DNA of 64,000 bases from Sulfurihydrogenibium sp. YO3AOP1. GTDB lineage: Bacteria; Aquificota; Aquificia; Aquificales; Hydrogenothermaceae. The notes beneath the pieces were generated by a model. That model did not search any database and was not told where the DNA came from. It saw only the letters and a program-made list of their open reading frames with translations. Positions 1 through 64,000 of this stretch are shown piece after piece. The translations under genes were made by a program, and so were the position numbers. The stretch is taken from the NCBI RefSeq assembly GCF_000020325.1, contig NC_010730.1:484001-548000 (forward strand), written 5' to 3'. How positions within the stretch are numbered: the first letter of the stretch is position 1; each line of letters starts with the position of its first letter.

Positions 1-1
1 T

Positions 2-2059
2 GATGTAGTACAAGGTAAAGCTTATTTCCAAAAATATGTGCTAATGGATCAAGGATCAATATTAGGTAATGGCGGATATATAGGTCCGGATTATACAGCA
101 CTAATGCTTGATAAGAAAATTAGACATTTACAGGAAATATATGCTCAAAAAATGCTTTCAAAGGATTATAATTCATTAAATCCAGCTGAAAAATCTTATG
201 TAGATGCATTTGTAAAAAAAGACATGAGAGAAGTCTCAATATTAAAACCAGATGTAACTCAAATAACTCCAGAGCATGAACAGGCTTATAATAAATCAAA
301 AGAAGAGCTTGTTGAATTTTTAACTAAAGGAAATCCAAATTATTCTTTAATTGGTGGTATTATCAAACCAGAGGAAGCAGCTAAAATTGCAGCATTTGTT
401 GACTGGACAGCTCTCGTTGCAGCATCTCCAAGACCAGGTTCAAATCTTACTTATACTAATAATTGGCCTCCAGAACCAAGGATTGGATTGACAGCTTCTT
501 TTTCTTCCTTAATATGGTCGTTAGTCGCTGTAATGGCTATTTGGACTTTAACTATTATTGTTTTATGGGCATTTTATGATTATTTTATGAAATTCAATGG
601 TGAAAAGCCAGAACCTTCCTTATCAATAACTTCTTTAACTCCTATGCAAGAGAAAGTTTTAAAATTTGTACCATTGGTACCATTGTTCTTTTTCTTACAA
701 GTAGTAATGGGTGGCTACTTGGCACACTTATATGCTGACCCAGCCCATAGTTGGATAATTCCACAATCTTTACTACCTTTTAATGCAGCAAGGTCTTTCC
801 ATTTAAATCTTGCAGTCCTATGGATAGCTATTGGTTGGTTAGCGGGTGGTTTATTTATAGCTCCATTAGTTACAAAAGGGAAAGATTTTAAATTTCCTAT
901 AGCTGTAGATATATTATGGATTGCTTTAGTTATAGTTGGATTAGGTGGATTAGGTGGATTATGGCTCGGAGCATTAGGAAAATTACCTGACAGTCTATGG
1001 TTTTGGCTTGGTAATGAAGGAAGAGAATATATTGAGCTTGGAAGAATATGGGATATAGGTATAGTTGTTGGACTTGTTCTTTGGTTTACTATAGTATTCT
1101 TTACAATTAGAAAAGCTGAAAAAGTAACACCTCCCCTTCAAATGATAATATGGTCGTCTTTTGCTATTGCTGTTTTATACCTTGCAGGTATGATGCCTTT
1201 AACAAAGATCATGCCAAACTTTACAGTAGATGATTATTTTAGATGGTGGGTCGTACACTTATGGGTTGAAAATACATTTGAACTTTTTGCAGCCGGAACA
1301 ATGGCTTTCTTAACTGTTGCATTAGGTCTTGTAAGTGTAAGATTTGCAACAATTATGATGTTTTTTGAAGCATTTCTAATAGTTGCAACTGGAACAATAG
1401 GAACAGGTCATCATTACTTCTGGATGGGTGAAAATGAAATGTGGATTGCATGGGGTGGTGTATTATCTTCCTTAGAACCATTACCACTCGTAATCCTTAT
1501 GGTAGAAGCTTATAAAGAGTATGCTCATATTTCTCATAAAGAATTTCCGTTTAGAATGGCGTTTATTTGGTTAGCTGGTTCTGCATTTTTAAACTGGTTA
1601 GGAGCAGGATTTTATGGAATGATTGTAAACTTACCTATTGTTAACTATTATGAACATGGAACATATTTTGGAATGGCTCACGGACATGTTGCACTCTTGG
1701 GAGCTTTTGGATATGTAGCAATTGCTTTCTTATATTTTATTGTTAGGGCAAATGCCTTAGCTAAAGGATTACATTGGGATGAAAAACTTTCAAATTTTGC
1801 ATTCTGGCTTACAACTGCAGGAATATTCTTCTATGCAATACCAACAATGGTAATAGGAACCAAACAATTCCAATGGGCTTATGAAATAGGTTATTGGGCA
1901 GCAAGAACTAGGGAAGTTCTTGAGGGCTTAGGATTCTGGATGTGGATAAGAATAATTCCAGATGCAATGATTCTTGTTGGTAGTGCCCTTATACTAGTTG
2001 ACATTGTTTACAAACTTTATCTTTCCGGTAAAGCTGCTGTTAACTATTCTAAAGCTTAA
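2..2059 (+). CDS. norZ: quinol-dependent nitric oxide reductase, 3' part (5' end outside window)
   Basis: Reduces nitric oxide to nitrous oxide at the cytoplasmic membrane using quinol. The frame is open to the window edge, and the first visible residues (DVVQGKAYFQKYVLMDQGS) match the cytochrome-c-like N-terminal extension of single-subunit qNOR. The ATG at 38 is therefore internal and the true start lies upstream. About 685 residues are visible, with many membrane helices. Histidine-bearing segments expected for haem b/b3 and Fe-B ligation are present: ARSFHLNLAVLW, WVVHLWVENTFE, GTGHHYFWMG and GMAHGHVALLGAFGY. The gene ends in a strong terminator, so it is the last gene of its unit. It suggests partial denitrification or NO detoxification. 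The family call is confident; the symbol norZ rather than norB follows the fused quinol type. Confidence 0.93.
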   Translation, partial: DVVQGKAYFQKYVLMDQGSILGNGGYIGPDYTALMLDKKIRHLQEIYAQKMLSKDYNSLNPAEKSYVDAFVKKDMREVSILKPDVTQITPEHEQAYNKSKEELVEFLTKGNPNYSLIGGIIKPEEAAKIAAFVDWTALVAASPRPGSNLTYTNNWPPEPRIGLTASFSSLIWSLVAVMAIWTLTIIVLWAFYDYFMKFNGEKPEPSLSITSLTPMQEKVLKFVPLVPLFFFLQVVMGGYLAHLYADPAHSWIIPQSLLPFNAARSFHLNLAVLWIAIGWLAGGLFIAPLVTKGKDFKFPIAVDILWIALVIVGLGGLGGLWLGALGKLPDSLWFWLGNEGREYIELGRIWDIGIVVGLVLWFTIVFFTIRKAEKVTPPLQMIIWSSFAIAVLYLAGMMPLTKIMPNFTVDDYFRWWVVHLWVENTFELFAAGTMAFLTVALGLVSVRFATIMMFFEAFLIVATGTIGTGHHYFWMGENEMWIAWGGVLSSLEPLPLVILMVEAYKEYAHISHKEFPFRMAFIWLAGSAFLNWLGAGFYGMIVNLPIVNYYEHGTYFGMAHGHVALLGAFGYVAIAFLYFIVRANALAKGLHWDEKLSNFAFWLTTAGIFFYAIPTMVIGTKQFQWAYEIGYWAARTREVLEGLGFWMWIRIIPDAMILVGSALILVDIVYKLYLSGKAAVNYSKA

Positions 2060-2087
2060 GTTTATATAAAATTAAAAAGTCTCATAT

Positions 2088-2122
2088 TATCCCCCCTGGC
2101 TTATGCCGAGGGGATATTTTTA
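2088..2122 (+). terminator. rho-independent terminator after the NO reductase
   Basis: An imperfect hairpin (TATCCCC at 2088 pairing with GGGGATA ending at 2116, with an inner TGGC/GCC stem) is followed by a T-rich tract. It sits 28 bases after the qNOR stop codon. Confidence 0.8.
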
Positions 2123-2142
2123 TAATTTTATATTTATAGCAA

Positions 2143-2456
2143 CTATATATAATAGCGAAGAATCTCTTGCTTTTACCTCTCACTTTCTCACTTTTTAAAA
2201 GAGGAGGAGATCCTTCACTTCGGTCTAAGGATGACAGCGAAAGGTTGAATGATAAATATTAGAGAAAGGATAACCTCATTTGTCATTCTGCAGCCTGCGA
2301 AGAATCTCATTCTTACCCATCTCTTCCTTTTAAATAACAATGAAAGAGGAGATCCTTCGATCTTACGGCCTCAAGATGACGAGGAACTTCCGAATGGTGT
2401 CATTCTGAGCGTAAGCGAAGAATCTCCTAATTTTATTGAATTTCTCACCCGACGTA
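2143..2456. repeat. tandem copies of the dispersed intergenic repeat
   Basis: This gene-free stretch between the qNOR terminator and mltG holds several arms of the dispersed repeat. Left arms (GTCATTCTGCAG...GCGAAGAATCTC) lie near 2150, 2281 and 2398. Right arms (GAGATCCTTC...AAGATGAC) lie near 2205 and 2349. The right edge reads GAATTTCTCACCCGACGTAT, the same terminus seen near 33383 and 54270, and it abuts the mltG stop codon at 2457. Short open frames here are translations of repeat and not genes. Confidence 0.75.
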
Positions 2457-3449
2457 TCACTTCAAATTCTCTTTTATATTCTTTAAATGACTCTCATAAT
2501 CTTCTGAAAAGATATGCCTTTTCCTGTCTTTTGATAAAACATAATAGTAATAGTTGGATTTGATTGGATTTAACACGGCTTCTAACGAAGAGATTGTAAA
2601 ACTACAAATTGGAGTTGGTGGAAGACCTTTGACTTTATAAGTATTGAATGGAGAATCTATAACCAAATCACTTTTATTTAGCGTTCCATCCCAACTGCCG
2701 GCAAGTTTTAAAGCATAAATAACAGTTGGGTCAATCTGAAGTCTCATATTGGATTTTAATCTGTTAAAAATAACTCCGGCTATGATTGGCTTTTCTCCTT
2801 CGTAGTATGCTTCATTTTCTATCATAGATGCGATTATCATTGCTTCATAAAAAGATATATTTTTCTTATAAAACGCTGAATAGTCTTTGCTTTCTACTTT
2901 TTGTTTGTAAGGCAAATACCTTTTTTCAAAGACTTTTAAAAACTTTTTTATCAATGTTTCAACAGTTTCTTTTTCTGAAATCGCGTAGCTCTCCGGTGGA
3001 AAGTAGCCTTCAAAAGAACTTCCTACAAGTCCATATTTTCTGACATTTTTTTCATCAAATACATACTTTAAAAATTCCTCCTTTTTAACTATCCCTTCTT
3101 TTTCAAGTTTGTTTGCAATATCTATCAAGTCCTCCCCAGGGATGATAGTAAAGTACTTTTGCTTAATCTCTCCTTTTACAATCTTTTCATAAACATCTAT
3201 TACAGAGTACTTTCCTTTAAAATCATACAATCCAGATTTTAATGTTTGATTTTTTATGAATGCTAAAATGACAAAAAGATATTTATTTAATATTACATTC
3301 TCATCTTCAAGTTTTTGTGCAATCTCTATGGTTTTTAGACCTTTTTCAATGTTAACTTCTACATTTACATCTTTTTTGTAAAAAAATAAAGATGAAAGTC
3401 CTAAGAAAATTAAAGATATTAGACTAATAGCTATAATTAGTCGCTTCAT
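2457..3449 (-). CDS. mltG: endolytic murein transglycosylase MltG
   Basis: Cleaves nascent peptidoglycan glycan strands on the periplasmic face of the membrane and so limits strand length. The protein has an N-terminal membrane anchor (about residues 3-24), a LysM-like middle, and the YceG catalytic domain with the invariant glutamate in MIIASMIENEA, followed by the GVIFNRL and QIDPTVIYAL motifs. I place the start at the ATG at 3449, giving MKRLIIAISL and a clean anchor. A TTG seven codons upstream is possible but less likely. The start overlaps the end of ruvX by 26 bases, so the two are probably coupled. The stop codon touches a repeat terminus. Confidence 0.9.
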   Translation of the reverse strand: MKRLIIAISLISLIFLGLSSLFFYKKDVNVEVNIEKGLKTIEIAQKLEDENVILNKYLFVILAFIKNQTLKSGLYDFKGKYSVIDVYEKIVKGEIKQKYFTIIPGEDLIDIANKLEKEGIVKKEEFLKYVFDEKNVRKYGLVGSSFEGYFPPESYAISEKETVETLIKKFLKVFEKRYLPYKQKVESKDYSAFYKKNISFYEAMIIASMIENEAYYEGEKPIIAGVIFNRLKSNMRLQIDPTVIYALKLAGSWDGTLNKSDLVIDSPFNTYKVKGLPPTPICSFTISSLEAVLNPIKSNYYYYVLSKDRKRHIFSEDYESHLKNIKENLK

Positions 3450-3861
3450 TGCTAAAAGATAACCTGTCAAGATATGTTTGAAGTATAAAAACTGCAGACA
3501 AGCTGTCTATTTTTTCTTTTTTGTTTTTCTTTTTTGTTTGTAATAATGTTTTTTCTGCTAAGGATGATGTAAACCTTTCATCTACAAAGATTATTTCTAT
3601 ATCTTGTGGAATGTGATTTTTTAGATTTTCGACAAACTCTTTTGTATATCTTGCTTGCTCTCCTTCTTCACCTTTTAGCGTTAATGGTAGTCCAATAACT
3701 ATTTTTGAGATTTTATAATTTTTTATTAAATCATTGATTTTTTCAAATACTTTTTCGTCGTTTAGAATAAACTCAAGAGGCGTTGCTGTAACTCCGAACG
3801 GATCGCTTACAGCAACACCAATCCTTTTTAATCCTATATCAAGACCTAAAATTCTACTCAA
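3424..3861 (-). CDS. ruvX: YqgF/RuvX pre-16S rRNA nuclease family protein
   Basis: An RNase H-fold nuclease of 145 residues, the usual size for the family. Members mature the 5' end of 16S rRNA and were earlier named putative Holliday junction resolvases. The N-terminal ILGLDIGLKRIGVAVSD carries the first catalytic aspartate. IVIGLPLTLKGEEG is the family GLP motif, and FVDERFTSSLAE holds the DERxTS acidic motif. It overlaps mltG downstream and the DUF2892 gene upstream (four bases), so the three form one minus-strand operon. Confidence 0.92.
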   Translation of the reverse strand: MSRILGLDIGLKRIGVAVSDPFGVTATPLEFILNDEKVFEKINDLIKNYKISKIVIGLPLTLKGEEGEQARYTKEFVENLKNHIPQDIEIIFVDERFTSSLAEKTLLQTKKKNKKEKIDSLSAVFILQTYLDRLSFSNEATNYSY

Positions 3862-4049
3862 GCTTGCGTAGGCTCTCCCTTAGAAGATATACCGGCTATC
3901 TTATATATCAAACAAAATCCGGTGATTGCTGTTAATATTAATACAACACCAACAAATGTTGCAATTACAAATATGCCACCTTTTTCAACTCCAAGAAGTA
4001 CAAGTATTGAACCTACTAAAATTCTTATAAGTGCATCCCATAATGCCAT
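3858..4049 (-). CDS. small DUF2892-like inner membrane protein
   Basis: A 63-residue protein with two predicted membrane helices (about residues 5-22 and 25-48) ending in a TAITGFC segment. The pattern matches the YgaP-type transmembrane domain (DUF2892), whose biochemical role is unclear. It resembles the 68-residue protein at 25066-25272, which shares the ITGFC motif. It overlaps the start of ruvX by four bases and follows leuC after a 16-base gap. Confidence 0.7.
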   Translation of the reverse strand: MALWDALIRILVGSILVLLGVEKGGIFVIATFVGVVLILTAITGFCLIYKIAGISSKGEPTQA

Positions 4050-4065
4050 GACAACTTACCTCCTT

Positions 4066-5361
4066 TTATAAAGTTATAAGTGTTTCAACTTCTTCGTATT
4101 TTGCAACTTCATCAGGATGTGCAATTCTGCCAAGAACCGCTGACGCCGCAGCTACTGCTGGGCTTGATAAGTATACTTGGCTTTTCGGATGTCCCATTCT
4201 TCCCACAAAGTTTCTGTTTGATGTAGACAAACAAACCTCACCCTCTGCAAGAATACCCATATGACCACCAAGACATGGACCACATGTAGATGTGCTTATC
4301 AAACATCCCGCATCTGCCAATATTTCAATTATACCTTCATGTAATGCTTGTTTATAAATTTGGTCTGATGCAGGTATTACAATACATCTAACTTCTGGAT
4401 GAACTTTTTTACTTTTTAAAATTGCTGCTGCTATTCTTAGGTCTGAAAGTCTTCCATTTGTACATGAGCCAATAAATACTTGGTCAATGTGCGTTCCGGC
4501 TACTTCACTAACAGGTTTTACGTTTGATGGTAAGCTCGGACATGCAACTACAGGCTCTATTTTACTTGCATCAAATTCATACTCACAGCAGTATTTAGCG
4601 TCCGGGTCTGATTTATAGAGTTTAAACTCTCTATTTGTTCTTTTTCTTACCCAGTCAACAGTTTTTTCATCTGGTTCAATAATACCACTTTTTCCACCTG
4701 CTTCTATAGCCATATTAGCGATTGTAAGTCTGTTATCTATATCAAGAGCTCTGATTGCTTCTCCTTGATATTCCATAGCTTTATACAATGCACCATCAAC
4801 ACCAATTTTTCCAATTACTGTTAAAACAAAATCTTTTCCACCAACCCATTTTTGTGGTTTATTATAAAATACAAACTTCATACTTTCTGGAACTCTAAGC
4901 CATGTTTCACCTGTAGCCCATATATAGGCAATATCAGTAGAACCTACACCTGTAGAAAATGCACCAATTCCGCCGTAAGTACATGTATGTGAATCTGCAC
5001 CAATTACCAAATCACCCGGAACTACAAAACCTTTTTCTGGAAGTAGTGTATGCATTACTCCACTATCTTGACCTTCAAAGTAGTTTTTAATTCCCATTTT
5101 TTTAGCAAAATCTCTTGAGATTTTAATCTGCTGAGCAGACATAATGTCTTTTGGCGGGAAGAAATGGTCCATAACAAGAGCAATTTTATTTGGGTCATGA
5201 ACTTTATCTATGCCGTATTTTTCAAGCTGTTTTATTGCAAGCGGAGCTGTAATATCGTTTGCAATAGCAAGGTCTACTTTAACAGTTACAAGCTCTCCCG
5301 GTTCTACATAATCTCTACCGGCGTGTGCTGCTATTATTTTTTCAGTTATTGTCATACCCAT
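4066..5361 (-). CDS. leuC: 3-isopropylmalate dehydratase large subunit
   Basis: Aconitase-family iron-sulfur enzyme that isomerises 2-isopropylmalate to 3-isopropylmalate in leucine biosynthesis. Its 431 residues are typical of the archaeal/Aquificales-type large subunit. Cluster cysteines are visible in IGSCTNGR and in STCGPCLGGHMG, and the N-terminal motif GADSHTCTYGG is present. The start ATG at 5361 has GGAGG nine bases upstream. leuD is not in the window, so the small subunit must be encoded elsewhere. The related homoaconitase subfamily cannot be excluded by eye, but LeuC is the usual bacterial assignment. Confidence 0.88.
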   Translation of the reverse strand: MGMTITEKIIAAHAGRDYVEPGELVTVKVDLAIANDITAPLAIKQLEKYGIDKVHDPNKIALVMDHFFPPKDIMSAQQIKISRDFAKKMGIKNYFEGQDSGVMHTLLPEKGFVVPGDLVIGADSHTCTYGGIGAFSTGVGSTDIAYIWATGETWLRVPESMKFVFYNKPQKWVGGKDFVLTVIGKIGVDGALYKAMEYQGEAIRALDIDNRLTIANMAIEAGGKSGIIEPDEKTVDWVRKRTNREFKLYKSDPDAKYCCEYEFDASKIEPVVACPSLPSNVKPVSEVAGTHIDQVFIGSCTNGRLSDLRIAAAILKSKKVHPEVRCIVIPASDQIYKQALHEGIIEILADAGCLISTSTCGPCLGGHMGILAEGEVCLSTSNRNFVGRMGHPKSQVYLSSPAVAAASAVLGRIAHPDEVAKYEEVETLITL

Positions 5362-5398
5362 ATTTATAAACCTCCAAATAAAATATATAGGATTGATA

Positions 5399-5423
5399 AT
5401 TATAGCATATTAGCAATTGCTAA
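5399..5423 (-). promoter_or_regulatory. candidate leuC promoter -10 with overlapping palindrome
   Basis: On the minus strand a TATAAT box (5404 to 5399) lies about 40 bases before the leuC start. Directly upstream is a perfect 14-bp palindrome TTAGCAATTGCTAA (5410-5423) in the spacer region, placed where a repressor would block polymerase. No convincing -35 box is seen. The regulator is unknown. Confidence 0.45.
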
Positions 5424-5516
5424 ATTATTACTCTAATCACTATTAATTTAAAAATCTTTAAAAATTTCAATACAAATAAACTTAAGCTAAACAATTAATT
5501 TATCAATTGTTTTCGA

Positions 5517-5656
5517 AAGTGTTCCAAAAATCAACATCGTCATTCTGCAGCCGGCGAAGAATCTCTTGTTTTTTCAAATCAAAAGATGCGATCTTTCGGA
5601 CTTACGTCCTCAGGATGACAAAAAAAGGTAAACTTGCAAAAATTTTGGAACACTCT
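5517..5656. repeat. dispersed repeat with GTGTTCCAAAA inverted ends
   Basis: About 140 bp bounded by inverted termini AGTGTTCCAAAAAT (5518-5531) and ATTTTGGAACACT (5641-5653). Inside is a GTCATTCTGCAGCCGGCGAA arm followed by a TTTCGGACTTACGTCCTCAG arm, the core found throughout this window. No gene is present. Confidence 0.7.
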
Positions 5657-5696
5657 CAGTGGAAATAGAAGGTGTTCTAAGAATTAAATAACCTTT

Positions 5697-5935
5697 TAAT
5701 CTTCCGTTCTACAGCCGAGCGAAGAATCTCGCCTTCATGCCCCTATTCTGTCATTCTGTAGCCGTGCGAAGAATCTCCTTTTTTCAAAAACCATTAAAGG
5801 AGGAGATCTTTCACTTCGTTCAAGATGACAAAGAAGGTAGGAGATCCTTCAGGCTTACATCTTCAGGATGACAGGAAAAAGTAAAGTTAAATTTACATAT
5901 CCATTTTACAACTTACAAAAATTTTAGAATATTCC
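5697..5935. repeat. degenerate dispersed repeat cluster
   Basis: Three further partial copies: left arms at about 5704 and 5748 (GTCATTCTGTAGCCGTGCGA), and right arms at about 5803 and 5839 ending AGGATGAC. The tail AAAATTTTAGAATATTCC resembles a decayed form of the 5641 terminus. The rest of 5362-5960 holds only the leuC promoter region. Confidence 0.6.
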
Positions 5936-5960
5936 TATCAAAAATTAAAAACTCGCTTCC

Positions 5961-6836
5961 TTACAAATAATCCTTTATATTTTCATAAATCTTTATTGTT
6001 GCATCAGATTTATTTAATGTGTAAAAATGAAGACCTTTTACGCCGTGTTTGATTAAGTCCATACACTGCAAGGTTGCAAACTCAATACCTATCTTTTTAG
6101 TCTCCTCCGGATTGTCTGCATACTTTTCAAACTTTTGAACCACCTCTTCAGGAATGGTTGCACCACACAAAGAAGCAAACTTTTTTATCTGGTTAAAATT
6201 TGTTATTGGCATAATGCCGGGTATTATTGGAATATTGATTCCTGCTATTTCGCATTTTTCTAAAAACTCATAAAAATAGCTGTTATCAAAAAACATCTGA
6301 GTAATAGAAAAATCAGCTCCTACTTCTACTTTCTTTTTGAAGTATAAAATCTCTCTTTCAAGATTTGGGCTTTCTGGGTGTCCTTCCGGATAAGATGCTA
6401 CCGCTATACAAAAATAGTCTTTATAAGTTTCTCTTATCAAGCTTACAAGCTCGCTTGCATGTTTACATCCATCAGATAGAATATCTGATTTTTCAAAATT
6501 AAGAGGTATATCTCCTCTAAGGGCAAGAATATTTTCTATTCCTATTTTTTCATAATCATCAAGAATGCTTAATATTTCCTGCTTAGAATGACCAATACAG
6601 GTAAGGTGTGCCATTACTGTTAGTTTTGTCTCTTCATGTATTTTTTTGACTATATCTCTTGTCTTTTCTCTCGTTGAACCACCTGCTCCATATGTAACAG
6701 ATACAAAAGTCGGATTTAACGGCTGTAAGTTTGATATTGTTTCAAACAATGTTTTTTCTGCTTCTTCTGTCTTAGGTGGGAAAAATTCAAATGATATACT
6801 AACCTTTGTGTTTTTTAATTTGTCAATTATTTTCAT
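5961..6836 (-). CDS. metF: 5,10-methylenetetrahydrofolate reductase
   Basis: FAD-containing TIM-barrel enzyme that reduces methylene-THF to methyl-THF for methionine synthesis. At 291 residues it is normal for MetF. Family features are [13 protein letters not shown] with the catalytic glutamate, [22 protein letters not shown], the ILALRGDIP segment, and [16 protein letters not shown]. It is the last gene of a minus-strand operon and starts 9 bases after the LysR-type regulator ends. No SAM riboswitch was recognised upstream. Confidence 0.93.
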
Positions 6837-6845
6837 TTTTCACCT

Positions 6846-7718
6846 CTAAGTAAAATTTTTCAAGAATCTGTAAAATTTATTTTCAACAGAAGATAATCTT
6901 ATATTTTTTTGTGTGATAATGGAAAACTTTCTTGTAATTTTTAGGTCATCAACTTCGATTTTTTTCAGATGTCCGTCATTGATTAAATCTTCAGCAACAA
7001 GTTTAGATACAAAGGCTAAGTAATCTGAGTTTTGCACTATCTTAGCAATAGCTTTACTACTTGAAACTTCCATAGATGGACTAATTTTTATCTTTAAACT
7101 TTGTTCTACTATATTCCTTGTTCCTGACCCAAACTCTCTGAATATAAATTTATAATTTTTTAGCTCATTTTGTGTTTTTAGATACTCAGAAATAGAATTA
7201 TTTTTAGATGCAATCAAGATTATCTCATCTTCATAAAATTCAGATATATCAAGCTTGTTTGATATTATGTTATCTTCTACAAGCCCTATATTAAAAATCT
7301 TTGATAGTACACCATCTTCAACTTCCTTTGAGTTGCCTATGAAAATTTTTATGCTTACTTCTGGATTTTCTGATATAAATTTTGTAATTATCTTAGGAAG
7401 AAGATAATCACCTATTGTAGAACTACAACCTATGTAAAGAATGGAAGTTTTTCTTACATTTTTAAGATTTTCTTCCATATTCATGTAATCTTCTATTATT
7501 TTGCTTGCAAACTGATAAAGGACTTTTCCTTCTTCTGTAAGTTCAAGATTTGATTTATGTCTTCTAAACAAAGTCATTCCAAGGTAATTTTCTATCTTTT
7601 TGATTTGAAGCGTCACAGTTGGCTGGGATAAAAAAAGCATCTGTGCAGCTTTTGAAAAGCTTTTTAAGTCTGCAACTGCTTTAAATATTCTTAATTTGTG
7701 ATAATCAAGTACTTCCAT
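6846..7718 (-). CDS. LysR-type transcriptional regulator
   Basis: 290 residues, the typical LTTR length. An N-terminal winged helix-turn-helix (about residues 5-64: FSKAAQMLFLSQPTVTLQIK, then LGMTLFRR) is followed by a periplasmic-binding-like effector domain. It overlaps the end of dxr by 14 bases and lies just upstream of metF, so it is embedded in a biosynthetic operon and not divergent from a target. Its ligand and targets cannot be read from sequence. CysB/CbbR-like roles are possible, but nothing here specifies one. Confidence 0.9.
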   Translation of the reverse strand: MEVLDYHKLRIFKAVADLKSFSKAAQMLFLSQPTVTLQIKKIENYLGMTLFRRHKSNLELTEEGKVLYQFASKIIEDYMNMEENLKNVRKTSILYIGCSSTIGDYLLPKIITKFISENPEVSIKIFIGNSKEVEDGVLSKIFNIGLVEDNIISNKLDISEFYEDEIILIASKNNSISEYLKTQNELKNYKFIFREFGSGTRNIVEQSLKIKISPSMEVSSSKAIAKIVQNSDYLAFVSKLVAEDLINDGHLKKIEVDDLKITRKFSIITQKNIRLSSVENKFYRFLKNFT

Positions 7719-8832
7719 ACTTCTTTGCTATCTCTGTTGCTAAATTTATTGTTTTATCAATTATATAAAATATATCATCTACGGAATCAAGTTTGTTGTA
7801 ATCAAACTTTTCTAAGGTCTCTAAGATAATTTTGTGTATATCTGTAAACTTTATCCTTTCTTCTAAAAAGTAGTTAACGGCTATCTCATCTGCTACGGTC
7901 AAAACTGTTGGATATACACCGCCTTTTTTACCACACTCAACGGCAAGTTTTAACAACGGAAATTTTTCTGTGTCTGGTTTTAAAAAGTTAAGCGACTTAA
8001 TCTTTGTAAAATCTAAGTAATTATCAGATAAAAACTTTCTTTCCGGATAAAATAAAGCATATGATATAGGAATTTTCATATCAGGGTTAGACATGTTAGA
8101 TATAACAGTTCCATCAACAAATTCAACCATTCCGTGTATGATACTTTCTGGATGGATCAGCACATCTATTTTTTCATAGGGCATTGAAAACAGATAATGG
8201 GCTTCTATAACTTCTAACCCTTTATTCATCAGCGTTGCACTATCTATGGTTATTTTCTTACCCATACTCCATCTTGGATGGATTAATGCTTGTTTAACTG
8301 TGATATTTTCAAAATCTTCAGCCGGCATATTTACAAAGGGACCGCCGGAAGCTGTTAGAATAATTCTTCTAACTTCTTTTTGATTACTATCTTTAAGTAT
8401 CTGAAAAATAGCAGAATGCTCACTATCTATTGGAAGAATTTTTTTATACTTATCTTTAAGTAGCTCTCCAAGACAAATAATAGCTTCTTTGTTTGCGGTT
8501 GCAAGAGTTTTATTGTATTTAAGCAGTAGATAAGTAGGAAGAATGCCTTTTATTCCTGCAATCGCATTTATAAATAAATCCAAATCAAGATTAACAGCCC
8601 GCCTTAATCCATCTTCTCCAACCAAAACCTTTATATCATCTATACTTTTTTCTTCTGCATTTTCAACATAAACATAAGATGGTTTAAACTCTTTAATCTG
8701 ATTTATAAGATTTTCAGATAACTTAGAAGCTCCAAGAAGTTCAACCTTTATTTGGTCTTTATACTTTCTGATAACATCTAATGCCTGACTTCCAACAGAA
8801 CCGGTAGAACCAAGTATTCCAACTTTTAACAA
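7705..8832 (-). CDS. dxr: 1-deoxy-D-xylulose 5-phosphate reductoisomerase
   Basis: NADPH-dependent enzyme converting DXP to MEP in non-mevalonate isoprenoid synthesis. Of 375 residues, GSTGSVGSQALDVI is the Rossmann motif, and PIDSEHSAIFQ supplies metal-binding Asp and Glu. SGGPF, HPRWSMGKKITIDSATLMNK and EVIEAH are further active-site motifs. The start is TTG at 8832, four bases after the upstream PDO-like gene ends. It overlaps the LysR gene downstream. Confidence 0.95.
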   Translation of the reverse strand: MLKVGILGSTGSVGSQALDVIRKYKDQIKVELLGASKLSENLINQIKEFKPSYVYVENAEEKSIDDIKVLVGEDGLRRAVNLDLDLFINAIAGIKGILPTYLLLKYNKTLATANKEAIICLGELLKDKYKKILPIDSEHSAIFQILKDSNQKEVRRIILTASGGPFVNMPAEDFENITVKQALIHPRWSMGKKITIDSATLMNKGLEVIEAHYLFSMPYEKIDVLIHPESIIHGMVEFVDGTVISNMSNPDMKIPISYALFYPERKFLSDNYLDFTKIKSLNFLKPDTEKFPLLKLAVECGKKGGVYPTVLTVADEIAVNYFLEERIKFTDIHKIILETLEKFDYNKLDSVDDIFYIIDKTINLATEIAKKYGST

Positions 8833-8835
8833 AGC

Positions 8836-9399
8836 CTAAACTTCTCCTAACGCCTTTACTATATAGCCAAAATATTCATTATCATCTTTTACGCCTACAA
8901 ACTCCACTTTATCATTGATAATAGTCTTTGGAACTACTGAAACATTATACTTCATTGCAATCTCCGGAAATGAATAACATTCAAAAATAGAAGCATTTAT
9001 TAATCTGCTGACAGTTGCAAAGCTGACTGCTTTAATCGTAGCAGATGGACACCATCCACAGGAAGTCGTTACAAAAACTTTAATATCTACTGGCTTATCT
9101 ATCTCTTCTATAAACTCTAAAACTCTTTGTGATATGTGATATTCATTATTTCCTGTGATCTTTAAACTCTCTAAAAATGCCTGAAACTCTCCACCAAGAA
9201 TGTTTCCATAAAACTTTATGCCTGTATCTTCACCATTTCTTAAAATCTTTATGGCAGGCTTTAAATCTGAAAACTCTTTATATTCTAAGCCTATTTTTTG
9301 ATTGTCTTTAAAATGCTCTTCCAATGTTTTTTTAATTTTTTGCGAAATATCTTTTTCATCAAAATCACAAACTAAGGTCAAATTTTCTTTTATATCCAT
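8836..9399 (-). CDS. protein disulfide oxidoreductase-like tandem thioredoxin fold protein
   Basis: 187 residues resembling the PDO/glutaredoxin-like family of thermophiles, which normally has two thioredoxin folds each with CXXC. Here only the C-terminal unit has a CXXC (SCGWC, about residues 113-117, in FVTTSCGWCPSA). The N-terminal unit keeps the fold-like pattern (PAIKILRNGEDTGIKFYG) but has no CXXC. The cis-Pro region VSVVPKTIIND is present. It is first in the dxr-lysR-metF operon and adjoins the candidate origin. Likely a cytoplasmic disulfide exchange or peroxide-linked protein; the partner is unknown. Confidence 0.75.
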   Translation of the reverse strand: MDIKENLTLVCDFDEKDISQKIKKTLEEHFKDNQKIGLEYKEFSDLKPAIKILRNGEDTGIKFYGNILGGEFQAFLESLKITGNNEYHISQRVLEFIEEIDKPVDIKVFVTTSCGWCPSATIKAVSFATVSRLINASIFECYSFPEIAMKYNVSVVPKTIINDKVEFVGVKDDNEYFGYIVKALGEV

Positions 9400-9478
9400 T
9401 TTTATTTTCCTTTTATTTATTCTTTAAAAGATAATTAAATATTATAAATTAAAAGAACAATAATAAGGGTGTGATTAT

Positions 9479-9922
9479 TGTGGATAAGTGCTAAAAAATT
9501 AAATTAATCAATAACTTAATCCTGTGGATATCTTACATATAAATCAATCTCTTTTGTGGAAACCTGTGGATAGTTTTTGTAGTTTTGAAAATTTTAATAA
9601 AAGTTATCCACATATACCCGCAAACAAATTTTTGTTATCCACAAATAACGCTATGAAAATTTATTGCTTAACTACATACTAACAGCAGTAATTCCACAAC
9701 TAAAACATATATCCAATCACTACTAAATCACTTTCTAAACACATATAGTTCATATGCTAAATAGCATAATATACACACTTTAATCACAGTGTTAATCACA
9801 AGTTATTAACATCTTAATCACAAGTTAATCAGATATTTATTCACATAAAAATACTGATTTATACACAAGTTATAAGTATTTTATTCACAGATTGTTAGCA
9901 ATATATCCACAAGTTTTCCACA
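9479..9922. other. oriC: candidate chromosomal origin of replication (oriC) with DnaA-box cluster
   Basis: A gene-free, very AT-rich stretch holds a dense series of DnaA-box-like 9-mers. Exact TTATCCACA occurs at 9604-9612 and 9635-9643, and its complement TGTGGATAA at 9479-9487. Near matches on the minus strand are at 9523-9531, 9555-9563 and 9565-9573. Near matches on the plus strand are TTAATCACA (9780, 9792, 9814), TTATTCACA (9837, 9881), TTATACACA (9859), ATATCCACA (9903) and TTTTCCACA (9914). The boxes switch orientation near 9600, and an AT-rich stretch with few boxes (9650-9780) could be the unwinding element. dnaA is not adjacent. Confidence 0.8.
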
Positions 9923-9989
9923 GGTAAGTAGGTAAATGCTTATAAATATTGGTTTTTAATCGTGATTAAGAGTATAGGTTATATTTTGG

Positions 9990-10260
9990 ATTAACATGTC
10001 GGATGAGGAATTTAATTAAAGAGAGGAGATTCTTTGTCGGCTGCAGAATGACGGAATAAGATTATCCTTTCTCTGATGCTTATCATTCAACCCTTAACTG
10101 TTGTTCTGAGGACTTATCCGAAGGATCTCTGTATAATAAGGAGATTCTTCACTTCGTTCAGAAGACAAAAAGGCTGAGATTTTCCGCTATAGCTTCAGAT
10201 TGGTATTATTGCTTTAAACTTTCTAATCCCTCACATTATGGAATTTTGAAACGCTCTCTC
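9990..10260. repeat. dispersed repeat beside the candidate origin
   Basis: The copy begins near 9997 with TGTCGGATGAGGAATTTAAT, a variant of the GTCGGGTGAGAAATT terminus. It continues with GGAGATTCTTTGTCGGCTGC, then a TTATCCGAAGGATCTC arm near 10109, and a second partial left arm near 10140. The right border is unclear. No gene is seen between the DnaA-box cluster and 10294. Confidence 0.6.
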
Positions 10261-10293
10261 AAACTTTTTAATCTCTTATCTTTTCACTTTTTA

Positions 10294-10587
10294 TTAAGTT
10301 ACTGCTATAATCCAATTATCGCCAAGGTCTCCTATAATTTCTAAGCTTGGGTCATGGTTTAGCTTTAAATCTTCTAAAATCAAATATAAATCATCTACAA
10401 AATCTGGAGAAGTGATTAGGTCTAAAATACCTTCTTTGCCGTATCTTGTCCTTGGAAGACAGATTCTGTCATATCCATTTATAACCATAGATATAAAGTT
10501 CATCTTTTCCGGATTACATTTAATTACAAGGTTAACGCTTTTTGTAGGATAGTTATTTAGCTTTTCTAAAAGCTCATTACTCAGCAT
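10294..10587 (-). CDS. small conserved protein, DUF4911-like
   Basis: A 97-residue soluble protein of unknown function. The central RICLPRTRYGKEGILDLITSP and the C-terminal DLGDNWIIAV segment recall the DUF4911 family, an assignment made from memory with limited certainty. It overlaps the ModE-like regulator by 11 bases and is the last gene of the pilD-wHTH unit. No catalytic motif is visible. Confidence 0.55.
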   Translation of the reverse strand: MLSNELLEKLNNYPTKSVNLVIKCNPEKMNFISMVINGYDRICLPRTRYGKEGILDLITSPDFVDDLYLILEDLKLNHDPSLEIIGDLGDNWIIAVT

Positions 10588-10963
10588 CTTTATTTACCTC
10601 TTTCTTTGGATATGCTATCATACTTAGGTATTTTCTTCTTTTTATTTCTCGTTGAAGTCTTTCCCTTAACTCTTCATACTCCTTTACGATACTTTCAAAA
10701 TCTTTTAACAATCCTTCACCAAATTCTGTTAGCTTTGCTCCACCTTTTTCTGTTCCACCTTTAAACGTTATAACGATCTTTTGTCCAGACCTTTCTTCCA
10801 TAGCTTTGATATAAGACAGAGCTTTTTTGTAGTTAAAGCCAACTTTTTCAGCAGCCTTCACAATAGAACCTGTTTCTTTAATGGCTTTAAGTAAAGCTTC
10901 TCTTCCCATTCCCATGATTATCTCGTCATCTTTTTCAATCCAAACTTTATGTTTTATCTCCAT
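10577..10963 (-). CDS. ModE N-terminal-type winged helix regulator
   Basis: A one-domain DNA-binding protein of about 128 residues. MGREALLKAIKETGSIVKAA followed by NYKKALSYIKAMEE is the LysR-like wHTH of the ModE N-terminal family, and KGGTEKGGAKLTEFG is the wing. The molybdate-binding MOP domains of full ModE are absent, so it may sense no metal by itself. I place the start at the ATG at 10963 (MEIKHKVW), with GGAG about 12 bases upstream. A longer frame extends to 11008 but overlaps pilD more. Confidence 0.8.
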   Translation of the reverse strand: MEIKHKVWIEKDDEIIMGMGREALLKAIKETGSIVKAAEKVGFNYKKALSYIKAMEERSGQKIVITFKGGTEKGGAKLTEFGEGLLKDFESIVKEYEELRERLQREIKRRKYLSMIAYPKKEVNKDAE

Positions 10964-10970
10964 GTTACAC

Positions 10971-11765
10971 TTACTCTCCAAAATAAAAATTATAAATCCA
11001 CTCTCCAAAGAATAAATAAATAGTCCCAGCTATAGCAAGAAATGGACCAAAAGGTATTTCTAATTTTGATAAATCATCAGTTTTGTACACCTTCATAAAG
11101 AAAACAGACCCAAGAAGACCAAGTAAAGACCCAAAAAATATTGTAAATAAAGCTCCAAACCAACCAACATAACTGCCAATGAATGCAAGAAGTTTTACAT
11201 CACCAAATCCAAGTGCTTCTATATTTCTAACTTTAAGATAAAATAAAGCTAAAGCGTATAAAAACCCAGCCCCTACAGCAGCCCCAATTAAAGCGTCAGT
11301 AAGCGGATGAAAATCTCTAATTTCATAAGCCTTATAACCGGCATAAACAAAACCCATAAATAAACCTGAAAAGTTAATCTCATCAGGAATTATTTTAAAT
11401 TCTAAATCTATGAAAGATAAGGCAATCATACAAGCAACAAAATAAAACATAAATATAAAATCTACCGTAAAGCCAAATTTTAAGTATGTAAAAACAGCCA
11501 TTATGCCAGTAAAGAATTCTACTAACGGATATCTAATACTTATTTTAGTGGCACAAAATCTACATTTTCCTTTAAGAATTATATAAGAAATAATGGGAAT
11601 GTTGTCGTACCACTTAATCTGATTTTTACATACAGGACATGTAGATGGTGGATAAGCAATAGACATATTCCTTGGCAGCCTGTATATAACTACGTTTAGA
11701 AAACTTCCAATAGATGCTCCTAAAATAAAAATAGCCAGTATTTTTATAAGCTCAAACTCTTCCAT
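10971..11765 (-). CDS. pilD: type IV prepilin peptidase
   Basis: Membrane aspartic protease (A24 family) that removes prepilin leader peptides and N-methylates the new end. Its 264 residues contain several helices and the N-terminal cytoplasmic four-cysteine zinc site (CPVCKNQ and CRFCATK). The catalytic aspartates lie in FIDLEFKIIPDEIN and in GFGDVKLL (the GxGD motif). It implies type IV pili or a related type II secretion system. It adjoins a PsiE-like membrane gene upstream with a two-base gap. Confidence 0.93.
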   Translation of the reverse strand: MEEFELIKILAIFILGASIGSFLNVVIYRLPRNMSIAYPPSTCPVCKNQIKWYDNIPIISYIILKGKCRFCATKISIRYPLVEFFTGIMAVFTYLKFGFTVDFIFMFYFVACMIALSFIDLEFKIIPDEINFSGLFMGFVYAGYKAYEIRDFHPLTDALIGAAVGAGFLYALALFYLKVRNIEALGFGDVKLLAFIGSYVGWFGALFTIFFGSLLGLLGSVFFMKVYKTDDLSKLEIPFGPFLAIAGTIYLFFGEWIYNFYFGE

Positions 11766-11767
11766 TG

Positions 11768-12268
11768 TTATCCCTTATTTCTTGAATTAGATGTTGAAAT
11801 TTTCTCTGTATAAGCCACCACTAATCTTACTATTGCAAACACTATTAATGCTATTATTAAATAGTAGGTTTCGCTTAATGATTCTCTCTCCTCAGTAGAT
11901 ACAAGAAAGCTCCTTACAGTTGAAGCAATTGCAGTGTCTACAAAAAGGTTTAACGATATTTGCTCTCCTTTTACTAATTTTATCTCGGCTCTTAGTAATG
12001 CAGATAATGGCCATAAAAGTATTGCAGTACCAAAAAGTTTTAAAGCACTTGAACTTATATTTTTCTTAAACATTGCTATTTTTTCAAATAGCTCATAAGC
12101 ATCATGTATAAACCACATAAAAATGGCAAGAGAAGTAAAAACTATAACAATTGCTAAAAACAGATGAATTAATCTGTCGAAGTTTTCAAGAAAGTTTATA
12201 AGTGGAGCATCTATATTAGTTATTTTATCAATTATATTTCTTTTAATCCTTACTATCAGTCTTTTCAA
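11768..12268 (-). CDS. PsiE-like integral membrane protein
   Basis: 166 residues with about four membrane helices. The pattern (HLFLAIVIVFTSLAIFMWF, LFVDTAIASTVRSFLVS and the final YLIIALIVFAIVRLVVAYTE) is like the phosphate-starvation-inducible PsiE family. Its function is unknown. It overlaps the next upstream gene by 26 bases, indicating one operon with pilD. Confidence 0.6.
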   Translation of the reverse strand: MKRLIVRIKRNIIDKITNIDAPLINFLENFDRLIHLFLAIVIVFTSLAIFMWFIHDAYELFEKIAMFKKNISSSALKLFGTAILLWPLSALLRAEIKLVKGEQISLNLFVDTAIASTVRSFLVSTEERESLSETYYLIIALIVFAIVRLVVAYTEKISTSNSRNKG

Positions 12269-12569
12269 GATTTTCCTCTTTTAAAGCTTCTTCCTCTAAC
12301 TCTTTTTTTAGCTGACTTCCTTTTTTAATCAAAAAGATAATCTGAAACGTAGTAAAACCTATCAAAACTGCGATAATTCCTTCAAATTTTGCTACCATAT
12401 AACCAAGTAAAGCAGCTGCTATTACAACAGGTGCCCTGAAAATCATACTTGATAATATTTTTGATTTATTGGCTCCATAAGTGCCAATACTTTTCCACAT
12501 ATGCCAAAAATAAATAAGCCCCGCTATAAAACCAAGAATGAATAATCCGGTGTAAATAATTATTGCCAT
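12243..12569 (-). CDS. small membrane protein, possibly AtpR-like
   Basis: 108 residues with two or three hydrophobic segments (residues 2-24, 44-64 and 64-82) and a highly charged, glutamate-rich tail. The outline recalls N-ATPase AtpR or ATP synthase subunit I proteins, but no ATPase genes lie nearby and the similarity is weak. It heads the minus-strand pilD operon, divergent from the dksA-type gene with about 60 bases between starts. Confidence 0.5.
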   Translation of the reverse strand: MAIIIYTGLFILGFIAGLIYFWHMWKSIGTYGANKSKILSSMIFRAPVVIAAALLGYMVAKFEGIIAVLIGFTTFQIIFLIKKGSQLKKELEEEALKEENLEKTDSKD

Positions 12570-12631
12570 TAAGACTCCGTTTTTCTATGTGTGATAAAAT
12601 TATTATATCATTAATACTTAGGAGTAAAATC

Positions 12632-13075
12632 ATGGACAAAAATAAACTTCAAAAATTCAGAAGATTACTTTTAAAGAAAAGATCTCAAATTTTAGAAAGG
12701 TACTTGAAAAAAGAAGAAACAGAAAAAGTATTAACAGAACAATCTGCCGAGCCAAGAGATTTGGAAGAGTATGCTAACATTGACATTACTGAAGAAATTT
12801 TAGCCCAGTTGTCAGATGTAGAAATAGAGATATTAAAGGCTATAGATGATACTCTTGAAAGAATACAAAATGGAACCTATGGAATATGCGAAGTTTGCGG
12901 AAAAGAAATTGAAGAAGAAAGGCTTGAAGCTGTTCCTTGGACAACTCTATGTATTCAGCACGCAAAGGAACAAGAACCTTTCCAATCAACGCCAGATTTA
13001 AGATATAAAGAATATTTTGATAATCTATTCACGAGAGAAAAACCAGCATCAGAAGAAGAGGCAGGAGAGTTATGA
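12632..13075 (+). CDS. DksA/TraR-type zinc-finger protein
   Basis: About 147 residues: an N-terminal coiled-coil helix pair and a C-terminal zinc finger ([20 protein letters not shown], then LCIQHAKE). The finger ligands read C-x2-C...C-x2-H instead of four cysteines. The family binds the RNA polymerase secondary channel and modulates initiation, often with ppGpp. The start at 12632 is chosen for the TAGGAG site eight bases upstream and [11 protein letters not shown]; a 23-residue extension upstream is not credible. It overlaps gatA by four bases. Confidence 0.85.
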
Positions 13076-14532
13076 TGGAGTTATGGAAAAAATCTTTAAA
13101 AGAACTTTCAGACCTTGTTAAATCAAAAGAAGTTAAACCTTCTGAAATCGTTGAAGCTTTCATAGAAAGAAAAAACCAAGTAGAACCAAAAATTAAAGCT
13201 TACGTGACAGCTTTAGACGATTTAGCATTAGAAAAAGCAAAGAAAAGAGACCAAGAATTAACAAAGCTTGAAAACATTCCAGACCTTTTTGGACTGCCGA
13301 TAGCAATAAAAGATAATATTTCTACAAAAGATATAAAAACAACTTGTTCATCAAAAATGCTTGAAAACTTTGTTCCTGTTTATGATGCAACCGTTATTGA
13401 AAGATTGAAATCTCAAGGTTATGTAATCACAGGAAAAACTAACTTAGACGAATTTGCAATGGGTTCTTCAACTGAAAACTCAGCATTTTTCCCAACAAGA
13501 AACCCATGGGATTTAGAAAGAGTCCCGGGTGGCTCATCCGGTGGGTCTGCTGCTGTTGTTGCTTCAGGAATGGCTCCTGCATCTCTTGGGTCTGATACAG
13601 GAGGCTCAATCAGACAGCCTGCGGCATTTTGCGGAGTTGTGGGACTTAAACCTACATATGGAAGAGTATCAAGATACGGACTTGTTGCCTTTGCATCATC
13701 CTTAGACCAGATTGGACCATTTGGAAGAACGGTTGAAGATGTAGCAATGATAATGAACGTTATCTCCGGAAAAGACCCAAAAGATTCTACATCAAGAAGC
13801 ATCCCGGTTCCAAACTACTTAGAAAGCTTAAACAAAGATGTGAAAGGTTTAAAAATAGGACTTCCAAAAGAGTTTTATACAGAAGATTTAAATCCACAAA
13901 TAAAAGAGATAATCTTAAACGCCGTCAAACAGCTTGAAAAAGAAGGAATGACAGCCCACGAGATTTCTTTACCATATACAAAGTATGCAATAGAAACTTA
14001 CTACATCATAGCTCCGTCAGAAGCATCGTCCAACTTGGCAAGGTTTGATGGTGTTAGATACGGATACAGAGCAAAAGAATATAAAAATCTTGAAGAGATG
14101 TATTCTAAAACAAGAGATGAAGGCTTTGGTGCAGAAGTAAAAAGAAGAATCATGATAGGAACTTATGCATTATCCTCCGGATATTACGATGCATATTACT
14201 TAAAAGCTCAAAAGGTTAGAACTTTAATCTATCAAGACTATATGAATGCTTTTGAAAAAGTTGATGTAATCATAACTCCAACAACGCCGGACGTAGCGTT
14301 CAAGATTGGAGAAAAATCAAACGACCCAATCCAGATGTATTTATCAGATATTTTTACAGTATCAGCCAACATGGCAACTGTTCCAGCATTAAGCATACCA
14401 TGCGGATTTAAAGATAATCTGCCGGTAGGAATGCAGATAATCGGAAAGCCGTTTGATGAAGAGACCATATTGCAGGTAGCTTACAAATTTCAATCTCTAA
14501 ATGATTATCATAAGAGATTTCCAGAAGTTTAG
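13072..14532 (+). CDS. gatA: Asp/Glu-tRNA amidotransferase subunit A
   Basis: Releases ammonia from glutamine for transamidation of misacylated Glu-tRNA(Gln) or Asp-tRNA(Asn) in the GatCAB complex. It has 486 residues. The Ser-cis-Ser-Lys catalytic triad of the amidase signature family is visible: lysine in IAIKDNIS, serines in [10 protein letters not shown] and [11 protein letters not shown]. gatB and gatC are not in the window. The downstream ATPase gene starts only nine bases later, so the defence island may be partly co-transcribed with gatA. Confidence 0.96.
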
Positions 14533-14541
14533 GGTGTATTT

Positions 14542-15594
14542 ATGTATAAATTTTTTACAATCAAAAATTTTAAAAATTTTAAGAGTTTAGAACTAAATGA
14601 TTTAGAGAGAGTTAATCTTATTGTAGGGAAAAACAACTCCGGAAAAAGCTCTTTATTAGAGGCTATTTTATTACATAATATGAGTATTGCAAGCATAATA
14701 TCAATTATTAAGTCAAGAAATACAGACTTGTTAAGCGCAACTGACTTTAAACATATAATACAAGCTTTCTTTAACAATTTTAATACAAAAGAACCTATTG
14801 ATTTAATAGGATTTTTTGAAAATAATAAAAAAGTTAGCGTTAGTTTTAGATTGTTAGAAAAAGAAGAAGAGATTGAAAAGATTAATATAAAAATTGATTT
14901 AAAAAATATTAGTAGTTTATATCCAAAGCAACCTTATGTTCTTCAGGCGGAGCATAAAGAGGATGGAAATATAAAAAACTTTTATTTAGTATTTTCTGTG
15001 TCAGATATAATACCTTCTTCCTTACCGGTTCCAAAATTTCCGGTATTCTTTTTGCCTACAAGCTTTCGGACTTCTATTTTGCAAGAGGTAGCTTTATATT
15101 CTCAGCTTAGGTCCGAGAATTATCAAGACAAAATAATAAAGTACTTAAGAATAATAGAACCAAAAATAAATAGCATTGAGATACTAAATTTAACAGGAAA
15201 GCCTGCTTTATACGGAGATGTTGGGCTTGATAAACCAATTCTTTTATCCTTTTTGGGTGAAGGAATGTCAAGATTAACAAATATTCTGCTTGCTATTGGA
15301 GTTTCTAAGAATGGAGCTGTTCTGATAGATGAGATAGAGAATGGCTTTCACTATTCAGTTTTAAAAGATGTATGGAAGGCAATTTCAGAGATGGCAAGAG
15401 AGTTTAACGTTCAAGTTTTTGCAACCACGCATAGTTATGAATGTATTCAAAACGCCCATTTAGCTTTTAAAGAAAGTGATGTTTATGATTTTAGAGTTGT
15501 TCGCTTAGATAAAATAGACGATCAAGTTAAACCTGTTGTTATGAATCAAGAAGACCTTGATACTGCATTGGAGCTCGGTTTTGAAATTAGGTAA
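14542..15594 (+). CDS. OLD/AriA-like AAA ATPase, putative defence ATPase
   Basis: 350 residues of ABC-type/RecF-like AAA ATPase. The Walker A GKNNSGKSS lies at about residues 30-38, Walker B VLIDEIENGFHYS at about 260-272, and an H-switch FATTHSYEC at about 293-301. This architecture matches the ATPase half of OLD nucleases and AriA of PARIS. There is no C-terminal Toprim domain, but the next gene encodes a separate small Toprim-like protein and overlaps this one by 14 bases. I infer a two-component ATPase-nuclease module. It is the first of four packed plus-strand genes ending at 22879. The trigger and target cannot be deduced. Confidence 0.85.
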   Translation: MYKFFTIKNFKNFKSLELNDLERVNLIVGKNNSGKSSLLEAILLHNMSIASIISIIKSRNTDLLSATDFKHIIQAFFNNFNTKEPIDLIGFFENNKKVSVSFRLLEKEEEIEKINIKIDLKNISSLYPKQPYVLQAEHKEDGNIKNFYLVFSVSDIIPSSLPVPKFPVFFLPTSFRTSILQEVALYSQLRSENYQDKIIKYLRIIEPKINSIEILNLTGKPALYGDVGLDKPILLSFLGEGMSRLTNILLAIGVSKNGAVLIDEIENGFHYSVLKDVWKAISEMAREFNVQVFATTHSYECIQNAHLAFKESDVYDFRVVRLDKIDDQVKPVVMNQEDLDTALELGFEIR

Positions 15595-16186
15595 TGAAAA
15601 ATTTAATAAAAGTATTGTAATTTTAGTTGAAGGTAAAACTGATAAAATCTTTTTTGAAGAGTTGATTAAATTTATTGGAAGAGAAAATGATATTCAAGTT
15701 GTAGATATGGAAGGAAAAGATAAGCTAAAAAGCTTAATAAAGTTTTCTGATTTTAGTTTAGTAAAGATTTTGGTCGTTGTCCAAGACGCAGATAATGATC
15801 CAAAACGAGCTTTTCAAAGTATAAGAGATACTTTAAAGAATTCAGGATTTTCTATTCCATTGAAACCTTATGAAATTTCTGATGGCAGCCCAAAGACAGC
15901 GATCATTATCCTTCTGGATGAAGATGAAAAGGGAGATTTGGAATCTTTGATTGTTGAGCATTTGAAAAATAGACCGGAATTTCGTTGCGTTGATTGGTTT
16001 GTAGATTGCGTAAAAAATTTTAACTTTGACCTTAAAAAGCTTAGTAAAACAAAACTTTATGCTTATATATCAATTACTTCAGAACCGGATGCTAATTTTG
16101 ATACTTTTATAAAGAAAAAAATTATAGACTTTAACGATGAGAGATTTAAAAGACTAATAGATTTTATAAAATCGCTTCAGCCATGA
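15581..16186 (+). CDS. small Toprim-fold protein (DUF3226-like), partner of upstream ATPase
   Basis: About 201 residues. SIVILVEGKTDKIFFEELI has the Toprim glutamate near the N terminus, and VVVQDADNDPK supplies the DxD pair around residue 70. These are the metal-binding residues of OLD, topoisomerase and AriB-type nucleases. The overall layout resembles DUF3226. The start is inferred as TTG at 15581, with GGAG eight bases before it; another TTG at 15557 is possible. It overlaps the ATPase by 14 bases and the following helicase in an ATGA, so all three should be translationally coupled. Likely a nuclease effector; activity is inferred. Confidence 0.75.
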   Translation: MKLGNEKFNKSIVILVEGKTDKIFFEELIKFIGRENDIQVVDMEGKDKLKSLIKFSDFSLVKILVVVQDADNDPKRAFQSIRDTLKNSGFSIPLKPYEISDGSPKTAIIILLDEDEKGDLESLIVEHLKNRPEFRCVDWFVDCVKNFNFDLKKLSKTKLYAYISITSEPDANFDTFIKKKIIDFNDERFKRLIDFIKSLQP

Positions 16187-19100
16187 ATAACACAGACCTA
16201 ACTTTTATTACTAACCTACCCGGACAGACTTTAAAAGATAGATTTAATGCTCTGATTAAAGATACGAGATTTTTTGATGTGTTAGTTGGTTATTTCTACG
16301 TTAGTGGTTTTTATGCTATTTATAAATCTTTGGAAAATACAGAAAAAATAAGAATTTTAATTGGCATCTCTACTACCAAACAAACATTCGAATTGATTGA
16401 AAAAGGAAGACATCTATCACAGAAAGAAGCTAAGGAGTTAGTAGAAGAAGAAATAATCAAAGAGTTTGAAGACTCTGAAGATAAAAAAGAAGTAGAGGAA
16501 GGGGTTTTAAAGTTTGTTGAATGGATATCAACAGGAAAGTTAGAAATCAGGGCATACCCTGAAAGAAATTTACACGCAAAATTATACATAATGACCTTTA
16601 AAGAAGGTGATCGGGACGTTGGCAGAGTTATTACAGGGTCAAGTAATTTTACACAGAAAGGTTTGGTAGAAAATTTAGAGTTTAATGTAGAGCTTAAAAA
16701 TATAAGTGATTACGAATATGCGAAGAAAAAGTTTGAAGAGCTTTGGGAAAATTCAGTAGAAGTTAGTGAAAAGTTTGCCCAAACCATAAAAAACAAAACC
16801 TTTATAAATGATTCTATAACTCCTTATGAGTTATATCTAAAATTTTTGTATGAGTATTTTAAAGAAGAGTTAGATAGTACTCAGAATTTAGATAATTCTT
16901 ATTTACCTGAAAATTTTAAAAATCTTGAATACCAAAGACAAGCTGTTTTAAATGCAAAAAAAATAATAGAAGAGCATGGAGGCGTTTTTATCTCTGATGT
17001 TGTAGGTCTTGGAAAGACCTATATGACTGCTATGTTAGTCTCACAGCTTGATGGTAATACTATGGTTATAGCACCACCATCTCTTTTAAGCAGAAGCAAC
17101 CCCGGTTCTTGGGAAAACGTTTTGAGAGATTTTCATATTCCGTTTAAAGCAATATCCATAGGAAAGCTTGAAGAGGCATTAGAAGAGATAGAATTTAGAG
17201 AGTATAAAAACATTATCATTGATGAGTCACACAGATTTAGAAATGAATCTACGGTTACATACGAAAAATTAGCTGAAATCTGCAGAGGAAAAAGAGTTAT
17301 ACTTGTTTCAGCAACTCCTTACAACAACTCACCAAAAGATATTTTAGCACAGATAAAGCTATTTCAAAATCCCAGAAGAAGTACAATACCCGGTATTTTA
17401 GATTTAGAAAGCTTTTTTAAAAAGCTTGAAGATAGGCTAAAAAAAGCAAAAAAGAGCCAAGACCCGGAAAAGTTTGTAGAAGAATCCAAAGAAGTGGCAA
17501 GAGAAATAAGAGATAAAGTTTTAAAGTATATAATGATAAGAAGAACCAGAAAGGATATAGAAACTTACTTTAAAGAAGACCTTGAAAGAAATAATTTGAA
17601 ATTTCCACAGGTAAACGACCCGATCCCTGTTTTATACCAGTTGAATGAAAAAGAAGACAGTGCTTTTATGAAAACTGTTGAACTTATCGCCAAACATTTA
17701 AACTATGCAAGATACACACCTTTACTTTATTTAAAATCTCAAATAAATATCTTAGAAAAACAATCTCAAAAAAATATGGCATCTTTTATGAAAGTCCTAC
17801 TTGTAAAAAGATTAGAAAGCAGTTTTTATGCTTTCAATAAAACCTTAGATAGATTTATAAAGTCATACGAAGGCATGCTAAATGCTATAAATCAAAAAGG
17901 AAAAGTTTACATAAGCAAAAAGTTTTCAGACAAAATTTTGGAATTCTTAGAGAGTGATAACGATGAAGAGATTGAAAAATTACTTAATGAAGGCAAAGCA
18001 GAAGAGTATGATATACATGATTTTACAGAAAGCTTTATAGAGAACCTAAAAAAAGATTTGGATATCTTAAAACAGATAAAATCTCTTTGGCAGGATACAG
18101 AAAGAGACCCTAAGTTAGATGTTTTAATCCAAGAATTAAAAAACAACCCAATTTTAAAAGACAAAAAGATAATTATTTTTACAGAGTCAAAAGAAACAGC
18201 AGAATATCTAACAGAAAACTTAAACAAAATATTTGATAACAAAGTTCTTTTATTTCATGGTGGGTCTTCTGAAGAGATTAGAGATAAAATCATTGAAAAC
18301 TTTGATGACAGGTCAAGAATCAAGAAAGATGATTACAGAATATTGGTAACAACTGATGTACTGTCAGAGGGTGTAAACCTTCATAGGTCAAACATCATTA
18401 TAAACTATGATATACCATGGAATCCAACGAAGATTATTCAAAGGGTTGGAAGGGTTAACAGATTAGATACAAAGTTTGATGAGATTTATGTGTATAACTT
18501 CTTTCCAACTGCTCAGGTAGAAGACCAGATAAAATTAAAGCAGATAGCCCGCTCTAAGGTAGAAGCTTTCTTGAACCTGCTTGGCGGTGATGCTGCAATT
18601 CTAACAGAAGGGGAGTCTGTAAAATCTTATGAGCTTTTTGATAAATTAACATCAAAAAATTTCTTAACAGATGAAGACTTTGAAGAAAGTGAGCTTAAAT
18701 ACTACAGAATAATAGAAAAAATAAGAGATGAGAACCTGGACTTATTTGATAAAATTAAACAACTTCCGAAGAAAGCAAGAGCAGGGAAAAAAGCAGAAAA
18801 TATAACCAACGCACTTTTGACATTTTTCAGAAAAGGAAAGTTGATGAAGTTTTATCTATCAGATAAAAATATAACGCAGGAATTAGACTTTTTAACTGCT
18901 GTCAAGTTTTTTGAATGTGATGAAAGCCAGCAAAAAATAAACATTCCAATTGAAGAGTTTTATAACCTTCTTGAAAAAAATAAAAAGGAATTTATCAATG
19001 CAACTTATGAAGAAGAGTTTATTCATCATAAACCGGGTAAAGACAGCAGTAAAGAGCTATTAAAACATATAAAAGCTATTTTTAAAGACAGGAAAAAACT

Positions 19101-19341
19101 AACAGAAGAACAAGAAAAGTACATAGATTTGATATCTGAAAGAATTAAAGAGGGAGCTTTACCAAAAAAGACAGTTCAAAAAGCTCTAAAAGCTATAAAA
19201 TATATTGAAGACCCGTTAACAGCAATATCTGTATTGAAAGATGAAATACCAAAAAATTTAGTTTATAAACAACATTTAGGTGTGATGCTAAATCAAGGTC
19301 ATAAAAGAGAGGTTATACTATCACTGTATTTAGGAGCTTGA
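16183..19341 (+). CDS. PLD-family nuclease fused to SF2/SNF2-like helicase
   Basis: 1052 residues. The N-terminal phospholipase D-like domain has HAKLYIM (about 131-137) and GSSNFTQKG (152-160), a single HKD-type site. The helicase core follows: SDVVGLGKTYM (Walker A, about 271-281), IIIDESHRF (DExH), LVSATPYNNSP (motif III region), TDVLSEGVNL and QRVGRVNRLD (motif VI, about 750-760). A long helical C-terminal region follows. Such fusions occur in restriction-like and DISARM-like defence loci. It overlaps the Toprim gene by four bases and is followed one base later by an adenine methyltransferase. I infer the PLD domain as the nuclease and the helicase as the translocating motor. Confidence 0.88.
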   Translation: MNNTDLTFITNLPGQTLKDRFNALIKDTRFFDVLVGYFYVSGFYAIYKSLENTEKIRILIGISTTKQTFELIEKGRHLSQKEAKELVEEEIIKEFEDSEDKKEVEEGVLKFVEWISTGKLEIRAYPERNLHAKLYIMTFKEGDRDVGRVITGSSNFTQKGLVENLEFNVELKNISDYEYAKKKFEELWENSVEVSEKFAQTIKNKTFINDSITPYELYLKFLYEYFKEELDSTQNLDNSYLPENFKNLEYQRQAVLNAKKIIEEHGGVFISDVVGLGKTYMTAMLVSQLDGNTMVIAPPSLLSRSNPGSWENVLRDFHIPFKAISIGKLEEALEEIEFREYKNIIIDESHRFRNESTVTYEKLAEICRGKRVILVSATPYNNSPKDILAQIKLFQNPRRSTIPGILDLESFFKKLEDRLKKAKKSQDPEKFVEESKEVAREIRDKVLKYIMIRRTRKDIETYFKEDLERNNLKFPQVNDPIPVLYQLNEKEDSAFMKTVELIAKHLNYARYTPLLYLKSQINILEKQSQKNMASFMKVLLVKRLESSFYAFNKTLDRFIKSYEGMLNAINQKGKVYISKKFSDKILEFLESDNDEEIEKLLNEGKAEEYDIHDFTESFIENLKKDLDILKQIKSLWQDTERDPKLDVLIQELKNNPILKDKKIIIFTESKETAEYLTENLNKIFDNKVLLFHGGSSEEIRDKIIENFDDRSRIKKDDYRILVTTDVLSEGVNLHRSNIIINYDIPWNPTKIIQRVGRVNRLDTKFDEIYVYNFFPTAQVEDQIKLKQIARSKVEAFLNLLGGDAAILTEGESVKSYELFDKLTSKNFLTDEDFEESELKYYRIIEKIRDENLDLFDKIKQLPKKARAGKKAENITNALLTFFRKGKLMKFYLSDKNITQELDFLTAVKFFECDESQQKINIPIEEFYNLLEKNKKEFINATYEEEFIHHKPGKDSSKELLKHIKAIFKDRKKLTEEQEKYIDLISERIKEGALPKKTVQKALKAIKYIEDPLTAISVLKDEIPKNLVYKQHLGVMLNQGHKREVILSLYLGA

Positions 19342-19342
19342 T

Positions 19343-22300
19343 ATGAATGACAAACAGGCAAAAGAGCTTGTAAGAGATACGTTTGAAAGCGAGTTTAAAA
19401 GAGAAAAATTTGATAAGTTTATAACTGAACTTTTAAAGAAAAATTTTGATAGGAGTAAAGCTCTTCCAAAAAGAAGCGGAAATCAAGCAGTACCGGAAAA
19501 GTACAGAGATTTTATAACAGCTTGGGAAAGATTAGGACGCTATAAAGACGCAGATAAAATTATAGACGTCCTTATTGTCTATCTTAAAAAAGGACAATCT
19601 TTATACAGGTCAAGAGTAGCACAGAGGAACTTTGTAGCTGATTACTTAAGAGGGACTATTGGAACTAAATCCATTAAAGATGCTGCACTCGTTGCTTTTG
19701 TATCTCCTGATGAGGAAGATTGGAGATTTTCTTTTGTTAAGTTAGAGTATAAAAAAGAAGACGGTAAGGTAAAAGAAGTACCTTCACCCGCTAAAAGATG
19801 GTCTTTTTTGGTAGGAAAAAATGAAAAGAGCCACACCGCACAATCAAGATTTTTAGAGCTTTTAAAATCAGATAAAAATCCAAGCTTAGAAGAGATTCAA
19901 AAAGCCTTTGATATAGAGACTATCACTAAGGAATTTTTCAAAGAGTATAGAGACCTATTTATCAAAACTAAGCTTGAACTTGATAAGATTGTAAAAGAAA
20001 ATCCGGCTGTTAAAAAAGAATTTGAAGATAAAAATATCAGCACTGTGTCCTTTGCTAAAAAGCTTCTTGGTCAAATAGTGTTTTTATACTTTTTACAGAA
20101 AAAAGGTTGGTTTGGTGTAGAGAAAGGTAAAGATTTTGGAACAGGTCCAAGGGATTTTATTAGAAGGCTTTTTAATGGTGAGTATATAAGCTATAAAAAT
20201 TTTTATAACGAAGTGCTTGAACCTTTGTTTTACGAAGCTTTAAGAGTTGATAGAAGTTTTAACGACCATTATTACGATAAGCTTAATTGTAAAATTCCAT
20301 TTTTAAACGGTGGACTTTTTGACCCGCCAAACGATTTTAATTGGGTGGATATAGACCTTCTAATTCCAAACGAATTGTTCTCAAACGAAGCTGAAAACGG
20401 TATTCTTGATGTATTTGATAGGTATAACTTTACTGTAAATGAAGAAGAGCCGCTTGAAAAAGAAGTAGCACTTGACCCAGAGCTGCTTGGTAAGATTTAT
20501 GAAAAACTCAACGCAATCAGAGAAGATAACTTTGATGAGTATTTAAAAGCTCTAAAGTCTTCTACCAAAGAGGAAGACAAATTTAACAGGGAGTATGGAG
20601 TTTATTACACTCCAAGAGAAATTGTTCATTATATGTGTAGTGAAAGTCTTATTTACTACCTTGAATCTCAGTTAGATGGTAAGGTTAGTAGAGAAGATTT
20701 GGAAGTGTTTGTAAATTTTGCTGACTTGCTTATTGAAAATGAAAAAGTAGCACAAAAGAAAGTTGAAAATGGCAATAAAGAAACAAAATACGAATATAAA
20801 ATTCCGAAAAGCATTATACAGAATGCACAAGAAATAGACAAACTGCTTGATGGTTTGAAAATCTGCGACCCTGCGGTTGGTTCGGGAGCTTTTCCTGTTG
20901 GTATGCTTCATGAGATTGTAAAGTTGAGACAGCTTCTTTCTGTATACACAAAAAATAATCTTAACACATACGATTTAAAAAGGCATACGATAGAGAATTC
21001 TATCTATGGTGTTGATATAGACCCGGGAGCTATTGAGGTTTGTAAGTTAAGGTTTTGGTTGTCTTTGGTTGTTGATGAGGAGTCTTTTAAGGATATAAAA
21101 CCACTCCCAAACTTAGATTACAAGATAGTTAGAGGAAATTCGTTAATTGGATTTCCTCCTAATGATTTGTTGAGTAAAGAAAATAAGATATCCGAGTTAG
21201 AAAGTAAATATTTCTCAGAGACACATCCGGACAGAAAAAGAGAGATAAAAAAGGAGTTAGATGCGTTAATTTTGAAAAAGCTTGAAAATTCTGAAGGAGT
21301 ATTTGGATATAAGGCGGATTTTGATTTTAGATCTTTCTTTCCACAGGTTTTCATAGAAGGCGGGTTTGATATAGTGATTGGAAATCCGCCGTATGTATCT
21401 ACAAAGGGCGTTGATGAGAAGTTTAAGAAAGTCTTAGAAAAGATTTACGGCTTTTCTGATGACCTGTATAATCATTTTTACTTTAAAGGTATTGAAATTT
21501 TAAGTGAAAATGGAATTTTGGCGTTTATCTCATCTAAAACTTTTTGGACTATTCAGACAAAGAAAAATTTAAGAAAGCTAATTTTAGATAATAAACTTTT
21601 ACAGTTGGTAGATACTGCAAATCCTTTTGAAAGTGCTATGGTGGATACTTGTATTACCATTGTTCAAAAAACAAAAGCCAATGATTATGAAATACTTTTT
21701 ATAGATGCAAGAAATGGATTGGATAAGAAAGAAGTTTATAAAGTTAAAGATGAAATTTATAAAAACGTTGCAAATAATGTGTTTTTTATGCCGTCGGAGT
21801 TTAATTTAAAGATTTATGAAAAGCTTGGAAAGAAGGTTAAGGAGCTTTTAGATAGATGGTGGGATAAGATCTCTTCAAGTAAAAATATAGAAAAGTATAA
21901 AAAAGAGTTAGAAGCTTACAGAAATTCTTTAAAAGTAGGCGATATAACTTTGCTTGGGTTGATTACAGAAGGCGGACAAGGGCTTGCAACTGGTAATAAC
22001 GGCAAATACGTTGGTGTATTGGAGGGTACCAAACAGGCTGAAAAAGTTAGAAAGGAAAGACCTGAGAAGCTTTGGAATTTTATAAAAACTCAAAATCCAA
22101 AGGAGTTTAGCAATCTAAAATCTAAAAAAGATGTAGAGGATTATCTTAATAGTTTATCTGAAAAAGAGATTAGAAAGTTGTTTGATGGTTTAAAGGAAAA
22201 ATACGGAAGGGATATTTTTGGACAAGGTTGGCTTTACAGGATTGTTAGTAAAGATGAGATAGCTGATGTGGATAGTTTGAGTGATGATGAAAAGTTAAAC

Positions 22301-22879
22301 GGAATAGATGGAGATAAAACGTTTGTTCCGTATGATAAAGGAGATAAAGACGGCAATCGCTGGTGGGCACCAACGCCGTATTATATAGATTGGAGCAGAG
22401 AGAATGTTAGGTTTTTAAAGGAAAATTCAGGAAAGAAAGGCGAGGGAATGCCAGTAGTTAGAAATCAGCAGTTTTATTTTAAAGAGGGTTTTTGTTGGAC
22501 AGATGTAAATTCAACGTATTTAAAATCAAGAATAAAAGAAAAAGGAGTATATGATGTTTTGAGTATGTCGTTATTTACAAAATGTAATATACCAGATTAC
22601 TATTATGTATGCATGATTAATTCAAAGTTTATTAGTGAGTATGTTGATGATTTTGTTAATTCAACATCGCATTTTCAAATCAACGATGCCCGCCATCTTC
22701 CGATAGTAATACCAACTCCCGAGCAATTAAAAGAATTTGAACTTATCTTTGACCGAGCTAAGAGAGTTCAGGAAGAAAAATTTTCTGGGAAAATAACTGA
22801 AAAGGAAGTCGAGGAAAGATTGGAAGAAATCCAGAAAGAACTTGACGAAAAAGTATTAAAATTGTATGGCTTGGAATGA
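19343..22879 (+). CDS. Eco57I-like DNA adenine methyltransferase with target-recognition domain
   Basis: 1178 residues. The N-terminal 400 residues are of uncertain function. VYYTPREIVHYMC precedes SAM-binding motif I, ICDPAVGSGAFPVG (about 507-520). The catalytic NPPY lies in VIGNPPYVST (about 680). The C-terminal TaqI/HsdS-like recognition part includes HFQINDARHLPIVIPTPEQ. Motif order is that of gamma-class N6-adenine methylases of Type IIG/ISP enzymes. No clear PD-ExK site is visible, so cleavage may be supplied by the PLD-helicase encoded just upstream. The ATG follows AGGAG. It is the last gene of the island. Confidence 0.88.
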   Translation: MNDKQAKELVRDTFESEFKREKFDKFITELLKKNFDRSKALPKRSGNQAVPEKYRDFITAWERLGRYKDADKIIDVLIVYLKKGQSLYRSRVAQRNFVADYLRGTIGTKSIKDAALVAFVSPDEEDWRFSFVKLEYKKEDGKVKEVPSPAKRWSFLVGKNEKSHTAQSRFLELLKSDKNPSLEEIQKAFDIETITKEFFKEYRDLFIKTKLELDKIVKENPAVKKEFEDKNISTVSFAKKLLGQIVFLYFLQKKGWFGVEKGKDFGTGPRDFIRRLFNGEYISYKNFYNEVLEPLFYEALRVDRSFNDHYYDKLNCKIPFLNGGLFDPPNDFNWVDIDLLIPNELFSNEAENGILDVFDRYNFTVNEEEPLEKEVALDPELLGKIYEKLNAIREDNFDEYLKALKSSTKEEDKFNREYGVYYTPREIVHYMCSESLIYYLESQLDGKVSREDLEVFVNFADLLIENEKVAQKKVENGNKETKYEYKIPKSIIQNAQEIDKLLDGLKICDPAVGSGAFPVGMLHEIVKLRQLLSVYTKNNLNTYDLKRHTIENSIYGVDIDPGAIEVCKLRFWLSLVVDEESFKDIKPLPNLDYKIVRGNSLIGFPPNDLLSKENKISELESKYFSETHPDRKREIKKELDALILKKLENSEGVFGYKADFDFRSFFPQVFIEGGFDIVIGNPPYVSTKGVDEKFKKVLEKIYGFSDDLYNHFYFKGIEILSENGILAFISSKTFWTIQTKKNLRKLILDNKLLQLVDTANPFESAMVDTCITIVQKTKANDYEILFIDARNGLDKKEVYKVKDEIYKNVANNVFFMPSEFNLKIYEKLGKKVKELLDRWWDKISSSKNIEKYKKELEAYRNSLKVGDITLLGLITEGGQGLATGNNGKYVGVLEGTKQAEKVRKERPEKLWNFIKTQNPKEFSNLKSKKDVEDYLNSLSEKEIRKLFDGLKEKYGRDIFGQGWLYRIVSKDEIADVDSLSDDEKLNGIDGDKTFVPYDKGDKDGNRWWAPTPYYIDWSRENVRFLKENSGKKGEGMPVVRNQQFYFKEGFCWTDVNSTYLKSRIKEKGVYDVLSMSLFTKCNIPDYYYVCMINSKFISEYVDDFVNSTSHFQINDARHLPIVIPTPEQLKEFELIFDRAKRVQEEKFSGKITEKEVEERLEEIQKELDEKVLKLYGLE

Positions 22880-22960
22880 TAAAAAGTGAGTAAGTGAGTA
22901 AGTGAGAGGTAAATTTAAGAGATTCTTCGCACGGCTGCAGAATAACGTTGCTATTACCTA
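22880..22960. repeat. GTGAG microsatellite plus half copy of the dispersed repeat
   Basis: Directly after the methyltransferase stop codon are three phased AGTGAGTA units, then a reversed left arm (GATTCTTCGCACGGCTGCAG, from 22921). No terminator hairpin with a T-tract is evident between the convergent genes. Confidence 0.55.
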
Positions 22961-22967
22961 TCACACT

Positions 22968-23906
22968 TCACTTTATATTAATCTCTTCAATGCTGTTAGC
23001 TAAGGCAACTTTTGTAAGAATTTTATCTAATTCCTCCAAATCCTTACATTCATAAATAACTTTCTCTAAATTTTCTGGAACTGCTCCAAATTTTAGTTGA
23101 ATTAGTTTTATCAAAGCCTCTTTCTTACCTTCAATTTTACCTTCTATCTTACCTTCAGCCTTACCAACCATCCATCCTTCCATTTTCCATTTTTCTGTTA
23201 AAGTCATCATCTTTTCTTCACCTCCGGAAATTTCTTTCAAAATCTCTTCCACTTTCTCTAAATCCTTCTTTACTATTACAACATAATCAATTACAAGGAA
23301 AATGCAACTTGCATTATTCTCATATAAAAGTTTAAGAATATTTTTAATGATTTCAAGGTCATCAAAGATATGCTTCATCACGAGCAATGCGGATATAGTG
23401 CATACATCTTCGTAAACTTTTCTTATTAAATCATCATCTTGTATTTCGTTTAAATCTATAAGAATATAGTTTAATTTTTGAACAAAGTCTTCAAGCTGTT
23501 TATCTTTTAAAACAGGCAAGGTTGTTGGTATGTTCCATTTTCTTTTTCCATGATAAAACACTATGTTTATAATCGGCGGATAACTGTTTGTTTCTTTGGC
23601 AGTCTCTTCCCAAATAACTGCGTTATAATACATAAGCTGAGATGGTAAAGTATTGTCTATGTAGGATTTATGCTCAAAAACGAGCCTAATAAAAACATCA
23701 TCATTGTCTATTTTACAACTAAAGAGTAAATCAAGTATGAACTTCTGAGATTTTTCAGAAAATTTTTCTGTATTTACAAGCTTTAAAGAAGACGTTTCTA
23801 TTCTTGAAGCCAATTTTGGAGCAAAAATATTTAAAACCGTTTTAATGCTTAACGGATTAGAAAATATCTGCTTAAAAAACCAATCATGCGGCTGGATATT
23901 TTCCAA
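22968..23906 (-). CDS. Rpn/YhgA-like PD-(D/E)XK nuclease family protein
   Basis: 312 residues matching the Rpn/PDDEXK_2 family, members of which promote RecA-independent recombination. N-terminal NIQPHDWFFKQIFSNP, then FILDLLFSCKI and IRLVFEHKSYID carry the candidate nuclease D...ExK residues. Near the C terminus is an in-phase repeat of EGKIEGK units (about residues 249-260), common in this family. The start is TTG at 23906 with AAAGGAG upstream. It converges on the defence island and sits 11 bases after the sbcD-like gene on the same strand. Often described as a putative transposase, but no insertion-sequence ends were seen. Confidence 0.8.
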   Translation of the reverse strand: MENIQPHDWFFKQIFSNPLSIKTVLNIFAPKLASRIETSSLKLVNTEKFSEKSQKFILDLLFSCKIDNDDVFIRLVFEHKSYIDNTLPSQLMYYNAVIWEETAKETNSYPPIINIVFYHGKRKWNIPTTLPVLKDKQLEDFVQKLNYILIDLNEIQDDDLIRKVYEDVCTISALLVMKHIFDDLEIIKNILKLLYENNASCIFLVIDYVVIVKKDLEKVEEILKEISGGEEKMMTLTEKWKMEGWMVGKAEGKIEGKIEGKKEALIKLIQLKFGAVPENLEKVIYECKDLEELDKILTKVALANSIEEINIK

Positions 23907-23917
23907 ACTTTGCTCCT

Positions 23918-25066
23918 TTAAATCTCAAACATTTCTGGATGGTGTTTTATAAACTCTTCTAAGTCTTTCACATTTTCGTAAGATTCTGCCATTTTAAAAA
24001 TTTCTTCTAATTTTATTCTTAACTCTTCATCATCCACAACTTCTTTAAGCTTTTCTACTGCTGAGAAGCTTTCAGTATTTGATGAAGTTGTATCATCTAA
24101 AGTATCTTTTTTATTTTGATTTACAAAGATTTTAATGTGCAGAAATTCTTTGATAAGGTTTTTAGATTCTAAAATTCTTAAAATATCTTTGTTTGAGATG
24201 TTTTCCTGAGTGTTTATATTCAAGCTTAATATTGGCTTTTTGTTTAAATTTAAGCTGTTTAAATCTTTTTCCATATCTTCTAAAAATTTATCAATTTCTG
24301 AGTAATCTATGCTGTAGCTTAAAAACTTTCTTGCGTTTAACGGCACAAACTCTATTTTTTCTATATTTTTACCGCCCACTTCAACTAAATAACAGCCTTT
24401 TTCTACATAGCTTTTTTCGTTAAACTGTGTGTATTCAGTAGAACCAGGATAAACAACGTACCTACCTTCTTCTTTTATTGGTTCTTGTCTTTGATGGTAA
24501 TGACCAATACCAACATAGTCATACTCAAACGGTATGTCCGATATGGTTTGTAATTCGCTAGAGTTAAAAACCGGTGCAAACTCTAAGTGTAGCATTAATA
24601 TATTAAAATTGTTTTTATCCGTTGCTTTCTCGTATAAGTCATAAAGGATATCTTTTAGAACAATGTTTCTTTTAAAATGGATTGGAGAGATATATTTTAA
24701 GCCGAAAATATTAACTCCGTTGTACTCTATAAAATCAGTATTAAGAAGTCTTAAACCAAATTCAGATAAGATTTCTAAGGCGTTTCTATCTCTTGTTCCG
24801 CTACCTCTGTCATGGTTGCCCGGAATTACAAACATAGGAATTTTATGGTCTTTTAATTTCTTTATAAGATACAAGCCATCAAGGATAGACTCATTACTTG
24901 GTCTGCTTGAATGGAAAAAATCACCTGTATGGATTATAAAATCAACGTTTTTCTCAATAGCTTTATCTATGGCTTCTTGGAAAACATCAAAATAATCCCT
25001 TTCCCTCTCTTTGAGATTGTACTGCTGATATCCAAGGTGGGTATCAGAGATGTGTAAAAATCTCAT
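23918..25066 (-). CDS. Mre11/SbcD-like DNA repair exonuclease
   Basis: 382-residue calcineurin-like metallophosphoesterase. The metal-binding motifs are ordered as in Mre11/SbcD: ISDTHLGYQ, HTGDFFHSSRPS, IPGNHDRGSGTRD, MLHLEF and GIGHYHQRQE, followed by PGSTEYTQF. It would process DNA ends or hairpins with an SbcC/Rad50 ATPase, but no such gene is adjacent. The C terminus is helical. It overlaps the DUF2892 gene upstream by one base. Confidence 0.9.
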   Translation of the reverse strand: MRFLHISDTHLGYQQYNLKERERDYFDVFQEAIDKAIEKNVDFIIHTGDFFHSSRPSNESILDGLYLIKKLKDHKIPMFVIPGNHDRGSGTRDRNALEILSEFGLRLLNTDFIEYNGVNIFGLKYISPIHFKRNIVLKDILYDLYEKATDKNNFNILMLHLEFAPVFNSSELQTISDIPFEYDYVGIGHYHQRQEPIKEEGRYVVYPGSTEYTQFNEKSYVEKGCYLVEVGGKNIEKIEFVPLNARKFLSYSIDYSEIDKFLEDMEKDLNSLNLNKKPILSLNINTQENISNKDILRILESKNLIKEFLHIKIFVNQNKKDTLDDTTSSNTESFSAVEKLKEVVDDEELRIKLEEIFKMAESYENVKDLEEFIKHHPEMFEI

Positions 25067-25272
25067 TAAGCCTCTTTACAAGTTATTTCTTTTCCTGTGA
25101 TCTTTTTCAAGATAAAATCAGATGGACAAAAGCCGGTAATTCCAGCTATTAAAGCCATAATAGCTACAAACCAGATTAAATACTCTCCCCATTCGTAGCC
25201 ATTTAAATCAAGCAATAATCCTGCAATCAAGATTATTGACATCATAATTCTTTGTATTCTTAATGGATTCAT
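25066..25272 (-). CDS. small DUF2892-like membrane protein
   Basis: 68 residues with two membrane helices and a final GITGFCPSDFILKKITG segment, the YgaP-type DUF2892 pattern. The FCP cysteine recalls sulfur-handling YgaP relatives that carry a rhodanese domain, though no rhodanese is fused here. Related to the protein at 3858-4049. It sits between the acyltransferase and sbcD-like genes in one minus-strand unit. Confidence 0.7.
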   Translation of the reverse strand: MNPLRIQRIMMSIILIAGLLLDLNGYEWGEYLIWFVAIMALIAGITGFCPSDFILKKITGKEITCKEA

Positions 25273-25283
25273 TTTCTACCTCC

Positions 25284-26168
25284 TTAATAGATTTTTTCTA
25301 ACTTTTCATTTTCCCTTGTTTTCCATCTTTTGTGAACCCATAAATACTGGTCTGGATGTTTTCTTACAGCTTCTTCTACCTTTTTAGTGTAGGCTTGAAC
25401 TATATTATACGCTGTTTCTTCGCTATCTTTTCCTATATTATACTCTAATTTTTCTATCTCACAAAAGTATTTACTATGATTTTCATCAAAGTATGTGTAT
25501 GCAAAAAATATAGGCACTTTATACTTAACTGCAAGCTTAGCCGGAAAGTTTACAGTAGATGCTTTTAGTCCAAAAAAATCAACGAAGTAGCCTCTATGTC
25601 TTAATGCGTTTTGGTCTACAAGAAAGGATATTATCTCGCCTTTGTTTAAAGCGCTGATGAATATTTTTAAAGGTTGGTCATGAAAGATGATTTTAATCCC
25701 GGACTCTTGTCTGATTTTTGTTATTAAATCATTTATTTTTTGATTTTTCTGTCTGTATGCTAAGCTTGTCATACCGCCTAAGTATGCTGATAAACCAGCA
25801 CCGCACATTTCCCAACTTGATATATGTCCTGATACAACTATAGCACCTTTACCTAAGTAGCTTTTTAACTCTTCAAATCCTTTTGTGATGATAAAAATAT
25901 TTTTGATTTCTCCAGACTTTACATATTGAGGCTGTTTTGGAAATTCTACCAAAACCCTTCCTATGTTAATGAGAGTTTTTTTTCTTATCTCTTCTTTCCA
26001 CGGATAATCTTTGCCCGGAAATGCAATATCTAAGTTTTTATGTATTACATCTTTTCTGTAATTTAATAAATATAATACTTTTCCTATTTTTTCAGCTAAT
26101 TTTAACGCTTTTTCTCTTGGCTTTCTTTGAATGTAATTAAAATAAAGTTTAACAAATGCTTCAAGCAT
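25284..26168 (-). CDS. LpxL/HtrB-family lipid A acyltransferase
   Basis: 294 residues of the lysophospholipid/lipid A acyltransferase superfamily. GAIVVSGHISSWEMCG holds the HX4E catalytic pair, and FLVDQNALRHRGYFVDFFG is the conserved acceptor-side motif. It acts at the inner membrane to add secondary acyl chains to a Kdo-lipid A precursor. Length and motif order fit HtrB/LpxL; the chain specificity cannot be read. It overlaps the NUDIX gene by eight bases. Confidence 0.88.
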   Translation of the reverse strand: MLEAFVKLYFNYIQRKPREKALKLAEKIGKVLYLLNYRKDVIHKNLDIAFPGKDYPWKEEIRKKTLINIGRVLVEFPKQPQYVKSGEIKNIFIITKGFEELKSYLGKGAIVVSGHISSWEMCGAGLSAYLGGMTSLAYRQKNQKINDLITKIRQESGIKIIFHDQPLKIFISALNKGEIISFLVDQNALRHRGYFVDFFGLKASTVNFPAKLAVKYKVPIFFAYTYFDENHSKYFCEIEKLEYNIGKDSEETAYNIVQAYTKKVEEAVRKHPDQYLWVHKRWKTRENEKLEKIY

Positions 26169-26589
26169 GAACTTTTAATTTTTGTAGTTTCTGTATAGCA
26201 ATGTTAAAGATTTTTTTATCTTTATCAAAAGAAAGTTTGTCTAACACTTCTTCTACCGGTACCCATTCTGCCGCTTCTATTTCTTCTTTTTGTGGGTTTA
26301 ATTCTCCGCTTTTGTACTTCATTAAGTAGTAGTAAACGAATTTGTGAATTGTCTCAGTGCCAGACCTGTACCAGTATTCTACATTTCCTAAGTACTCAAT
26401 TGGTTCTGCATCAACGCCAGTTTCTTCTCTAACTTCTCTAACTGCCGCCTCTTCTTTTTTCTCCGTTCTTTCAATGTTTCCTTTTGGAAAGCCGTATCTA
26501 TCTTTGTTTCTAATAAGGAGCACAAAAGTCTGTCCGTCTTCTTCTTTAATGACAACTCCGCCTGCTGAAAACTCCCATTTTACACTCAT
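26161..26589 (-). CDS. NUDIX hydrolase
   Basis: 142 residues with a complete Nudix box: G-x5-E-x7-REVREETG within GNIERTEKKEEAAVREVREE at about residues 37-59. Family members hydrolyse nucleoside diphosphates linked to other groups. The N-terminal KWEFSAGGVVIKEEDGQTFV is like the bis(5'-nucleosyl)-tetraphosphatase/MutT-type subgroup, but the substrate is uncertain. It heads the minus-strand acyltransferase-DUF2892-sbcD unit, behind a dispersed repeat. Confidence 0.88.
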   Translation of the reverse strand: MSVKWEFSAGGVVIKEEDGQTFVLLIRNKDRYGFPKGNIERTEKKEEAAVREVREETGVDAEPIEYLGNVEYWYRSGTETIHKFVYYYLMKYKSGELNPQKEEIEAAEWVPVEEVLDKLSFDKDKKIFNIAIQKLQKLKVHA

Positions 26590-26626
26590 TCGCTACTCCT
26601 TTATAAAATTTATTTTAAAATTAAAA

Positions 26627-26800
26627 ATACGGTCAGGTGAGAAATTAAATAAAAGTAGGAGTTTCTTCGCCGGCTTCAGAATGACAAACAAGGTTGCCTT
26701 TTCTCTGATGCGTATCATTCAACCTTTTCCTGTCATCCTGAGGACGTAAGTCCGAAGGATCTCCTTTATAAAAATCATTAATTTCTCACCCCAGCATATT
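26627..26800. repeat. near-complete dispersed MITE-like repeat
   Basis: About 170 bp. The left end is ATACGGTCAGGTGAGAAATT (26627-26646) and the right end AATTTCTCACCCC (from 26780). Inside is a reversed left arm (TTCTTCGCCGGCTTCAGAAT), a middle part shared with other copies (GATGCGTATCATTCAACC), and a GTCATCCTGAGGACGTAAGT arm. The right end runs into the coding end of the SLC13 transporter. No clear flanking direct repeat is seen at this copy. Confidence 0.75.
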
Positions 26801-28241
26801 CTGAAAGAATTAAGAAAATATATATTATAACACTTCCTATAACATCAAGTAAAAAACCAAATTTTATCATAGTTTTAACATCTACGTGCTTGGTTGAGTA
26901 AACGATTGCGTTTGGTGGTGTAGAGATTGGAAGCATAAATGCAAGGCTCGCAGCTATTGCAACAGACATTACAGGATTTATAAGGTTTACATTATAGCTT
27001 TCTAATATTGATATTACTATTGGAGTTAGGACTATTGCTGTGGCTGTATTTGAAGTAATTTCTGTTAAAATAATTGCTAAAATAATTACAACGAACAATA
27101 AAGCTAATATCATCTCATGACTAAAAGCATTTTTAACAGTTTCTGCTAATACTTTTCCAAGTCCTGATTTTGTAATTAACTCTCCAAGAGAAATTCCTGA
27201 TGCAAAAAGTAAAATAGTGTCCCAGTCAATCTCTTTTAAGTCTTCTACAGACATCACAGGTTTAAACTCTTTCCAATCTTTTGGAATGATAAACAGTAAA
27301 GATGCTGTTAGGACTGCAACCACGCTTTCGGGAAATTTTTGATTTAAGAGTTTGCCGATGTTTTCAAAGCCAAGTAATGTAAAAATCGACGGCAAAATCC
27401 ATAACAAGACAGTTAGCAGAAAAATAAATCCAACGATTTTTTCCTCATTTTTTGTCTTTCCAAGCTGTGCCTTGTTAGATTGAATGATTTCAAGTAGTGC
27501 TTCTTTTGAGATACTAAACTCTCTTATGTTAAATCTTATGTATAAAAGCATAAATACGTAGATTGCAAAAGCTACCGGAAGTGCTTTTATAGACCAATCT
27601 AAAAAGCTTACTTCTATACCTTTTTCTTTTAAAAATCCAATGCTTACTAAGTTAGTTGGTGAACCTACGATTGTACCAATTCCACCGATAGATGCACTGT
27701 ATGCAATACTAAGTAAGAATAACATAGCAAACTTTTTAAATCCTGGTTTTTTCTGGTCTTTCAGTAGATGAATAACTCCAAGGGCTATAGAAACCATTAT
27801 AACAGTGGTAGCGGTGTTACTTAGCCACATAGAAAGGAAAAAGGTTAGTAAAGAAAATCCAAGTACAAGCCTAAACGGACTTTTTAAAAAGAAGTCTTTT
27901 GATAAAAAGTATAATGCAGCTCTCTTGTCAAGACCGTATTTATAAATTGCGTTAGCAATCAAAAAACTTCCTATCATTAAAAAGATAACAGGATTTGAAA
28001 ATCCCTCAAAAGCAGTTTTTACATTACTTGCCCCAAGAATGATGGATAAAACTATTCCAAACAGTCCTACTACTCCAAGGGGTGCAATTTCTGAAATCCA
28101 AAGTGTTATACAGAATAAGAAAATGCCGATGGTTGTTTTTGCCTCATAAGATAGGTTTAAAAATGGGTTAAAGATTGAAAAAACAAAAAGAAATAATGCT
28201 ACGGCTATATAAATAAGCTTTTTGTTTACTTCATTCTTCAT
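26778..28241 (-). CDS. SLC13/DASS-family anion transporter
   Basis: 487 residues with about a dozen membrane segments. Paired repeats carry SNT-type motifs: SMWLSNTATTVIMVS and EITSNTATAIVLTP. The signature LPISTPPNAIVYS lies near the C terminus. Family members import sulfate, phosphate or dicarboxylates with sodium. In this chemolithotroph sulfate or a dicarboxylate is plausible but unproven. The final codons (GVRN-stop) are written by the end of a dispersed repeat. It overlaps the hom gene by 11 bases. Confidence 0.88.
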   Translation of the reverse strand: MKNEVNKKLIYIAVALFLFVFSIFNPFLNLSYEAKTTIGIFLFCITLWISEIAPLGVVGLFGIVLSIILGASNVKTAFEGFSNPVIFLMIGSFLIANAIYKYGLDKRAALYFLSKDFFLKSPFRLVLGFSLLTFFLSMWLSNTATTVIMVSIALGVIHLLKDQKKPGFKKFAMLFLLSIAYSASIGGIGTIVGSPTNLVSIGFLKEKGIEVSFLDWSIKALPVAFAIYVFMLLYIRFNIREFSISKEALLEIIQSNKAQLGKTKNEEKIVGFIFLLTVLLWILPSIFTLLGFENIGKLLNQKFPESVVAVLTASLLFIIPKDWKEFKPVMSVEDLKEIDWDTILLFASGISLGELITKSGLGKVLAETVKNAFSHEMILALLFVVIILAIILTEITSNTATAIVLTPIVISILESYNVNLINPVMSVAIAASLAFMLPISTPPNAIVYSTKHVDVKTMIKFGFLLDVIGSVIIYIFLILSEYAGVRN

Positions 28242-29556
28242 CCTCTACTCTTATGATTACCGGATTTTCTACGCTGTATTTGTTAGATACAATTTCTTTA
28301 ATAGCAAGCTGTATGTTGTTTTCTGATGCTGTATGGGTTAAAATTACAAGTGGAACTACTTTTTCTTTTGTTTCTTTTTGAAGTTTTAAAACTTTTTCTT
28401 TTTGAATGACTGCTGCAATGCTGATGTTGTATTTTGCAAAAACCGATGCAATCTTTGCAAGGATGCCTGTAATGTCTGGAACTGTAAATCTTACGTAGTA
28501 TCTTGTGTAAAAATCTTTTACTTTTGTAAGGGTCAAATCTTTATGCTTCCAATCCATAGATGTGATTTCTAAATCTCTTCCTAAGTTGTTGGCAATAGAT
28601 TTTCCAATACATACAATATCACTGATTACCGCGCTTGCCGTTGGTAATCCACCCGCCCCTCTTCCATAAAACATAGTTTCGCCAACGTTATTACCTTCTA
28701 CCATCACAGCATTAAATACTCCGTCAACCTTAGAAAGTGGATGCCAAGATGGTAAGAATGTAGGATTTACTCTTATTTCTACCTCTTCTCCATGAGATTT
28801 TGCAATGGCAAGAAGTTTTAGAGTGTATCCAAGCTCCCTTCCAAGTTCTATATCCAATGTATCTATTTTGTCAATTCCTTCTACGTAGACTTGTGAAAAA
28901 TCAACAAACCCGCCAAAGGATAAAGACGCAAGGATGGATATTTTATGTGCTGCATCTGTTCCGTTTATGTCAAGGGTTGGGTCTGCTTCTGCATAGCCTT
29001 TTTCTTGTGCTTCTTTTAATGCCTGCTCAAAGCTTTTTCCTTCTGTGTACATAGATGTAAGTATATAATTAGTTGTTCCATTTAGTATTCCATAGATTTT
29101 GCTTATATCATTTGCAACCAATCCTTCTCTCAGTGCTTTTATTATCGGGATTCCGCCGGCAACCGCCGCCTCAAAGCCAATTCTAACATCATACTTTTGT
29201 GCAAGACTAAATATATCTTTGCCTTTTTCTGCAAGTAGTGCTTTATTTGCTGTAACGATGTTTTTTCTGTTTTTTATTGCTTGTGTGATAAGGTGGTATG
29301 GAAACTCTATTCCACCTGCCACTTCAACGACAATATCTATATCTTTATCATTAATTATTTCATCAACTGTTTTAGCTTTTTTGCTGTCATCTATTGGATA
29401 TAATAACTTTCTGTTCCAATTTCTTGTATAAACTTTTTTAACGTTTATATCTAAGCCTGATTTTTGAGCGATTATTTCTTTATCTTTATCTAAGATTTTA
29501 ACAACGCTACTGCCAACTACACCATATCCAACAATCCCGATATTTATCTTTTTCAA
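28231..29556 (-). CDS. hom: homoserine dehydrogenase with ACT domain
   Basis: Reduces aspartate semialdehyde to homoserine for threonine and methionine synthesis. 441 residues: Rossmann motif GIVGYGVVGSSVV, TANKALLAEKG, the catalytic GILNGTTNYILTSM and EAQEKGYAEADPTLDINGTD. A C-terminal ACT domain (about 350-435, VPDITGILAKIASVFAKYNI) is probably the site of threonine feedback. The TTG start at 29556 has GAGG seven bases before it. It overlaps the downstream transporter gene. Confidence 0.94.
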   Translation of the reverse strand: MKKINIGIVGYGVVGSSVVKILDKDKEIIAQKSGLDINVKKVYTRNWNRKLLYPIDDSKKAKTVDEIINDKDIDIVVEVAGGIEFPYHLITQAIKNRKNIVTANKALLAEKGKDIFSLAQKYDVRIGFEAAVAGGIPIIKALREGLVANDISKIYGILNGTTNYILTSMYTEGKSFEQALKEAQEKGYAEADPTLDINGTDAAHKISILASLSFGGFVDFSQVYVEGIDKIDTLDIELGRELGYTLKLLAIAKSHGEEVEIRVNPTFLPSWHPLSKVDGVFNAVMVEGNNVGETMFYGRGAGGLPTASAVISDIVCIGKSIANNLGRDLEITSMDWKHKDLTLTKVKDFYTRYYVRFTVPDITGILAKIASVFAKYNISIAAVIQKEKVLKLQKETKEKVVPLVILTHTASENNIQLAIKEIVSNKYSVENPVIIRVEDEE

Positions 29557-29892
29557 CGGCTAACCTCGTTGGTTTTTTTGTGGTTTAAAAATATATTATC
29601 ATACTTTTTGTATAAGGTAAGAGAGTGAGGAGGTGAGAAAGTGAGCAAGTGAGAAGTGGAGTCAAGGGTGATGGTTGTAAGGCAAAACCTATGTGTTTTA
29701 TCTCAAGGGATGGCTTAAAAGCACTTATCTAATCAAGCTTTACCAGACCATATAAAAGACATCAATCAAGAGTATTTAGAAAGTCTTAAGAATAATACTC
29801 TTAGATTCCTAAAATCATATCTGCAAAAAATCAAAAAAGATATAATATTATTAAAGAAACAATCTTTTATAAAAAATTTGGGAGGTTTGATT
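29557..29892. other. intergenic stretch with GTGAG repeats and elbB leader
   Basis: No complete gene is seen. 29610-29660 holds GTGAG-rich repeats (GAGAAAGTGAGCAAGTGAGA). From 29719 a stop-free reading frame runs into elbB in the same phase; it lacks a convincing start and may be a decayed gene end. A TATAAT at 29841-29846 is a possible -10 for elbB without a clear -35 box. Confidence 0.5.
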
Positions 29893-30549
29893 ATGAAAGT
29901 TGGTGTTTTGCTGGCAGGTTGTGGAGTGTTTGACGGTGCAGAAATCCATGAGGCAACCTTAACATTATACTTTCTTGATAAAGCTGGTGTAGAGACTGTA
30001 ATCATGGCTCCAAATATCAAACAAAAGGATGTAATCAATCATCTTACCGGCGAAACTATGAATGAAGAAAGAAACGTTCTTGTTGAAGCTGCAAGAATCG
30101 CGAGAGGAAACATAAAAGATATAAATGACGTAAAAGCTGAAGATATTGATGCTTTGATTATGCCTGGTGGATATGGTGTAGCTAAAAACTTTTCTAACTT
30201 TTTAGAAAAAGGTGCTGAAGCTGATGTAATTCCTGAAGTTAAAAGGCTTCTTGTTGATATGTTTAAAGCTGGAAAGCCAATAGGTGCTATCTGTATCTCT
30301 CCTGTTATTGTAGCAGCAGCATTAAGAGAAGCTAAACCAACTGTAACAATCGGAACAGATATTGATGTAGCTAAAACAATAGAAGACATGGGTGCAAGAC
30401 ATTTAGCTTGTCCGGTTAACGAGATGGTGGTAGATGAAGAGAATAAAATCGTAACTACTCCTGCATACATGCTTGGAAAGACAATAAAAGACGTTGCAGA
30501 AGGAATAGAAAAACTTGTCAATAAAGTAATTGAGCTTGTTAAAAAATGA
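29893..30549 (+). CDS. elbB: ElbB-like DJ-1/PfpI superfamily protein
   Basis: About 218 residues resembling the isoprenoid biosynthesis glyoxalase ElbB. MKVGVLLAGCGVFDGAEIHE opens the fold, IMPGGYGVAKNFSNF follows, and the nucleophile elbow cysteine is in IGAICISPVIVAAA. The start ATG at 29893 is preceded by GGAGGT. Members show glyoxalase-like activity in vitro; the cellular role is uncertain. It overlaps nnrD by four bases, suggesting a joint role in metabolite repair. Confidence 0.88.
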   Translation: MKVGVLLAGCGVFDGAEIHEATLTLYFLDKAGVETVIMAPNIKQKDVINHLTGETMNEERNVLVEAARIARGNIKDINDVKAEDIDALIMPGGYGVAKNFSNFLEKGAEADVIPEVKRLLVDMFKAGKPIGAICISPVIVAAALREAKPTVTIGTDIDVAKTIEDMGARHLACPVNEMVVDEENKIVTTPAYMLGKTIKDVAEGIEKLVNKVIELVKK

Positions 30550-32120
30550 AAATCTTAAAATCTTTTGAGATAGCCAACGCTGACAAACGAACTATTGAAA
30601 TAACCGGCATACCATCTTTGGTGCTTATGGAAAGTGCCGGACGGTCTGCTGTCCAAATAATTTTACAGCATTATCCAAATTCAGAAAAAATAACAGTAGT
30701 GGCAGGCAGTGGAAATAATGGCGGTGATGCGGTAGTTGTAGCAAGATACTTAGCAAAGCTTGGCAAAGAAGTATATTTATTTATTTTGGCAGAAAATGAA
30801 AGCAAACTTTCCCCTGATAATCTAAAAAATCTTGAAATCTTTAAAAACTTTGGATTTACATATCAGTTTATTACAGAAAAAAATCTTGATATTTTAGAAA
30901 AAAATCTTATTCAAACTGATTTAATCGTTGATGGAATTTTTGGAACAGGTTTTAAGCCACCTGTAAAATCTTATAGAGAAAATGTTATAAAACTTATAAA
31001 TCAAAGTAAAAAGCCTGTTGTAAGTATTGATATACCATCGGGTCTTAGTGCTGATACTGGCAACGTTGAAGGAGAAGTTATAAAAGCAGATATAACAATA
31101 GCCTTTGGCTATCCAAAAATCTGCCATGTCTTATACCCGGCATTGCAGTACTGCGGAAAAGTGTATGTTGCCGATATTAGCTTAAATCCTGTATACGCAG
31201 AAGTTGAAAGATATCTCATCACACCGGAAAATCTTACTTTGCCGGTTAGAGAAAAAACAGGTCATAAATACACCTTTGGTCATGTGTTGGTTGTTGGCGG
31301 TAGCGTTGGAAAATCAGGGGCTGTCATAATGGCGTGTAGGTCTGCTACAAAATCAGGAAGCGGTCTTACTACTGCAATAGTTCCAGATTGTATAAATCAA
31401 GTGTTGGAAACAAATCTCATTGAAGAGATGAGTATTCCGGTTAGGTCTGAAAATGGAATGTTTGGTGAAAATCCAGAGAAGATTTTAGAAATCATCCAGA
31501 ATGGTAAATTCTCTTCGGTTGTAGTTGGAATGGGAATGGGTGTATCTAAAACAAATCAAGAGATTGTAGAAAAACTCTTAACCATTGACAAACCTTTAAT
31601 CATTGATGCCGATGGAATAAATAATCTTGCTAATATAGAAAATTTTAGAGAAAAGTTATCAAATAGAACAAACATTACTGTACTGACACCACATACAGGA
31701 GAGTTTTCAAGATTAACAGGATTATCAGTTAAAGATATATCAGAAAACTATGAAGAAATAGCAAAAGAGTTTGCAATCAGCACAAAAAGCTATATAGTTT
31801 TAAAGTTTCATAGAATGGTTATTTTTACACCGAATGGTAAGATTTATTACAGCAATAAAGGAAATTCTGGAATGGCAACAGCCGGCAGCGGAGATGTTTT
31901 AGCCGGAATGGTTGGAGCATTGATAAACAGACTTAACCCGGAAGATGCTCTAAAGCTTGCTGTATACTTACACGGCTACGCAGGAGATTTGGCAGTTAAA
32001 GACGTTGGAGAAGAAAGTCTAAAGGCAACAGACATTATAGATTACATTCCAAAAGCACTTAAAAATTTAGCAGAGATAAAATCAAATCTAAAACAATCTT
32101 TGATTTATGAACTATCATAG
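30546..32120 (+). CDS. nnrD: bifunctional NAD(P)HX epimerase/dehydratase
   Basis: Repairs hydrated NAD(P)H. 524 residues with two domains. The N-terminal YjeF-type epimerase (about 1-215) has VVAGSGNNGGDAVVVARYL and VDGIFGTGF. The C-terminal ADP-dependent dehydratase (about 225-515) has HVLVVGGSVGKSGAV, DADGINNLA, LTPHTGEFSRL and the nucleotide-binding GNSGMATAGSGDVLAGMVGA. It follows elbB with a four-base overlap. Its last codons are duplicated at 32275-32310 next to tadA, as a probable result of repeat insertion. Confidence 0.95.
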   Translation: MKILKSFEIANADKRTIEITGIPSLVLMESAGRSAVQIILQHYPNSEKITVVAGSGNNGGDAVVVARYLAKLGKEVYLFILAENESKLSPDNLKNLEIFKNFGFTYQFITEKNLDILEKNLIQTDLIVDGIFGTGFKPPVKSYRENVIKLINQSKKPVVSIDIPSGLSADTGNVEGEVIKADITIAFGYPKICHVLYPALQYCGKVYVADISLNPVYAEVERYLITPENLTLPVREKTGHKYTFGHVLVVGGSVGKSGAVIMACRSATKSGSGLTTAIVPDCINQVLETNLIEEMSIPVRSENGMFGENPEKILEIIQNGKFSSVVVGMGMGVSKTNQEIVEKLLTIDKPLIIDADGINNLANIENFREKLSNRTNITVLTPHTGEFSRLTGLSVKDISENYEEIAKEFAISTKSYIVLKFHRMVIFTPNGKIYYSNKGNSGMATAGSGDVLAGMVGALINRLNPEDALKLAVYLHGYAGDLAVKDVGEESLKATDIIDYIPKALKNLAEIKSNLKQSLIYELS

Positions 32121-32310
32121 AAAAAGACAACAGGTAGGAATTTAAAAGATTATGAGATTCTTCGCCGGCTGTAGAATGACAAATAGGGTTGCCCTTAGTC
32201 AAGTATATGATTATCAAGTTTTCTTCGTCATCCTGAGGACGATGTCCGAAGGATCTCTTTTAAATCCTATATTTAAAACAAACTTTGATTAATGAACTAT
32301 CATAAAAAAT
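32090..32310. repeat. dispersed repeat flanked by ~35-bp direct duplication
   Basis: The repeat core (32126-32274) has a reversed left arm GATTCTTCGCCGGCTGTAG and a CATCCTGAGGACGATGTCCG arm. It is flanked by direct repeats 32090-32125 and 32275-32310 that match at 32 of the first 35 positions. The shared centre is ATGAACTATCATA. The left copy is the end of nnrD and the right copy the start of tadA. Confidence 0.75.
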
Positions 32311-32741
32311 TTATAGACCAAGCAGTAAAAGAAGCAGAGAAAGCATTAAAGAAAAACGAAGTTCCAGTCGGTGCTGTCATAGTAAAAGACGGAAAAATAA
32401 TCTCAAAAGCCCACAATCAAAGAATTTCAAAAAATAATGCATTGTATCATGCAGAAATCTTAGCAATAGAAAAATCCTGCAAAAAACTTAAAACTTGGCG
32501 TTTAGATGATGCGGTATTATATACAACTCTTGAACCTTGCCTAATGTGTGCCGGTGCAGTAATGCAGGCAAGGATTAAAAAGGTTGTCTTTTGTGCAAAG
32601 GATGAAAAAGGCGGTGCGGTTTTAAGCAAATACACAGTTTTTGACGATAAAAAACTTCCATTCAACGTTGAGTATGAATACATTCCGGATGAAAGATGTA
32701 GTAAACTTTTAAAAGAGTTTTTCAAAAAGCTTAGAGATTAG
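32292..32741 (+). CDS. tadA: tRNA-specific adenosine deaminase
   Basis: Converts the wobble adenosine to inosine in tRNA-Arg(ACG). 149 residues with zinc ligands and proton shuttle in ALYHAEILAIE (HAE), and TTLEPCLMCAGAVMQARI (PCxxC). The C terminus is the usual helical stretch. No clear ribosome-binding site precedes the ATG at 32292, consistent with the start having once overlapped nnrD before the repeat was inserted. Confidence 0.93.
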   Translation: MNYHKKFIDQAVKEAEKALKKNEVPVGAVIVKDGKIISKAHNQRISKNNALYHAEILAIEKSCKKLKTWRLDDAVLYTTLEPCLMCAGAVMQARIKKVVFCAKDEKGGAVLSKYTVFDDKKLPFNVEYEYIPDERCSKLLKEFFKKLRD

Positions 32742-32755
32742 ATTATTAGAAGTGC

Positions 32756-32930
32756 TGCAAAAATTTTTGTAAGTTTACTTTTTGTCATTCTAAGGACTTT
32801 AGTTTGAAAGACATCTTTTTTAAGACGGAAGGTAAGTAGAGGTAATTCATGAATTGCCAATACAATGAATAACTGAGAAAAAAGGAAGGAGATTCTTCGC
32901 CAGCTGCAGAATGACGATTTGGATTTTTAC
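32756..32930. repeat. dispersed repeat between tadA and a coiled-coil gene
   Basis: Begins with TGCAAAAATTTTTGTAAG, shared with other copies, then GTCATTCTAAGGACTTTAGT and a reversed left arm GATTCTTCGCCAGCTGCAG at about 32890. Also includes GTAATTCATGAATTGCC, a motif seen again near 33465 and 41030. No gene. Confidence 0.6.
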
Positions 32931-32945
32931 AAGCAATCTCTTAGA

Positions 32946-33320
32946 TTATTTCGCAAACGGTAGCAACTTAATTATTAACTCTATCGCATCTTTGTTTATG
33001 AAGATGATTAAGAATGCCAAAACGATAAACATAATAGTAAACTTTCTATCAAGCTTTAACACTTCTTTTTCAATTTTAGCCTCTAATTCTGTTTTTAATA
33101 ATTCTAACTTTTGATAAACCATATCAATATCAGCCTTTGTAGCAAGTTCTTTAGTAAGCTCATCTTTAAGTTCAAGCTTTTTTTGCTGTGCTAAGCTTTC
33201 TGATTTTTTATCAAGTTCGTTATAAATCAGTTCAATAGTTTGTGCAATCTTTTTAGCTTCTTCTTTTCCTACCTTTTGTTCTAACTTCTCCAAAAGCTCA
33301 TAATCTATAACGTAAGCCAT
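32946..33320 (-). CDS. coiled-coil protein with C-terminal membrane anchor (copy 1)
   Basis: 124 residues: a long charged, coiled-coil N-terminal part (about 5-95) and a single C-terminal membrane helix (FTIMFIVLAFLIIFI), so tail-anchored in topology. It is reminiscent of DUF1640-type coiled-coil proteins, but the assignment is weak. A near-identical copy of 131 residues lies at 49357-49752, differing mainly by a seven-residue gap before the anchor. Its function is unknown. It is isolated by repeats on both sides. Confidence 0.7.
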   Translation of the reverse strand: MAYVIDYELLEKLEQKVGKEEAKKIAQTIELIYNELDKKSESLAQQKKLELKDELTKELATKADIDMVYQKLELLKTELEAKIEKEVLKLDRKFTIMFIVLAFLIIFINKDAIELIIKLLPFAK

Positions 33321-33382
33321 TTTAAATCTCCAATAGAGCTAATAATAAAAATTTATTCTATCATAAGAACATTTCAAAAAGA

Positions 33383-33680
33383 ATACGTCGGGTGAGAAAT
33401 TCAGTAAAGTAGGAGATTCTTCGCACAGCTGAAGAATGACAACTTTACTTTTGTAAGGGCAATTCATGAATCGCCCCTACTCTTTCACTTTCTTTACCAT
33501 CCCGAGGACGTAAGTCCGAAGGATCTCCTCCTTCAAAAAAAGGTAAGAAAGTGAGTAAGTGAGAAGTAAAAAGGCTGAGATTCTTTGCTTCGCTCAGAAT
33601 GACAAAAAGGCAAAATTAACATTCTTATCACAAATGCAAAAGGATAGTTTATTAAATCTTAATAATTTTTAGCAGCACTC
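33383..33680. repeat. composite dispersed repeat
   Basis: Starts ATACGTCGGGTGAGAAATTC, the same terminus as 54270, then a reversed left arm, the GCAATTCATGAATCGCC insert, CATCCCGAGGACGTAAGTCC, a GTGAGTAAGTGAGAAGT microsatellite and another partial arm near 33580. The rest of 33321-33756 holds only a terminator-like hairpin. Confidence 0.65.
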
Positions 33681-33713
33681 TCGTGTTATAAGTGCAAAAT
33701 GAGGTTATCTTAA

Positions 33714-33747
33714 AGAGAAAGGTGAGTGAGTAATAGCCTCACCTCTC
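33714..33747 (-). terminator. hairpin after the DUF302-like gene
   Basis: On the minus strand GAGAGGTGAG and CTCACCTTTCTC form a stem with a two-base bulge, followed by a short TTT. It lies 10 bases after the stop codon of the 33757-34254 gene and so would end the sulfur-region transcript. The T-tract is weak. Confidence 0.5.
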
Positions 33748-33756
33748 AAATTATTT

Positions 33757-34254
33757 TTACATTAAGTCTTTTATAGATTTATCAATTCTATTTTCAAGCT
33801 CTTCTACTGCCGCTTTTGCTTCTGGATACTTTGTGCCATCCAAAAGAAGTGATGGTTTAGTTCTTACGATATAAGTATATTTATCGCCTTCAAGCTGGTA
33901 AATCGTAATCACGAATGGAGATAAAACCATTGCGTTTGGGTCGTTTGTAAAGATTTTATACAGCGTTGTCATGCTTGTAACAAGGAAGTTTTGGATATAA
34001 TCAACTTTTAATTTTTTATAGTCTGGGAATAATTTAATGTTGTTTGCAAGTGGTGCTGCCGGGTCTGTTGTTGTTACCAAGATGATTTGATTAGCTTCAA
34101 GATTTCCTTTTAGTGCAATCATAATATCTGCAGGGTCGCCTTCAATTTTGTAAATAACTAATCCATTACCTGAACCTTCTGTTGATGGCTGCCATGCAAA
34201 AACTGCTGAGAATGACAGAATAACAGATAACAAAATTGCTTTAAAAACTTTCAT
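33757..34254 (-). CDS. exported DUF302-like protein
   Basis: 165 residues with a signal peptide (MKVFKAILLSVILSFSAVFA). The body resembles DUF302 proteins: ADIMIALKGNLEANQIILVTT, then FPDYKKLKVDYIQNFLVTSM and AMVLSPFVITIYQ. DUF302 has no established biochemical function but is frequent in sulfur-oxidiser gene clusters. It is last in the minus-strand periplasmic set. A second, lipoprotein-type DUF302 gene lies at 40223-40867. Confidence 0.65.
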   Translation of the reverse strand: MKVFKAILLSVILSFSAVFAWQPSTEGSGNGLVIYKIEGDPADIMIALKGNLEANQIILVTTTDPAAPLANNIKLFPDYKKLKVDYIQNFLVTSMTTLYKIFTNDPNAMVLSPFVITIYQLEGDKYTYIVRTKPSLLLDGTKYPEAKAAVEELENRIDKSIKDLM

Positions 34255-34301
34255 CAGTTAAACCTCCGAATATAATTTTATAATTAATTATATCAAAGTA
34301 T

Positions 34302-34775
34302 TTAGTGTATAGGAATATAAGCATATCCTTTGTTCTGCCAATCAACCAATCCTATAAATGCGTTTGGGATAAGCTCTACGAAATTATAAAGAGTCTTTGG
34401 GTCTATTTTTTTACCTTTCATTCCTTGTTCACACATTTGAAACTTTACGCCGTAGTTGGCAGCCAAATAACTTAAATTTGATTCTATCTCTTTTTGATTT
34501 TCTAAAAGTTCTTTGTCATCTTTGTATGGTGATTTTTGTAAGTCTTTTATAAAGAATTTGTACGCATCCCCATGAATGATGACAACTACCTTTAAATCTT
34601 TTAACTGGTTTTTGTAATACTCGGCTGAATTTGCAAGTCCGCTTAAAAGATACATTTTAAACTTTTTTAAATCTCCTGTTGTAAGGTTGATAACAGCTTT
34701 TGGGTTTTCCTCCGCTATGGAAAAACTAAAAACTAATAAAATCAAGACTAAAACTTTTTTTATCATGGCTTTCAC
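34302..34775 (-). CDS. exported DsrE-like protein
   Basis: 157 residues with an N-terminal signal segment (about 1-21) and a DsrE/YchN-like alpha/beta body. LKVVVIIHGDAYKFFIKD is followed by YGVKFQMCEQGMKGKKI, which places a cysteine where DsrE-family proteins carry their sulfane-binding residue, and then LIPNAFIGLVDWQNKGYAYI. Export is unusual for DsrE, which is normally cytoplasmic. It lies two bases after the metallo-beta-lactamase gene. Confidence 0.7.
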   Translation of the reverse strand: MKAMIKKVLVLILLVFSFSIAEENPKAVINLTTGDLKKFKMYLLSGLANSAEYYKNQLKDLKVVVIIHGDAYKFFIKDLQKSPYKDDKELLENQKEIESNLSYLAANYGVKFQMCEQGMKGKKIDPKTLYNFVELIPNAFIGLVDWQNKGYAYIPIH

Positions 34776-34777
34776 CT

Positions 34778-35710
34778 CTATTGAAAGTCTTCTAAGTCTA
34801 AGTCGTTGAAAATTTTATAAACGTTTGCATCGTTAAAAACATCATACATAACATAATTTTTGTATGGTGAGCTTTGGTTTATGTATGCTTTTATTTCATC
34901 AAGTCCTTTACCTTCATCTTTTAGTTTTTTCACTGTGTCTCTCGTGTAAGATAGATAATTATAGGTAAACTCTATAGCTTTTTTGTCCATAGGTTCATTG
35001 TGTCCACCAAGAATTATTTTTGGATTAAGTTTTTCTAAATCTTTTAAAACTTTAAGCCAATTTTTAACAGAAGAGCCTCTATCTCCTGCAAATGGAATTC
35101 TGTTTAGATATACTAAATCTCCGGCAAATAAAATGTTTTCATTTTTTACAAAAATAACAATATCATTGTCTGTATGTGCAGGGTTTGTTGGAATTATGCT
35201 GATTTCATACTGTCCAACTTTTAAATCTTTCTGAGATTCTATTTCTATATCTGCGGGTATTAGTTTTACGTTTTTGTAGATTCCGCCAAATCTTTGGTTT
35301 GAAGCTTCAAGAGTCATTTTTGCTTCCGGAGAGTTGTAAAATTTGTTTAGATTTTTATGGGCTATTACAACTGCTCCGGCTTCTTTAAAAGTAGAAGCTC
35401 CATACCAATGGTCTGGGTGGTAGTGGGTTATAATCAGATATTTAACAGGTGTTTTTTTCTCTTTTTGTAAAAGTGTTAAAAATTCTTTTGAAAGTTCAGG
35501 AGTTGAAAGAGAGTCTATAACTATCCAGCCTTCTTTGGTTAAAATTCCATACGCATTAGACATAAAACCTTTGTTTTCTGGAGATGGCATCGCATCAACA
35601 CCGCGAACCATGTACATATTCTTATAAAACTCTTTTAGCTCCATTGAGTATGAAATGGTTGAAATTATTAAAGCTAATAAAGCTGTTAAAGTTAAAGATA
35701 GTTTTCTCAT
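34778..35710 (-). CDS. exported metallo-beta-lactamase fold hydrolase (SoxH-like)
   Basis: 310 residues with a signal peptide (about 1-21) and a complete MBL site: THYHPDHWYGA (HxHxDH), a later histidine in TNPAHTDNDIV, FAGDLVYL and GGHNEPM. It resembles SoxH or quinoprotein-relay metallohydrolases found beside sox genes. Substrate unknown; periplasmic thioester or persulfide hydrolysis is a guess from context. Its ribosome-binding site (AGGAGG) overlaps the true end of the cytochrome c peroxidase frame. Confidence 0.8.
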   Translation of the reverse strand: MRKLSLTLTALLALIISTISYSMELKEFYKNMYMVRGVDAMPSPENKGFMSNAYGILTKEGWIVIDSLSTPELSKEFLTLLQKEKKTPVKYLIITHYHPDHWYGASTFKEAGAVVIAHKNLNKFYNSPEAKMTLEASNQRFGGIYKNVKLIPADIEIESQKDLKVGQYEISIIPTNPAHTDNDIVIFVKNENILFAGDLVYLNRIPFAGDRGSSVKNWLKVLKDLEKLNPKIILGGHNEPMDKKAIEFTYNYLSYTRDTVKKLKDEGKGLDEIKAYINQSSPYKNYVMYDVFNDANVYKIFNDLDLEDFQ

Positions 35711-35721
35711 TTTAAGACCTC

Positions 35722-36746
35722 CTACTTTGACGGAAGTATTGGTGGCTCTCTAAAGTTCTTCGGAAGATTTCCAGAAAGGGCATTTAAAAAGGCTACAATA
35801 CTATCTATTTCTTCGTTAGTCAGGTCTTTTCCAAGCTGAACCTTAGCCATTATTTAACCGCATCTTCTAATTTTTCAACAGAGCCATCATGAAAATAAGG
35901 AGGTGTTAATGCTACATTTCTCAACGAAGGAACTTTATATACATACTTATCTTCTTCCTTTTTCGTAGCTAAATAGCGTCCTTCATCAATACTTTGATTT
36001 TTTGTATATTCCCAGTATGGAGCAACTACGCCAAATTTTTGAAAAGAATTTCCGCCAACTAAAGGACCGTTATGACAAGCAACACATCCAACTTCTATAA
36101 ATGTGATTAATCCCTTTTTTTCTTTTTGATTTAAAGCTTTGGTATTGCCTTTTAAATATTCATCAAATCTTGATGGCGTTGTTAGAGTTCTCTCATAAGC
36201 TCCTATGGCAATAGCTATATTTTTTCCACTAATAGGTTTACTATCATTTGGAAAAGCTTCTTTAAATAACTTTACATACCCTTCTATTTTGCTTATTTTA
36301 TCCTCAACATCTTCTAAGCTTTTATTTCCAAATGCTGCAGGACCTGTTAATGACTGTATCGCCTGATCTTCTACGTCTTTTCTGTTGCCTATCCAGTGTT
36401 GGACAAATTGACCTGCTGAGTTTAAGACTGTCGGAGCATGTCTGTCTTGGAATTTAATAGCTCCCATCTGTTTTTTTGCAGGGGCAGAGCCATAATATAC
36501 AATTGGATGACACGTTGCACAGCTTATGTTATCATTTACAGAAAGTCTTCTTTCAAAAAACAGCATTTTGCCAAGGTTTATGACCTTAGGATTATTATAA
36601 ACGGAATTTTCCTTGGTAAAAAAGTCCTTTGGAAGTGGTGAAAAATACTGCCTTGCTTTTGTCAACAGCTCTTCTTGAGACTTTGAAGGTGCAGCAATCA
36701 ACAAAACAGCTATAAAACCTAAGCTTGTTAACAGGACTTTTTTCAT
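35722..36746 (-). pseudogene. di-haem cytochrome c peroxidase, frameshifted near the 3' end
   Basis: Periplasmic di-haem peroxidase of the CcpA/MauG family. It has a signal peptide (MKKVLLTSLGFIAVLLIAAP), haem sites ISCATCHP and VGCVACHNG, and PSLRNVALTPPYFHDGS near the end. The first frame stops at 35850 after VEKLEDAVK. One base later in phase, the minus strand continues MAKVQLGKDLTNEEIDSIVA, which is the expected family C terminus, to a TAG at 35722-35724. A single extra A in the AAA run at about 35853 would restore one frame of about 341 residues. Start ATG 36746 follows GGAGGG. Sequencing error and true mutation cannot be told apart here. Confidence 0.8.
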
Positions 36747-36797
36747 GCTATATATTCCCTCCAATTTCATAAATAATTCCTTCTAAAAATTCTTACA

Positions 36798-36829
36798 TCC
36801 CACCAACTGAATTTATCAAGCCGGTGGGA
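36798..36829 (-). terminator. weak hairpin after the frameshifted porin
   Basis: TCCCACC and GGTGGGA flank an 18-base loop that pairs partly. It is placed 13 bases after the porin stop codon. No immediate T-tract, so it may be a processing or stabilising hairpin. Confidence 0.35.
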
Positions 36830-36841
36830 AAAATATAAATG

Positions 36842-38093
36842 TTAGTATATCAACTCTAAACCAACCCCAATATAATTTCCATCATGACTTGTAGCATTTG
36901 GACTATAAAAAGATTTTGGAGTACCTGCTTGTTTTACATAATGTAAATTTAATTTAATAAAGCCAGGTTTAATATACCAGTTAACACCTGCATCTGTAAC
37001 TTTGTAATTACCATTTCCATATATACTCTTTTCATCACCTTGCCATTCTTCATATGCAAAAGCAGGTTGTAAAATTGTTTTATTTGGAAGTCTAAAGTCA
37101 TACGCTGGCTGTTCTAACATGCCATACTCTATCACTATAATTTAAGGAAGAATTATCATAATTTCTTTTTAAAATATCATATTCGGCATTGAATATAAAG
37201 TTCTTATAGTTTGCAAGAATATCAAATCCTATCATTTGGTTATTTTTAAATGAAACATTAACAGGATTTAAAGCTAAATTACTACTATCTTTTCCTCTTC
37301 CTTGATATGCATAGTTAGCAGCAAAGGTTATACCGTTTCTTTTCCCAAAATAATTTAACTTTGGAACTAATGCATACTTTTTAAATTCAGGATCTCCAAG
37401 AGATAATGCTACTCTTGCAGTATAAAGCAAACTATCTCCACCAGTATATCCCGGACTGCTTCCTCCCATTTTATCAGGATTAAATACCCCAAATCTATAA
37501 TCGATTCCCCATTTTCCTTTCTCATCATTATATAAACCGCCTAAGTTAATACCAAGTTCTCTACCGGGCAGTGTTCCAACTAGATGTAGTCTTGGATAAA
37601 AGTTTGCTAAAGTTTTTTCAAAAGAAATTGAATCTAAAAATGACATATTATCTCTTCCTACTTGAGGTCTAAAATAACCTACAGTAATATTTGCCCAATT
37701 TTTATGAAGTGCGTAAGTGAAGTTAATGTCAAAAAGTTGAAATTGTTGATTATTTAGGTTTTGAGGAAAATAGCCAACGTTGTTAGATCTTGAAGTTGCT
37801 GTATGAGGATCAAGACCAACATTATTATATTGAAACATTACTAAATAAGATAAATCTTCTGTAATTGTACCTTTAAAGCCTAAGAAAGCTCTTCTTAAAA
37901 AGAAATCCATTCTGTTGTCGTATTTCTGACCGTTTTCTATTCTATCCATCGTATATACGCCCCAAAGCTGGTTCATGAAGAAGATTTCAAGCTCTTTCCC
38001 TTCTCCAAAATAAAACTTTGGTGCTGCGTTTGATGGTGTTGCAATGAGTGCAGATGCTACAAGCCCAATTCCTGTGAGTAAAACTTTTCTCAT
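36842..38093 (-). pseudogene. outer-membrane porin paralogue, frameshifted
   Basis: Two overlapping frames, 37098-38093 (331 residues ending DRVWHVRTASV) and 36842-37135 (starting in the other frame and continuing AYDFRLPNKTILQPAFAYEE), together match the intact porin at 38736-40040 end to end. That porin reads VWHVRGGYNFTLPNKTILEP at the junction. The break lies at about 37100-37120. The signal peptide MRKVLLTGIGLVASALIATP and the following 30 residues are almost identical to the intact copy. The C terminus ends in a beta-strand plus aromatic (GVGLELIY), typical of outer-membrane barrels. Either a decayed duplicate or a sequencing frameshift. Confidence 0.8.
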
Positions 38094-38121
38094 GTCTAAC
38101 CCCCTCTAAGTTTTAGTTTTA

Positions 38122-38619
38122 TTATTGTTGCTTATATTTTTTCATGTCATGAACAACAGTAGGTATTAATCTAAAACCTTCTTCCTGTATAGCTGCAAGC
38201 TTAAGAACACCGGCAGGAACTACTATTACAAAATCTTGTAAATCCTCTTCTTTAATTCCCAATGTTCTAACTACATTTCTACAAACATAAATTTTTAGAT
38301 TATAAACCTGTGTCATTGATCTAAGTCTGTCTATTGTTTCTTTGTATTTTTCATAATTTTTCTTAGAAAAGATCAACGCCTCTGGTCCATGGGAAACGAT
38401 AGCTAATTGATATTCACCAGCTGGATTAAACTCATCATAAGCTTTAATAAAATTAGATACAAATCTCAATGCAGTAGCTGTATCTTCAGGCGGAATTGAC
38501 CAATCAAAAACTGCTTTAATCTTGTCTGGAATTTTAGGATCAAACTTTGCCTTTTCTTCAGAATAACCTGAGAGAGAAATCAAGAGTAAACCCATTAAAA
38601 GAAAAACTAATTTTTTCAT
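38122..38619 (-). CDS. exported DsrE-like protein
   Basis: 165 residues with a signal peptide (MKKLVFLLMGLLLISLSGYS). The body is DsrE-like: YQLAIVSHGPEALIFSKKNY, then YNLKIYVCRNVVRTLGIKEE with a cysteine in the sulfane-carrier position, and DFVIVVPAGVLKLAAIQEEG. This is the second exported DsrE-like gene of the cluster and lies between the two porins. A periplasmic sulfur relay is plausible but inferred only from context. Confidence 0.7.
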   Translation of the reverse strand: MKKLVFLLMGLLLISLSGYSEEKAKFDPKIPDKIKAVFDWSIPPEDTATALRFVSNFIKAYDEFNPAGEYQLAIVSHGPEALIFSKKNYEKYKETIDRLRSMTQVYNLKIYVCRNVVRTLGIKEEDLQDFVIVVPAGVLKLAAIQEEGFRLIPTVVHDMKKYKQQ

Positions 38620-38682
38620 AAGAATTACCTCCCAAATAAAAGTTTTTTTAATTCATTAAAAAATGAGAATCAGATGAGAATC

Positions 38683-38721
38683 AGGAAGACAGGGGATGTT
38701 TTGTTCCAATCCCCAGCTTCC
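38683..38721 (-). terminator. hairpin after the intact porin
   Basis: On the minus strand GGAAGCTGGGGAT pairs with ATCCCCTGTCTTCC around a short loop, 15 bases after the porin stop codon. It is followed by two GAGAATCAG-type direct repeats and then a T-run, so termination may be inefficient. Confidence 0.5.
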
Positions 38722-38735
38722 AAACTTTTAAACTA

Positions 38736-40040
38736 TTAGAAAATTAACTGTAAGCCAACGCCTATGTAATCACCAGCTTTGCTATTTCCATTTGGATTAT
38801 AAGCTGATTTTGATGAGCCAGACTGTTTAACATAGTGTAAATTAAGCTTCATATTGTTTTGCTTTATATACCAGTTTAAACCAACGTCGGTTGTTTTGAA
38901 ATTACCATTACCGTTTAAGCTTGCTTTATCTCCTTGCCATTCTGCATAAGTAATGGCTGGTTCAAGAATTGTTTTGTTAGGAAGTGTAAAGTTATAACCA
39001 CCTCTTACATGCCATACTTTGTCTTTGTAATCCAAGCTTGATACATCAAAAGACCTTTTTAACTCGTCATATTCAGCGTTAAATGTAAAATCTTTATAGT
39101 TTGCAAGGATATCAAAGCCTAACATTTGGTTGTTTTTGAATTGAACTTTTACTGTTTTGGCTGAGCTGTCATAATAAGTTAGTTTCCATATAGTAGTATC
39201 TGCTAATGGGAATGTGTTGCTATCTTTTCCTCTTCCTTGATAAGCATAGTTAACTGCAAAAGTTATACCGTTTCTTTTTCCAAAGTAATTGACTTTATAA
39301 CCCATTCCGTATTTTTTCATCTCTGGGTCGCCATAAGACACAGCTACTCTTGCTGTGTAGAGTAAGTTATCCCCACCTGTTCCACCGCTAAATTTATCTA
39401 CGTTAAACACTCCAAAGTTATAGTTAAGCCCTAGCTTAGTTTTTTCATCATTGTACAAACCACCTATATTTACGCCAGTTTCACGACCAGGACCAGTTCC
39501 TACTAAATGCTGTCTTAGATAAAAGTTTGTTAAAGCTTTTTCAAAAGATAACACTTCAAATCCTGCTGTAATGCTTTCTCTACCAACCTGAGGTCTAAAG
39601 TAACCTACAGTAATATTTGCCCAATTTTTATGAAGTGCATAAGTAAACATAGCATCCCAAATATAGAATTGTTGATTTTGATTATTATTTGCGATACTAC
39701 CATTACTACTAACTAAACCAACGTTATTATTACTTTTTGCAAGTGCTGTATGCTGGTCCAAGCCTACGTTGTCATAAGCAAACCATACCCTCCAAGATAA
39801 ATCTTCTGTTATTGTTCCTTGAAATCCAAGTCTTGACCTTCTTAGGAAGAAGTCCATTCTGTTGTCGTATTTTTGACCACCTTCTACTCTATCCATTGTA
39901 TATACGCCCCAAAGCTGGTTTGCAAAGAAAATTTCAAGCTCTTTTCCTTCTCCAAAATAAAACTTTGGTGCTGCGTTTGATGGTGTTGCAATGAGTGCAG
40001 ATGCTACAAGCCCAATTCCTGTGAGTAAAACTTTTTTCAT
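38736..40040 (-). CDS. outer-membrane porin
   Basis: 434 residues: signal peptide MKKVLLTGIGLVASALIATP then SNA cleavage region, alternating beta-strand pattern throughout, and a terminal GVGLQLIF with the C-terminal phenylalanine typical of Bam-assembled barrels. It looks like a phosphate/OprO-type or general porin of Aquificota. In context it may pass thiosulfate or sulfate. The start ATG has AAGGAGG upstream. A dispersed repeat lies just before the gene, so its promoter must be in the roughly 40 bases left or within the repeat. Confidence 0.85.
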   Translation of the reverse strand: MKKVLLTGIGLVASALIATPSNAAPKFYFGEGKELEIFFANQLWGVYTMDRVEGGQKYDNRMDFFLRRSRLGFQGTITEDLSWRVWFAYDNVGLDQHTALAKSNNNVGLVSSNGSIANNNQNQQFYIWDAMFTYALHKNWANITVGYFRPQVGRESITAGFEVLSFEKALTNFYLRQHLVGTGPGRETGVNIGGLYNDEKTKLGLNYNFGVFNVDKFSGGTGGDNLLYTARVAVSYGDPEMKKYGMGYKVNYFGKRNGITFAVNYAYQGRGKDSNTFPLADTTIWKLTYYDSSAKTVKVQFKNNQMLGFDILANYKDFTFNAEYDELKRSFDVSSLDYKDKVWHVRGGYNFTLPNKTILEPAITYAEWQGDKASLNGNGNFKTTDVGLNWYIKQNNMKLNLHYVKQSGSSKSAYNPNGNSKAGDYIGVGLQLIF

Positions 40041-40077
40041 GTTAAACCTCCTTTAAAAATTTTTATTGAAAGAATAG

Positions 40078-40215
40078 ATTTCCAGCTCTCTTTCTTTGTC
40101 ATCCTGAGGACGTAAGTCTGAAGGATCTCCTTTTTTAAAAAGAGAGGGAAAAGAGATTCTTCGTCGGCTGCAGAATGACAACAATTTACCTCTCACTTTT
40201 TACCTCTCACCTATT
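40078..40215. repeat. dispersed repeat upstream of the porin
   Basis: GTCATCCTGAGGACGTAAGT arm from 40099, then a reversed left arm GATTCTTCGTCGGCTGCAG at about 40153, and CTCTCACTTTTTACCTCTCA microsatellite sequence. It fills the gap between the porin and the DUF302 lipoprotein gene. Confidence 0.65.
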
Positions 40216-40222
40216 CACTTTT

Positions 40223-40867
40223 TTATTGACCGGCTATGTTATCAATTATTTTTTTAAGCTCTAAATCAAGCTCTTTTAATGCTTTAATTGCATCTGCGTC
40301 TAAATTGCCCATATATTTAATGGCTGTGCTTGGTTTAAACGTTCCTACAACCATTTTTCCATCTTTTTCATACGTGTAAACTTTAAAAGGAAACTGGGAT
40401 GCAAGCTGTGGATTATGCTTCATAATTTTTGAACACTGAGAAAGCTTGCATACAAGGTAGATATGCATATGCTTCCAAAAGTCTTTATTTCCTTGCTCTT
40501 CTACGCCTTTTGTGATGTTTAAAACATGGACGATTTTAAAGTTATGATTTTCAAGCTCTGTTCTTAATGCTAAATCAAGCTCTTCATAAGACATTTTTGT
40601 TGTTCTCTCATAAATATCAGACATTTCTTCATCTTCAGAGTCTGTCACTACTGCACTGGCAAGAGATTCTAAAAAAGACTTTTTCTCTGTTTTTGCTTCT
40701 GTTTTTGCTTCCGTTTTTTTCTCAGATTTGCTTAAGCTTACTTTCTTTTGTGGTTTGTCATCATAACCAGTTCCTAAGTAGTCTCCTGTTTCAAAAGAGA
40801 CATCTTTAATGACTCCTCCACAAGAAGCAATCAAACCAACCAACATCACTAAGATTAATTTTTTCAT
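40223..40867 (-). CDS. DUF302-like lipoprotein
   Basis: 214 residues. A lipobox (LVGLIASC at about residues 9-16) predicts lipidation at Cys16. A lysine/glutamate-rich linker with three EAKTEKK-like units follows (about 48-66), then a DUF302-type domain: LRTELENHNFKIVHVLNITK and FPFKVYTYEKDGKMVVGTF. It shares the domain with the 33757 gene. It is separated from soxB by about 320 bases of repeat, so it may have its own promoter. Confidence 0.75.
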   Translation of the reverse strand: MKKLILVMLVGLIASCGGVIKDVSFETGDYLGTGYDDKPQKKVSLSKSEKKTEAKTEAKTEKKSFLESLASAVVTDSEDEEMSDIYERTTKMSYEELDLALRTELENHNFKIVHVLNITKGVEEQGNKDFWKHMHIYLVCKLSQCSKIMKHNPQLASQFPFKVYTYEKDGKMVVGTFKPSTAIKYMGNLDADAIKALKELDLELKKIIDNIAGQ

Positions 40868-40962
40868 CCTTTGCCCCTTTTTTAGTCAGGTTAAATTTTA
40901 TCATATAAATTTCCGATATGTCAAAAAAGTTAGTTCACTTTACAGTTTAGAAACTCAATAGA

Positions 40963-41178
40963 AATAGGAGATTCTCTCCTTCCGGCCTCAGGATGACAAT
41001 ACTTTATGCCAACTTCTCCTATTCTGTAAGGGCGATTCATGATTCGTCCCTACTCTTTCCTTGTTATCTGAGGATGCAAGCCTGACAGGTTCCCTTTTTA
41101 ATTTTATAAAACTACTCATTGCTCACCCAAGGTATTATTTAATTAAAAATTATTAACTAATTTCTCATCCAAGGTTGC
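40963..41178. repeat. dispersed repeat downstream of soxB
   Basis: GGAGATTCTCTCCTTCCGGC, GGCGATTCATGATTCGTCC (also near 33465) and two successive right ends, CTCACCCAAGGTATT (41123-41137) and TTTCTCATCCAAGG (41161-41174). No gene lies between 40868 and 41186 and no clear terminator for soxB is visible. Confidence 0.6.
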
Positions 41179-41186
41179 TACTACTC

Positions 41187-42920
41187 CTACAAACATTTTC
41201 CTTCAGATGTTGGGCATCCACAGTCAAAATCTAAGATTTTTACGTTTGATTTTAATGGCGGATTAACTACTTTTACTCTGTTAATGTAATCAATAGTAAT
41301 GTCATAAGATGGTCTTAATTTTTTAGCATTTTTGCCCATTTTGTATAGATTTCCACCCCAAGATGCTACTACATAAGTTCTGTTAGGGTCAAGGTCTTTT
41401 CCGTTAACTTTTATGTCTGAAATTCTTTGTCCTGTTGGTGCGGAGATTTTTATGGCATATTCAAGACCAAGAGTTCTGCTCATATCTCCGCCTTGTTGGT
41501 AAAGTGGATTTGAGTTAAATACGTTGTCTGCTACATCTTCTAATAGATTTTTAATCTGAGCTCCTGTTAGCTCAAATCTGTAAACATCAGGGTATGTTAT
41601 CGCAGCCATACTGTAAACATCATCTACTGTAATGTTATCTCCGGGTAGAAGTGTTGTTCCCCATCTGTAGCCCGGGTTGAATACTATTTCACAATCTGCT
41701 TCTTCTTTGATTGCATCCATCATTACTCTGTCAAAAGTTGAATAGAATGTATCTCTTTTGTAGAGTATTGTTTCTGTTTTTCCTATAACTTCAGAAAGCT
41801 GTTTTTCATATGGTTCATATAGCTTATTTACAAGGTCTTGGACTTCTTTATCCGGTTTTATAAAGTTTGATGCAACAGGGTATAGTTTATACGCAAAGTT
41901 TGTAATCTTTTTATTTTTAACTTCAAGGTCTAACCTTCCAAGATATTTTCCATGGCTTCCTGCAATGACTATGATTGTATTGTTTACTATCACTGGTTTT
42001 GGTGCTGGGTCGTGGGTGTGTCCGGAAAGGATAATATCAATTCCGTTTACCATTTTTGCAAGAGCTTGGTCTAATGTAAATCCATCGTGAGATAGTAAAA
42101 CTACCACATCAGCTCCTTTACTTCTTACTTCGTCAACAAACTTTTGAAGTCTCTCTGGCTGAATTCCAAATGTCCAGCCTTCTGTAAACTCCTTAGGGTT
42201 TGCTATTGGCGTATAAGGGAAAGAGTTTCCAATGACTGCAACTTTTACACCGCCAACTTCTCTGATTGTGTATGGTTTAAAGATTAACTCGCCCCACATA
42301 TCATCTGCTACGTTTTGAGATATAAACTCTGCTTTGAGATGCTTGTTTACAAGCTCTAAGACTCTGTCTTTTCCGTATGTATACTCCCAATGACCAACCA
42401 TAATGTCAATTCCAAGAGCGTTTTGTGCCTCAACTACCGCTAAACCTTTTGTAAATAATCCAATAGCTGTTCCTTGCCATGTATCGCCAGAATCCATAAA
42501 TAACACTTTATCATTGCCTCTTTCTGCCTTTATCTGTTTAACCAAGGTTGCTATATGTGCTACACCGCCCATCTTTCCGTATTTTTTGGCAAGCTCTTCA
42601 AAGCCGATGTAAGTATCAAAGTAAGCTCTCATTGTATTTGGCTTTATACCGTAGTATTTTAAGAATGCCTTGCCACATAAAAATCCAGGAGTTCCTATTA
42701 GCTCCCTTGCTGAAATTAGTGTAGATGGCTCTCTCCAGTAAAGCGGTTTAATGTGTGCATGTAAATCGCATATGTGTAATAGTGTAACGTTTCCAACAGG
42801 TTTAAAATCAAATAGTTTTTCCGGGTTTAAATCGTTTAATTTTGCAAAAACATCCTCAGCCGCTAATGACAGACCTGCTATTGCAGCAAGATGAAACAGC
42901 TCTCTTCTTGAAATATTCAT
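41187..42920 (-). CDS. soxB: SoxB thiosulfohydrolase
   Basis: Di-manganese periplasmic enzyme that hydrolyses sulfate off the SoxY-bound thiosulfate adduct. 577 residues with a Tat signal (ISRRELFHLAAIAGLSLA). Metal and active-site motifs are CDLHAHIKP, MDSGDTWQGTA, VGHWEYTYG, LLSHDGFTLDQA and LSGHTHDPAP. A 5'-nucleotidase-type C-terminal domain follows. It is the last of the six contiguous sox genes and follows soxA after a short gap containing GGAGG. Confidence 0.97.
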   Translation of the reverse strand: MNISRRELFHLAAIAGLSLAAEDVFAKLNDLNPEKLFDFKPVGNVTLLHICDLHAHIKPLYWREPSTLISARELIGTPGFLCGKAFLKYYGIKPNTMRAYFDTYIGFEELAKKYGKMGGVAHIATLVKQIKAERGNDKVLFMDSGDTWQGTAIGLFTKGLAVVEAQNALGIDIMVGHWEYTYGKDRVLELVNKHLKAEFISQNVADDMWGELIFKPYTIREVGGVKVAVIGNSFPYTPIANPKEFTEGWTFGIQPERLQKFVDEVRSKGADVVVLLSHDGFTLDQALAKMVNGIDIILSGHTHDPAPKPVIVNNTIIVIAGSHGKYLGRLDLEVKNKKITNFAYKLYPVASNFIKPDKEVQDLVNKLYEPYEKQLSEVIGKTETILYKRDTFYSTFDRVMMDAIKEEADCEIVFNPGYRWGTTLLPGDNITVDDVYSMAAITYPDVYRFELTGAQIKNLLEDVADNVFNSNPLYQQGGDMSRTLGLEYAIKISAPTGQRISDIKVNGKDLDPNRTYVVASWGGNLYKMGKNAKKLRPSYDITIDYINRVKVVNPPLKSNVKILDFDCGCPTSEGKCL

Positions 42921-42940
42921 TTTTGCCTCCTTTTCTCACC

Positions 42941-43747
42941 TTATCTAACAAGTCCTGGTGCTTCTATAGTTGCTCCATTTGCTAATGATGTTACATAAAG
43001 CTCTAATGCTACCATCTCTTTTGAACCAAGAGGCAGAATTTTCATACTTGCTTGACTCATACATTGTTGAAATCTTTGTTCTATTGTTACAACTTTACTT
43101 TGTGTCATTCTATAACCCGGCCAATGGGCAGCAGCTGTTGTTCCTTTTATTCCATTAAATTCATGTCCAAGAGGATTTAATTTCTGCATTCTCAAAACCA
43201 ATCCAGCAGCATACTCATGACAGGCTTGGCATGATAGATTTCTTTTTCCTCTTTTTAATTCAAACACATACTTTCCGTAATCATAGTACGCTTTAACAAC
43301 AGGATTGGATGATGTATCTACGTTAATTTTTTCTCCAGATGCTATATACTTTAAATATGTAAGTAATGCAGTGTTTTCTTCACTTTTAAGTGGGAAAGGG
43401 TTTTCAACGCCTTGATTTAGCTTTTGACACATCTGAATTCTTTGCTGTAGTGATATTACAGCGTTTAATTTTTCGTTGTATTTTGGATAAGTTCCAACAG
43501 CTTTTTTAAGTTTTTCTTCACTGTGGCAAGATGCACAGGATTTATTTGATTTTCCCATAGGTGTATTAAACAGCTTTCCGCCAACTTCCTGAGCAAAAAC
43601 TTCTCCCGGATTTATACCGGTTTTATATAATGCTAAATCCTCTTCTGATATAGCTTGCCCAGCTTCTTGTGAAATTGCTTTATTTATGCCAAATGCCGAA
43701 GCTAAAACCAAGGCTCCAAAAAGCAATAGTTTACCCTTTAATTTCAT
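42941..43747 (-). CDS. soxA: SoxA cytochrome subunit of SoxAX
   Basis: Joins thiosulfate to the SoxY carrier cysteine. About 268 residues: signal peptide (KLLLFGALVLASAFGINKA), two c-type haem sites CASCHS and CQACHE (di-haem SoxA), and the catalytic cysteine ligand in RFQQCMSQASM. GTTAAAHWPGYRMTQ is a SoxA signature. The start ATG at 43747 sits ten bases after GGGAGG; a TTG two codons earlier would be too close. A terminator-like hairpin separates it from soxZ. Confidence 0.95.
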   Translation of the reverse strand: MKLKGKLLLFGALVLASAFGINKAISQEAGQAISEEDLALYKTGINPGEVFAQEVGGKLFNTPMGKSNKSCASCHSEEKLKKAVGTYPKYNEKLNAVISLQQRIQMCQKLNQGVENPFPLKSEENTALLTYLKYIASGEKINVDTSSNPVVKAYYDYGKYVFELKRGKRNLSCQACHEYAAGLVLRMQKLNPLGHEFNGIKGTTAAAHWPGYRMTQSKVVTIEQRFQQCMSQASMKILPLGSKEMVALELYVTSLANGATIEAPGLVR

Positions 43748-43775
43748 AGCCAATTTTCCTCCCTTAAGGAATTTT

Positions 43776-43802
43776 AAAAAAGAGAGGGCTAAAATAGCCC
43801 TC
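43776..43802 (-). terminator. intra-operon terminator-like hairpin between soxZ and soxA
   Basis: A perfect 8-bp stem GAGGGCTA/TAGCCCTC (43784-43791 with 43795-43802) is followed on the minus strand by TCTTTTTT. It lies 9 bases after the soxZ stop codon, so part of the transcripts should end before soxAB. Confidence 0.75.
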
Positions 43803-43810
43803 AGCCGAGA

Positions 43811-44140
43811 TTATCCTACGTTTATGTCGATTACTTTTTCTGTAACGTCTCCTTTGTTATCTTTCCAAATGATTTTTAAAGGTGCAGTTTTGGTAGCTTT
43901 TACATAGAAAGAGATAAATGGATTTACACTTACAGAACCAGAAAGTTTCATGGTAGTGATTTTTTCATTTCCATAATATACTTCTACGTCTGTAATGTAG
44001 TTAGCTGCGATATACTTTCCAGATTCTTTGTCTTTTACTAAACCTGTGTCCATTGGGTGCATTATAACTGTATTAACTTTGATTAAGTCATCTTTTTTGT
44101 AATCTTTTGGGTCTATTTTTACCATTGCTGTTCTTGGCAT
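43811..44140 (-). CDS. soxZ: SoxZ
   Basis: 109-residue immunoglobulin-fold partner of SoxY in the SoxYZ sulfur-carrier complex. VIMHPMDTGLVKDKESGKYI and ITTMKLSGSVSVNPFISFYV are characteristic, as is the final GDVTEKVIDINVG. It has no signal peptide and is expected to be exported with SoxY. The gene lies 24 bases after soxY. Confidence 0.95.
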   Translation of the reverse strand: MPRTAMVKIDPKDYKKDDLIKVNTVIMHPMDTGLVKDKESGKYIAANYITDVEVYYGNEKITTMKLSGSVSVNPFISFYVKATKTAPLKIIWKDNKGDVTEKVIDINVG

Positions 44141-44164
44141 CTTTCAATCCTCCTTAATTATTGA

Positions 44165-44632
44165 TTATCCACATCCGCCTATTGTAACTTTTACAGGCTT
44201 CTGTGCTTTAATGAAGCTACCATCTGCAAGTTGTGCTATTGCGACAACGTTCATAGATTCTGCAAGTCTTATTCTTGTCGAGATGTAAGCCTTTCCGTTA
44301 GCCGGAGTAAACTCAACGCTCATCGTACGAGCATTATGGTTTTTATCTGCTAAAATATGAATTGCTTTAATCTGCTCTATTGGTAGTTCTACTTCTACAG
44401 TAACCGGTACAACAGCCCCGTTTTCTGCAATCTCCGGAGCAATAAGCTTTACTTTGTCTGAATCAGCAACTGTTTTTCCGCCGGTAATTTCTTTTAATGC
44501 TTCTTCATAAGGTTTTTTTGGTGGTGGTGCGTCTGCAAGCTCAACAGCAAAGACATTAGATAACAATGAGCTGCCGAACGTTAGACTGGAAACAGCCAAC
44601 GCTGCTCCTTTTAAAAGCTCTCTTCTGTTCAT
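44165..44632 (-). CDS. soxY: SoxY sulfur-carrier protein
   Basis: Periplasmic carrier to which sulfur intermediates are covalently bound. 155 residues with a Tat signal (MNRRELLKGAALAVSSLTFG) and the C-terminal swinging-arm GGCG with the carrier cysteine as penultimate residue. It is preceded by AGGAGG and lies between the SoxW-like thioredoxin and soxZ. Confidence 0.97.
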   Translation of the reverse strand: MNRRELLKGAALAVSSLTFGSSLLSNVFAVELADAPPPKKPYEEALKEITGGKTVADSDKVKLIAPEIAENGAVVPVTVEVELPIEQIKAIHILADKNHNARTMSVEFTPANGKAYISTRIRLAESMNVVAIAQLADGSFIKAQKPVKVTIGGCG

Positions 44633-44643
44633 AAAAATACCTC

Positions 44644-45090
44644 CTAATTTGTTTTCATAAAAAATTCGTTCATATCCATCGTTTTATAACTTCCGGATGA
44701 GAAATACTCTAAAATTTTAACAAAATCTTTTTCTTCCCAGGCTCCAAAGATTGCTTTAATCTTCTTTCCGTCTGGTTCTAAGAAATAAAACATCGGCGTT
44801 CCTACAAATCCGTATTTTTTTCTAAACTCTATGCCTTCTTTACTGCATTTTCTTAATTTTACAGGAACAAACTGCCTATTTAACATATCTTCAACTTTTC
44901 TACTGTCAAATACTTTAAAATCCATTATATCGCAGTAATGACAAGATGGTGAGTAAATATACACAAAAACAAGCTTATTCTCTTTTTTTGCTATTTCAAA
45001 AGCTTTATCAAGAGGGACCCAGTTTATTTCTGCATTTGAAATACCAAACACAGTTAATATAAATATCAAAATAAAACTTTTAAGCTTCAT
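44644..45090 (-). CDS. soxW: SoxW-like periplasmic thioredoxin
   Basis: 148 residues with a signal peptide (about 1-20) and a thioredoxin fold with CHYC active site (YSPSCHYCDIMDF), followed by the cis-Pro segment FVGTPMFYFLEPDG. Proteins like this reduce SoxY or other periplasmic disulfides. It lies three bases after soxX and 11 before soxY, fully within the sox operon. The symbol reflects position and fold and not proven function. Confidence 0.8.
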   Translation of the reverse strand: MKLKSFILIFILTVFGISNAEINWVPLDKAFEIAKKENKLVFVYIYSPSCHYCDIMDFKVFDSRKVEDMLNRQFVPVKLRKCSKEGIEFRKKYGFVGTPMFYFLEPDGKKIKAIFGAWEEKDFVKILEYFSSGSYKTMDMNEFFMKTN

Positions 45091-45093
45091 ACA

Positions 45094-45645
45094 TTACTCC
45101 TGACTTAGTACATATGCTGTTAACTGGCAAACTTCTTCGTATGTTAGCTGTCCTGTTGTAATTTGAACTGTCATTATATGAAAGTATGGAATATTTTCTA
45201 AATCCTTAGGAATCAATATTCTTCCATCAGCGATTTTTTGATATAGCCAATCTACGGTTTTTTCCTCTCCTCTATAATTCGGAGCTTTAAAAAGTCCGTT
45301 TTTATAACCTGTTAAATCTGGCCCTATGTTTCCACATCCTTTTGTATCCTTAGCACAATGACAAGCAACGCAGTTTCCTTTTGCAACTGTATTAAAAACT
45401 TCTTTTCCTTTTTCAGCCAATTTCTTTAAAGATTCTTTATCTTTTAAATTACATTCAGGAGGAATTGCATACAATCTTGGTTCTGGGGGAACATCTTTTA
45501 GCATTACAGATTTGCCTTCTGGATTTTCTATTCCTGCTTCTTGTAAAGTTAAGGCATACGCACCAATTGCAGTAAGCCCAACCAATCCAGTGATTGTTAA
45601 AAACTTTTTAAGTCCAGTGATTGTTAAAAACTTTTTAAGCTTCAT
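45094..45645 (-). CDS. soxX: SoxX cytochrome subunit of SoxAX
   Basis: Mono-haem partner of SoxA. 183 residues: signal peptide, haem site NCVACHCAKDTKGCGNIGPD (CVACH), and a downstream methionine ligand candidate in YFHIMTVQITT. The signal region contains an exact nine-residue repeat (KKFLTITGL twice), encoded by a perfect 27-bp tandem duplication at 45586-45639. It heads soxXWYZAB and is preceded by GGGAGG and a sigma-54-like promoter. Confidence 0.93.
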   Translation of the reverse strand: MKLKKFLTITGLKKFLTITGLVGLTAIGAYALTLQEAGIENPEGKSVMLKDVPPEPRLYAIPPECNLKDKESLKKLAEKGKEVFNTVAKGNCVACHCAKDTKGCGNIGPDLTGYKNGLFKAPNYRGEEKTVDWLYQKIADGRILIPKDLENIPYFHIMTVQITTGQLTYEEVCQLTAYVLSQE

Positions 45646-45677
45646 TTTAACCTCCCATCTTTTTGTTAAAAAATTTT

Positions 45678-45696
45678 AATACAAATTCTATGCCAA
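45678..45696 (-). promoter_or_regulatory. sigma-54-like promoter of the sox operon
   Basis: The minus-strand sequence TTGGCATAGAATTTGTATT (45696 to 45678) fits the -24/-12 pattern TTGGCAC-N5-TTGC with correct GG-N10-G spacing. The -12 C is T. The predicted start is near 45666, about 20 bases before the soxX ATG. Confidence 0.6.
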
Positions 45697-45735
45697 TTTT
45701 TGGGAGGCTTAAATGCTTGTTATGACAAAAACCTA

Positions 45736-45772
45736 TGTCCCAAATGGAACATTTTTTGTCCCAAATGGAACA
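45736..45772 (-). promoter_or_regulatory. tandem activator-binding dyads upstream of soxX
   Basis: Two exact copies of the 16-bp dyad TGTCCCAAATGGAACA at 45736-45751 and 45757-45772, 21 bp apart, or two helical turns. Each is an inverted repeat (TGTYCC-N4-GGRACA). They lie about 75-100 bp upstream of the predicted sigma-54 start, as expected for an NtrC-type activator. They overlap the end of fccB1 only marginally. Confidence 0.65.
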
Positions 45773-45774
45773 TT

Positions 45775-47052
45775 TTATCCGAACATCTCTCTCCATAGTC
45801 CTTTTGCCCATTCATAGTATCTTTTAACATTAACTTCTTTTCTTATATTGTCCTCTCTATGAATAGGTGTAACTGTTTTTGTTTCTAAGTTTAATTTAAA
45901 TGAAGTTTCAGACATCACAGCTTCTTTATCGCTGACCATAGAATAACAAACAACCATTAAAAGCTCTTCTTGCTTGTATTTCTTTCCTGTAAGCCTTTCA
46001 TTTATTATGTTTGCAACGGCTTTTCCTTGCGTGTTAGCACCAAATCCAGACTTTGGAAGAAAAGACCTTGCAGAATCTCCTATTACAAACACATTAGGAA
46101 CTTTTGTCTCAAATGTAAAAGTATCTACCTCAACCCATTTTTGACCTTTTTCTAAGAGACCTATCTTTTCAATCAAGCTTGATGCTTTCATCGGTGGAAT
46201 GATGTTCGCTATATCAAATTTAAACTCTCCGTTAGAAGTTTTTATTACTTTTTTCATATAATCTATATCTTTTATTGTTGTTCCTGTTATATACTCAGCA
46301 TATCCTTTGTACAGCTCATAATATGCATTCATGAATCCTTCTGAATTAATTATTGGTCTTTCGTTTTCATCTATAAAGTACAGCTTTGCTTTTAGATTTC
46401 TTCTTTTTAGATAGTTTAATACTAATGCTGCCCTTTCATACGGTGCTGGTGGACATCTGTAAGGATAGGATGGTACGGTCATCACAACATCTCCACCTTC
46501 AAACTCACTTAAAAGTTTTTTTAGATACAGATGTTCTCCGCCCGGTTTAAATGCTGGTGGATAGTAAAGAAGCATCTCTTTCTGACCTTCTTTTATATCA
46601 TAATCAATACCCGGAGATAATACTAAAAAGTCATACTCAATTTTGCTTTTGTTTGTATAAATAACTTTTTTATCTAAGTCTACATTATCAACTTCTTCAT
46701 GTAAAACTTTTATGTTGTGCTTAACAGTTAGGTTATTGTATGGATAACATAGCTTTGAATACTCCATAATATCTCCAATATACAGATTACTCATCGGACA
46801 GGAAACAAAAAACTCATTTTTTTCAATGAGTAATATATCCACATCTTTATTATGCTTTCTCAAAGATATGGCAGCACTTATTCCTCCATACCCACCACCT
46901 ATGATAACTACCCTTGCCTTTTTAGATGCTAAGCTTGGTCTTTCCTCTTTTGCATAGGCTGAAGTTTGAAAGTTAATTAACGTTGATGCTGATAATGCAG
47001 CTGTCCCAACTAAAAAATCTCTTCTACTAACATTTAATTTGTTCTTTGGCAT
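45775..47052 (-). CDS. fccB: flavocytochrome c sulfide dehydrogenase-type flavoprotein (copy 1)
   Basis: About 425 residues. Tat signal (VSRRDFLVGTAALSAS), FAD dinucleotide-binding motif ARVVIIGGGYGGISAA, the FVSCPMSNLYIG redox-cysteine segment and a second conserved region YRCPPAPYERAALVL. The C-terminal FAD contact is VFVIGDSA. These match FccB/SoxF, the flavin subunit that oxidises sulfide. The start is the ATG at 47052, ten bases after GGAGG, and it overlaps the Rieske gene by 26 bases. No cytochrome subunit FccA is adjacent; the Rieske protein may be the electron partner. Confidence 0.88.
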   Translation of the reverse strand: MPKNKLNVSRRDFLVGTAALSASTLINFQTSAYAKEERPSLASKKARVVIIGGGYGGISAAISLRKHNKDVDILLIEKNEFFVSCPMSNLYIGDIMEYSKLCYPYNNLTVKHNIKVLHEEVDNVDLDKKVIYTNKSKIEYDFLVLSPGIDYDIKEGQKEMLLYYPPAFKPGGEHLYLKKLLSEFEGGDVVMTVPSYPYRCPPAPYERAALVLNYLKRRNLKAKLYFIDENERPIINSEGFMNAYYELYKGYAEYITGTTIKDIDYMKKVIKTSNGEFKFDIANIIPPMKASSLIEKIGLLEKGQKWVEVDTFTFETKVPNVFVIGDSARSFLPKSGFGANTQGKAVANIINERLTGKKYKQEELLMVVCYSMVSDKEAVMSETSFKLNLETKTVTPIHREDNIRKEVNVKRYYEWAKGLWREMFG

Positions 47053-47743
47053 ACTTCCCAACCTCCATAACTATGGTTTTATCTGGAGTCTCTTTTGCCT
47101 TTCTAATATTTCCATACTGTGCAATAAGGTCTGATTTATACATATCAAAAAACTCTCCAAATTGGTCTGGTCCAATCACACCAGCGGCATAAATTATATC
47201 ATTTTCTTCTATAAGTTCTATTGCAGCAAGCGGATATTCTGCCGGTCCTTCTAACACCTGACCCCCTTTATTAATATCGTATACAGACATGTGAGCACAG
47301 CATTGGATTACTCCACTTCTTCCAGTTGCTTGTGATTTTTCTGTTGGTGGATAGTAATTAATTAATGAGAAATCTTTAGTTGGATAAGCCCATTGGTGAG
47401 GACATATTGCACTGTAAGCTACAATGCTTTTATTTTTACCTATTCCACCTTTGAATTCGTATTCTTTTCCATTGTTTAGCTTAATTTTAGCAGGCTTAAT
47501 TTCTGACCCAGTATTGATTAAATAGCAAGGAGTAGAAGCATAGGGATAAAAGAATAAAAGAGCGGTATTTGGCTGAATATCAGATGTACTAAAAGGTTGA
47601 CCGTTTTCTTTTACGAGCATTGTTTTTTGGTATGCTTTATAAAGCTCTTTTTCTTGGGCAAGAAGCTTATTAAAAATAGATGGATTAACCATCATCTCTA
47701 TTGCAATAACAGAACATGTTTTTAAAAGCGTCCTTCTATCCAT
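47027..47743 (-). CDS. Rieske 2Fe-2S protein linked to sulfide dehydrogenase
   Basis: 238 residues: Tat-like start MDRRTLLKTCSVIAIEMMVN, and Rieske ligands in SAICPHQWAYP (CxH) and VIQCCAHMSVYD (CxxH). The spacing between the two boxes is much longer than in bc1-type Rieske proteins. A long C-terminal extension follows. It is coupled with fccB1 downstream by a 26-base overlap, so I infer electron transfer from the flavoprotein. A terminator separates it from fccB2. Confidence 0.85.
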   Translation of the reverse strand: MDRRTLLKTCSVIAIEMMVNPSIFNKLLAQEKELYKAYQKTMLVKENGQPFSTSDIQPNTALLFFYPYASTPCYLINTGSEIKPAKIKLNNGKEYEFKGGIGKNKSIVAYSAICPHQWAYPTKDFSLINYYPPTEKSQATGRSGVIQCCAHMSVYDINKGGQVLEGPAEYPLAAIELIEENDIIYAAGVIGPDQFGEFFDMYKSDLIAQYGNIRKAKETPDKTIVMEVGKYAKEQIKC

Positions 47744-47773
47744 TATTTTTCTTACCTCCCAATTTTGCTGTAA

Positions 47774-47805
47774 AATAAAAAAAGGGGGATATCAACCCCC
47801 CCTTA
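47774..47805 (-). terminator. rho-independent terminator after fccB2
   Basis: Minus-strand stem of GGGGGG/CCCCC around TTGATAT, followed by a run of seven T and then TATTTT. It lies about 40 bases after the fccB2 stop codon and before the Rieske gene, so fccB2 appears to be transcribed mostly alone. Confidence 0.85.
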
Positions 47806-47847
47806 TTAGATGCATAATCGACATTTTTCCAGCGTAATGGTAAAAGA

Positions 47848-49155
47848 TTATCTGAACATATCTCTGTATAGTCCCTTTGCCCACTCCATGTAAGCTTTGT
47901 AGTTTGCATCCTTTGGCTGTTCGTCTGCTTTAACATCTGTAAACTCAAACTTACCACCGCCAAGGTACTTGTAGCTCAAGTCTATCCATATAGCTTCGTT
48001 CGGTGCTACAGCAGAGTAACAGAGGGTCCTTGGTGGTGTGTAGTCAATGTCTTTATTTGCAATCTTTACAAGTATAAGCTTCGCTACATAGTGGGCTTCT
48101 GTGTTGGCAGTATTTCCACTCTTTGAGAATGGTTGGTTTCTTGAATCTCCCGTTACATAAACCCTTTCGTCCCCTATAGCATGATACTTTGTAGGATCAA
48201 TATCAGGCCATCTTTCACCCTTTTTAACAAGTCCTGCCTTGAAAACTATATCCCCAGCTCTGCATACAGGATATATGGTACCATCATCAAAACTTATATC
48301 TCCATAAGTTTCTGTTAATATCTTGCGACCTGCTACATCAATAGACTTTATGTCTGCATTTGGATAGTATTCTATATAGCCCTTTACAAAGTTATCCCAC
48401 GCGTAATGAAATCCTTTTGCCTTAACAGGTGGGTCGCCATGATTGTCTACTACCACCACCTTTCCATTTATATTATTCTTCTTAAAGTACCAAGCTATAA
48501 GAGTCGCTCTCTCATATGGACCTGGTAGACACCTATAGTCAGCACCGGGTGGCACTGTAATCACAAATGTACCACCCTCAAAGTCCTGTATCTTTTGTTT
48601 TAGTCTTATGTGTTCAGAGCCGGTAATAAAAGCAGCGGGATAACGCGCCTTAGCAAGTTCTATATCCTTAGGATCTTTTATCCAGGTGTCGTAGTAGTAA
48701 TCTATGCCAGGTGAAAGCACAAGATAATCGTAGCTAATAACGCCTTTATCCGTATATACCTTCCTTGCGTTTCTGTCTACATCTATGACCGATGTTCCGG
48801 TAAGCATATGGTAGCCGTACTTTGATGCGGGTGTGAGAAAGTCGTGAATAAGAAATTCAAGATTTACAAGGCCCACCAACCAAAGATTGCTTACAGGACA
48901 AGAAAAAAACTCTTCCCTCTTGTCAATAAGAACCACATCTACATTAGGATTACCCATCTTTATGTACTTAGCAATGGTCAATCCAGACCATCCAGCACCT
49001 ACAATGACCACCCTTGGGGAGTTAGCGGAAGGTTTAGGAAGATTAAGCTCCTCTGCCTCCTTGGCATAGGTAAAGCTTGCGCCCCCACCTAACAACGAAG
49101 CAGTAACTACACTACCGCACGAGAGCTTTAAAAAGTCTCTCCTGTCCATCTTCAT
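47848..49155 (-). CDS. flavocytochrome c sulfide dehydrogenase-type flavoprotein (copy 2)
   Basis: 435 residues, a paralogue of the 45775-47052 protein with the same order of motifs: Tat signal MDRRDFLKLSCGSVVTASLL, PRVVIVGAGWSGLTIAKYI, FFSCPVSNLWLVG, YRCLPGPYERATLIAWYF and VYVTGDSRNQPFSKSG. The base composition is clearly higher in GC (about 40-48% in several 60-base lines counted, against roughly 25-43% in copy 1), which hints at transfer from a GC-richer relative. It has its own promoter and terminator. The C terminus DVKADEQPKDANYKAYMEWA closely parallels copy 1. Confidence 0.88.
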   Translation of the reverse strand: MKMDRRDFLKLSCGSVVTASLLGGGASFTYAKEAEELNLPKPSANSPRVVIVGAGWSGLTIAKYIKMGNPNVDVVLIDKREEFFSCPVSNLWLVGLVNLEFLIHDFLTPASKYGYHMLTGTSVIDVDRNARKVYTDKGVISYDYLVLSPGIDYYYDTWIKDPKDIELAKARYPAAFITGSEHIRLKQKIQDFEGGTFVITVPPGADYRCLPGPYERATLIAWYFKKNNINGKVVVVDNHGDPPVKAKGFHYAWDNFVKGYIEYYPNADIKSIDVAGRKILTETYGDISFDDGTIYPVCRAGDIVFKAGLVKKGERWPDIDPTKYHAIGDERVYVTGDSRNQPFSKSGNTANTEAHYVAKLILVKIANKDIDYTPPRTLCYSAVAPNEAIWIDLSYKYLGGGKFEFTDVKADEQPKDANYKAYMEWAKGLYRDMFR

Positions 49156-49194
49156 GTTTTTTACCTCCTGCTGTAATAATAAGTTTCAAAAATA

Positions 49195-49223
49195 ATTTTA
49201 ATAGCCACCTAAGTTATTGTCAA
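49195..49223 (-). promoter_or_regulatory. sigma-70-type promoter of fccB2
   Basis: On the minus strand a perfect TTGACA (49223-49218) is spaced by 17 bases from TAAAAT (49200-49195), giving a start near 49188. AGGAGG precedes the fccB2 ATG. This is the clearest sigma-70 promoter in the window. Confidence 0.85.
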
Positions 49224-49356
49224 ATACATATTATTATCAAAATATTTGAATATAAAGATATTAGAATGTTTGGAAGGAATTGATGAATGTGAAGTATAAA
49301 ACCTATGTTTTTTGCTACGATTGACAGATCATATTGTTATAATTATAGAGAAGCGA

Positions 49357-49752
49357 TTATTTCGCAAATGGTAAAAGTTTGATTATTAACTCTATCGCAT
49401 CTTTGTTTATGAAAATAATTAAGAAAGCTAAGATTATGAACATCGTTGTAAACTTTTTATCAATCTTCTGTATATCATTTTGCAATTTTAATACTTCTTT
49501 GTCTATCTTGGCCTCTAATTCAGTTTTTAATAATTCTAACTTTTGATAAACCATATCAATATCAGCCTTTGTAGCAAGTTCTTTAGTAAGCTCATCTTTA
49601 AGTTCAAGCTTTTTTTGCTGTGCTAAGCTTTCTGATTTTTTATCAAGTTCGTTATAAATCAGTTCAATAGTTTGTGCAATCTTTTTAGCTTCTTCTTTTC
49701 CTACCTTTTGTTCTAACTTCTCCAAAAGCTCATAATCTATAACGTAAGCCAT
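49357..49752 (-). CDS. coiled-coil protein with C-terminal membrane anchor (copy 2)
   Basis: 131 residues, a second copy of the 32946-33320 gene. The first 88 residues are identical and the DNA matches almost base for base from the upstream leader (AGCTAATAATAAAAATTT) to about 49530. The 3' part diverges, with an extra KLQNDIQKI-like heptad before the membrane helix. It is a tail-anchored coiled-coil protein of unknown function. The extra seven residues equal one coiled-coil heptad, so register is kept. Confidence 0.7.
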   Translation of the reverse strand: MAYVIDYELLEKLEQKVGKEEAKKIAQTIELIYNELDKKSESLAQQKKLELKDELTKELATKADIDMVYQKLELLKTELEAKIDKEVLKLQNDIQKIDKKFTTMFIILAFLIIFINKDAIELIIKLLPFAK

Positions 49753-49814
49753 TTTAAATCTCCAAAAGAGCTAATAATAAAAATTTATTCTATCATAAAT
49801 CAAAAGGCAAATTT

Positions 49815-49862
49815 ATATCGAGAGCAGGAGACCTTCGGCTTTACAGCCTCAGGATAACAAAT
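49815..49862. repeat. partial dispersed repeat arm
   Basis: A single decayed right arm, GAGACCTTCGGCTTTACAGC, then CTCAGGATAAC. It is upstream of the coiled-coil gene copy 2. Confidence 0.5.
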
Positions 49863-49913
49863 AAATATATCTTATTCATAGCCATATTAAAATTTTAGTA
49901 GCAGCCTTAATTT

Positions 49914-50143
49914 ATAATTCTACTTTTTAATTTTTAACATACCTTGGATTAGAAATTAGGGATTTTTATAAAATTTAAAAAGGAGATCCTTCGGACTTAC
50001 GTCCTCAGGATGACAGCGAAAGGCGGATTGATAAGCATTAAAGGAAGGATAACCTTATTTGTCATTCTGAAGCCGGCGAAGAATCTCCTATTTTTATTAA
50101 ATTTCTCACCAGACATATAATTCTACTTTCTAATTTCTAACAT
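49914..50143. repeat. complete dispersed repeat flanked by 27-bp direct duplication
   Basis: The element (49941-50116) runs from ACCTTGGATTAGAAATTAGG to AAATTTCTCACCAGACAT, with both GATCCTTCGGACTTACGTCC and GTCATTCTGAAGCCGGCGAA arms. It is flanked by 27-bp direct repeats, 49914-49940 and 50117-50143, identical at 25 of 27 positions (both begin ATAATTCTACTTT). The right duplicate lies just before the rph promoter. Confidence 0.85.
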
Positions 50144-50150
50144 TAATACG

Positions 50151-50159
50151 TGGTATAAT
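50151..50159 (+). promoter_or_regulatory. extended -10 promoter of rph-purA
   Basis: TGGTATAAT is an extended -10 element. It lies 30 bases before the TTG start of rph, with AAGGAGG (50178-50184) between. No good -35 box is visible, which suits an extended -10 promoter. Confidence 0.65.
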
Positions 50160-50189
50160 ATCAATTATCATATAGTTAAGGAGGATTCT

Positions 50190-50963
50190 TTGAGACCAGA
50201 CGGTAGAAAACCTGCTCAACTTCGTCCTATAAAAATTATTAGAGACTTCAATATCTACGCAGAAGGTTCAGTCCTAATAGAATTTGGAAATACAAAGGTT
50301 ATAGTTACTGCATCTGTTGAGGATAAAGTTCCACCTTTCTTAAAAGGTACAGGTCAAGGTTGGATTACTGCTGAGTATTCAATGATTCCAAGAGCATCGG
50401 AAACAAGAAGTCTTAGAGAAGTAGTTAGAGGTTCACCATCTGGCAGGACTCATGAAATACAAAGACTGATAGGAAGAAGCTTGAGGGCTGCGGTTGACCT
50501 TAAAAAACTTGGAGAAAAAACAATTTGGATAGATTGCGATGTTATTCAGGCGGACGGTGGCACAAGGGTAGCATCTATTACAGGGGCATTTATAGCAGTT
50601 GCTGATGCTTGTATAAAACTAACAAAACAAAATTTAGTAAAAGCCAATCCTCTAAAAGATTACGTTGCAGCTATAAGCGTTGGAAAGGTTAGAAATGAAA
50701 TAGTCTTAGACCTTAACTATACAGAAGACTCAAATGCACAGGTAGATATGAACCTTGTGATGACCGGTAAAGGTGAGTTTGTAGAGATAGGAGCAACCGG
50801 TGAAGAAAACACATTTTCTCAAGAAGATTTTAATAAAATGCTTGAATATGGAAAATCCGGGATAGAAAGACTTATAAAAATTCAAAAAGAATTTATAGAA
50901 GGAATTCCATCAATTGGACACTGGGAAAGAAAAAATATTAAAGAGTTTGTATACAAAGAGTAA
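50190..50963 (+). CDS. rph: ribonuclease PH
   Basis: Phosphorolytic 3' exoribonuclease that trims tRNA ends. 257 residues: N-terminal [45 protein letters not shown], and the catalytic region [39 protein letters not shown] is the later conserved block. The TTG start is supported by AAGGAGG five bases upstream and the family N terminus. purA follows 13 bases later, so the two are co-transcribed. Confidence 0.96.
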
Positions 50964-50973
50964 TTGGAGGTAA

Positions 50974-52275
<1,302 letters not shown>

Positions 52276-52294
52276 ATTATAGAGGTAAATTATC

Positions 52295-52564
52295 ATGTAC
52301 GATGTAATGAAGCAAGCCGAGGAAAAGCTTGTTCAGGTAGGTTATGACCTTACAATTTCTGTAATTGTTTTTGTGCTTTCTGTTATCATACTGACAGTAA
52401 TCTTTGATATTATTTTAACAATTTGGAATAACAAAAAGCCAGCGGAGGAGAGAAAGTCTTCTCTGATTATTTTCTTAATATCTGTATTTGCAGGATGGGC
52501 TATAACAACCTTAGTTTTTGTATACAGAATGGTTATGATAGGCTTAGAGCATTTGAAAGATTAA
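52295..52564 (+). CDS. small two-helix membrane protein
   Basis: 89 residues with two predicted helices (about 20-44 and 58-81) and charged ends; no family recognised. The start has AGAGGT upstream and it follows purA by 19 bases. It converges on the glycosyltransferase gene with a six-base gap and no visible terminator between them. Confidence 0.6.
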   Translation: MYDVMKQAEEKLVQVGYDLTISVIVFVLSVIILTVIFDIILTIWNNKKPAEERKSSLIIFLISVFAGWAITTLVFVYRMVMIGLEHLKD

Positions 52565-52570
52565 AACATT

Positions 52571-54205
52571 TTACTTCTTGTTTACCACCAAATACATTTT
52601 TACAAATCCAGAATAATCTCCAATTTCAGCTTTATATACATTTCTTAAAAACACTGCAAAACGAGACTCACTGTTTGGATAAAGATATCCACTCCAAACT
52701 ACTTCTACATTGTTAAGCTTTTTTAAAGTGTTTTCTTCAACAAGAGCAAGTATATATTTATGATTGTTTTGATACTCTAAAATCTGATTAGAGCTGTAAT
52801 CTCTTAGAATTTTTCTTTTTGTGTAAAATGGCAGATTATGAAAAAATCTATTTTCTATGATTAAAGGAATAGACCTATCCGGGACTTTTTCATTTACAAT
52901 TTTACCAATCTCTTTAAAAGGTCTGTAATGTTCAACCTTGACTAATAAAGAAATCACAAAAATTAAAAACGTCATAAGCATTGCTATAAACGGTAATAGC
53001 TTATAATCTTTATATCTAATTAAGTAAAGGAACGGAAAAACACAGAAGATATAATAAAAGTAGTCAAGTTTAAAAAGATAAACAATTCCAAAATTTAAAA
53101 CTGTTATTATTATGGTAGCAGTAAAAAAAGACAAATACCAAAGATACTTTTTAAAACCATCTGGATTATAATTTACTAAATAGTACCCAACAAATATAGA
53201 TAAAGCTGGAAATGCTTGGATAAAGTAAGTTGGAATTTTACCTTTTGCGATTGTAAAAATTACAAGCATAACAATAAACCAGCTGAAAATAAAAGAAAAC
53301 TCTTTTAACCATTTCTTATAACTATCAATCAAACTGAAATAAAAAACAAGAGAATACGGCAGAAAGCCCCAGAGTATCACGATAAGGTAGAAAAATATAT
53401 CTGAGAATTTAAACTCTTCTCCAAAAGCTCTTTTTATCGTCTCTTCATTATAAACCTGCCAAAACATAGAGCCAAATTTTAGATGCATATAGACAAACCA
53501 GCTAAAACCTATTATTAATGTAATTGGAAGTCCTATGTAAGGCTTTAACTGCCAAATCTTATATAGCCAAGTTTTTACATTAAAATTACTCTCTGCTAAT
53601 AGATACAGTCCTATGATGCCACCAATTACAAATATATAAGGATATCCTTTTGTCAGAACAGTTAGACCAAGAGATACATAAGATAAAAAAATATATAAAA
53701 ATTTATTTTCTTTGTAGCCTTTGAGAAAGAGATACAGCGTTAAAGTAAAGAAAAATAAAAGGGGGACTTCTGGCGATGCGTATCTTGAATTAATAATAAA
53801 CTGAAAGCTTAAAGCCATGGCAAAAAATGAAAAAATTGCTGTCTTTTTATCAAAAAGCAGATTTGCAGTTTTATAAGTTAAAAATGAACTTCCAAAAGCC
53901 ATTAAAACGATCGGAAGTCTAATGGCAAATTCATTCATTCCAAAAATAAAAACAGATAAAGCTATAGACCAGTAAGTCAGCGGTGGTTTGTTAAATCTTG
54001 GTTCATAGTTGTAATAGATATCAAGAAAATTGCCAGATTCAAACATTTCTCTGACAGCTTCGGCGTAAAAGCTTTCGTTAGGAATCCAGATTGCATTAAA
54101 CCAAAAATTCCAAAAGTAAACAAAAAGTGTTAAAAATATGAAAAGATAGTATTTTAAGTCTTCTTTTTGAATCAAGATCTGCCTCCATGGCAAGATTTTT
54201 AGCAT
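52571..54205 (-). CDS. ArnT-like GT39/GT83 membrane glycosyltransferase
   Basis: 544 residues with about 12 membrane segments. The first periplasmic loop carries IPNESFYAEAVREMFESGNF followed by EPRFNKPPLTYW, the signature of ArnT-type lipid-linked sugar transferases. It would glycosylate lipid A or another surface acceptor; the sugar is unknown. A single-gene minus-strand unit, possibly linked in function with the LpxL-like acyltransferase at 25284. No aminoarabinose synthesis genes are in view. Confidence 0.82.
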   Translation of the reverse strand: MLKILPWRQILIQKEDLKYYLFIFLTLFVYFWNFWFNAIWIPNESFYAEAVREMFESGNFLDIYYNYEPRFNKPPLTYWSIALSVFIFGMNEFAIRLPIVLMAFGSSFLTYKTANLLFDKKTAIFSFFAMALSFQFIINSRYASPEVPLLFFFTLTLYLFLKGYKENKFLYIFLSYVSLGLTVLTKGYPYIFVIGGIIGLYLLAESNFNVKTWLYKIWQLKPYIGLPITLIIGFSWFVYMHLKFGSMFWQVYNEETIKRAFGEEFKFSDIFFYLIVILWGFLPYSLVFYFSLIDSYKKWLKEFSFIFSWFIVMLVIFTIAKGKIPTYFIQAFPALSIFVGYYLVNYNPDGFKKYLWYLSFFTATIIITVLNFGIVYLFKLDYFYYIFCVFPFLYLIRYKDYKLLPFIAMLMTFLIFVISLLVKVEHYRPFKEIGKIVNEKVPDRSIPLIIENRFFHNLPFYTKRKILRDYSSNQILEYQNNHKYILALVEENTLKKLNNVEVVWSGYLYPNSESRFAVFLRNVYKAEIGDYSGFVKMYLVVNKK

Positions 54206-54245
54206 AAAATTTTATCATAGAGGAGAGCCAAGTTATAATAATGTA

Positions 54246-54477
54246 AATAAGAAGGTAAAGAAGTTTAAAATACGTCGGGTGAGAAATTCATTAAAAGCAT
54301 GAGATTCTTCGCTTCGCGCAGAATGACAAATAAGGTTGCCCCTAATCAAGTATATGATTATCAAGTTTTCTTCGTCGTCCTGAGGACGAAGTCCGAAGGA
54401 TCTCTTTTTAAATTCTATAAAAACCGCTAATTTCTCACCCAAGGTATGTAAGTAAGAATATAAAGAAGGTTAAAATA
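54246..54477. repeat. complete MITE-like dispersed repeat with 27-bp flanking duplication
   Basis: Best-preserved copy. Terminal inverted repeats GGGTGAGAAATT (54277-54288) and AATTTCTCACCC (54429-54440), extended by ATAC/GTAT at 54270 and 54444. Internal arms are GATTCTTCGCTTCGCGCAG and GTCCTGAGGACGAAGTCCG. Flanking 27-bp direct repeats at 54246-54272 and 54451-54477 match at 23 of 27 positions, sharing TAAAGAAG and TTAAAATA. Confidence 0.85.
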
Positions 54478-54559
54478 GATGTATTCTGTTTTGGAATAAC
54501 CGAATAGGGCTAAAATTATATATAAAAGATCCTTGATATGAGAAAAAGGTTGATTGATG

Positions 54560-54700
54560 AACATTAAGAAGAACAATCTTATTAGTAATTCTACAACCGA
54601 CGAAGAATCTCGGTCTTTTTGTCATTCTGAAGCTGGTGAAGAATCTCTTTATTTTAAAATAGGAAATCCTTTGGCTTTATAGCTTTAGGATAAAAAGGAA
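54560..54700. repeat. degenerate dispersed repeat arms
   Basis: Two decayed left arms (CGACGAAGAATCTCGG at about 54599; GTCATTCTGAAGCTGGTGAA at 54621) and a decayed right arm (AAATCCTTTGGCTTTATAGC at about 54664). The remaining sequence before the helicase gene at 54770 shows nothing recognised apart from GGAGGT ahead of its TTG start. Confidence 0.55.
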
Positions 54701-54769
54701 AGTTGCGAGTTATGTGTAAAAGATTCTTAAAATGCTGCTTACTGCCAGATTTAAGTTGGAGGTAAAAGC

Positions 54770-56323
54770 TTGATTCAAACAGTTGAATTTAACGAACAAT
54801 TTTCTAAAGCTTTAGACTTAATGGAGAATACAAATAAAAATGTATTAATCGTTGGTAGAGCCGGAACTGGTAAATCTACACTGCTAAATTATTTTAGAAA
54901 CAATACAAAGAAAAAAATAGCAGTTTTAGCACCTACAGGCGTTGCGGCAGTTAACATAAAAGGTCAGACGATTCATTCGTTTTTCAATTTTAAGCCAGAT
55001 ATTACTTTAAGCAGTGTGAAAGATATAAAACCAAAAAACAAAGAGATATACAAAAAACTTGATGCAATAGTTATAGATGAAGTTTCTATGGTCAGGGCTG
55101 ACCTGTTTGACTGTATAAATGAGTTTTTAAAAATTCATGGGAAACAGCCCGGAGAACCTTTTGGCGGAATTCAGCTAATCTTGATAGGAGACCTATACCA
55201 GCTACCACCGGTAGTTACATCTTCTGAGAAAAAGTTTTTTAGTCAGATTTACAAGAGTCCATTTTTCTTTGACTCTATTTCTTTTAACGAGGCAGAGTTT
55301 GAATTTGTTGAGCTTGAAAAGGTATACAGACAAAAAGATGAAAAGTTTATAAAACTTTTAAACGCAATAAGAAATAAAACCATAGAAGAAAAAGATTTAG
55401 AGGAGTTAAACAAACGCTACATACCAGACTTTGAGCCGGATGAAAAAGAGTTTTATATTTATCTAACAACCACAAACGAGCTTGCAGACAAAATAAACCA
55501 ACAAAAACTTGAAAAATTAAAAGGCAAGAAATATGTATACCAAGGATACATCGAAGGAGATTTTTCAGAAAAAGACCTGCCGGCTCCATTAGAGCTTGTT
55601 ATAAAAAAAGGTACTCAAGTTATGCTGTTAAACAACGACTATCAAGGCAGATGGATAAATGGAAGTATGGGTAGAGTGGTAGATATAGAAAAAGTCAAAG
55701 GAAATGAAGATATAATATGGGTAGAGCTTGAAGATGGAGAAGAAGTCCCGGTTCAACCTTACGAGTGGGACATGTTTGAGTTTTATTATGACAAAGCACA
55801 AAAAAAGATAAAATCAAGAACAGTAGGGTCGTACTACCAGTATCCACTGAAACCAGCATGGGCTATAACCATACACAAAAGCCAAGGACTAACATTTGAT
55901 AAAGTAATCATAGATATAGGCAGAGGAACGTTTTCACACGGACAGCTTTATGTAGCCTTATCCAGGTGTAGAAGCTTAGAAGGACTTGTTTTAAAAAAGC
56001 CGATATCAGAAAAGTATATTTGGTTAGATAAAAGGGTTGTAAGCTTTTTGACTAAGTATCAGTATAAGCTTTCGAGTAAAAAGCTTCCGTTAGAAGAAAA
56101 AATAGAAATAATCAAAAAAGCCATCTCTGAGAAAAAGCCAATAGAGATAGTCTATCTTAAATCAAAAGATGTAAAATCAAAAAGAGTAATAATCCCTAAA
56201 AAAATTGGTAAAATGGACTACAACGGTGCTGAGTTCTTGGGCGTTGAAGGATTCTGTACAATAAGAAAAGATGATAGGGTTTTCAATGTTGAGAAAATTC
56301 TTGAAATTAAGGAGATAGAATGA
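54770..56323 (+). CDS. Pif1-like SF1 helicase with C-terminal WYL-like domain
   Basis: 517 residues. Helicase motifs: VGRAGTGKSTLLNYF (Walker A, about 28-42), LAPTGVAAVNIKGQTIHSFF, IVIDEVSMVRADLF, GGIQLILIGDLYQLPPV, WAITIHKSQGLTFDKVIID and GQLYVALSRCRSLEGLVL. The last ~70 residues (IEIVYLKSKDV, RVIIPKKI, VEGFCTIRKDDRVFNVEKIL) look like a WYL domain, which binds nucleic acid or ligands in regulators. Start TTG at 54770 has GGAGGT seven bases upstream. It overlaps aroK by four bases and thereby heads the transcript that continues into the Pel genes. Confidence 0.85.
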   Translation: MIQTVEFNEQFSKALDLMENTNKNVLIVGRAGTGKSTLLNYFRNNTKKKIAVLAPTGVAAVNIKGQTIHSFFNFKPDITLSSVKDIKPKNKEIYKKLDAIVIDEVSMVRADLFDCINEFLKIHGKQPGEPFGGIQLILIGDLYQLPPVVTSSEKKFFSQIYKSPFFFDSISFNEAEFEFVELEKVYRQKDEKFIKLLNAIRNKTIEEKDLEELNKRYIPDFEPDEKEFYIYLTTTNELADKINQQKLEKLKGKKYVYQGYIEGDFSEKDLPAPLELVIKKGTQVMLLNNDYQGRWINGSMGRVVDIEKVKGNEDIIWVELEDGEEVPVQPYEWDMFEFYYDKAQKKIKSRTVGSYYQYPLKPAWAITIHKSQGLTFDKVIIDIGRGTFSHGQLYVALSRCRSLEGLVLKKPISEKYIWLDKRVVSFLTKYQYKLSSKKLPLEEKIEIIKKAISEKKPIEIVYLKSKDVKSKRVIIPKKIGKMDYNGAEFLGVEGFCTIRKDDRVFNVEKILEIKEIE

Positions 56324-56820
56324 AAAATATATATCTTGTTGGATTTATGGGAAGTGGAAAGTCTACGGTAGGAAAGATTTTGGCAGAAAAATTAAATATG
56401 AAATTTGTTGATATTGATAAGCTTATTGAAGAAAAAGAAGGAATGAAAATAAAAGATATTTTTGAGCAAAAAGGAGAAAGCTATTTTAGAGAGCTTGAAA
56501 GAAAACAGATAGAAGCAATAGTTAATCAAGAAGGACTTGTAGTTTCTACCGGTGGTGGGCTTGGAGCAAATTTGAACAATATGAATTTGATGAAAAAAAA
56601 CGGAGATGTTGTGTGGCTTGATGTTAGTTTAAACACAGTCTTAGATAGACTAAAAAACGACCAAGACAGACCATTATTAAAACAACCTATAGAAAAAATA
56701 AAACAGCTTTTTGAAGAAAGGAAGAATGTATACAGACTTGCAAACATAAGGATCAATGCAGACAAAAAAACACCAAGCCAAATTGTAGAAGAAATTTTAA
56801 CAAAAATAAAAAGGAGATAA
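56320..56820 (+). CDS. aroK: shikimate kinase
   Basis: Phosphorylates shikimate in the chorismate pathway. 166 residues: LVGFMGSGKSTVGKILAEKL P-loop, FVDIDKLIEEKEG with the substrate-binding aspartate, FRELERKQ, STGGGLG and DRPLL in the lid. It overlaps the upstream helicase gene by four bases and ends three bases before galE. Confidence 0.95.
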   Translation: MKNIYLVGFMGSGKSTVGKILAEKLNMKFVDIDKLIEEKEGMKIKDIFEQKGESYFRELERKQIEAIVNQEGLVVSTGGGLGANLNNMNLMKKNGDVVWLDVSLNTVLDRLKNDQDRPLLKQPIEKIKQLFEERKNVYRLANIRINADKKTPSQIVEEILTKIKRR

Positions 56821-56823
56821 TTT

Positions 56824-57849
56824 GTGAACATTTTAATCACAGGCGGAGCAGGTTATATCGGTAGTCATGTAGTAAAACAGATAATAGAAAACACAGACCA
56901 CAACGTAGTAATCATTGATAATCTCTCAACAGGTTCATTGAAAACTATTAAAACACTTAATGAAATCCATCAGCAAGCAGGCAAAAATACAGAGCTTACC
57001 TTCATTGAAGCAGATTTAAAAGATTTTCAGATGATAGAAGGAATGTTTAAAGCTAAAAAATTCGATGTTGTGATTCATTTTGCAGCAAGCATTGTGGTAC
57101 CAGAAAGCGTAAAAAATCCAATTAAATACTATATGAATAACACAGTAAACACAGCCAATCTTATCAATCTTTGTCTTAAATATGGTGTCAATAGATTTAT
57201 TTTCTCTTCTACCGCTGCAGTATACGGTCAACCGGATGAAATTCCGGTGAAAGAAACAACGCCAACACAACCAATAAACCCTTACGGAAGAAGTAAATTA
57301 ATGAGCGAGACAGTACTTAACGATGTAGGAACTGCCAACCCTGAATTTAAGTATGTAATACTTAGATATTTTAATGTTGCTGGAGCAGACTTAAAAATTA
57401 GAATAGGACAGAGATTTCCAAATGCTACTCATCTAATAAAAGTAGCAGCAGAAACAGCAGTTGGCAAGAGAGATAAAATGTATGTTTTTGGTACAGATTA
57501 TCCAACACCAGATGGTACTTGTATAAGAGATTATATTCATGTTGATGATTTAGCAGACGCTCACATTAAAAGCTTAGAGTATTTAACCGATAATAATAGT
57601 AATATATTTAATTGTGGATATGGTAGGGGATACTCTGTCTTAGAAGTTATCAATACTATGAAGGAAGTTTCAGGAGTAGATTTTAAAGTTGAGTATACCG
57701 GTCGTAGAGAAGGAGACCCAGCTATATTAATAGCAGATAATACTAAAATTTTAAACAATTTAAACTGGAGACCACAGTATGATGATTTAAAACTAATTTG
57801 TAAAACAGCCCTTGAATGGGAGAAAAAACTATTACAGGAGGAGGTTTAA
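56824..57849 (+). CDS. galE: UDP-glucose/UDP-GlcNAc 4-epimerase
   Basis: NAD-dependent SDR enzyme. 341 residues: ILITGGAGYIGSHVVKQI (NAD site), VIHFAASIVVPESV, SSTAAVYG, the catalytic YGRSK, and GTDYPTPDGTCIRDYIHVDD. Start GTG at 56824 follows AAGGAG. It is one base upstream of pelC, so a role in supplying UDP-GalNAc, the main Pel sugar, is likely. Whether it acts on UDP-GlcNAc cannot be proved by eye. Confidence 0.92.
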   Translation: MNILITGGAGYIGSHVVKQIIENTDHNVVIIDNLSTGSLKTIKTLNEIHQQAGKNTELTFIEADLKDFQMIEGMFKAKKFDVVIHFAASIVVPESVKNPIKYYMNNTVNTANLINLCLKYGVNRFIFSSTAAVYGQPDEIPVKETTPTQPINPYGRSKLMSETVLNDVGTANPEFKYVILRYFNVAGADLKIRIGQRFPNATHLIKVAAETAVGKRDKMYVFGTDYPTPDGTCIRDYIHVDDLADAHIKSLEYLTDNNSNIFNCGYGRGYSVLEVINTMKEVSGVDFKVEYTGRREGDPAILIADNTKILNNLNWRPQYDDLKLICKTALEWEKKLLQEEV

Positions 57850-57850
57850 A

Positions 57851-58336
57851 ATGAGGAAGGTTTTATTATTTTTTGCTTTGGTTTTTTTAGTATCATGCTC
57901 AACAGTTACAAATTTAGATTATACTAAATTAAATTTAAAAGATAAGAAAATAACGGTTCTTCCATTTGAAAACTATACAGAAACACCTTTAGCAGGTCTT
58001 AGAGTAAAAGGTATAGCAGAGGGGGTTGTTTCTTCAAAAGGATATAAATTATCTATTACAAATGTTAAACAAGATAAAGATTACAGTCCTGAGGAAATTA
58101 AGAAGCTTTTACAAGAGTTAAAGGAAAGCAACATAGATTATGCAATTACTGGAAGTGTAAACGAATTTAGATACAAAACTGGTATTGATGGAGAACCAGC
58201 AGTAAGTATTACTGTTAAAATTTATGATATCAAACAAGAAAAAGAAGTTTACACAAGTGTATCTTCCAAAACAGGCTGGTCTCATGAATCTATTACAACC
58301 GTAGCGCAAAAAATACTAAACAAAATCATTCCTTAA
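57851..58336 (+). CDS. pelC: PelC-like lipoprotein
   Basis: 161 residues. The lipobox FLVSCSTVT predicts lipidation at Cys16 and outer-membrane attachment. The body has a TolB-like alpha/beta pattern (KKITVLPFENYTETPLAGLR, NIDYAITGSVNEFRYKTG and VSITVKIYDIKQEKEVYTS), as in PelC, which forms a periplasmic funnel at the PelB pore. The start ATG follows AGGAGGAGG. It lies between galE and pelD. Confidence 0.82.
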   Translation: MRKVLLFFALVFLVSCSTVTNLDYTKLNLKDKKITVLPFENYTETPLAGLRVKGIAEGVVSSKGYKLSITNVKQDKDYSPEEIKKLLQELKESNIDYAITGSVNEFRYKTGIDGEPAVSITVKIYDIKQEKEVYTSVSSKTGWSHESITTVAQKILNKIIP

Positions 58337-58342
58337 AAAACC

Positions 58343-59623
58343 ATGTTTTTAACAAAGTTTTTAAAGGAATTAAACTTAAAAATACTAATTGCTGAAATAT
58401 TTATATTTACATTAGCTTTATTATTTATTGGAATGTATACAAATCCATCTGACCCCCTGTTTATAGAATCTAAATTTGGTTATTTATTTTATCTTCTTCC
58501 ACTACTTGTGTTTACCCTTTACTATGGGTTAGTTGCAGGAATTATAAGCTTTTTTGCAATTGTTCTAATAGCATTTTTCTTTTATAAAGAATTTCCAACA
58601 GTTTATATTCTATGGTTATTTCTGTTTGTGCTTGTAGCATCAGAATTTAATTATTATTGGTCTGAAAATGTAAAAAAAGCAGAAGAGAAATTTAAATATG
58701 CTGACGGAAAATTAAGAGATTTAGCAAGAGAACTAATGCTTTTAAAAATATCCCACGACCAACTTGAAAAGCAGTACATTATAAAACCTATTAGTATAAG
58801 AGAAGTAATTTATCAGATTAAACAAAAAATAATATCAAATTTTGAAGAAAACGAAGTTTTTAACATGCTAATGAATTTATTAATTCAGTCATTCAACATA
58901 GAAAAAGCTGCATTTGTATATATAGATTTAAAAAAAAATAATTTTAAAATAATATCATCTACCCATGATGACTTTGATTTTAATATAAAAGATGTTTTAG
59001 TTTCAAAAGCAATAGAAGATAGAAGTATTTCATACCTAAGCAAAATAGAAGAAGAATCAAAGTATTATGCAGCTATTCCTGTATTTATTTCAGAAACACA
59101 AGTTTATTTATTTATAATTGAAGAAATAGGATTTTTATCTCTCAACATGGATACTCTTTTGATGATTAATCTATTTATTTATTATGTTATAAGTGAAAAA
59201 ATAACTTTAGAAAAAATAAAAGATATAGTTAAAAATTTTGATATGTTTGATATAGACTTTATAAAAGAGCTGTATAAAATGTCAGAAATTAAAAAGAATT
59301 TAGGAATAGAATCTTCCTTAGTTATCTTTCAAATTAAAGGAAGCATCGAAGATGAAAATATAAAAAATTTACTCAGGAACAATTTAAGAGGACTTGACAT
59401 AATGGACTCACTGTTTTTACAAGAAGAAAATCTTTTAATAATACCAATATTATTACCTTTTACACCAATTTCTGGAGCAAATTCTTTTGTAGAAAGAGTA
59501 AAGAATATTTTGGTAGAGAATTTATCCTTATCTTTCTTTGAAAAAAATATAAAACTAAAAATAGAACCTGTTGATATAAATCCGGCTAAAAATCTTCAAT
59601 CAATTTTGGAGACTATTAAATGA
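58343..59623 (+). CDS. pelD: PelD c-di-GMP receptor
   Basis: Inner-membrane regulator of Pel synthesis. 426 residues: four N-terminal membrane helices (about 15-100), a coiled-coil stretch (110-150), a GAF domain (about 160-285) and a degenerate GGDEF domain. An RxxD inhibitory-site motif (RGLD, about residues 349-352 in NNLRGLDIMDS) is retained, which in PelD binds c-di-GMP. It overlaps pelE by four bases. No diguanylate cyclase is in the window. Confidence 0.9.
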   Translation: MFLTKFLKELNLKILIAEIFIFTLALLFIGMYTNPSDPLFIESKFGYLFYLLPLLVFTLYYGLVAGIISFFAIVLIAFFFYKEFPTVYILWLFLFVLVASEFNYYWSENVKKAEEKFKYADGKLRDLARELMLLKISHDQLEKQYIIKPISIREVIYQIKQKIISNFEENEVFNMLMNLLIQSFNIEKAAFVYIDLKKNNFKIISSTHDDFDFNIKDVLVSKAIEDRSISYLSKIEEESKYYAAIPVFISETQVYLFIIEEIGFLSLNMDTLLMINLFIYYVISEKITLEKIKDIVKNFDMFDIDFIKELYKMSEIKKNLGIESSLVIFQIKGSIEDENIKNLLRNNLRGLDIMDSLFLQEENLLIIPILLPFTPISGANSFVERVKNILVENLSLSFFEKNIKLKIEPVDINPAKNLQSILETIK

Positions 59624-60609
59624 GTTATAAAAAGCTATATTTATCTGTAATTTTAGAAATTCTTGGTATTTTATCTCTTTTTATAGAGAATATTTATATC
59701 TCACTATCATTGTTTTTTTTCTTTCACGGTTTGGCAGCCTTTTTATTAACAACTGCTTTATATCTTTTCTTACCCAAAAGAATTAGGTCAAGAAAATGGG
59801 AACCTTTAGTATTTATATTTTTAATAGGGTTTTTTGGATTTATTGTTGGATATTTATTTTTATTTATCTTAACTCTATATCTATTTAGAGCGCAAAAAAA
59901 TATTGAATTTAAGCCTATAGAAACTTTTTCTATTGAAGAGATAGAAGATGAAGACTTTGATTTTAGTGGTCGGAGATTTGGAGAAGGAGCAATACTTTCA
60001 ATATTAAGGAAAGATAACGTTCCAAGTGATCTAAAATTAAGAGCTTTTATGTCTTTGTCTGATTTACCAAGTCCAATAACCTATTTTTTGATAAAAGAAA
60101 ATATTGGCAATCCTATGGACGAAATAAGATTGATGGCTTTTAGTGTGATTTCTAAAATGGAAAAACAGTTAAACGATAAAATTCATGAACTTAATCTCAG
60201 ACTAAAAGATAATGATTTATCTGAAGAAGAAAAAGCTAAAATTTACTTTGAATTGGCCCAGGTCTACTGGGATTTTGTTTTTTTTCATATTGTAGATAAA
60301 GAGTTTGAAAATTTCGCAATAGAAAAAGCTTTATACTATGCAGAAGAAGGATTAAAGTTAAAAAAAGATTTTATTCCTTATTTTTTAATTGGAAGGATTT
60401 ATTTAAGACTTAAAGATTATAAAAAAGCAAAAGAATATTTAGAGTTGGCTTTTAATTTCAAAGAGTTTAAATATAAAGTCATTCCATATCTTGCAGAATG
60501 TTATTTCTATGAAAAGGATTTTAAAAAAGTAAAAGAGCTTTTCTCTCAATTAGACTTATCATTGGACGTAAAAGTTAGCTTTATGAAACAATTTTGGAGC
60601 ATACAATGA
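59620..60609 (+). CDS. pelE: PelE-like inner-membrane TPR protein
   Basis: 329 residues: two hydrophobic hairpins at the N terminus (about 5-50 and 58-85), a helical middle, and TPR-like repeats near the C terminus (FIPYFLIGRIYLRLKDYKKA, KEYLELAFNFKEF, FYEKDFKKVKELFSQ). The arrangement is that of PelE, which links PelD and PelG in the synthase complex. It overlaps pelD by four bases and pelF by 16 bases. Confidence 0.85.
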   Translation: MSYKKLYLSVILEILGILSLFIENIYISLSLFFFFHGLAAFLLTTALYLFLPKRIRSRKWEPLVFIFLIGFFGFIVGYLFLFILTLYLFRAQKNIEFKPIETFSIEEIEDEDFDFSGRRFGEGAILSILRKDNVPSDLKLRAFMSLSDLPSPITYFLIKENIGNPMDEIRLMAFSVISKMEKQLNDKIHELNLRLKDNDLSEEEKAKIYFELAQVYWDFVFFHIVDKEFENFAIEKALYYAEEGLKLKKDFIPYFLIGRIYLRLKDYKKAKEYLELAFNFKEFKYKVIPYLAECYFYEKDFKKVKELFSQLDLSLDVKVSFMKQFWSIQ

Positions 60610-62120
60610 TAGAGCTTTTAAATCAAAATAGAAAAATTGATGTTTTGCTAATTGCAGAAGGAACATATCCATACATTAGAGGTGGGGTTTCTACATGGAT
60701 TCATGATTTAATTACAGGCATTTCAGAAAAAAACTTTGGAGTTGTTTTTCTTGGAAGTAGACCAGAAGATTATGAAGGAATAAAGTACAAACTTCCAGAT
60801 AATTTAGTTTATTTATCTGCAGATTATCTTTTTAATTATGAAAGAACAACCCTGCTCCATGAAAGAAATGCTAATAAAGAAAATTTTAAATACATAGAAA
60901 CTCTGCATAAATGGTTTAAAGAAAATATAGATAAAAACGTTGACCTGCCAGAAAAAATCAAAAAACTTGAGTTTTATCTAAAAGAAGTAAAAGAAGAAGA
61001 TTTTTTGTTTAGCAGAGAGGCTTGGAACTTTATAATTGATATGTACACAGAATATGCGGAAGAAACTCCTTTTATAGATTACTTTTGGACGATAAGGAAC
61101 ATTCATGCACCTATATGGGTTGTTGCTAAAATTGCTTCCCGGGTTCCAGATTGTGATATAGTCCATAGTCCTTCAACAGGATACGCTGGATTTCTCGCAT
61201 CTTTGATCTCTTATCATAAAAAAATTCCGTTTATCCTTACTGAACATGGGATATATACAAGAGAAAGAAAGATAGACCTTTTGAATGTAGATTGGCTTGT
61301 AGATAAAAGATTATTCTTTCAAAGAGATTTAGGTGAGGTTGACCATATTCGTAATTTGTGGATTAGATTTTTTGAAAGTATTGGAAAATTTATCTATCAT
61401 GCAAGTAAGATTATTATTTCTCTTTTTGATGATGCGAGAAAAATTCAAATATCCTACGGTGCAGACCCAGACAAGTGTATTGTAATCCCAAATGGCGTTG
61501 ATGTTGAGGGTTTTTTTCAAGCTTTGAAAAATAGACCTAATGAAATCCCAAAGGTAATTACATTGCTTGGGAGGGTTGTTCCAATCAAAGATATAAAAAC
61601 ATTCATAAAGGCTATGAGAATAGTTGTAAATAAATTACCCCAAGCTGAAGGTTGGATAGTTGGCCCCACGGATGAAGATCCTGAGTATTATGAAGAATGT
61701 AAAAGATTGGTTGAAGTTTACAATCTTGAAAATAATGTAAAATTTCTTGGATTTCAAAATCCAAAGGATATTTTCCCAAAAACAGGAATACTGACTTTAA
61801 CATCTATAAGTGAAGGTATGCCGCTGGTTATTCTGGAAGGTTTTGCTGCCGGTCTTCCGGCCGTTGCTACAGATGTTGGTTCTTGTAGACAGCTAATATA
61901 TGGTGGACTAAACGAAGAAGATATTAATATTGGTAAAGCCGGAGAAGTTGTTCCTATTGCAAATCCGGAAAAATTAGCCAATGCATACATAGAGCTTTTA
62001 ACAGATGAAGAAAAATGGAATGCTTATCAAAAAAGTGCATTAACAAGAGTAAATAAATTTTACAGGAAAGAGCAATTTTTAGACAATTATAGAAAGATTT
62101 ATAAAGAGGTTTTAACATAA
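60594..62120 (+). CDS. pelF: PelF glycosyltransferase
   Basis: GT4 family enzyme that polymerises Pel from UDP-sugars in the cytoplasm. 508 residues: IAEGTYPYIRGGVSTWIHDL at the N terminus, PFILTEHGIYTRERKIDLLN, IPNGVDVEGF, VITLLGRVVPIKDIKTFIKA, and the C-terminal EX7E-type segment SISEGMPLVILEGFAAGLPA followed by VATDVGSCRQLI. It overlaps pelE, and its stop shares one base with the pelG start. Confidence 0.95.
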   Translation: MEHTMIELLNQNRKIDVLLIAEGTYPYIRGGVSTWIHDLITGISEKNFGVVFLGSRPEDYEGIKYKLPDNLVYLSADYLFNYERTTLLHERNANKENFKYIETLHKWFKENIDKNVDLPEKIKKLEFYLKEVKEEDFLFSREAWNFIIDMYTEYAEETPFIDYFWTIRNIHAPIWVVAKIASRVPDCDIVHSPSTGYAGFLASLISYHKKIPFILTEHGIYTRERKIDLLNVDWLVDKRLFFQRDLGEVDHIRNLWIRFFESIGKFIYHASKIIISLFDDARKIQISYGADPDKCIVIPNGVDVEGFFQALKNRPNEIPKVITLLGRVVPIKDIKTFIKAMRIVVNKLPQAEGWIVGPTDEDPEYYEECKRLVEVYNLENNVKFLGFQNPKDIFPKTGILTLTSISEGMPLVILEGFAAGLPAVATDVGSCRQLIYGGLNEEDINIGKAGEVVPIANPEKLANAYIELLTDEEKWNAYQKSALTRVNKFYRKEQFLDNYRKIYKEVLT

Positions 62121-63490
62121 TGGCAGGTATAAGCTTTGAACTAAGGAAAGTATTAAGAGAAAGAACGCTTGGTTCAATAGTAAAAGCTTTTGGATACTCT
62201 GCTGTTTTAAGTGCCGGACCATATCTAATTTCTATACTTACGTTAATAATATCTTTTTATGTTTTAAGACCAATTGTTTCTTCCGATAAAATTGTAATTC
62301 AGTTTGGTGTAATAGTAACATACTTAACAGCTTTCAGCCTTATTTTAACCGGATTTTCTCAGCTTATGATAACAAGATTTCTTGCAGACAGAATTTTTGA
62401 GAAGAAATATGAAGTTGTTCTTCCAAATCTTATTGGGAATATGCTTTTAAATATGATTTTGGCTTTTATCATTTCTTTAATTTTTTCAGTTATCTTTTTT
62501 AAAGAGCAAGGTGCAGTTTTTATTATTTTGTATGTATTAGTTTTTACGATAATGTGTGGGTTATGGATTGTAAATGTTGTATTAACCGGATTTAAAAGCT
62601 ATAAATTTATAGTCTTTTCTTTTGCTATAGGATACATTACTTTCTTCTTTTTTGCTTTATATATGGCAAGATACGATTTGGCAGGGTTAATGTTTTCATT
62701 TTTTGTTGGTCAGGCGGTGTTATTTTTCTTACTTCTTGGGTATTTTATAAGAACTCATTATTCAGATAAGATAATATCTTTTGATTTTTTTGATAGGCAT
62801 AAAATATATATATCTTTAATTCTTTCAGGATTTTTCTATAATCTTGGTATATGGACAGATAAATTTATATTTTGGTTTTATCCTGATACAAGCATCCAGA
62901 TTTTAGGACCTGTTAGAGCTTCTATTGCTTATGATATTCCGATGTTTTTAGCATATATAGCAATTGCTCCCGGTATGGCAGTATTTTTCCTAAAACTTGA
63001 AACAGAGTTTGCAGATTATTATGATAGATATTACCGTGCAGTTAGAGAAGGGGCAACCTTAAATAAAATTTATCAATTTGGCGATGACATGATACTTTCA
63101 GCTCGTTCTGTTATTTTTGATACTTTGAGAATTCAAGGAATAGCATTTGTATTTTTCTTAATATTTGATACGCTTTTATTCAAAATATTTAAGCTTTCTC
63201 TTTTATACATACCACTTTTCCATGTTTTGATGGTTGGAACTTACCTTCAGCTAATATTTATGACATTGCTCGCAATACTAAACTACTTTGACAGAAGAAG
63301 AGAAGCTCTTTACTTATCTATTCTTTTTGCTGTTTCTAATGCAGTATTTACCTATGCTTCTATTTTACTTGGACCTTACTTCTATGGATATGGTTATGTT
63401 ATCTCTCTGTTTATTTCTGATTTGCTTGCCATAATTTTGTTAAGGAGGTTTTTAGATGAGATACACTATCAGACTTTTATGCTTATTTAA
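62120..63490 (+). CDS. pelG: PelG membrane exporter
   Basis: 456 residues with about 12 membrane helices, MOP-like (polysaccharide transporter superfamily). GISFELRKVLRERTLGSIVK at the N terminus and GFFYNLGIWTDKFIFWF in the middle are characteristic of PelG. It should move the nascent polymer across the inner membrane with PelD and PelE. It overlaps the start of pelA by 35 bases. Confidence 0.93.
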   Translation: MAGISFELRKVLRERTLGSIVKAFGYSAVLSAGPYLISILTLIISFYVLRPIVSSDKIVIQFGVIVTYLTAFSLILTGFSQLMITRFLADRIFEKKYEVVLPNLIGNMLLNMILAFIISLIFSVIFFKEQGAVFIILYVLVFTIMCGLWIVNVVLTGFKSYKFIVFSFAIGYITFFFFALYMARYDLAGLMFSFFVGQAVLFFLLLGYFIRTHYSDKIISFDFFDRHKIYISLILSGFFYNLGIWTDKFIFWFYPDTSIQILGPVRASIAYDIPMFLAYIAIAPGMAVFFLKLETEFADYYDRYYRAVREGATLNKIYQFGDDMILSARSVIFDTLRIQGIAFVFFLIFDTLLFKIFKLSLLYIPLFHVLMVGTYLQLIFMTLLAILNYFDRRREALYLSILFAVSNAVFTYASILLGPYFYGYGYVISLFISDLLAIILLRRFLDEIHYQTFMLI

Positions 63491-64000
63491 TATTTTATTT
63501 ATATTTAATCTATCTTACGGAAAAGATATAAGCGTTGGGTTTATATACAGAGAACCACCTGAAGAGGCATTCTACCTTTATGACTGGCTTGTGGTTGACC
63601 CGGATAACTTTTCTTTTGAAAAACTTAAAGAAAAATACTACATAAAAAATAAGAAAGCAAAACTTTTTGCGTATGTATCCGTAGGAGAAATAGAGCCTTA
63701 CAGAAAGTATTATAAAGAAATGGATAAAAGCTGGATAGCAGGAGAAAATAAGGACTGGAAAACCTACATAGCAGATATTAGAAAAAAAGAGTATAGAGAA
63801 TTTCTAATAAACAAAGTCTTAAAAAGCCTTTCTCAATACGATGGATTTTTCTTTGATACCTTAGATAGCTATCAAATTGCATTAAAACCAAATGAATATA
63901 AAGATTATGAAAATGCCTTGGCTGAGTTTATCATTCAAGTGAAAAAATCATTCCCGGACAAAAAAATCATTCTAAACAGAGGTTTTGAAGTAGTTCCACA
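63456..64000 (+). CDS. pelA: PelA-like GH114 domain protein, 5' part (runs off window)
   Basis: Start ATG at 63456 is preceded by AAGGAGG inside the end of pelG. 181 codons are visible without a stop. A signal peptide (IRLLCLFNILFIFNLSYG) is followed by a GH114 endo-alpha-1,4-polygalactosaminidase-like domain: YDWLVVDPDNFS, LFAYVSVGEIEPYRKYYK, YIADIRKKEYREF and YDGFFFDTLDSYQ with candidate catalytic acids. In PelA this domain precedes a deacetylase domain, which would lie beyond the window. A stand-alone GH114 enzyme is the alternative. Confidence 0.85.
   Translation, partial: MRYTIRLLCLFNILFIFNLSYGKDISVGFIYREPPEEAFYLYDWLVVDPDNFSFEKLKEKYYIKNKKAKLFAYVSVGEIEPYRKYYKEMDKSWIAGENKDWKTYIADIRKKEYREFLINKVLKSLSQYDGFFFDTLDSYQIALKPNEYKDYENALAEFIIQVKKSFPDKKIILNRGFEVVP

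Follow-up and report, generated by a model that had tools for sequence, protein, structure and literature searches.

In Sulfurihydrogenibium sp. YO3AOP1, the operon soxX-trx-soxYZAB is very probably driven by an enhancer-dependent sigma-54 promoter that would be activated by an ortholog of the response regulator TspR, acting on two dyads upstream of soxX. The promoter lies in a 64,000-nucleotide stretch of the genome, hereafter the window, and the features considered are collected in Table 1. Judging from sequence, it appears that this hot-spring sulfur bacterium uses the same activator, site, and sigma-54 promoter for sox as the distant, acid-loving Acidithiobacillus caldus. The TspR/sigma-54 sox circuit has already been described in Acidithiobacillia, and the new element would be its occurrence in Aquificota. 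That a thermophilic phylum so far removed shares the operator, the recognition helix, and the kind of promoter at sox indicates that regulator and operator have been kept in step across phyla, whether by descent or by transfer. It also provides a rule by which sox control in hot-spring Aquificota can be predicted and directly tested, and it hints at a larger sulfur-linked regulon, which may include putative transporters in Nitrospirota and Desulfobulbaceae and a candidate small RNA in this genus.

How sox is regulated is established for a few bacteria, and the TspSR-sigma54 system of A. caldus is among the tested cases. In that organism phosphorylated TspR is reported to bind an upstream activating sequence (UAS), TGTCCCAAATGGGACA, and thereby to initiate sigma-54-dependent transcription of a sox cluster, and thiosulfate is called the potential signal (Li et al. 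2017, cited in PMC6335251). TcsS/TcsR of iron-sulfur-oxidising Acidithiobacillus is stated to be orthologous to TspS/TspR (PMC12194929). The A. caldus system resembles the present one in the dyad, the sigma-54 -24/-12 promoter, soxX as the first gene, the TspR-type regulator, and the TspS-type kinase. It differs from the arrangement seen here, which belongs to another phylum and has two tandem dyads 21 bp apart, an unlinked regulator, and a gene for a PhnD-type binding protein alongside that of the kinase. The operon genes are also ordered differently, as soxX-trx-soxYZAB here and soxXYZA-hyp-soxB in A. caldus. TcsS/TcsR, as described, adjoins tetH-doxDA (tetrathionate pathway), whereas the TspS/TspR-type system here is tied to sox.

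Table 1. Features discussed in the text. Positions are those of the window unless preceded by a contig (C1) or locus (L) label.
Feature	Position	Strand	Basis or remark
soxB	41187-42920	minus	Pfam 5_nucleotid_C + Metallophos; position; 75-88% identity to relatives' SoxB-position genes
soxA	42941-43753	minus	Pfam SoxA-TsdA_cyt-c 3e-34
soxZ	43811-44140	minus	Pfam SoxZ 9e-29
soxY	44165-44632	minus	Pfam SoxY 2e-37
Thioredoxin-like protein	44644-45090	minus	Pfam Thioredox_DsbH / Thioredoxin_2
soxX-type cytochrome c, operon gene 1	45094-45645 (ATG at 45645)	minus	Pfam Cytochrom_C; leads conserved order soxX-trx-soxYZAB
Predicted transcription start	45669	minus	Inferred from -24/-12 position, 12 bp past -12
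Sigma-54 -24/-12 element TTGGCATAGAATTTGT	45681-45696	minus	One of 18 genome matches; kept in 25 of 27 family soxX promoters
Proximal upstream activator dyad (proposed)	45736-45751	minus	Exact TGTCCCAAATGGAACA match; conserved
Distal upstream activator dyad (proposed TspR site)	45757-45772	minus	Exact TGTCCCAAATGGAACA match; pairs kept in relatives
Flavocytochrome c sulfide dehydrogenase-type flavoprotein	45775-47061	minus	Pfam FCSD_central; ends 3 bp before distal dyad
PhnD-type periplasmic binding protein	C1:604542-605351 (L019:1043-1852)		Directly before TspS-like kinase gene
TspR-like NtrC-family response regulator	C1:606897-608225		Receiver + Sigma54_activat + HTH_8
Candidate small RNA, ~80 nt	C1:226192-226272 (with dyads: C1:226091-226272 = L004:1501-1682)		Conserved; starts at predicted sigma-54 start
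Loci with TspR ortholog, dyads, and soxX in that order	L145-L149, L157, L161-L163, L166-L169, L171-L173, L175

The first-pass annotation had placed a sigma-54 promoter with paired dyads before soxX. Both the elements and their coordinates were confirmed, and they are conserved across the family against near-zero controls. The two copies of TGTCCCAAATGGAACA before soxX are identical, are spaced 21 bp start to start with a 5-bp gap, and share 15 of 16 bases with the A. caldus TspR site; each is an imperfect palindrome because its arms, TGTCCC / TGTTCC, differ at one base. Their centres fall at about -95 (distal) and -74 (proximal) relative to the predicted soxX start. The -24/-12 element, TTGGCATAGAATTTGTATT, extends downwards from 45696 on the minus strand, and its GG-to-GT spacing fits sigma-54; at -12 it has the doublet GT where GC is preferred, and relatives mostly have TTGC. 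The predicted 5' leader of soxX is ~24 nt long, with GGGAGGT as the Shine-Dalgarno sequence. Upstream of sox, a Rieske protein gene accompanies the flavocytochrome-type gene on the same strand.

Genome-wide searches set these elements apart from the background. When TGTYCC-N4-GGRACA was searched without mismatches in the 1,838,442-bp genome, as the first-pass annotation had proposed, the soxX dyad pair supplied the only two sites. The promoter pattern TTGGCAY-N5-TTGY has 18 exact matches, versus 2 for a reversed control, and several intergenic matches precede glnB/K-, nrtA/cmpA-, amtB-, and fliA-like genes (named from translated starts), as expected if these are real sigma-54 promoters. Just one of the matches in the genome, that before soxX, is accompanied by the dyads. 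The absence of rpoN had been named beforehand as a finding that would overturn the promoter assignment; the gene is present (PF04552, E 6e-60), and this objection therefore falls away.

With regard to the activator, five proteins with a full sigma-54 activation domain (enhancer-binding proteins) are encoded in the genome. The suggested search for an NtrC-type regulator gene led to one of these, the TspR-like regulator. Gammaproteobacterial sox-linked regulators served as a stand-in for the A. caldus TspR protein in the comparisons, and the TspR-like regulator and the sox-linked proteobacterial regulators are reciprocal best hits at 43-47% identity. The Aquificota regulators and the sox-linked proteobacterial ones share an identical recognition helix segment, LGISRKQLRTKMK, which also occurs unchanged in two of three Nitrospirota/Desulfobulbaceae regulators and in none of the other four enhancer-binding proteins of this genome. 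The gene immediately 5' of the regulator encodes a TspS-like membrane histidine kinase of 520 aa, which matches the kinases preceding sox-linked tspR over nearly its full length (25-27%). The PhnD-type protein is possibly a third, ligand-binding sensor component. A cysteine-rich insert was seen in the kinases of this genome and of Nitrospirota, and a PhnD-type gene also directly precedes the kinase gene in three relatives (G098, G102, and G078). The TspR-like regulator lies ~77 kb from sox and is not adjacent to it; linkage of tspSR and sox is typical in described clusters, but function does not need it. The idea of an NtrC-family activator of sox is thus supported by the TspR ortholog, the matching recognition helix, and the dyad match to the A. 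caldus site, and these comparisons support sharpening it to a TspR-type circuit.

We infer TspR binding, RpoN dependence, the transcript start, and the signal in this organism from these comparisons. The phosphorylated TspR ortholog would bind the two dyads and remodel the RNA polymerase-sigma54 complex at TTGGCATAGAATTTGT, with transcription beginning near 45669. The signal would most likely enter via the TspS-like kinase, perhaps helped by the PhnD-type periplasmic binding protein, and by analogy with A. caldus the stimulus is probably thiosulfate or a related sulfur species.

Conservation in Aquificota was assessed at several levels. Among 136 Aquificota genomes, the exact paired dyad was found in 8, in all cases in a sox locus; in one of these, G101, the pair now stands apart from soxX. 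If up to three mismatches per pair are allowed, paired dyads occur in 21 of 27 Hydrogenothermaceae soxX upstream regions, versus none of the Markov-shuffled controls, and the -24/-12 element (at most one mismatch) occurs in 25 of the 27, versus 2.4% of such controls; two of these regions had short upstream sequence to scan. In many Hydrogenothermaceae soxX directly follows the gene for the TspR ortholog, and the dyads occupy the gap (Table 1), and tspSR adjoins sox or lies within ~6 kb of it in many relatives; the whole PhnD-kinase-regulator block is near sox in G098, G102, and G078. Across 41 family genomes, 25 carry both the regulator and soxX, 2 soxX only, 1 the regulator only, and 13 neither (Fisher p 8e-8, or p 0.006 in genomes at least 90% complete, the related genomes not being independent). 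A search for the regulator in Aquificota beyond Hydrogenothermaceae gave one weaker match above threshold (G123). In one genome, G079, the reading frames of soxX and the regulator are both broken, which was not weighed strongly because sequencing frameshifts could explain it.

Several points count against the main reading, namely the 77-kb distance of the regulator, the GT doublet at -12, the non-exclusive dyad type, and the tree support, and three other explanations were considered. The dyads might be an RNA element, such as a terminator or processing hairpin that ends the flavocytochrome transcript, with no part in sox activation. The distal dyad does start 3 bp beyond the stop codon of that gene, on the minus strand the proximal dyad and the AGGTTTTTG after it have a terminator-like score, and the pair of copies forms a joint fold of -25.9 kcal/mol (z -5.4). 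However, what relatives retain is the dyads, still placed before the -24/-12 element, whereas the upstream gene varies (flavocytochrome or tspR) and the T-run is lost; the work on A. caldus also established the site there as one for an activator (PMC6335251). A terminator as the main role of the dyads was judged unlikely, giving a poor account of their conservation, and an RNA element without any role in activation is very improbable; an additional RNA or terminator side role is possible.

It is likewise highly doubtful that the sigma-54 promoter and its enhancer dyads are served by another enhancer-binding protein of this genome. Five such proteins are encoded, the TspR-like regulator is unlinked to sox here, and in other phyla dyads of this sort are used by different regulators; on the other hand, the remaining four proteins have different recognition helices, and it is only for the TspR-like protein that relatives show linkage to sox and that sox-linked regulators are reciprocal best hits. 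Nor do we give more than slight credence to transcription of sox chiefly from another promoter, of sigma-70 type or by read-through from the flavocytochrome gene, with the sigma-54 element as a relic. Read-through could occur, since the flavocytochrome gene lies on the same strand 130 bp upstream of sox. The genome of a close relative, G101, also bears on this explanation, as its sox operon is intact though the promoter lies on another contig and the TspR-like regulator was not found. Its soxX (98% identical) has different upstream sequence and sits on a separate contig from the promoter and dyads, a separation that may be due to an inserted element having rearranged the region or to a break in the assembly. 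In G101 (loci L151:700-880 and L154) foreign-looking sequence begins at the soxX Shine-Dalgarno site. Against another promoter, the sigma-54 element is strongly conserved throughout the family, and a scan of the sox strand at 45600-46000 found no sigma-70-like match. Activation of the sigma-54 promoter by the TspR ortholog remains the preferred reading.

Beyond Aquificota, an even draw of 369 Gammaproteobacteria genomes contained regulator matches passing 1e-110 in six genomes. Five of the six regulator genes sit directly upstream of soxX-soxY, and a dyad with a TGGCAC-type element is present in the three gammaproteobacterial loci that were read out in full. The phylogenetic tree groups the Aquificota regulators with those of Nitrospirota/Desulfobulbaceae (support 90/83); in this tree the sox-linked proteobacterial regulators stand beside paralogs and are not recovered with Aquificota TspR as one exclusive clade, the joining branches being poorly supported. 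Common descent of the whole TspR-sox circuit is therefore likely but not proven. The plasmid collection gave general NtrC-family matches and no sox-linked TspR.

Dyads of this type are not confined to TspR, as paired TGTCCC-N4-GGGACA sites elsewhere also precede unrelated genes. Many of the matches in a contig pattern scan were unrelated pairs of GC-rich palindromes, such as TGTCCCCGCGGGGACA, mostly from Rhodobacteraceae, so the dyad is not diagnostic by itself. In Rhodobacteraceae (L047, L060, L118, L123) copies of TGTCCCCGCGGGGACA are dispersed, several per 8 kb, and no sox gene was found beside the copies in loci such as these. In Nitrospirota/Desulfobulbaceae (L125, L032, L083, L086, L096, L048), paired TGTCCC-N4-GGGACA-type dyads precede genes for TauE/SafE-like or YeeE/YedE-like membrane proteins (named from reading the sequences), which are putative sulfur-compound transporters. 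The dyads of L125 and L032 are close to TspSR-like genes, and L125, L032, and L048 are near TspSR-like and/or PhnD-type genes. These loci suggest a broader sulfur regulon.

Outside sox and the window, a second paired dyad with a -24-type element was found in this genome in the intergenic region C1:226091-226129. The other one-mismatch dyads examined (1681795 was left out) lie in coding sequence, except for the one before the candidate small RNA. Of the 7 genus genomes, 6 retain the C1:226091-226129 dyads; what comes after these is not a gene but a conserved RNA of ~80 nt, which carries GCUCCUGCUGC, a CCUCCU anti-Shine-Dalgarno-like motif, and an intrinsic-terminator hairpin at its end. A covariance model detected this candidate in all seven genus genomes (E ~1e-21 to 1e-23) and, when G098 was left out of model building, found it there as well (E 8e-22); the model found nothing comparable in the rest of the family, and Rfam gave no credible match. 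In G098 the dyads before the candidate have been lost, and upstream there is a transposase-like gene. Activity in the clade to which the window belongs is uncertain, because the -12 doublet of the small-RNA promoter is degenerate there (TTTTA). Sigma-54-controlled small RNAs are known, for example in the LuxO-Qrr system, which serves as a working analogy here though its targets and signal differ. On the sequence evidence, there seems to be about an even chance that, within this genus, the TspR-type activator has a small RNA as a further target. If so, sulfur sensing would feed through this RNA into post-transcriptional control, with sox itself as a possible target. Pairing of the candidate with the soxX leader is predicted in G000 and is weaker in a relative.

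Elsewhere in the window, two near-identical small ORFs (32946-33320 and 49357-49752) belong to one family and represent duplicate genes.

Follow-up and report, generated by a model that had tools for sequence, protein, structure and literature searches.

Dozens of copies of a short jumping element in a heat-loving bacterium, with long target duplications of variable length

A 174-bp MITE and its copies

The window, that is, the whole 64,000-bp stretch of DNA analysed here, corresponds to bases 484001-548000 of the source genome (G000), a single contig of 1,838,442 bp with a GC content of 32.5%. A 174-bp MITE lies between divergent genes at window positions 54272-54445. Its imperfect inverted ends are 17 bp long (ACGTCGGGTGAGAAATT / ACCTTGGGTGAGAAATT), and the full element reads ACGTCGGGTG...CACCCAAGGT, the limits being set with the ends of its partner insertion sequence (IS, see below) as a guide. 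The 12-bp inverted ends that an earlier note had described from this DNA proved exact (GGGTGAGAAATT at 54277-54288 and AATTTCTCACCC at 54429-54440), and at 89% identity the inverted repeat can be extended to 19 bp. The flanking direct repeat, given there as 27 bp with 23 matches, is a real target duplication, but its length at this site is 31 bp, with 27 of 31 positions identical (4 mismatches). The focal element and the other copies in the window have the following features:

54241..54271, no strand: target duplication, left copy ATGTAAATAAGAAGGTAAAGAAGTTTAAAAT
54272..54445, + strand: MITE, non-autonomous, non-coding, 174 bp; end-to-end nhmmer match of 165 bits; empty site in a relative
54272..54288, + strand: left terminal inverted repeat ACGTCGGGTGAGAAATT; near-identical to the end of the 966-bp IS
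54301..54328, + strand: interior module 1, GAGATTCTTCGC...AGAATGACA, a dispersed repeat in its own right
54374..54404, + strand: interior module 2, palindromic, GTCGTCCTGAGGAC...GTCCGAAGGATCTC, a dispersed repeat in its own right
54429..54445, - strand: right terminal inverted repeat AATTTCTCACCCAAGGT
54446..54476, no strand: target duplication, right copy ATGTAAGTAAGAATATAAAGAAGGTTAAAAT; 27/31 identical, single in contig C49 of the relative G002
49941..50115, - strand: second end-to-end MITE copy, 186 bits
49913..49940, no strand: target duplication of the second copy, left; 28 bp, 26/28 identical
50116..50143, no strand: target duplication of the second copy, right
26632..26794, + strand: third near-complete copy; duplication not above chance
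32136..32271, + strand: copy with eroded ends; ~30-bp flanking repeat AAAACAATCTTTGATTTATGAACTATCATA at about 32090-32119, placed by eye

The element has the properties of a MITE: it is short and non-coding, it has terminal inverted repeats and many copies (60 end to end), it has its ends in common with an autonomous IS (966 bp in G025, and a crippled 843-bp form in the same genome), and target duplications occur together with empty sites in relatives. A 69-aa open reading frame across the focal MITE (..CHSARSEES.., window 54233-54442, minus strand) is spurious, and annotations of related genomes probably list translated repeats of this kind as proteins.

In the 1.84-Mb genome, the core of the terminal inverted repeat, GTGAGAAATT, was counted 135 times, compared with 8 occurrences of a reversed control. 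A family profile made from 23 copies was run with nhmmer over ~392 kb collected around the matches, and 195 non-overlapping family matches were obtained, 60 of them end to end, so the window's genome holds at least 60 end-to-end copies. Within the window, family sequence was found in 11 of the 19 gaps of at least 100 bp, in line with the earlier remark that arms of the element recur in most intergenic gaps. Other repeats were also seen in the window: a direct repeat (32944-33354 / 49355-49786) is 98% identical over 300 bp, with family repeats adjoining each copy; another dispersed repeat, GTGAGTAAGTGAGAGGTAAA, occurs near family modules at 22881-22913, 29628-29660, 33538-33570 and 2155-2193; and 36837-40026 consists of 1.9-kb tandem units with 71-83% identity, probably duplicated genes.

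The interior of the window MITE is made of two palindromic modules, both of which recur in G000 without terminal repeats. In G025, from another family of the same order, MITEs with similar ends surround other palindromes, GGCAGGTTTTAAACCTGCC and GGCGGGTTCAAGACCCGCC. Because the modules occur without the terminal repeats and the G025 ends hold other palindromes, these results suggest that the ends may capture whichever dispersed palindromes the host has. Loci L127-L131 of G025 represent a second MITE family with similar ends and other interior palindromes, and at L127 two element ends stand side by side with a duplication between them.

As a null for the duplications, the alignment score of the left and right flank of each of the 60 copies was set against those of all 3,540 mispaired flanks. 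Seventeen of the 60 true pairs scored above the 99th percentile of the mispairs, and 8 of the 60 scored above every mispair, confirming that duplications across copies exceed chance, a check that the earlier note had proposed. In the strongly scoring copies, the matching flank blocks abut the element ends, and in 43 of the 60 the duplication was not above the 99% null. Among 18 MITE copies from two relatives, 9 were above the 99th percentile of mispaired flanks and none exceeded the largest mispaired score (36), probably because two of the 18 adjoin at one locus.

Empty sites were observed at two loci in G002, a relative of the same genus. On its contig C49 (left flank 96% identical), the orthologous focal site lacks the element and carries one target copy, reading ...AAGTTATAATA-ATGTAAGCAAGAATGTAAAGAATGTTAAAA-AGCATGC.... 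Similarly, the element at G000:622688 is flanked by two exact copies of the 24-mer ATATAATTATCTTATTCTATCAAT, which occurs once in G002, at the junction of both flanks (locus L115). The earlier note had proposed a comparison of empty sites in related strains, and at neither of the two loci tested did the relative carry the duplication without the element, the pattern named there as refuting its reading. Sulfurihydrogenibium yellowstonense SS-5 is a same-genus relative of the window's organism.

The partner insertion sequence

A search for the terminal inverted repeat covered 30 relatives. G025 contained 56 copies, including four that form pairs at a spacing of 956 bp, and these pairs represent a 966-bp IS with a 282-aa transposase, present in >20 copies that mostly share 95-100% amino-acid identity. 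The earlier note had proposed to look for a transposase whose ends carry the repeat of the MITE, and this relative has such a gene. The IS ends are of the ACGCYGGGTGAGAAATT...AATTTCTCACCCRRCGT type, and by inspection the MITE and the IS have only their ends in common. In G000, an 843-bp IS at about 348800-349642 has the ends ACCTCGGGTGAGAAAT...AATTTCTCACCCAAGGT and a 24-bp exact flanking repeat, and its transposase lacks ~40 residues, the putative second catalytic motif GDRGYRG among them; apart from this one crippled copy, no intact transposase of the partner IS was found in the window's own genome. Two members of the same genus, G004 and G006, carry a related IS of 963-964 bp, and the IS falls into two subgroups whose transposases are about 50% identical. 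In G002, ~20 contigs end within the same C-terminal part of the transposase, as would be expected if an IS in many copies had broken up the assembly. A conserved-peptide scan of the genome collection, with a reach of close relatives, gave matches in Aquificales only.

The transposase showed a weak match to Pfam DDE_Tnp_1 (1.6e-4). Its best NCBIfam match was NF033520 (IS982; 1.5e-7, 31 bits against a cut-off of 130), a weak match also seen in 7 of 8 homologues, and the IS5 model NF033581 scored 30.7 bits against a cut-off of 140. By sequence comparison, the partner IS appears to be a distant IS982/IS5-like relative under every curated cut-off. As candidates for the D, D and E motifs, VIDGT, GDRGYRG and QVVEGV were placed by eye. 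No match was returned by a PDB sequence search with the transposase; its predicted model has a pLDDT of 78, the top Foldseek hits were retroviral integrase, Mos1 and Metnase (E 0.2, none significant), and an RNase-H-like DDE fold is weakly supported by this prediction and by the Pfam match. In the literature covered on the repeat sequence and on Aquificales insertion sequences, the element was not described; coverage was partial, with ISfinder outside the search, and this is weak evidence.

Duplication length and cut sites

The target duplications of DDE transposases are normally of one fixed length, which is set by the rigid distance between two active sites. Thirteen G025 IS copies have exact, gap-free duplications of 23, 23, 23, 24, 24, 26, 27, 27, 28, 28, 28, 34 and 38 bp; the exact duplications of the related IS are 24, 26 and 33 bp in G004, and 27 and 32 bp in G006. 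IS duplication length genuinely varies between 23 and 38 bp, and since the duplications are perfect, the spread is not due to decay. The earlier note had called a duplication of this length unusual, and so it is, but it is not a fixed 27 bp, and the main oddity lies in the 23-38 bp variation and the C^AT cut points.

A minority of the G025 IS copies have no duplication. Rearrangement seems to have affected at least four of them, in two pairs that have swapped flanks. L121 and L122 (C1, about 160009-180443) have no repeats of their own, while their outer flanks share a 27-bp repeat; they likely form a 20.4-kb composite transposon. This unit sits between genes resembling hydrogenase-4-type membrane subunits. 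One sequence is found in both the right flank of L123 and the left flank of L124, ~860 kb apart in G025, but inverted in one relative to the other, as an IS-linked duplication or rearrangement would leave it.

Twenty curated sites, chosen for a recognisable duplication, were used to define the cut points; besides the exact ones, the set includes the composite pair and a few sites that are offset by 2 bp or contain a mismatch. Among the 40 half-sites, C is found just outside in 75%, and A (85%) and T (90%) just inside, corresponding to 5'-C^AT on either strand. C precedes the duplication in 15/20 and G follows it in 15/20 (P about 6e-8 and 8e-8, with sites treated as independent), and AT starts 17/20 and ends 13/20 of the duplications (P 3e-11 and 1e-6 against the AT frequency inside duplications, again with sites as independent). 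G025 shows a strong C^AT preference. In the AT-rich Sulfurihydrogenibium copies it is less marked: AT usually remains, but the outer C/G is often missing. Exact TATAAT is present in 10 of the 20 duplications, compared with 16% of shuffles (P 5e-4). Each strand carries five of these, and the motif lies mostly in the middle part, often at a distance of 8-13 bp from the cuts. In several cases the cut coincides with the ATG of a plausible neighbouring gene, for example at L124, L126, L175, L178, L182 and L184.

Proposed mechanism, alternatives and known systems

Taken together, these results demonstrate transposition with common ends, a long duplication of variable length and sequence-defined joints. 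Judging from the sequences, it is very likely that the 0.96-kb Aquificales IS supplies the DDE-like transposase that mobilises the MITE in trans, through two C^AT-directed strand transfers. The transposase would cut at the 5'-AC...GT-3' ends of the element, presumably by DDE chemistry, and each 3'-OH would then attack one strand of the target 5' of an AT, with C^AT as the best site. The attacked ATs would lie 23-38 bp apart, flanking an AT-rich and often TATAAT-containing centre, and repair of the 23-38 nt gap would generate the long duplication of variable length. The two strand transfers may be largely independent, each at its own C^AT half-site, with a flexible AT-rich spacer in between. 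Spacing would then be variable because target half-sites, and not a rigid intasome geometry, position both strand transfers; this is the least certain step, to which we give about an even chance. More tentatively, and with some doubt on our side, a new DDE clade might pick a 5'-C^AT site on each target strand independently, 23-38 bp from one another, and join one transposon end to each, with the target setting the length, and insertions beside start codons might duplicate the whole core promoter, so that both neighbouring genes can still be expressed. The duplications are exact, they vary in length within limits, and their variation is linked to a short cut sequence on both strands; they are found with a small thermophile transposase whose IS has >20 near-identical copies in a single complete genome; given such variation and so many copies, uncoupling of the two strand transfers is directly testable.

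We read the centre of the duplication first as a flexible AT-rich core and second as a trace of promoter targeting, because strand symmetry favours a core, and the start-codon bias can result from purifying selection that removes insertions within genes. Promoter targeting would mean that the transposase inserts at RNA-polymerase-bound or melted -10/start regions, with the length given by the distance from promoter to start codon. The excess of TATAAT over shuffles, the many cuts at a neighbouring ATG and the position of the focal copy between divergent genes agree with this. However, TATAAT is equally frequent on both strands and mostly central, as in a symmetric bendable core, one G006 copy lies within a reading frame, and selection against genic insertions also leaves survivors at gene starts. 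Promoter targeting is in our view unlikely; we retain it as an alternative, given that a bias among surviving insertions could look like a promoter preference.

That the flank repeats are chance similarity in AT-rich DNA, or a pre-existing repeat that received the element, is suggested by the ambiguous look that single copies can have and by the 43 of 60 not above the 99% null, but 18 IS copies with exact 23-38 bp duplications, the excess over mispaired flanks and two empty sites with one target copy each make it extremely improbable. A REP-like or RNA-coding repeat, whose hairpins are the selected function, would account for interior modules that fold strongly and recur without terminal repeats, and it may coexist with transposition; as an explanation of the element it is improbable, since terminal repeats, duplications and empty sites point to transposition, and similar ends in G025 surround different palindromes. 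We also considered a MITE of the IS1202 family, whose long duplications of 16-28 bp (PMC10132070) overlap in length with those described here. This assignment is contradicted by its TGT...ACA ends and 394-507 aa transposase (PMC10132070), compared with AC...GT and 282 aa here, and the IS1202 model NF033594 has no match in the window's genome and exceeds its cut-off in 0 of 31 genomes, which leaves it a negligible probability.

Mobilisation in trans by the Aquificales IS remains our preferred explanation, and the partner IS resembles IS982 in its length of about 1 kb (0.85-1.3 kb in that family), a DDE-like transposase of ~280-300 aa, 5'-AC ends and a T at position 9. However, its repeats are 23-38 bp, compared with 2-10 bp in IS982 (PMC7335449), and because both this repeat length and the curated cut-off (31 bits versus 130) are missed, we do not file it as an IS982 member; the IS5 cut-off (NF033581) is likewise not reached. 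Long duplications of variable length have precedent in IS1549/IS1634 and IS1182. In IS1549 and IS1634, from Mycobacterium smegmatis and Mycoplasma mycoides, repeats of 8-514 bp differ from copy to copy, with no mechanistic model (PMC2266710). These elements are 1.5-2 kb long, with other ends and an IS4-related transposase, to which the 966-bp partner IS has no match in Pfam/NCBIfam; by comparison, the duplications described here span a narrow range and have cut points defined by sequence. IS1182 is similar in its long range of direct repeats (2-60 bp, quoted in PMC7335449), and no IS1182 model is among the NCBIfam matches of the transposase up to E = 1. Like other bacterial MITEs, the focal family is short and non-coding, with the terminal repeats of an autonomous IS and many intergenic copies, but it differs from them in the length of its duplication and in its chimeric interior of dispersed palindromes.
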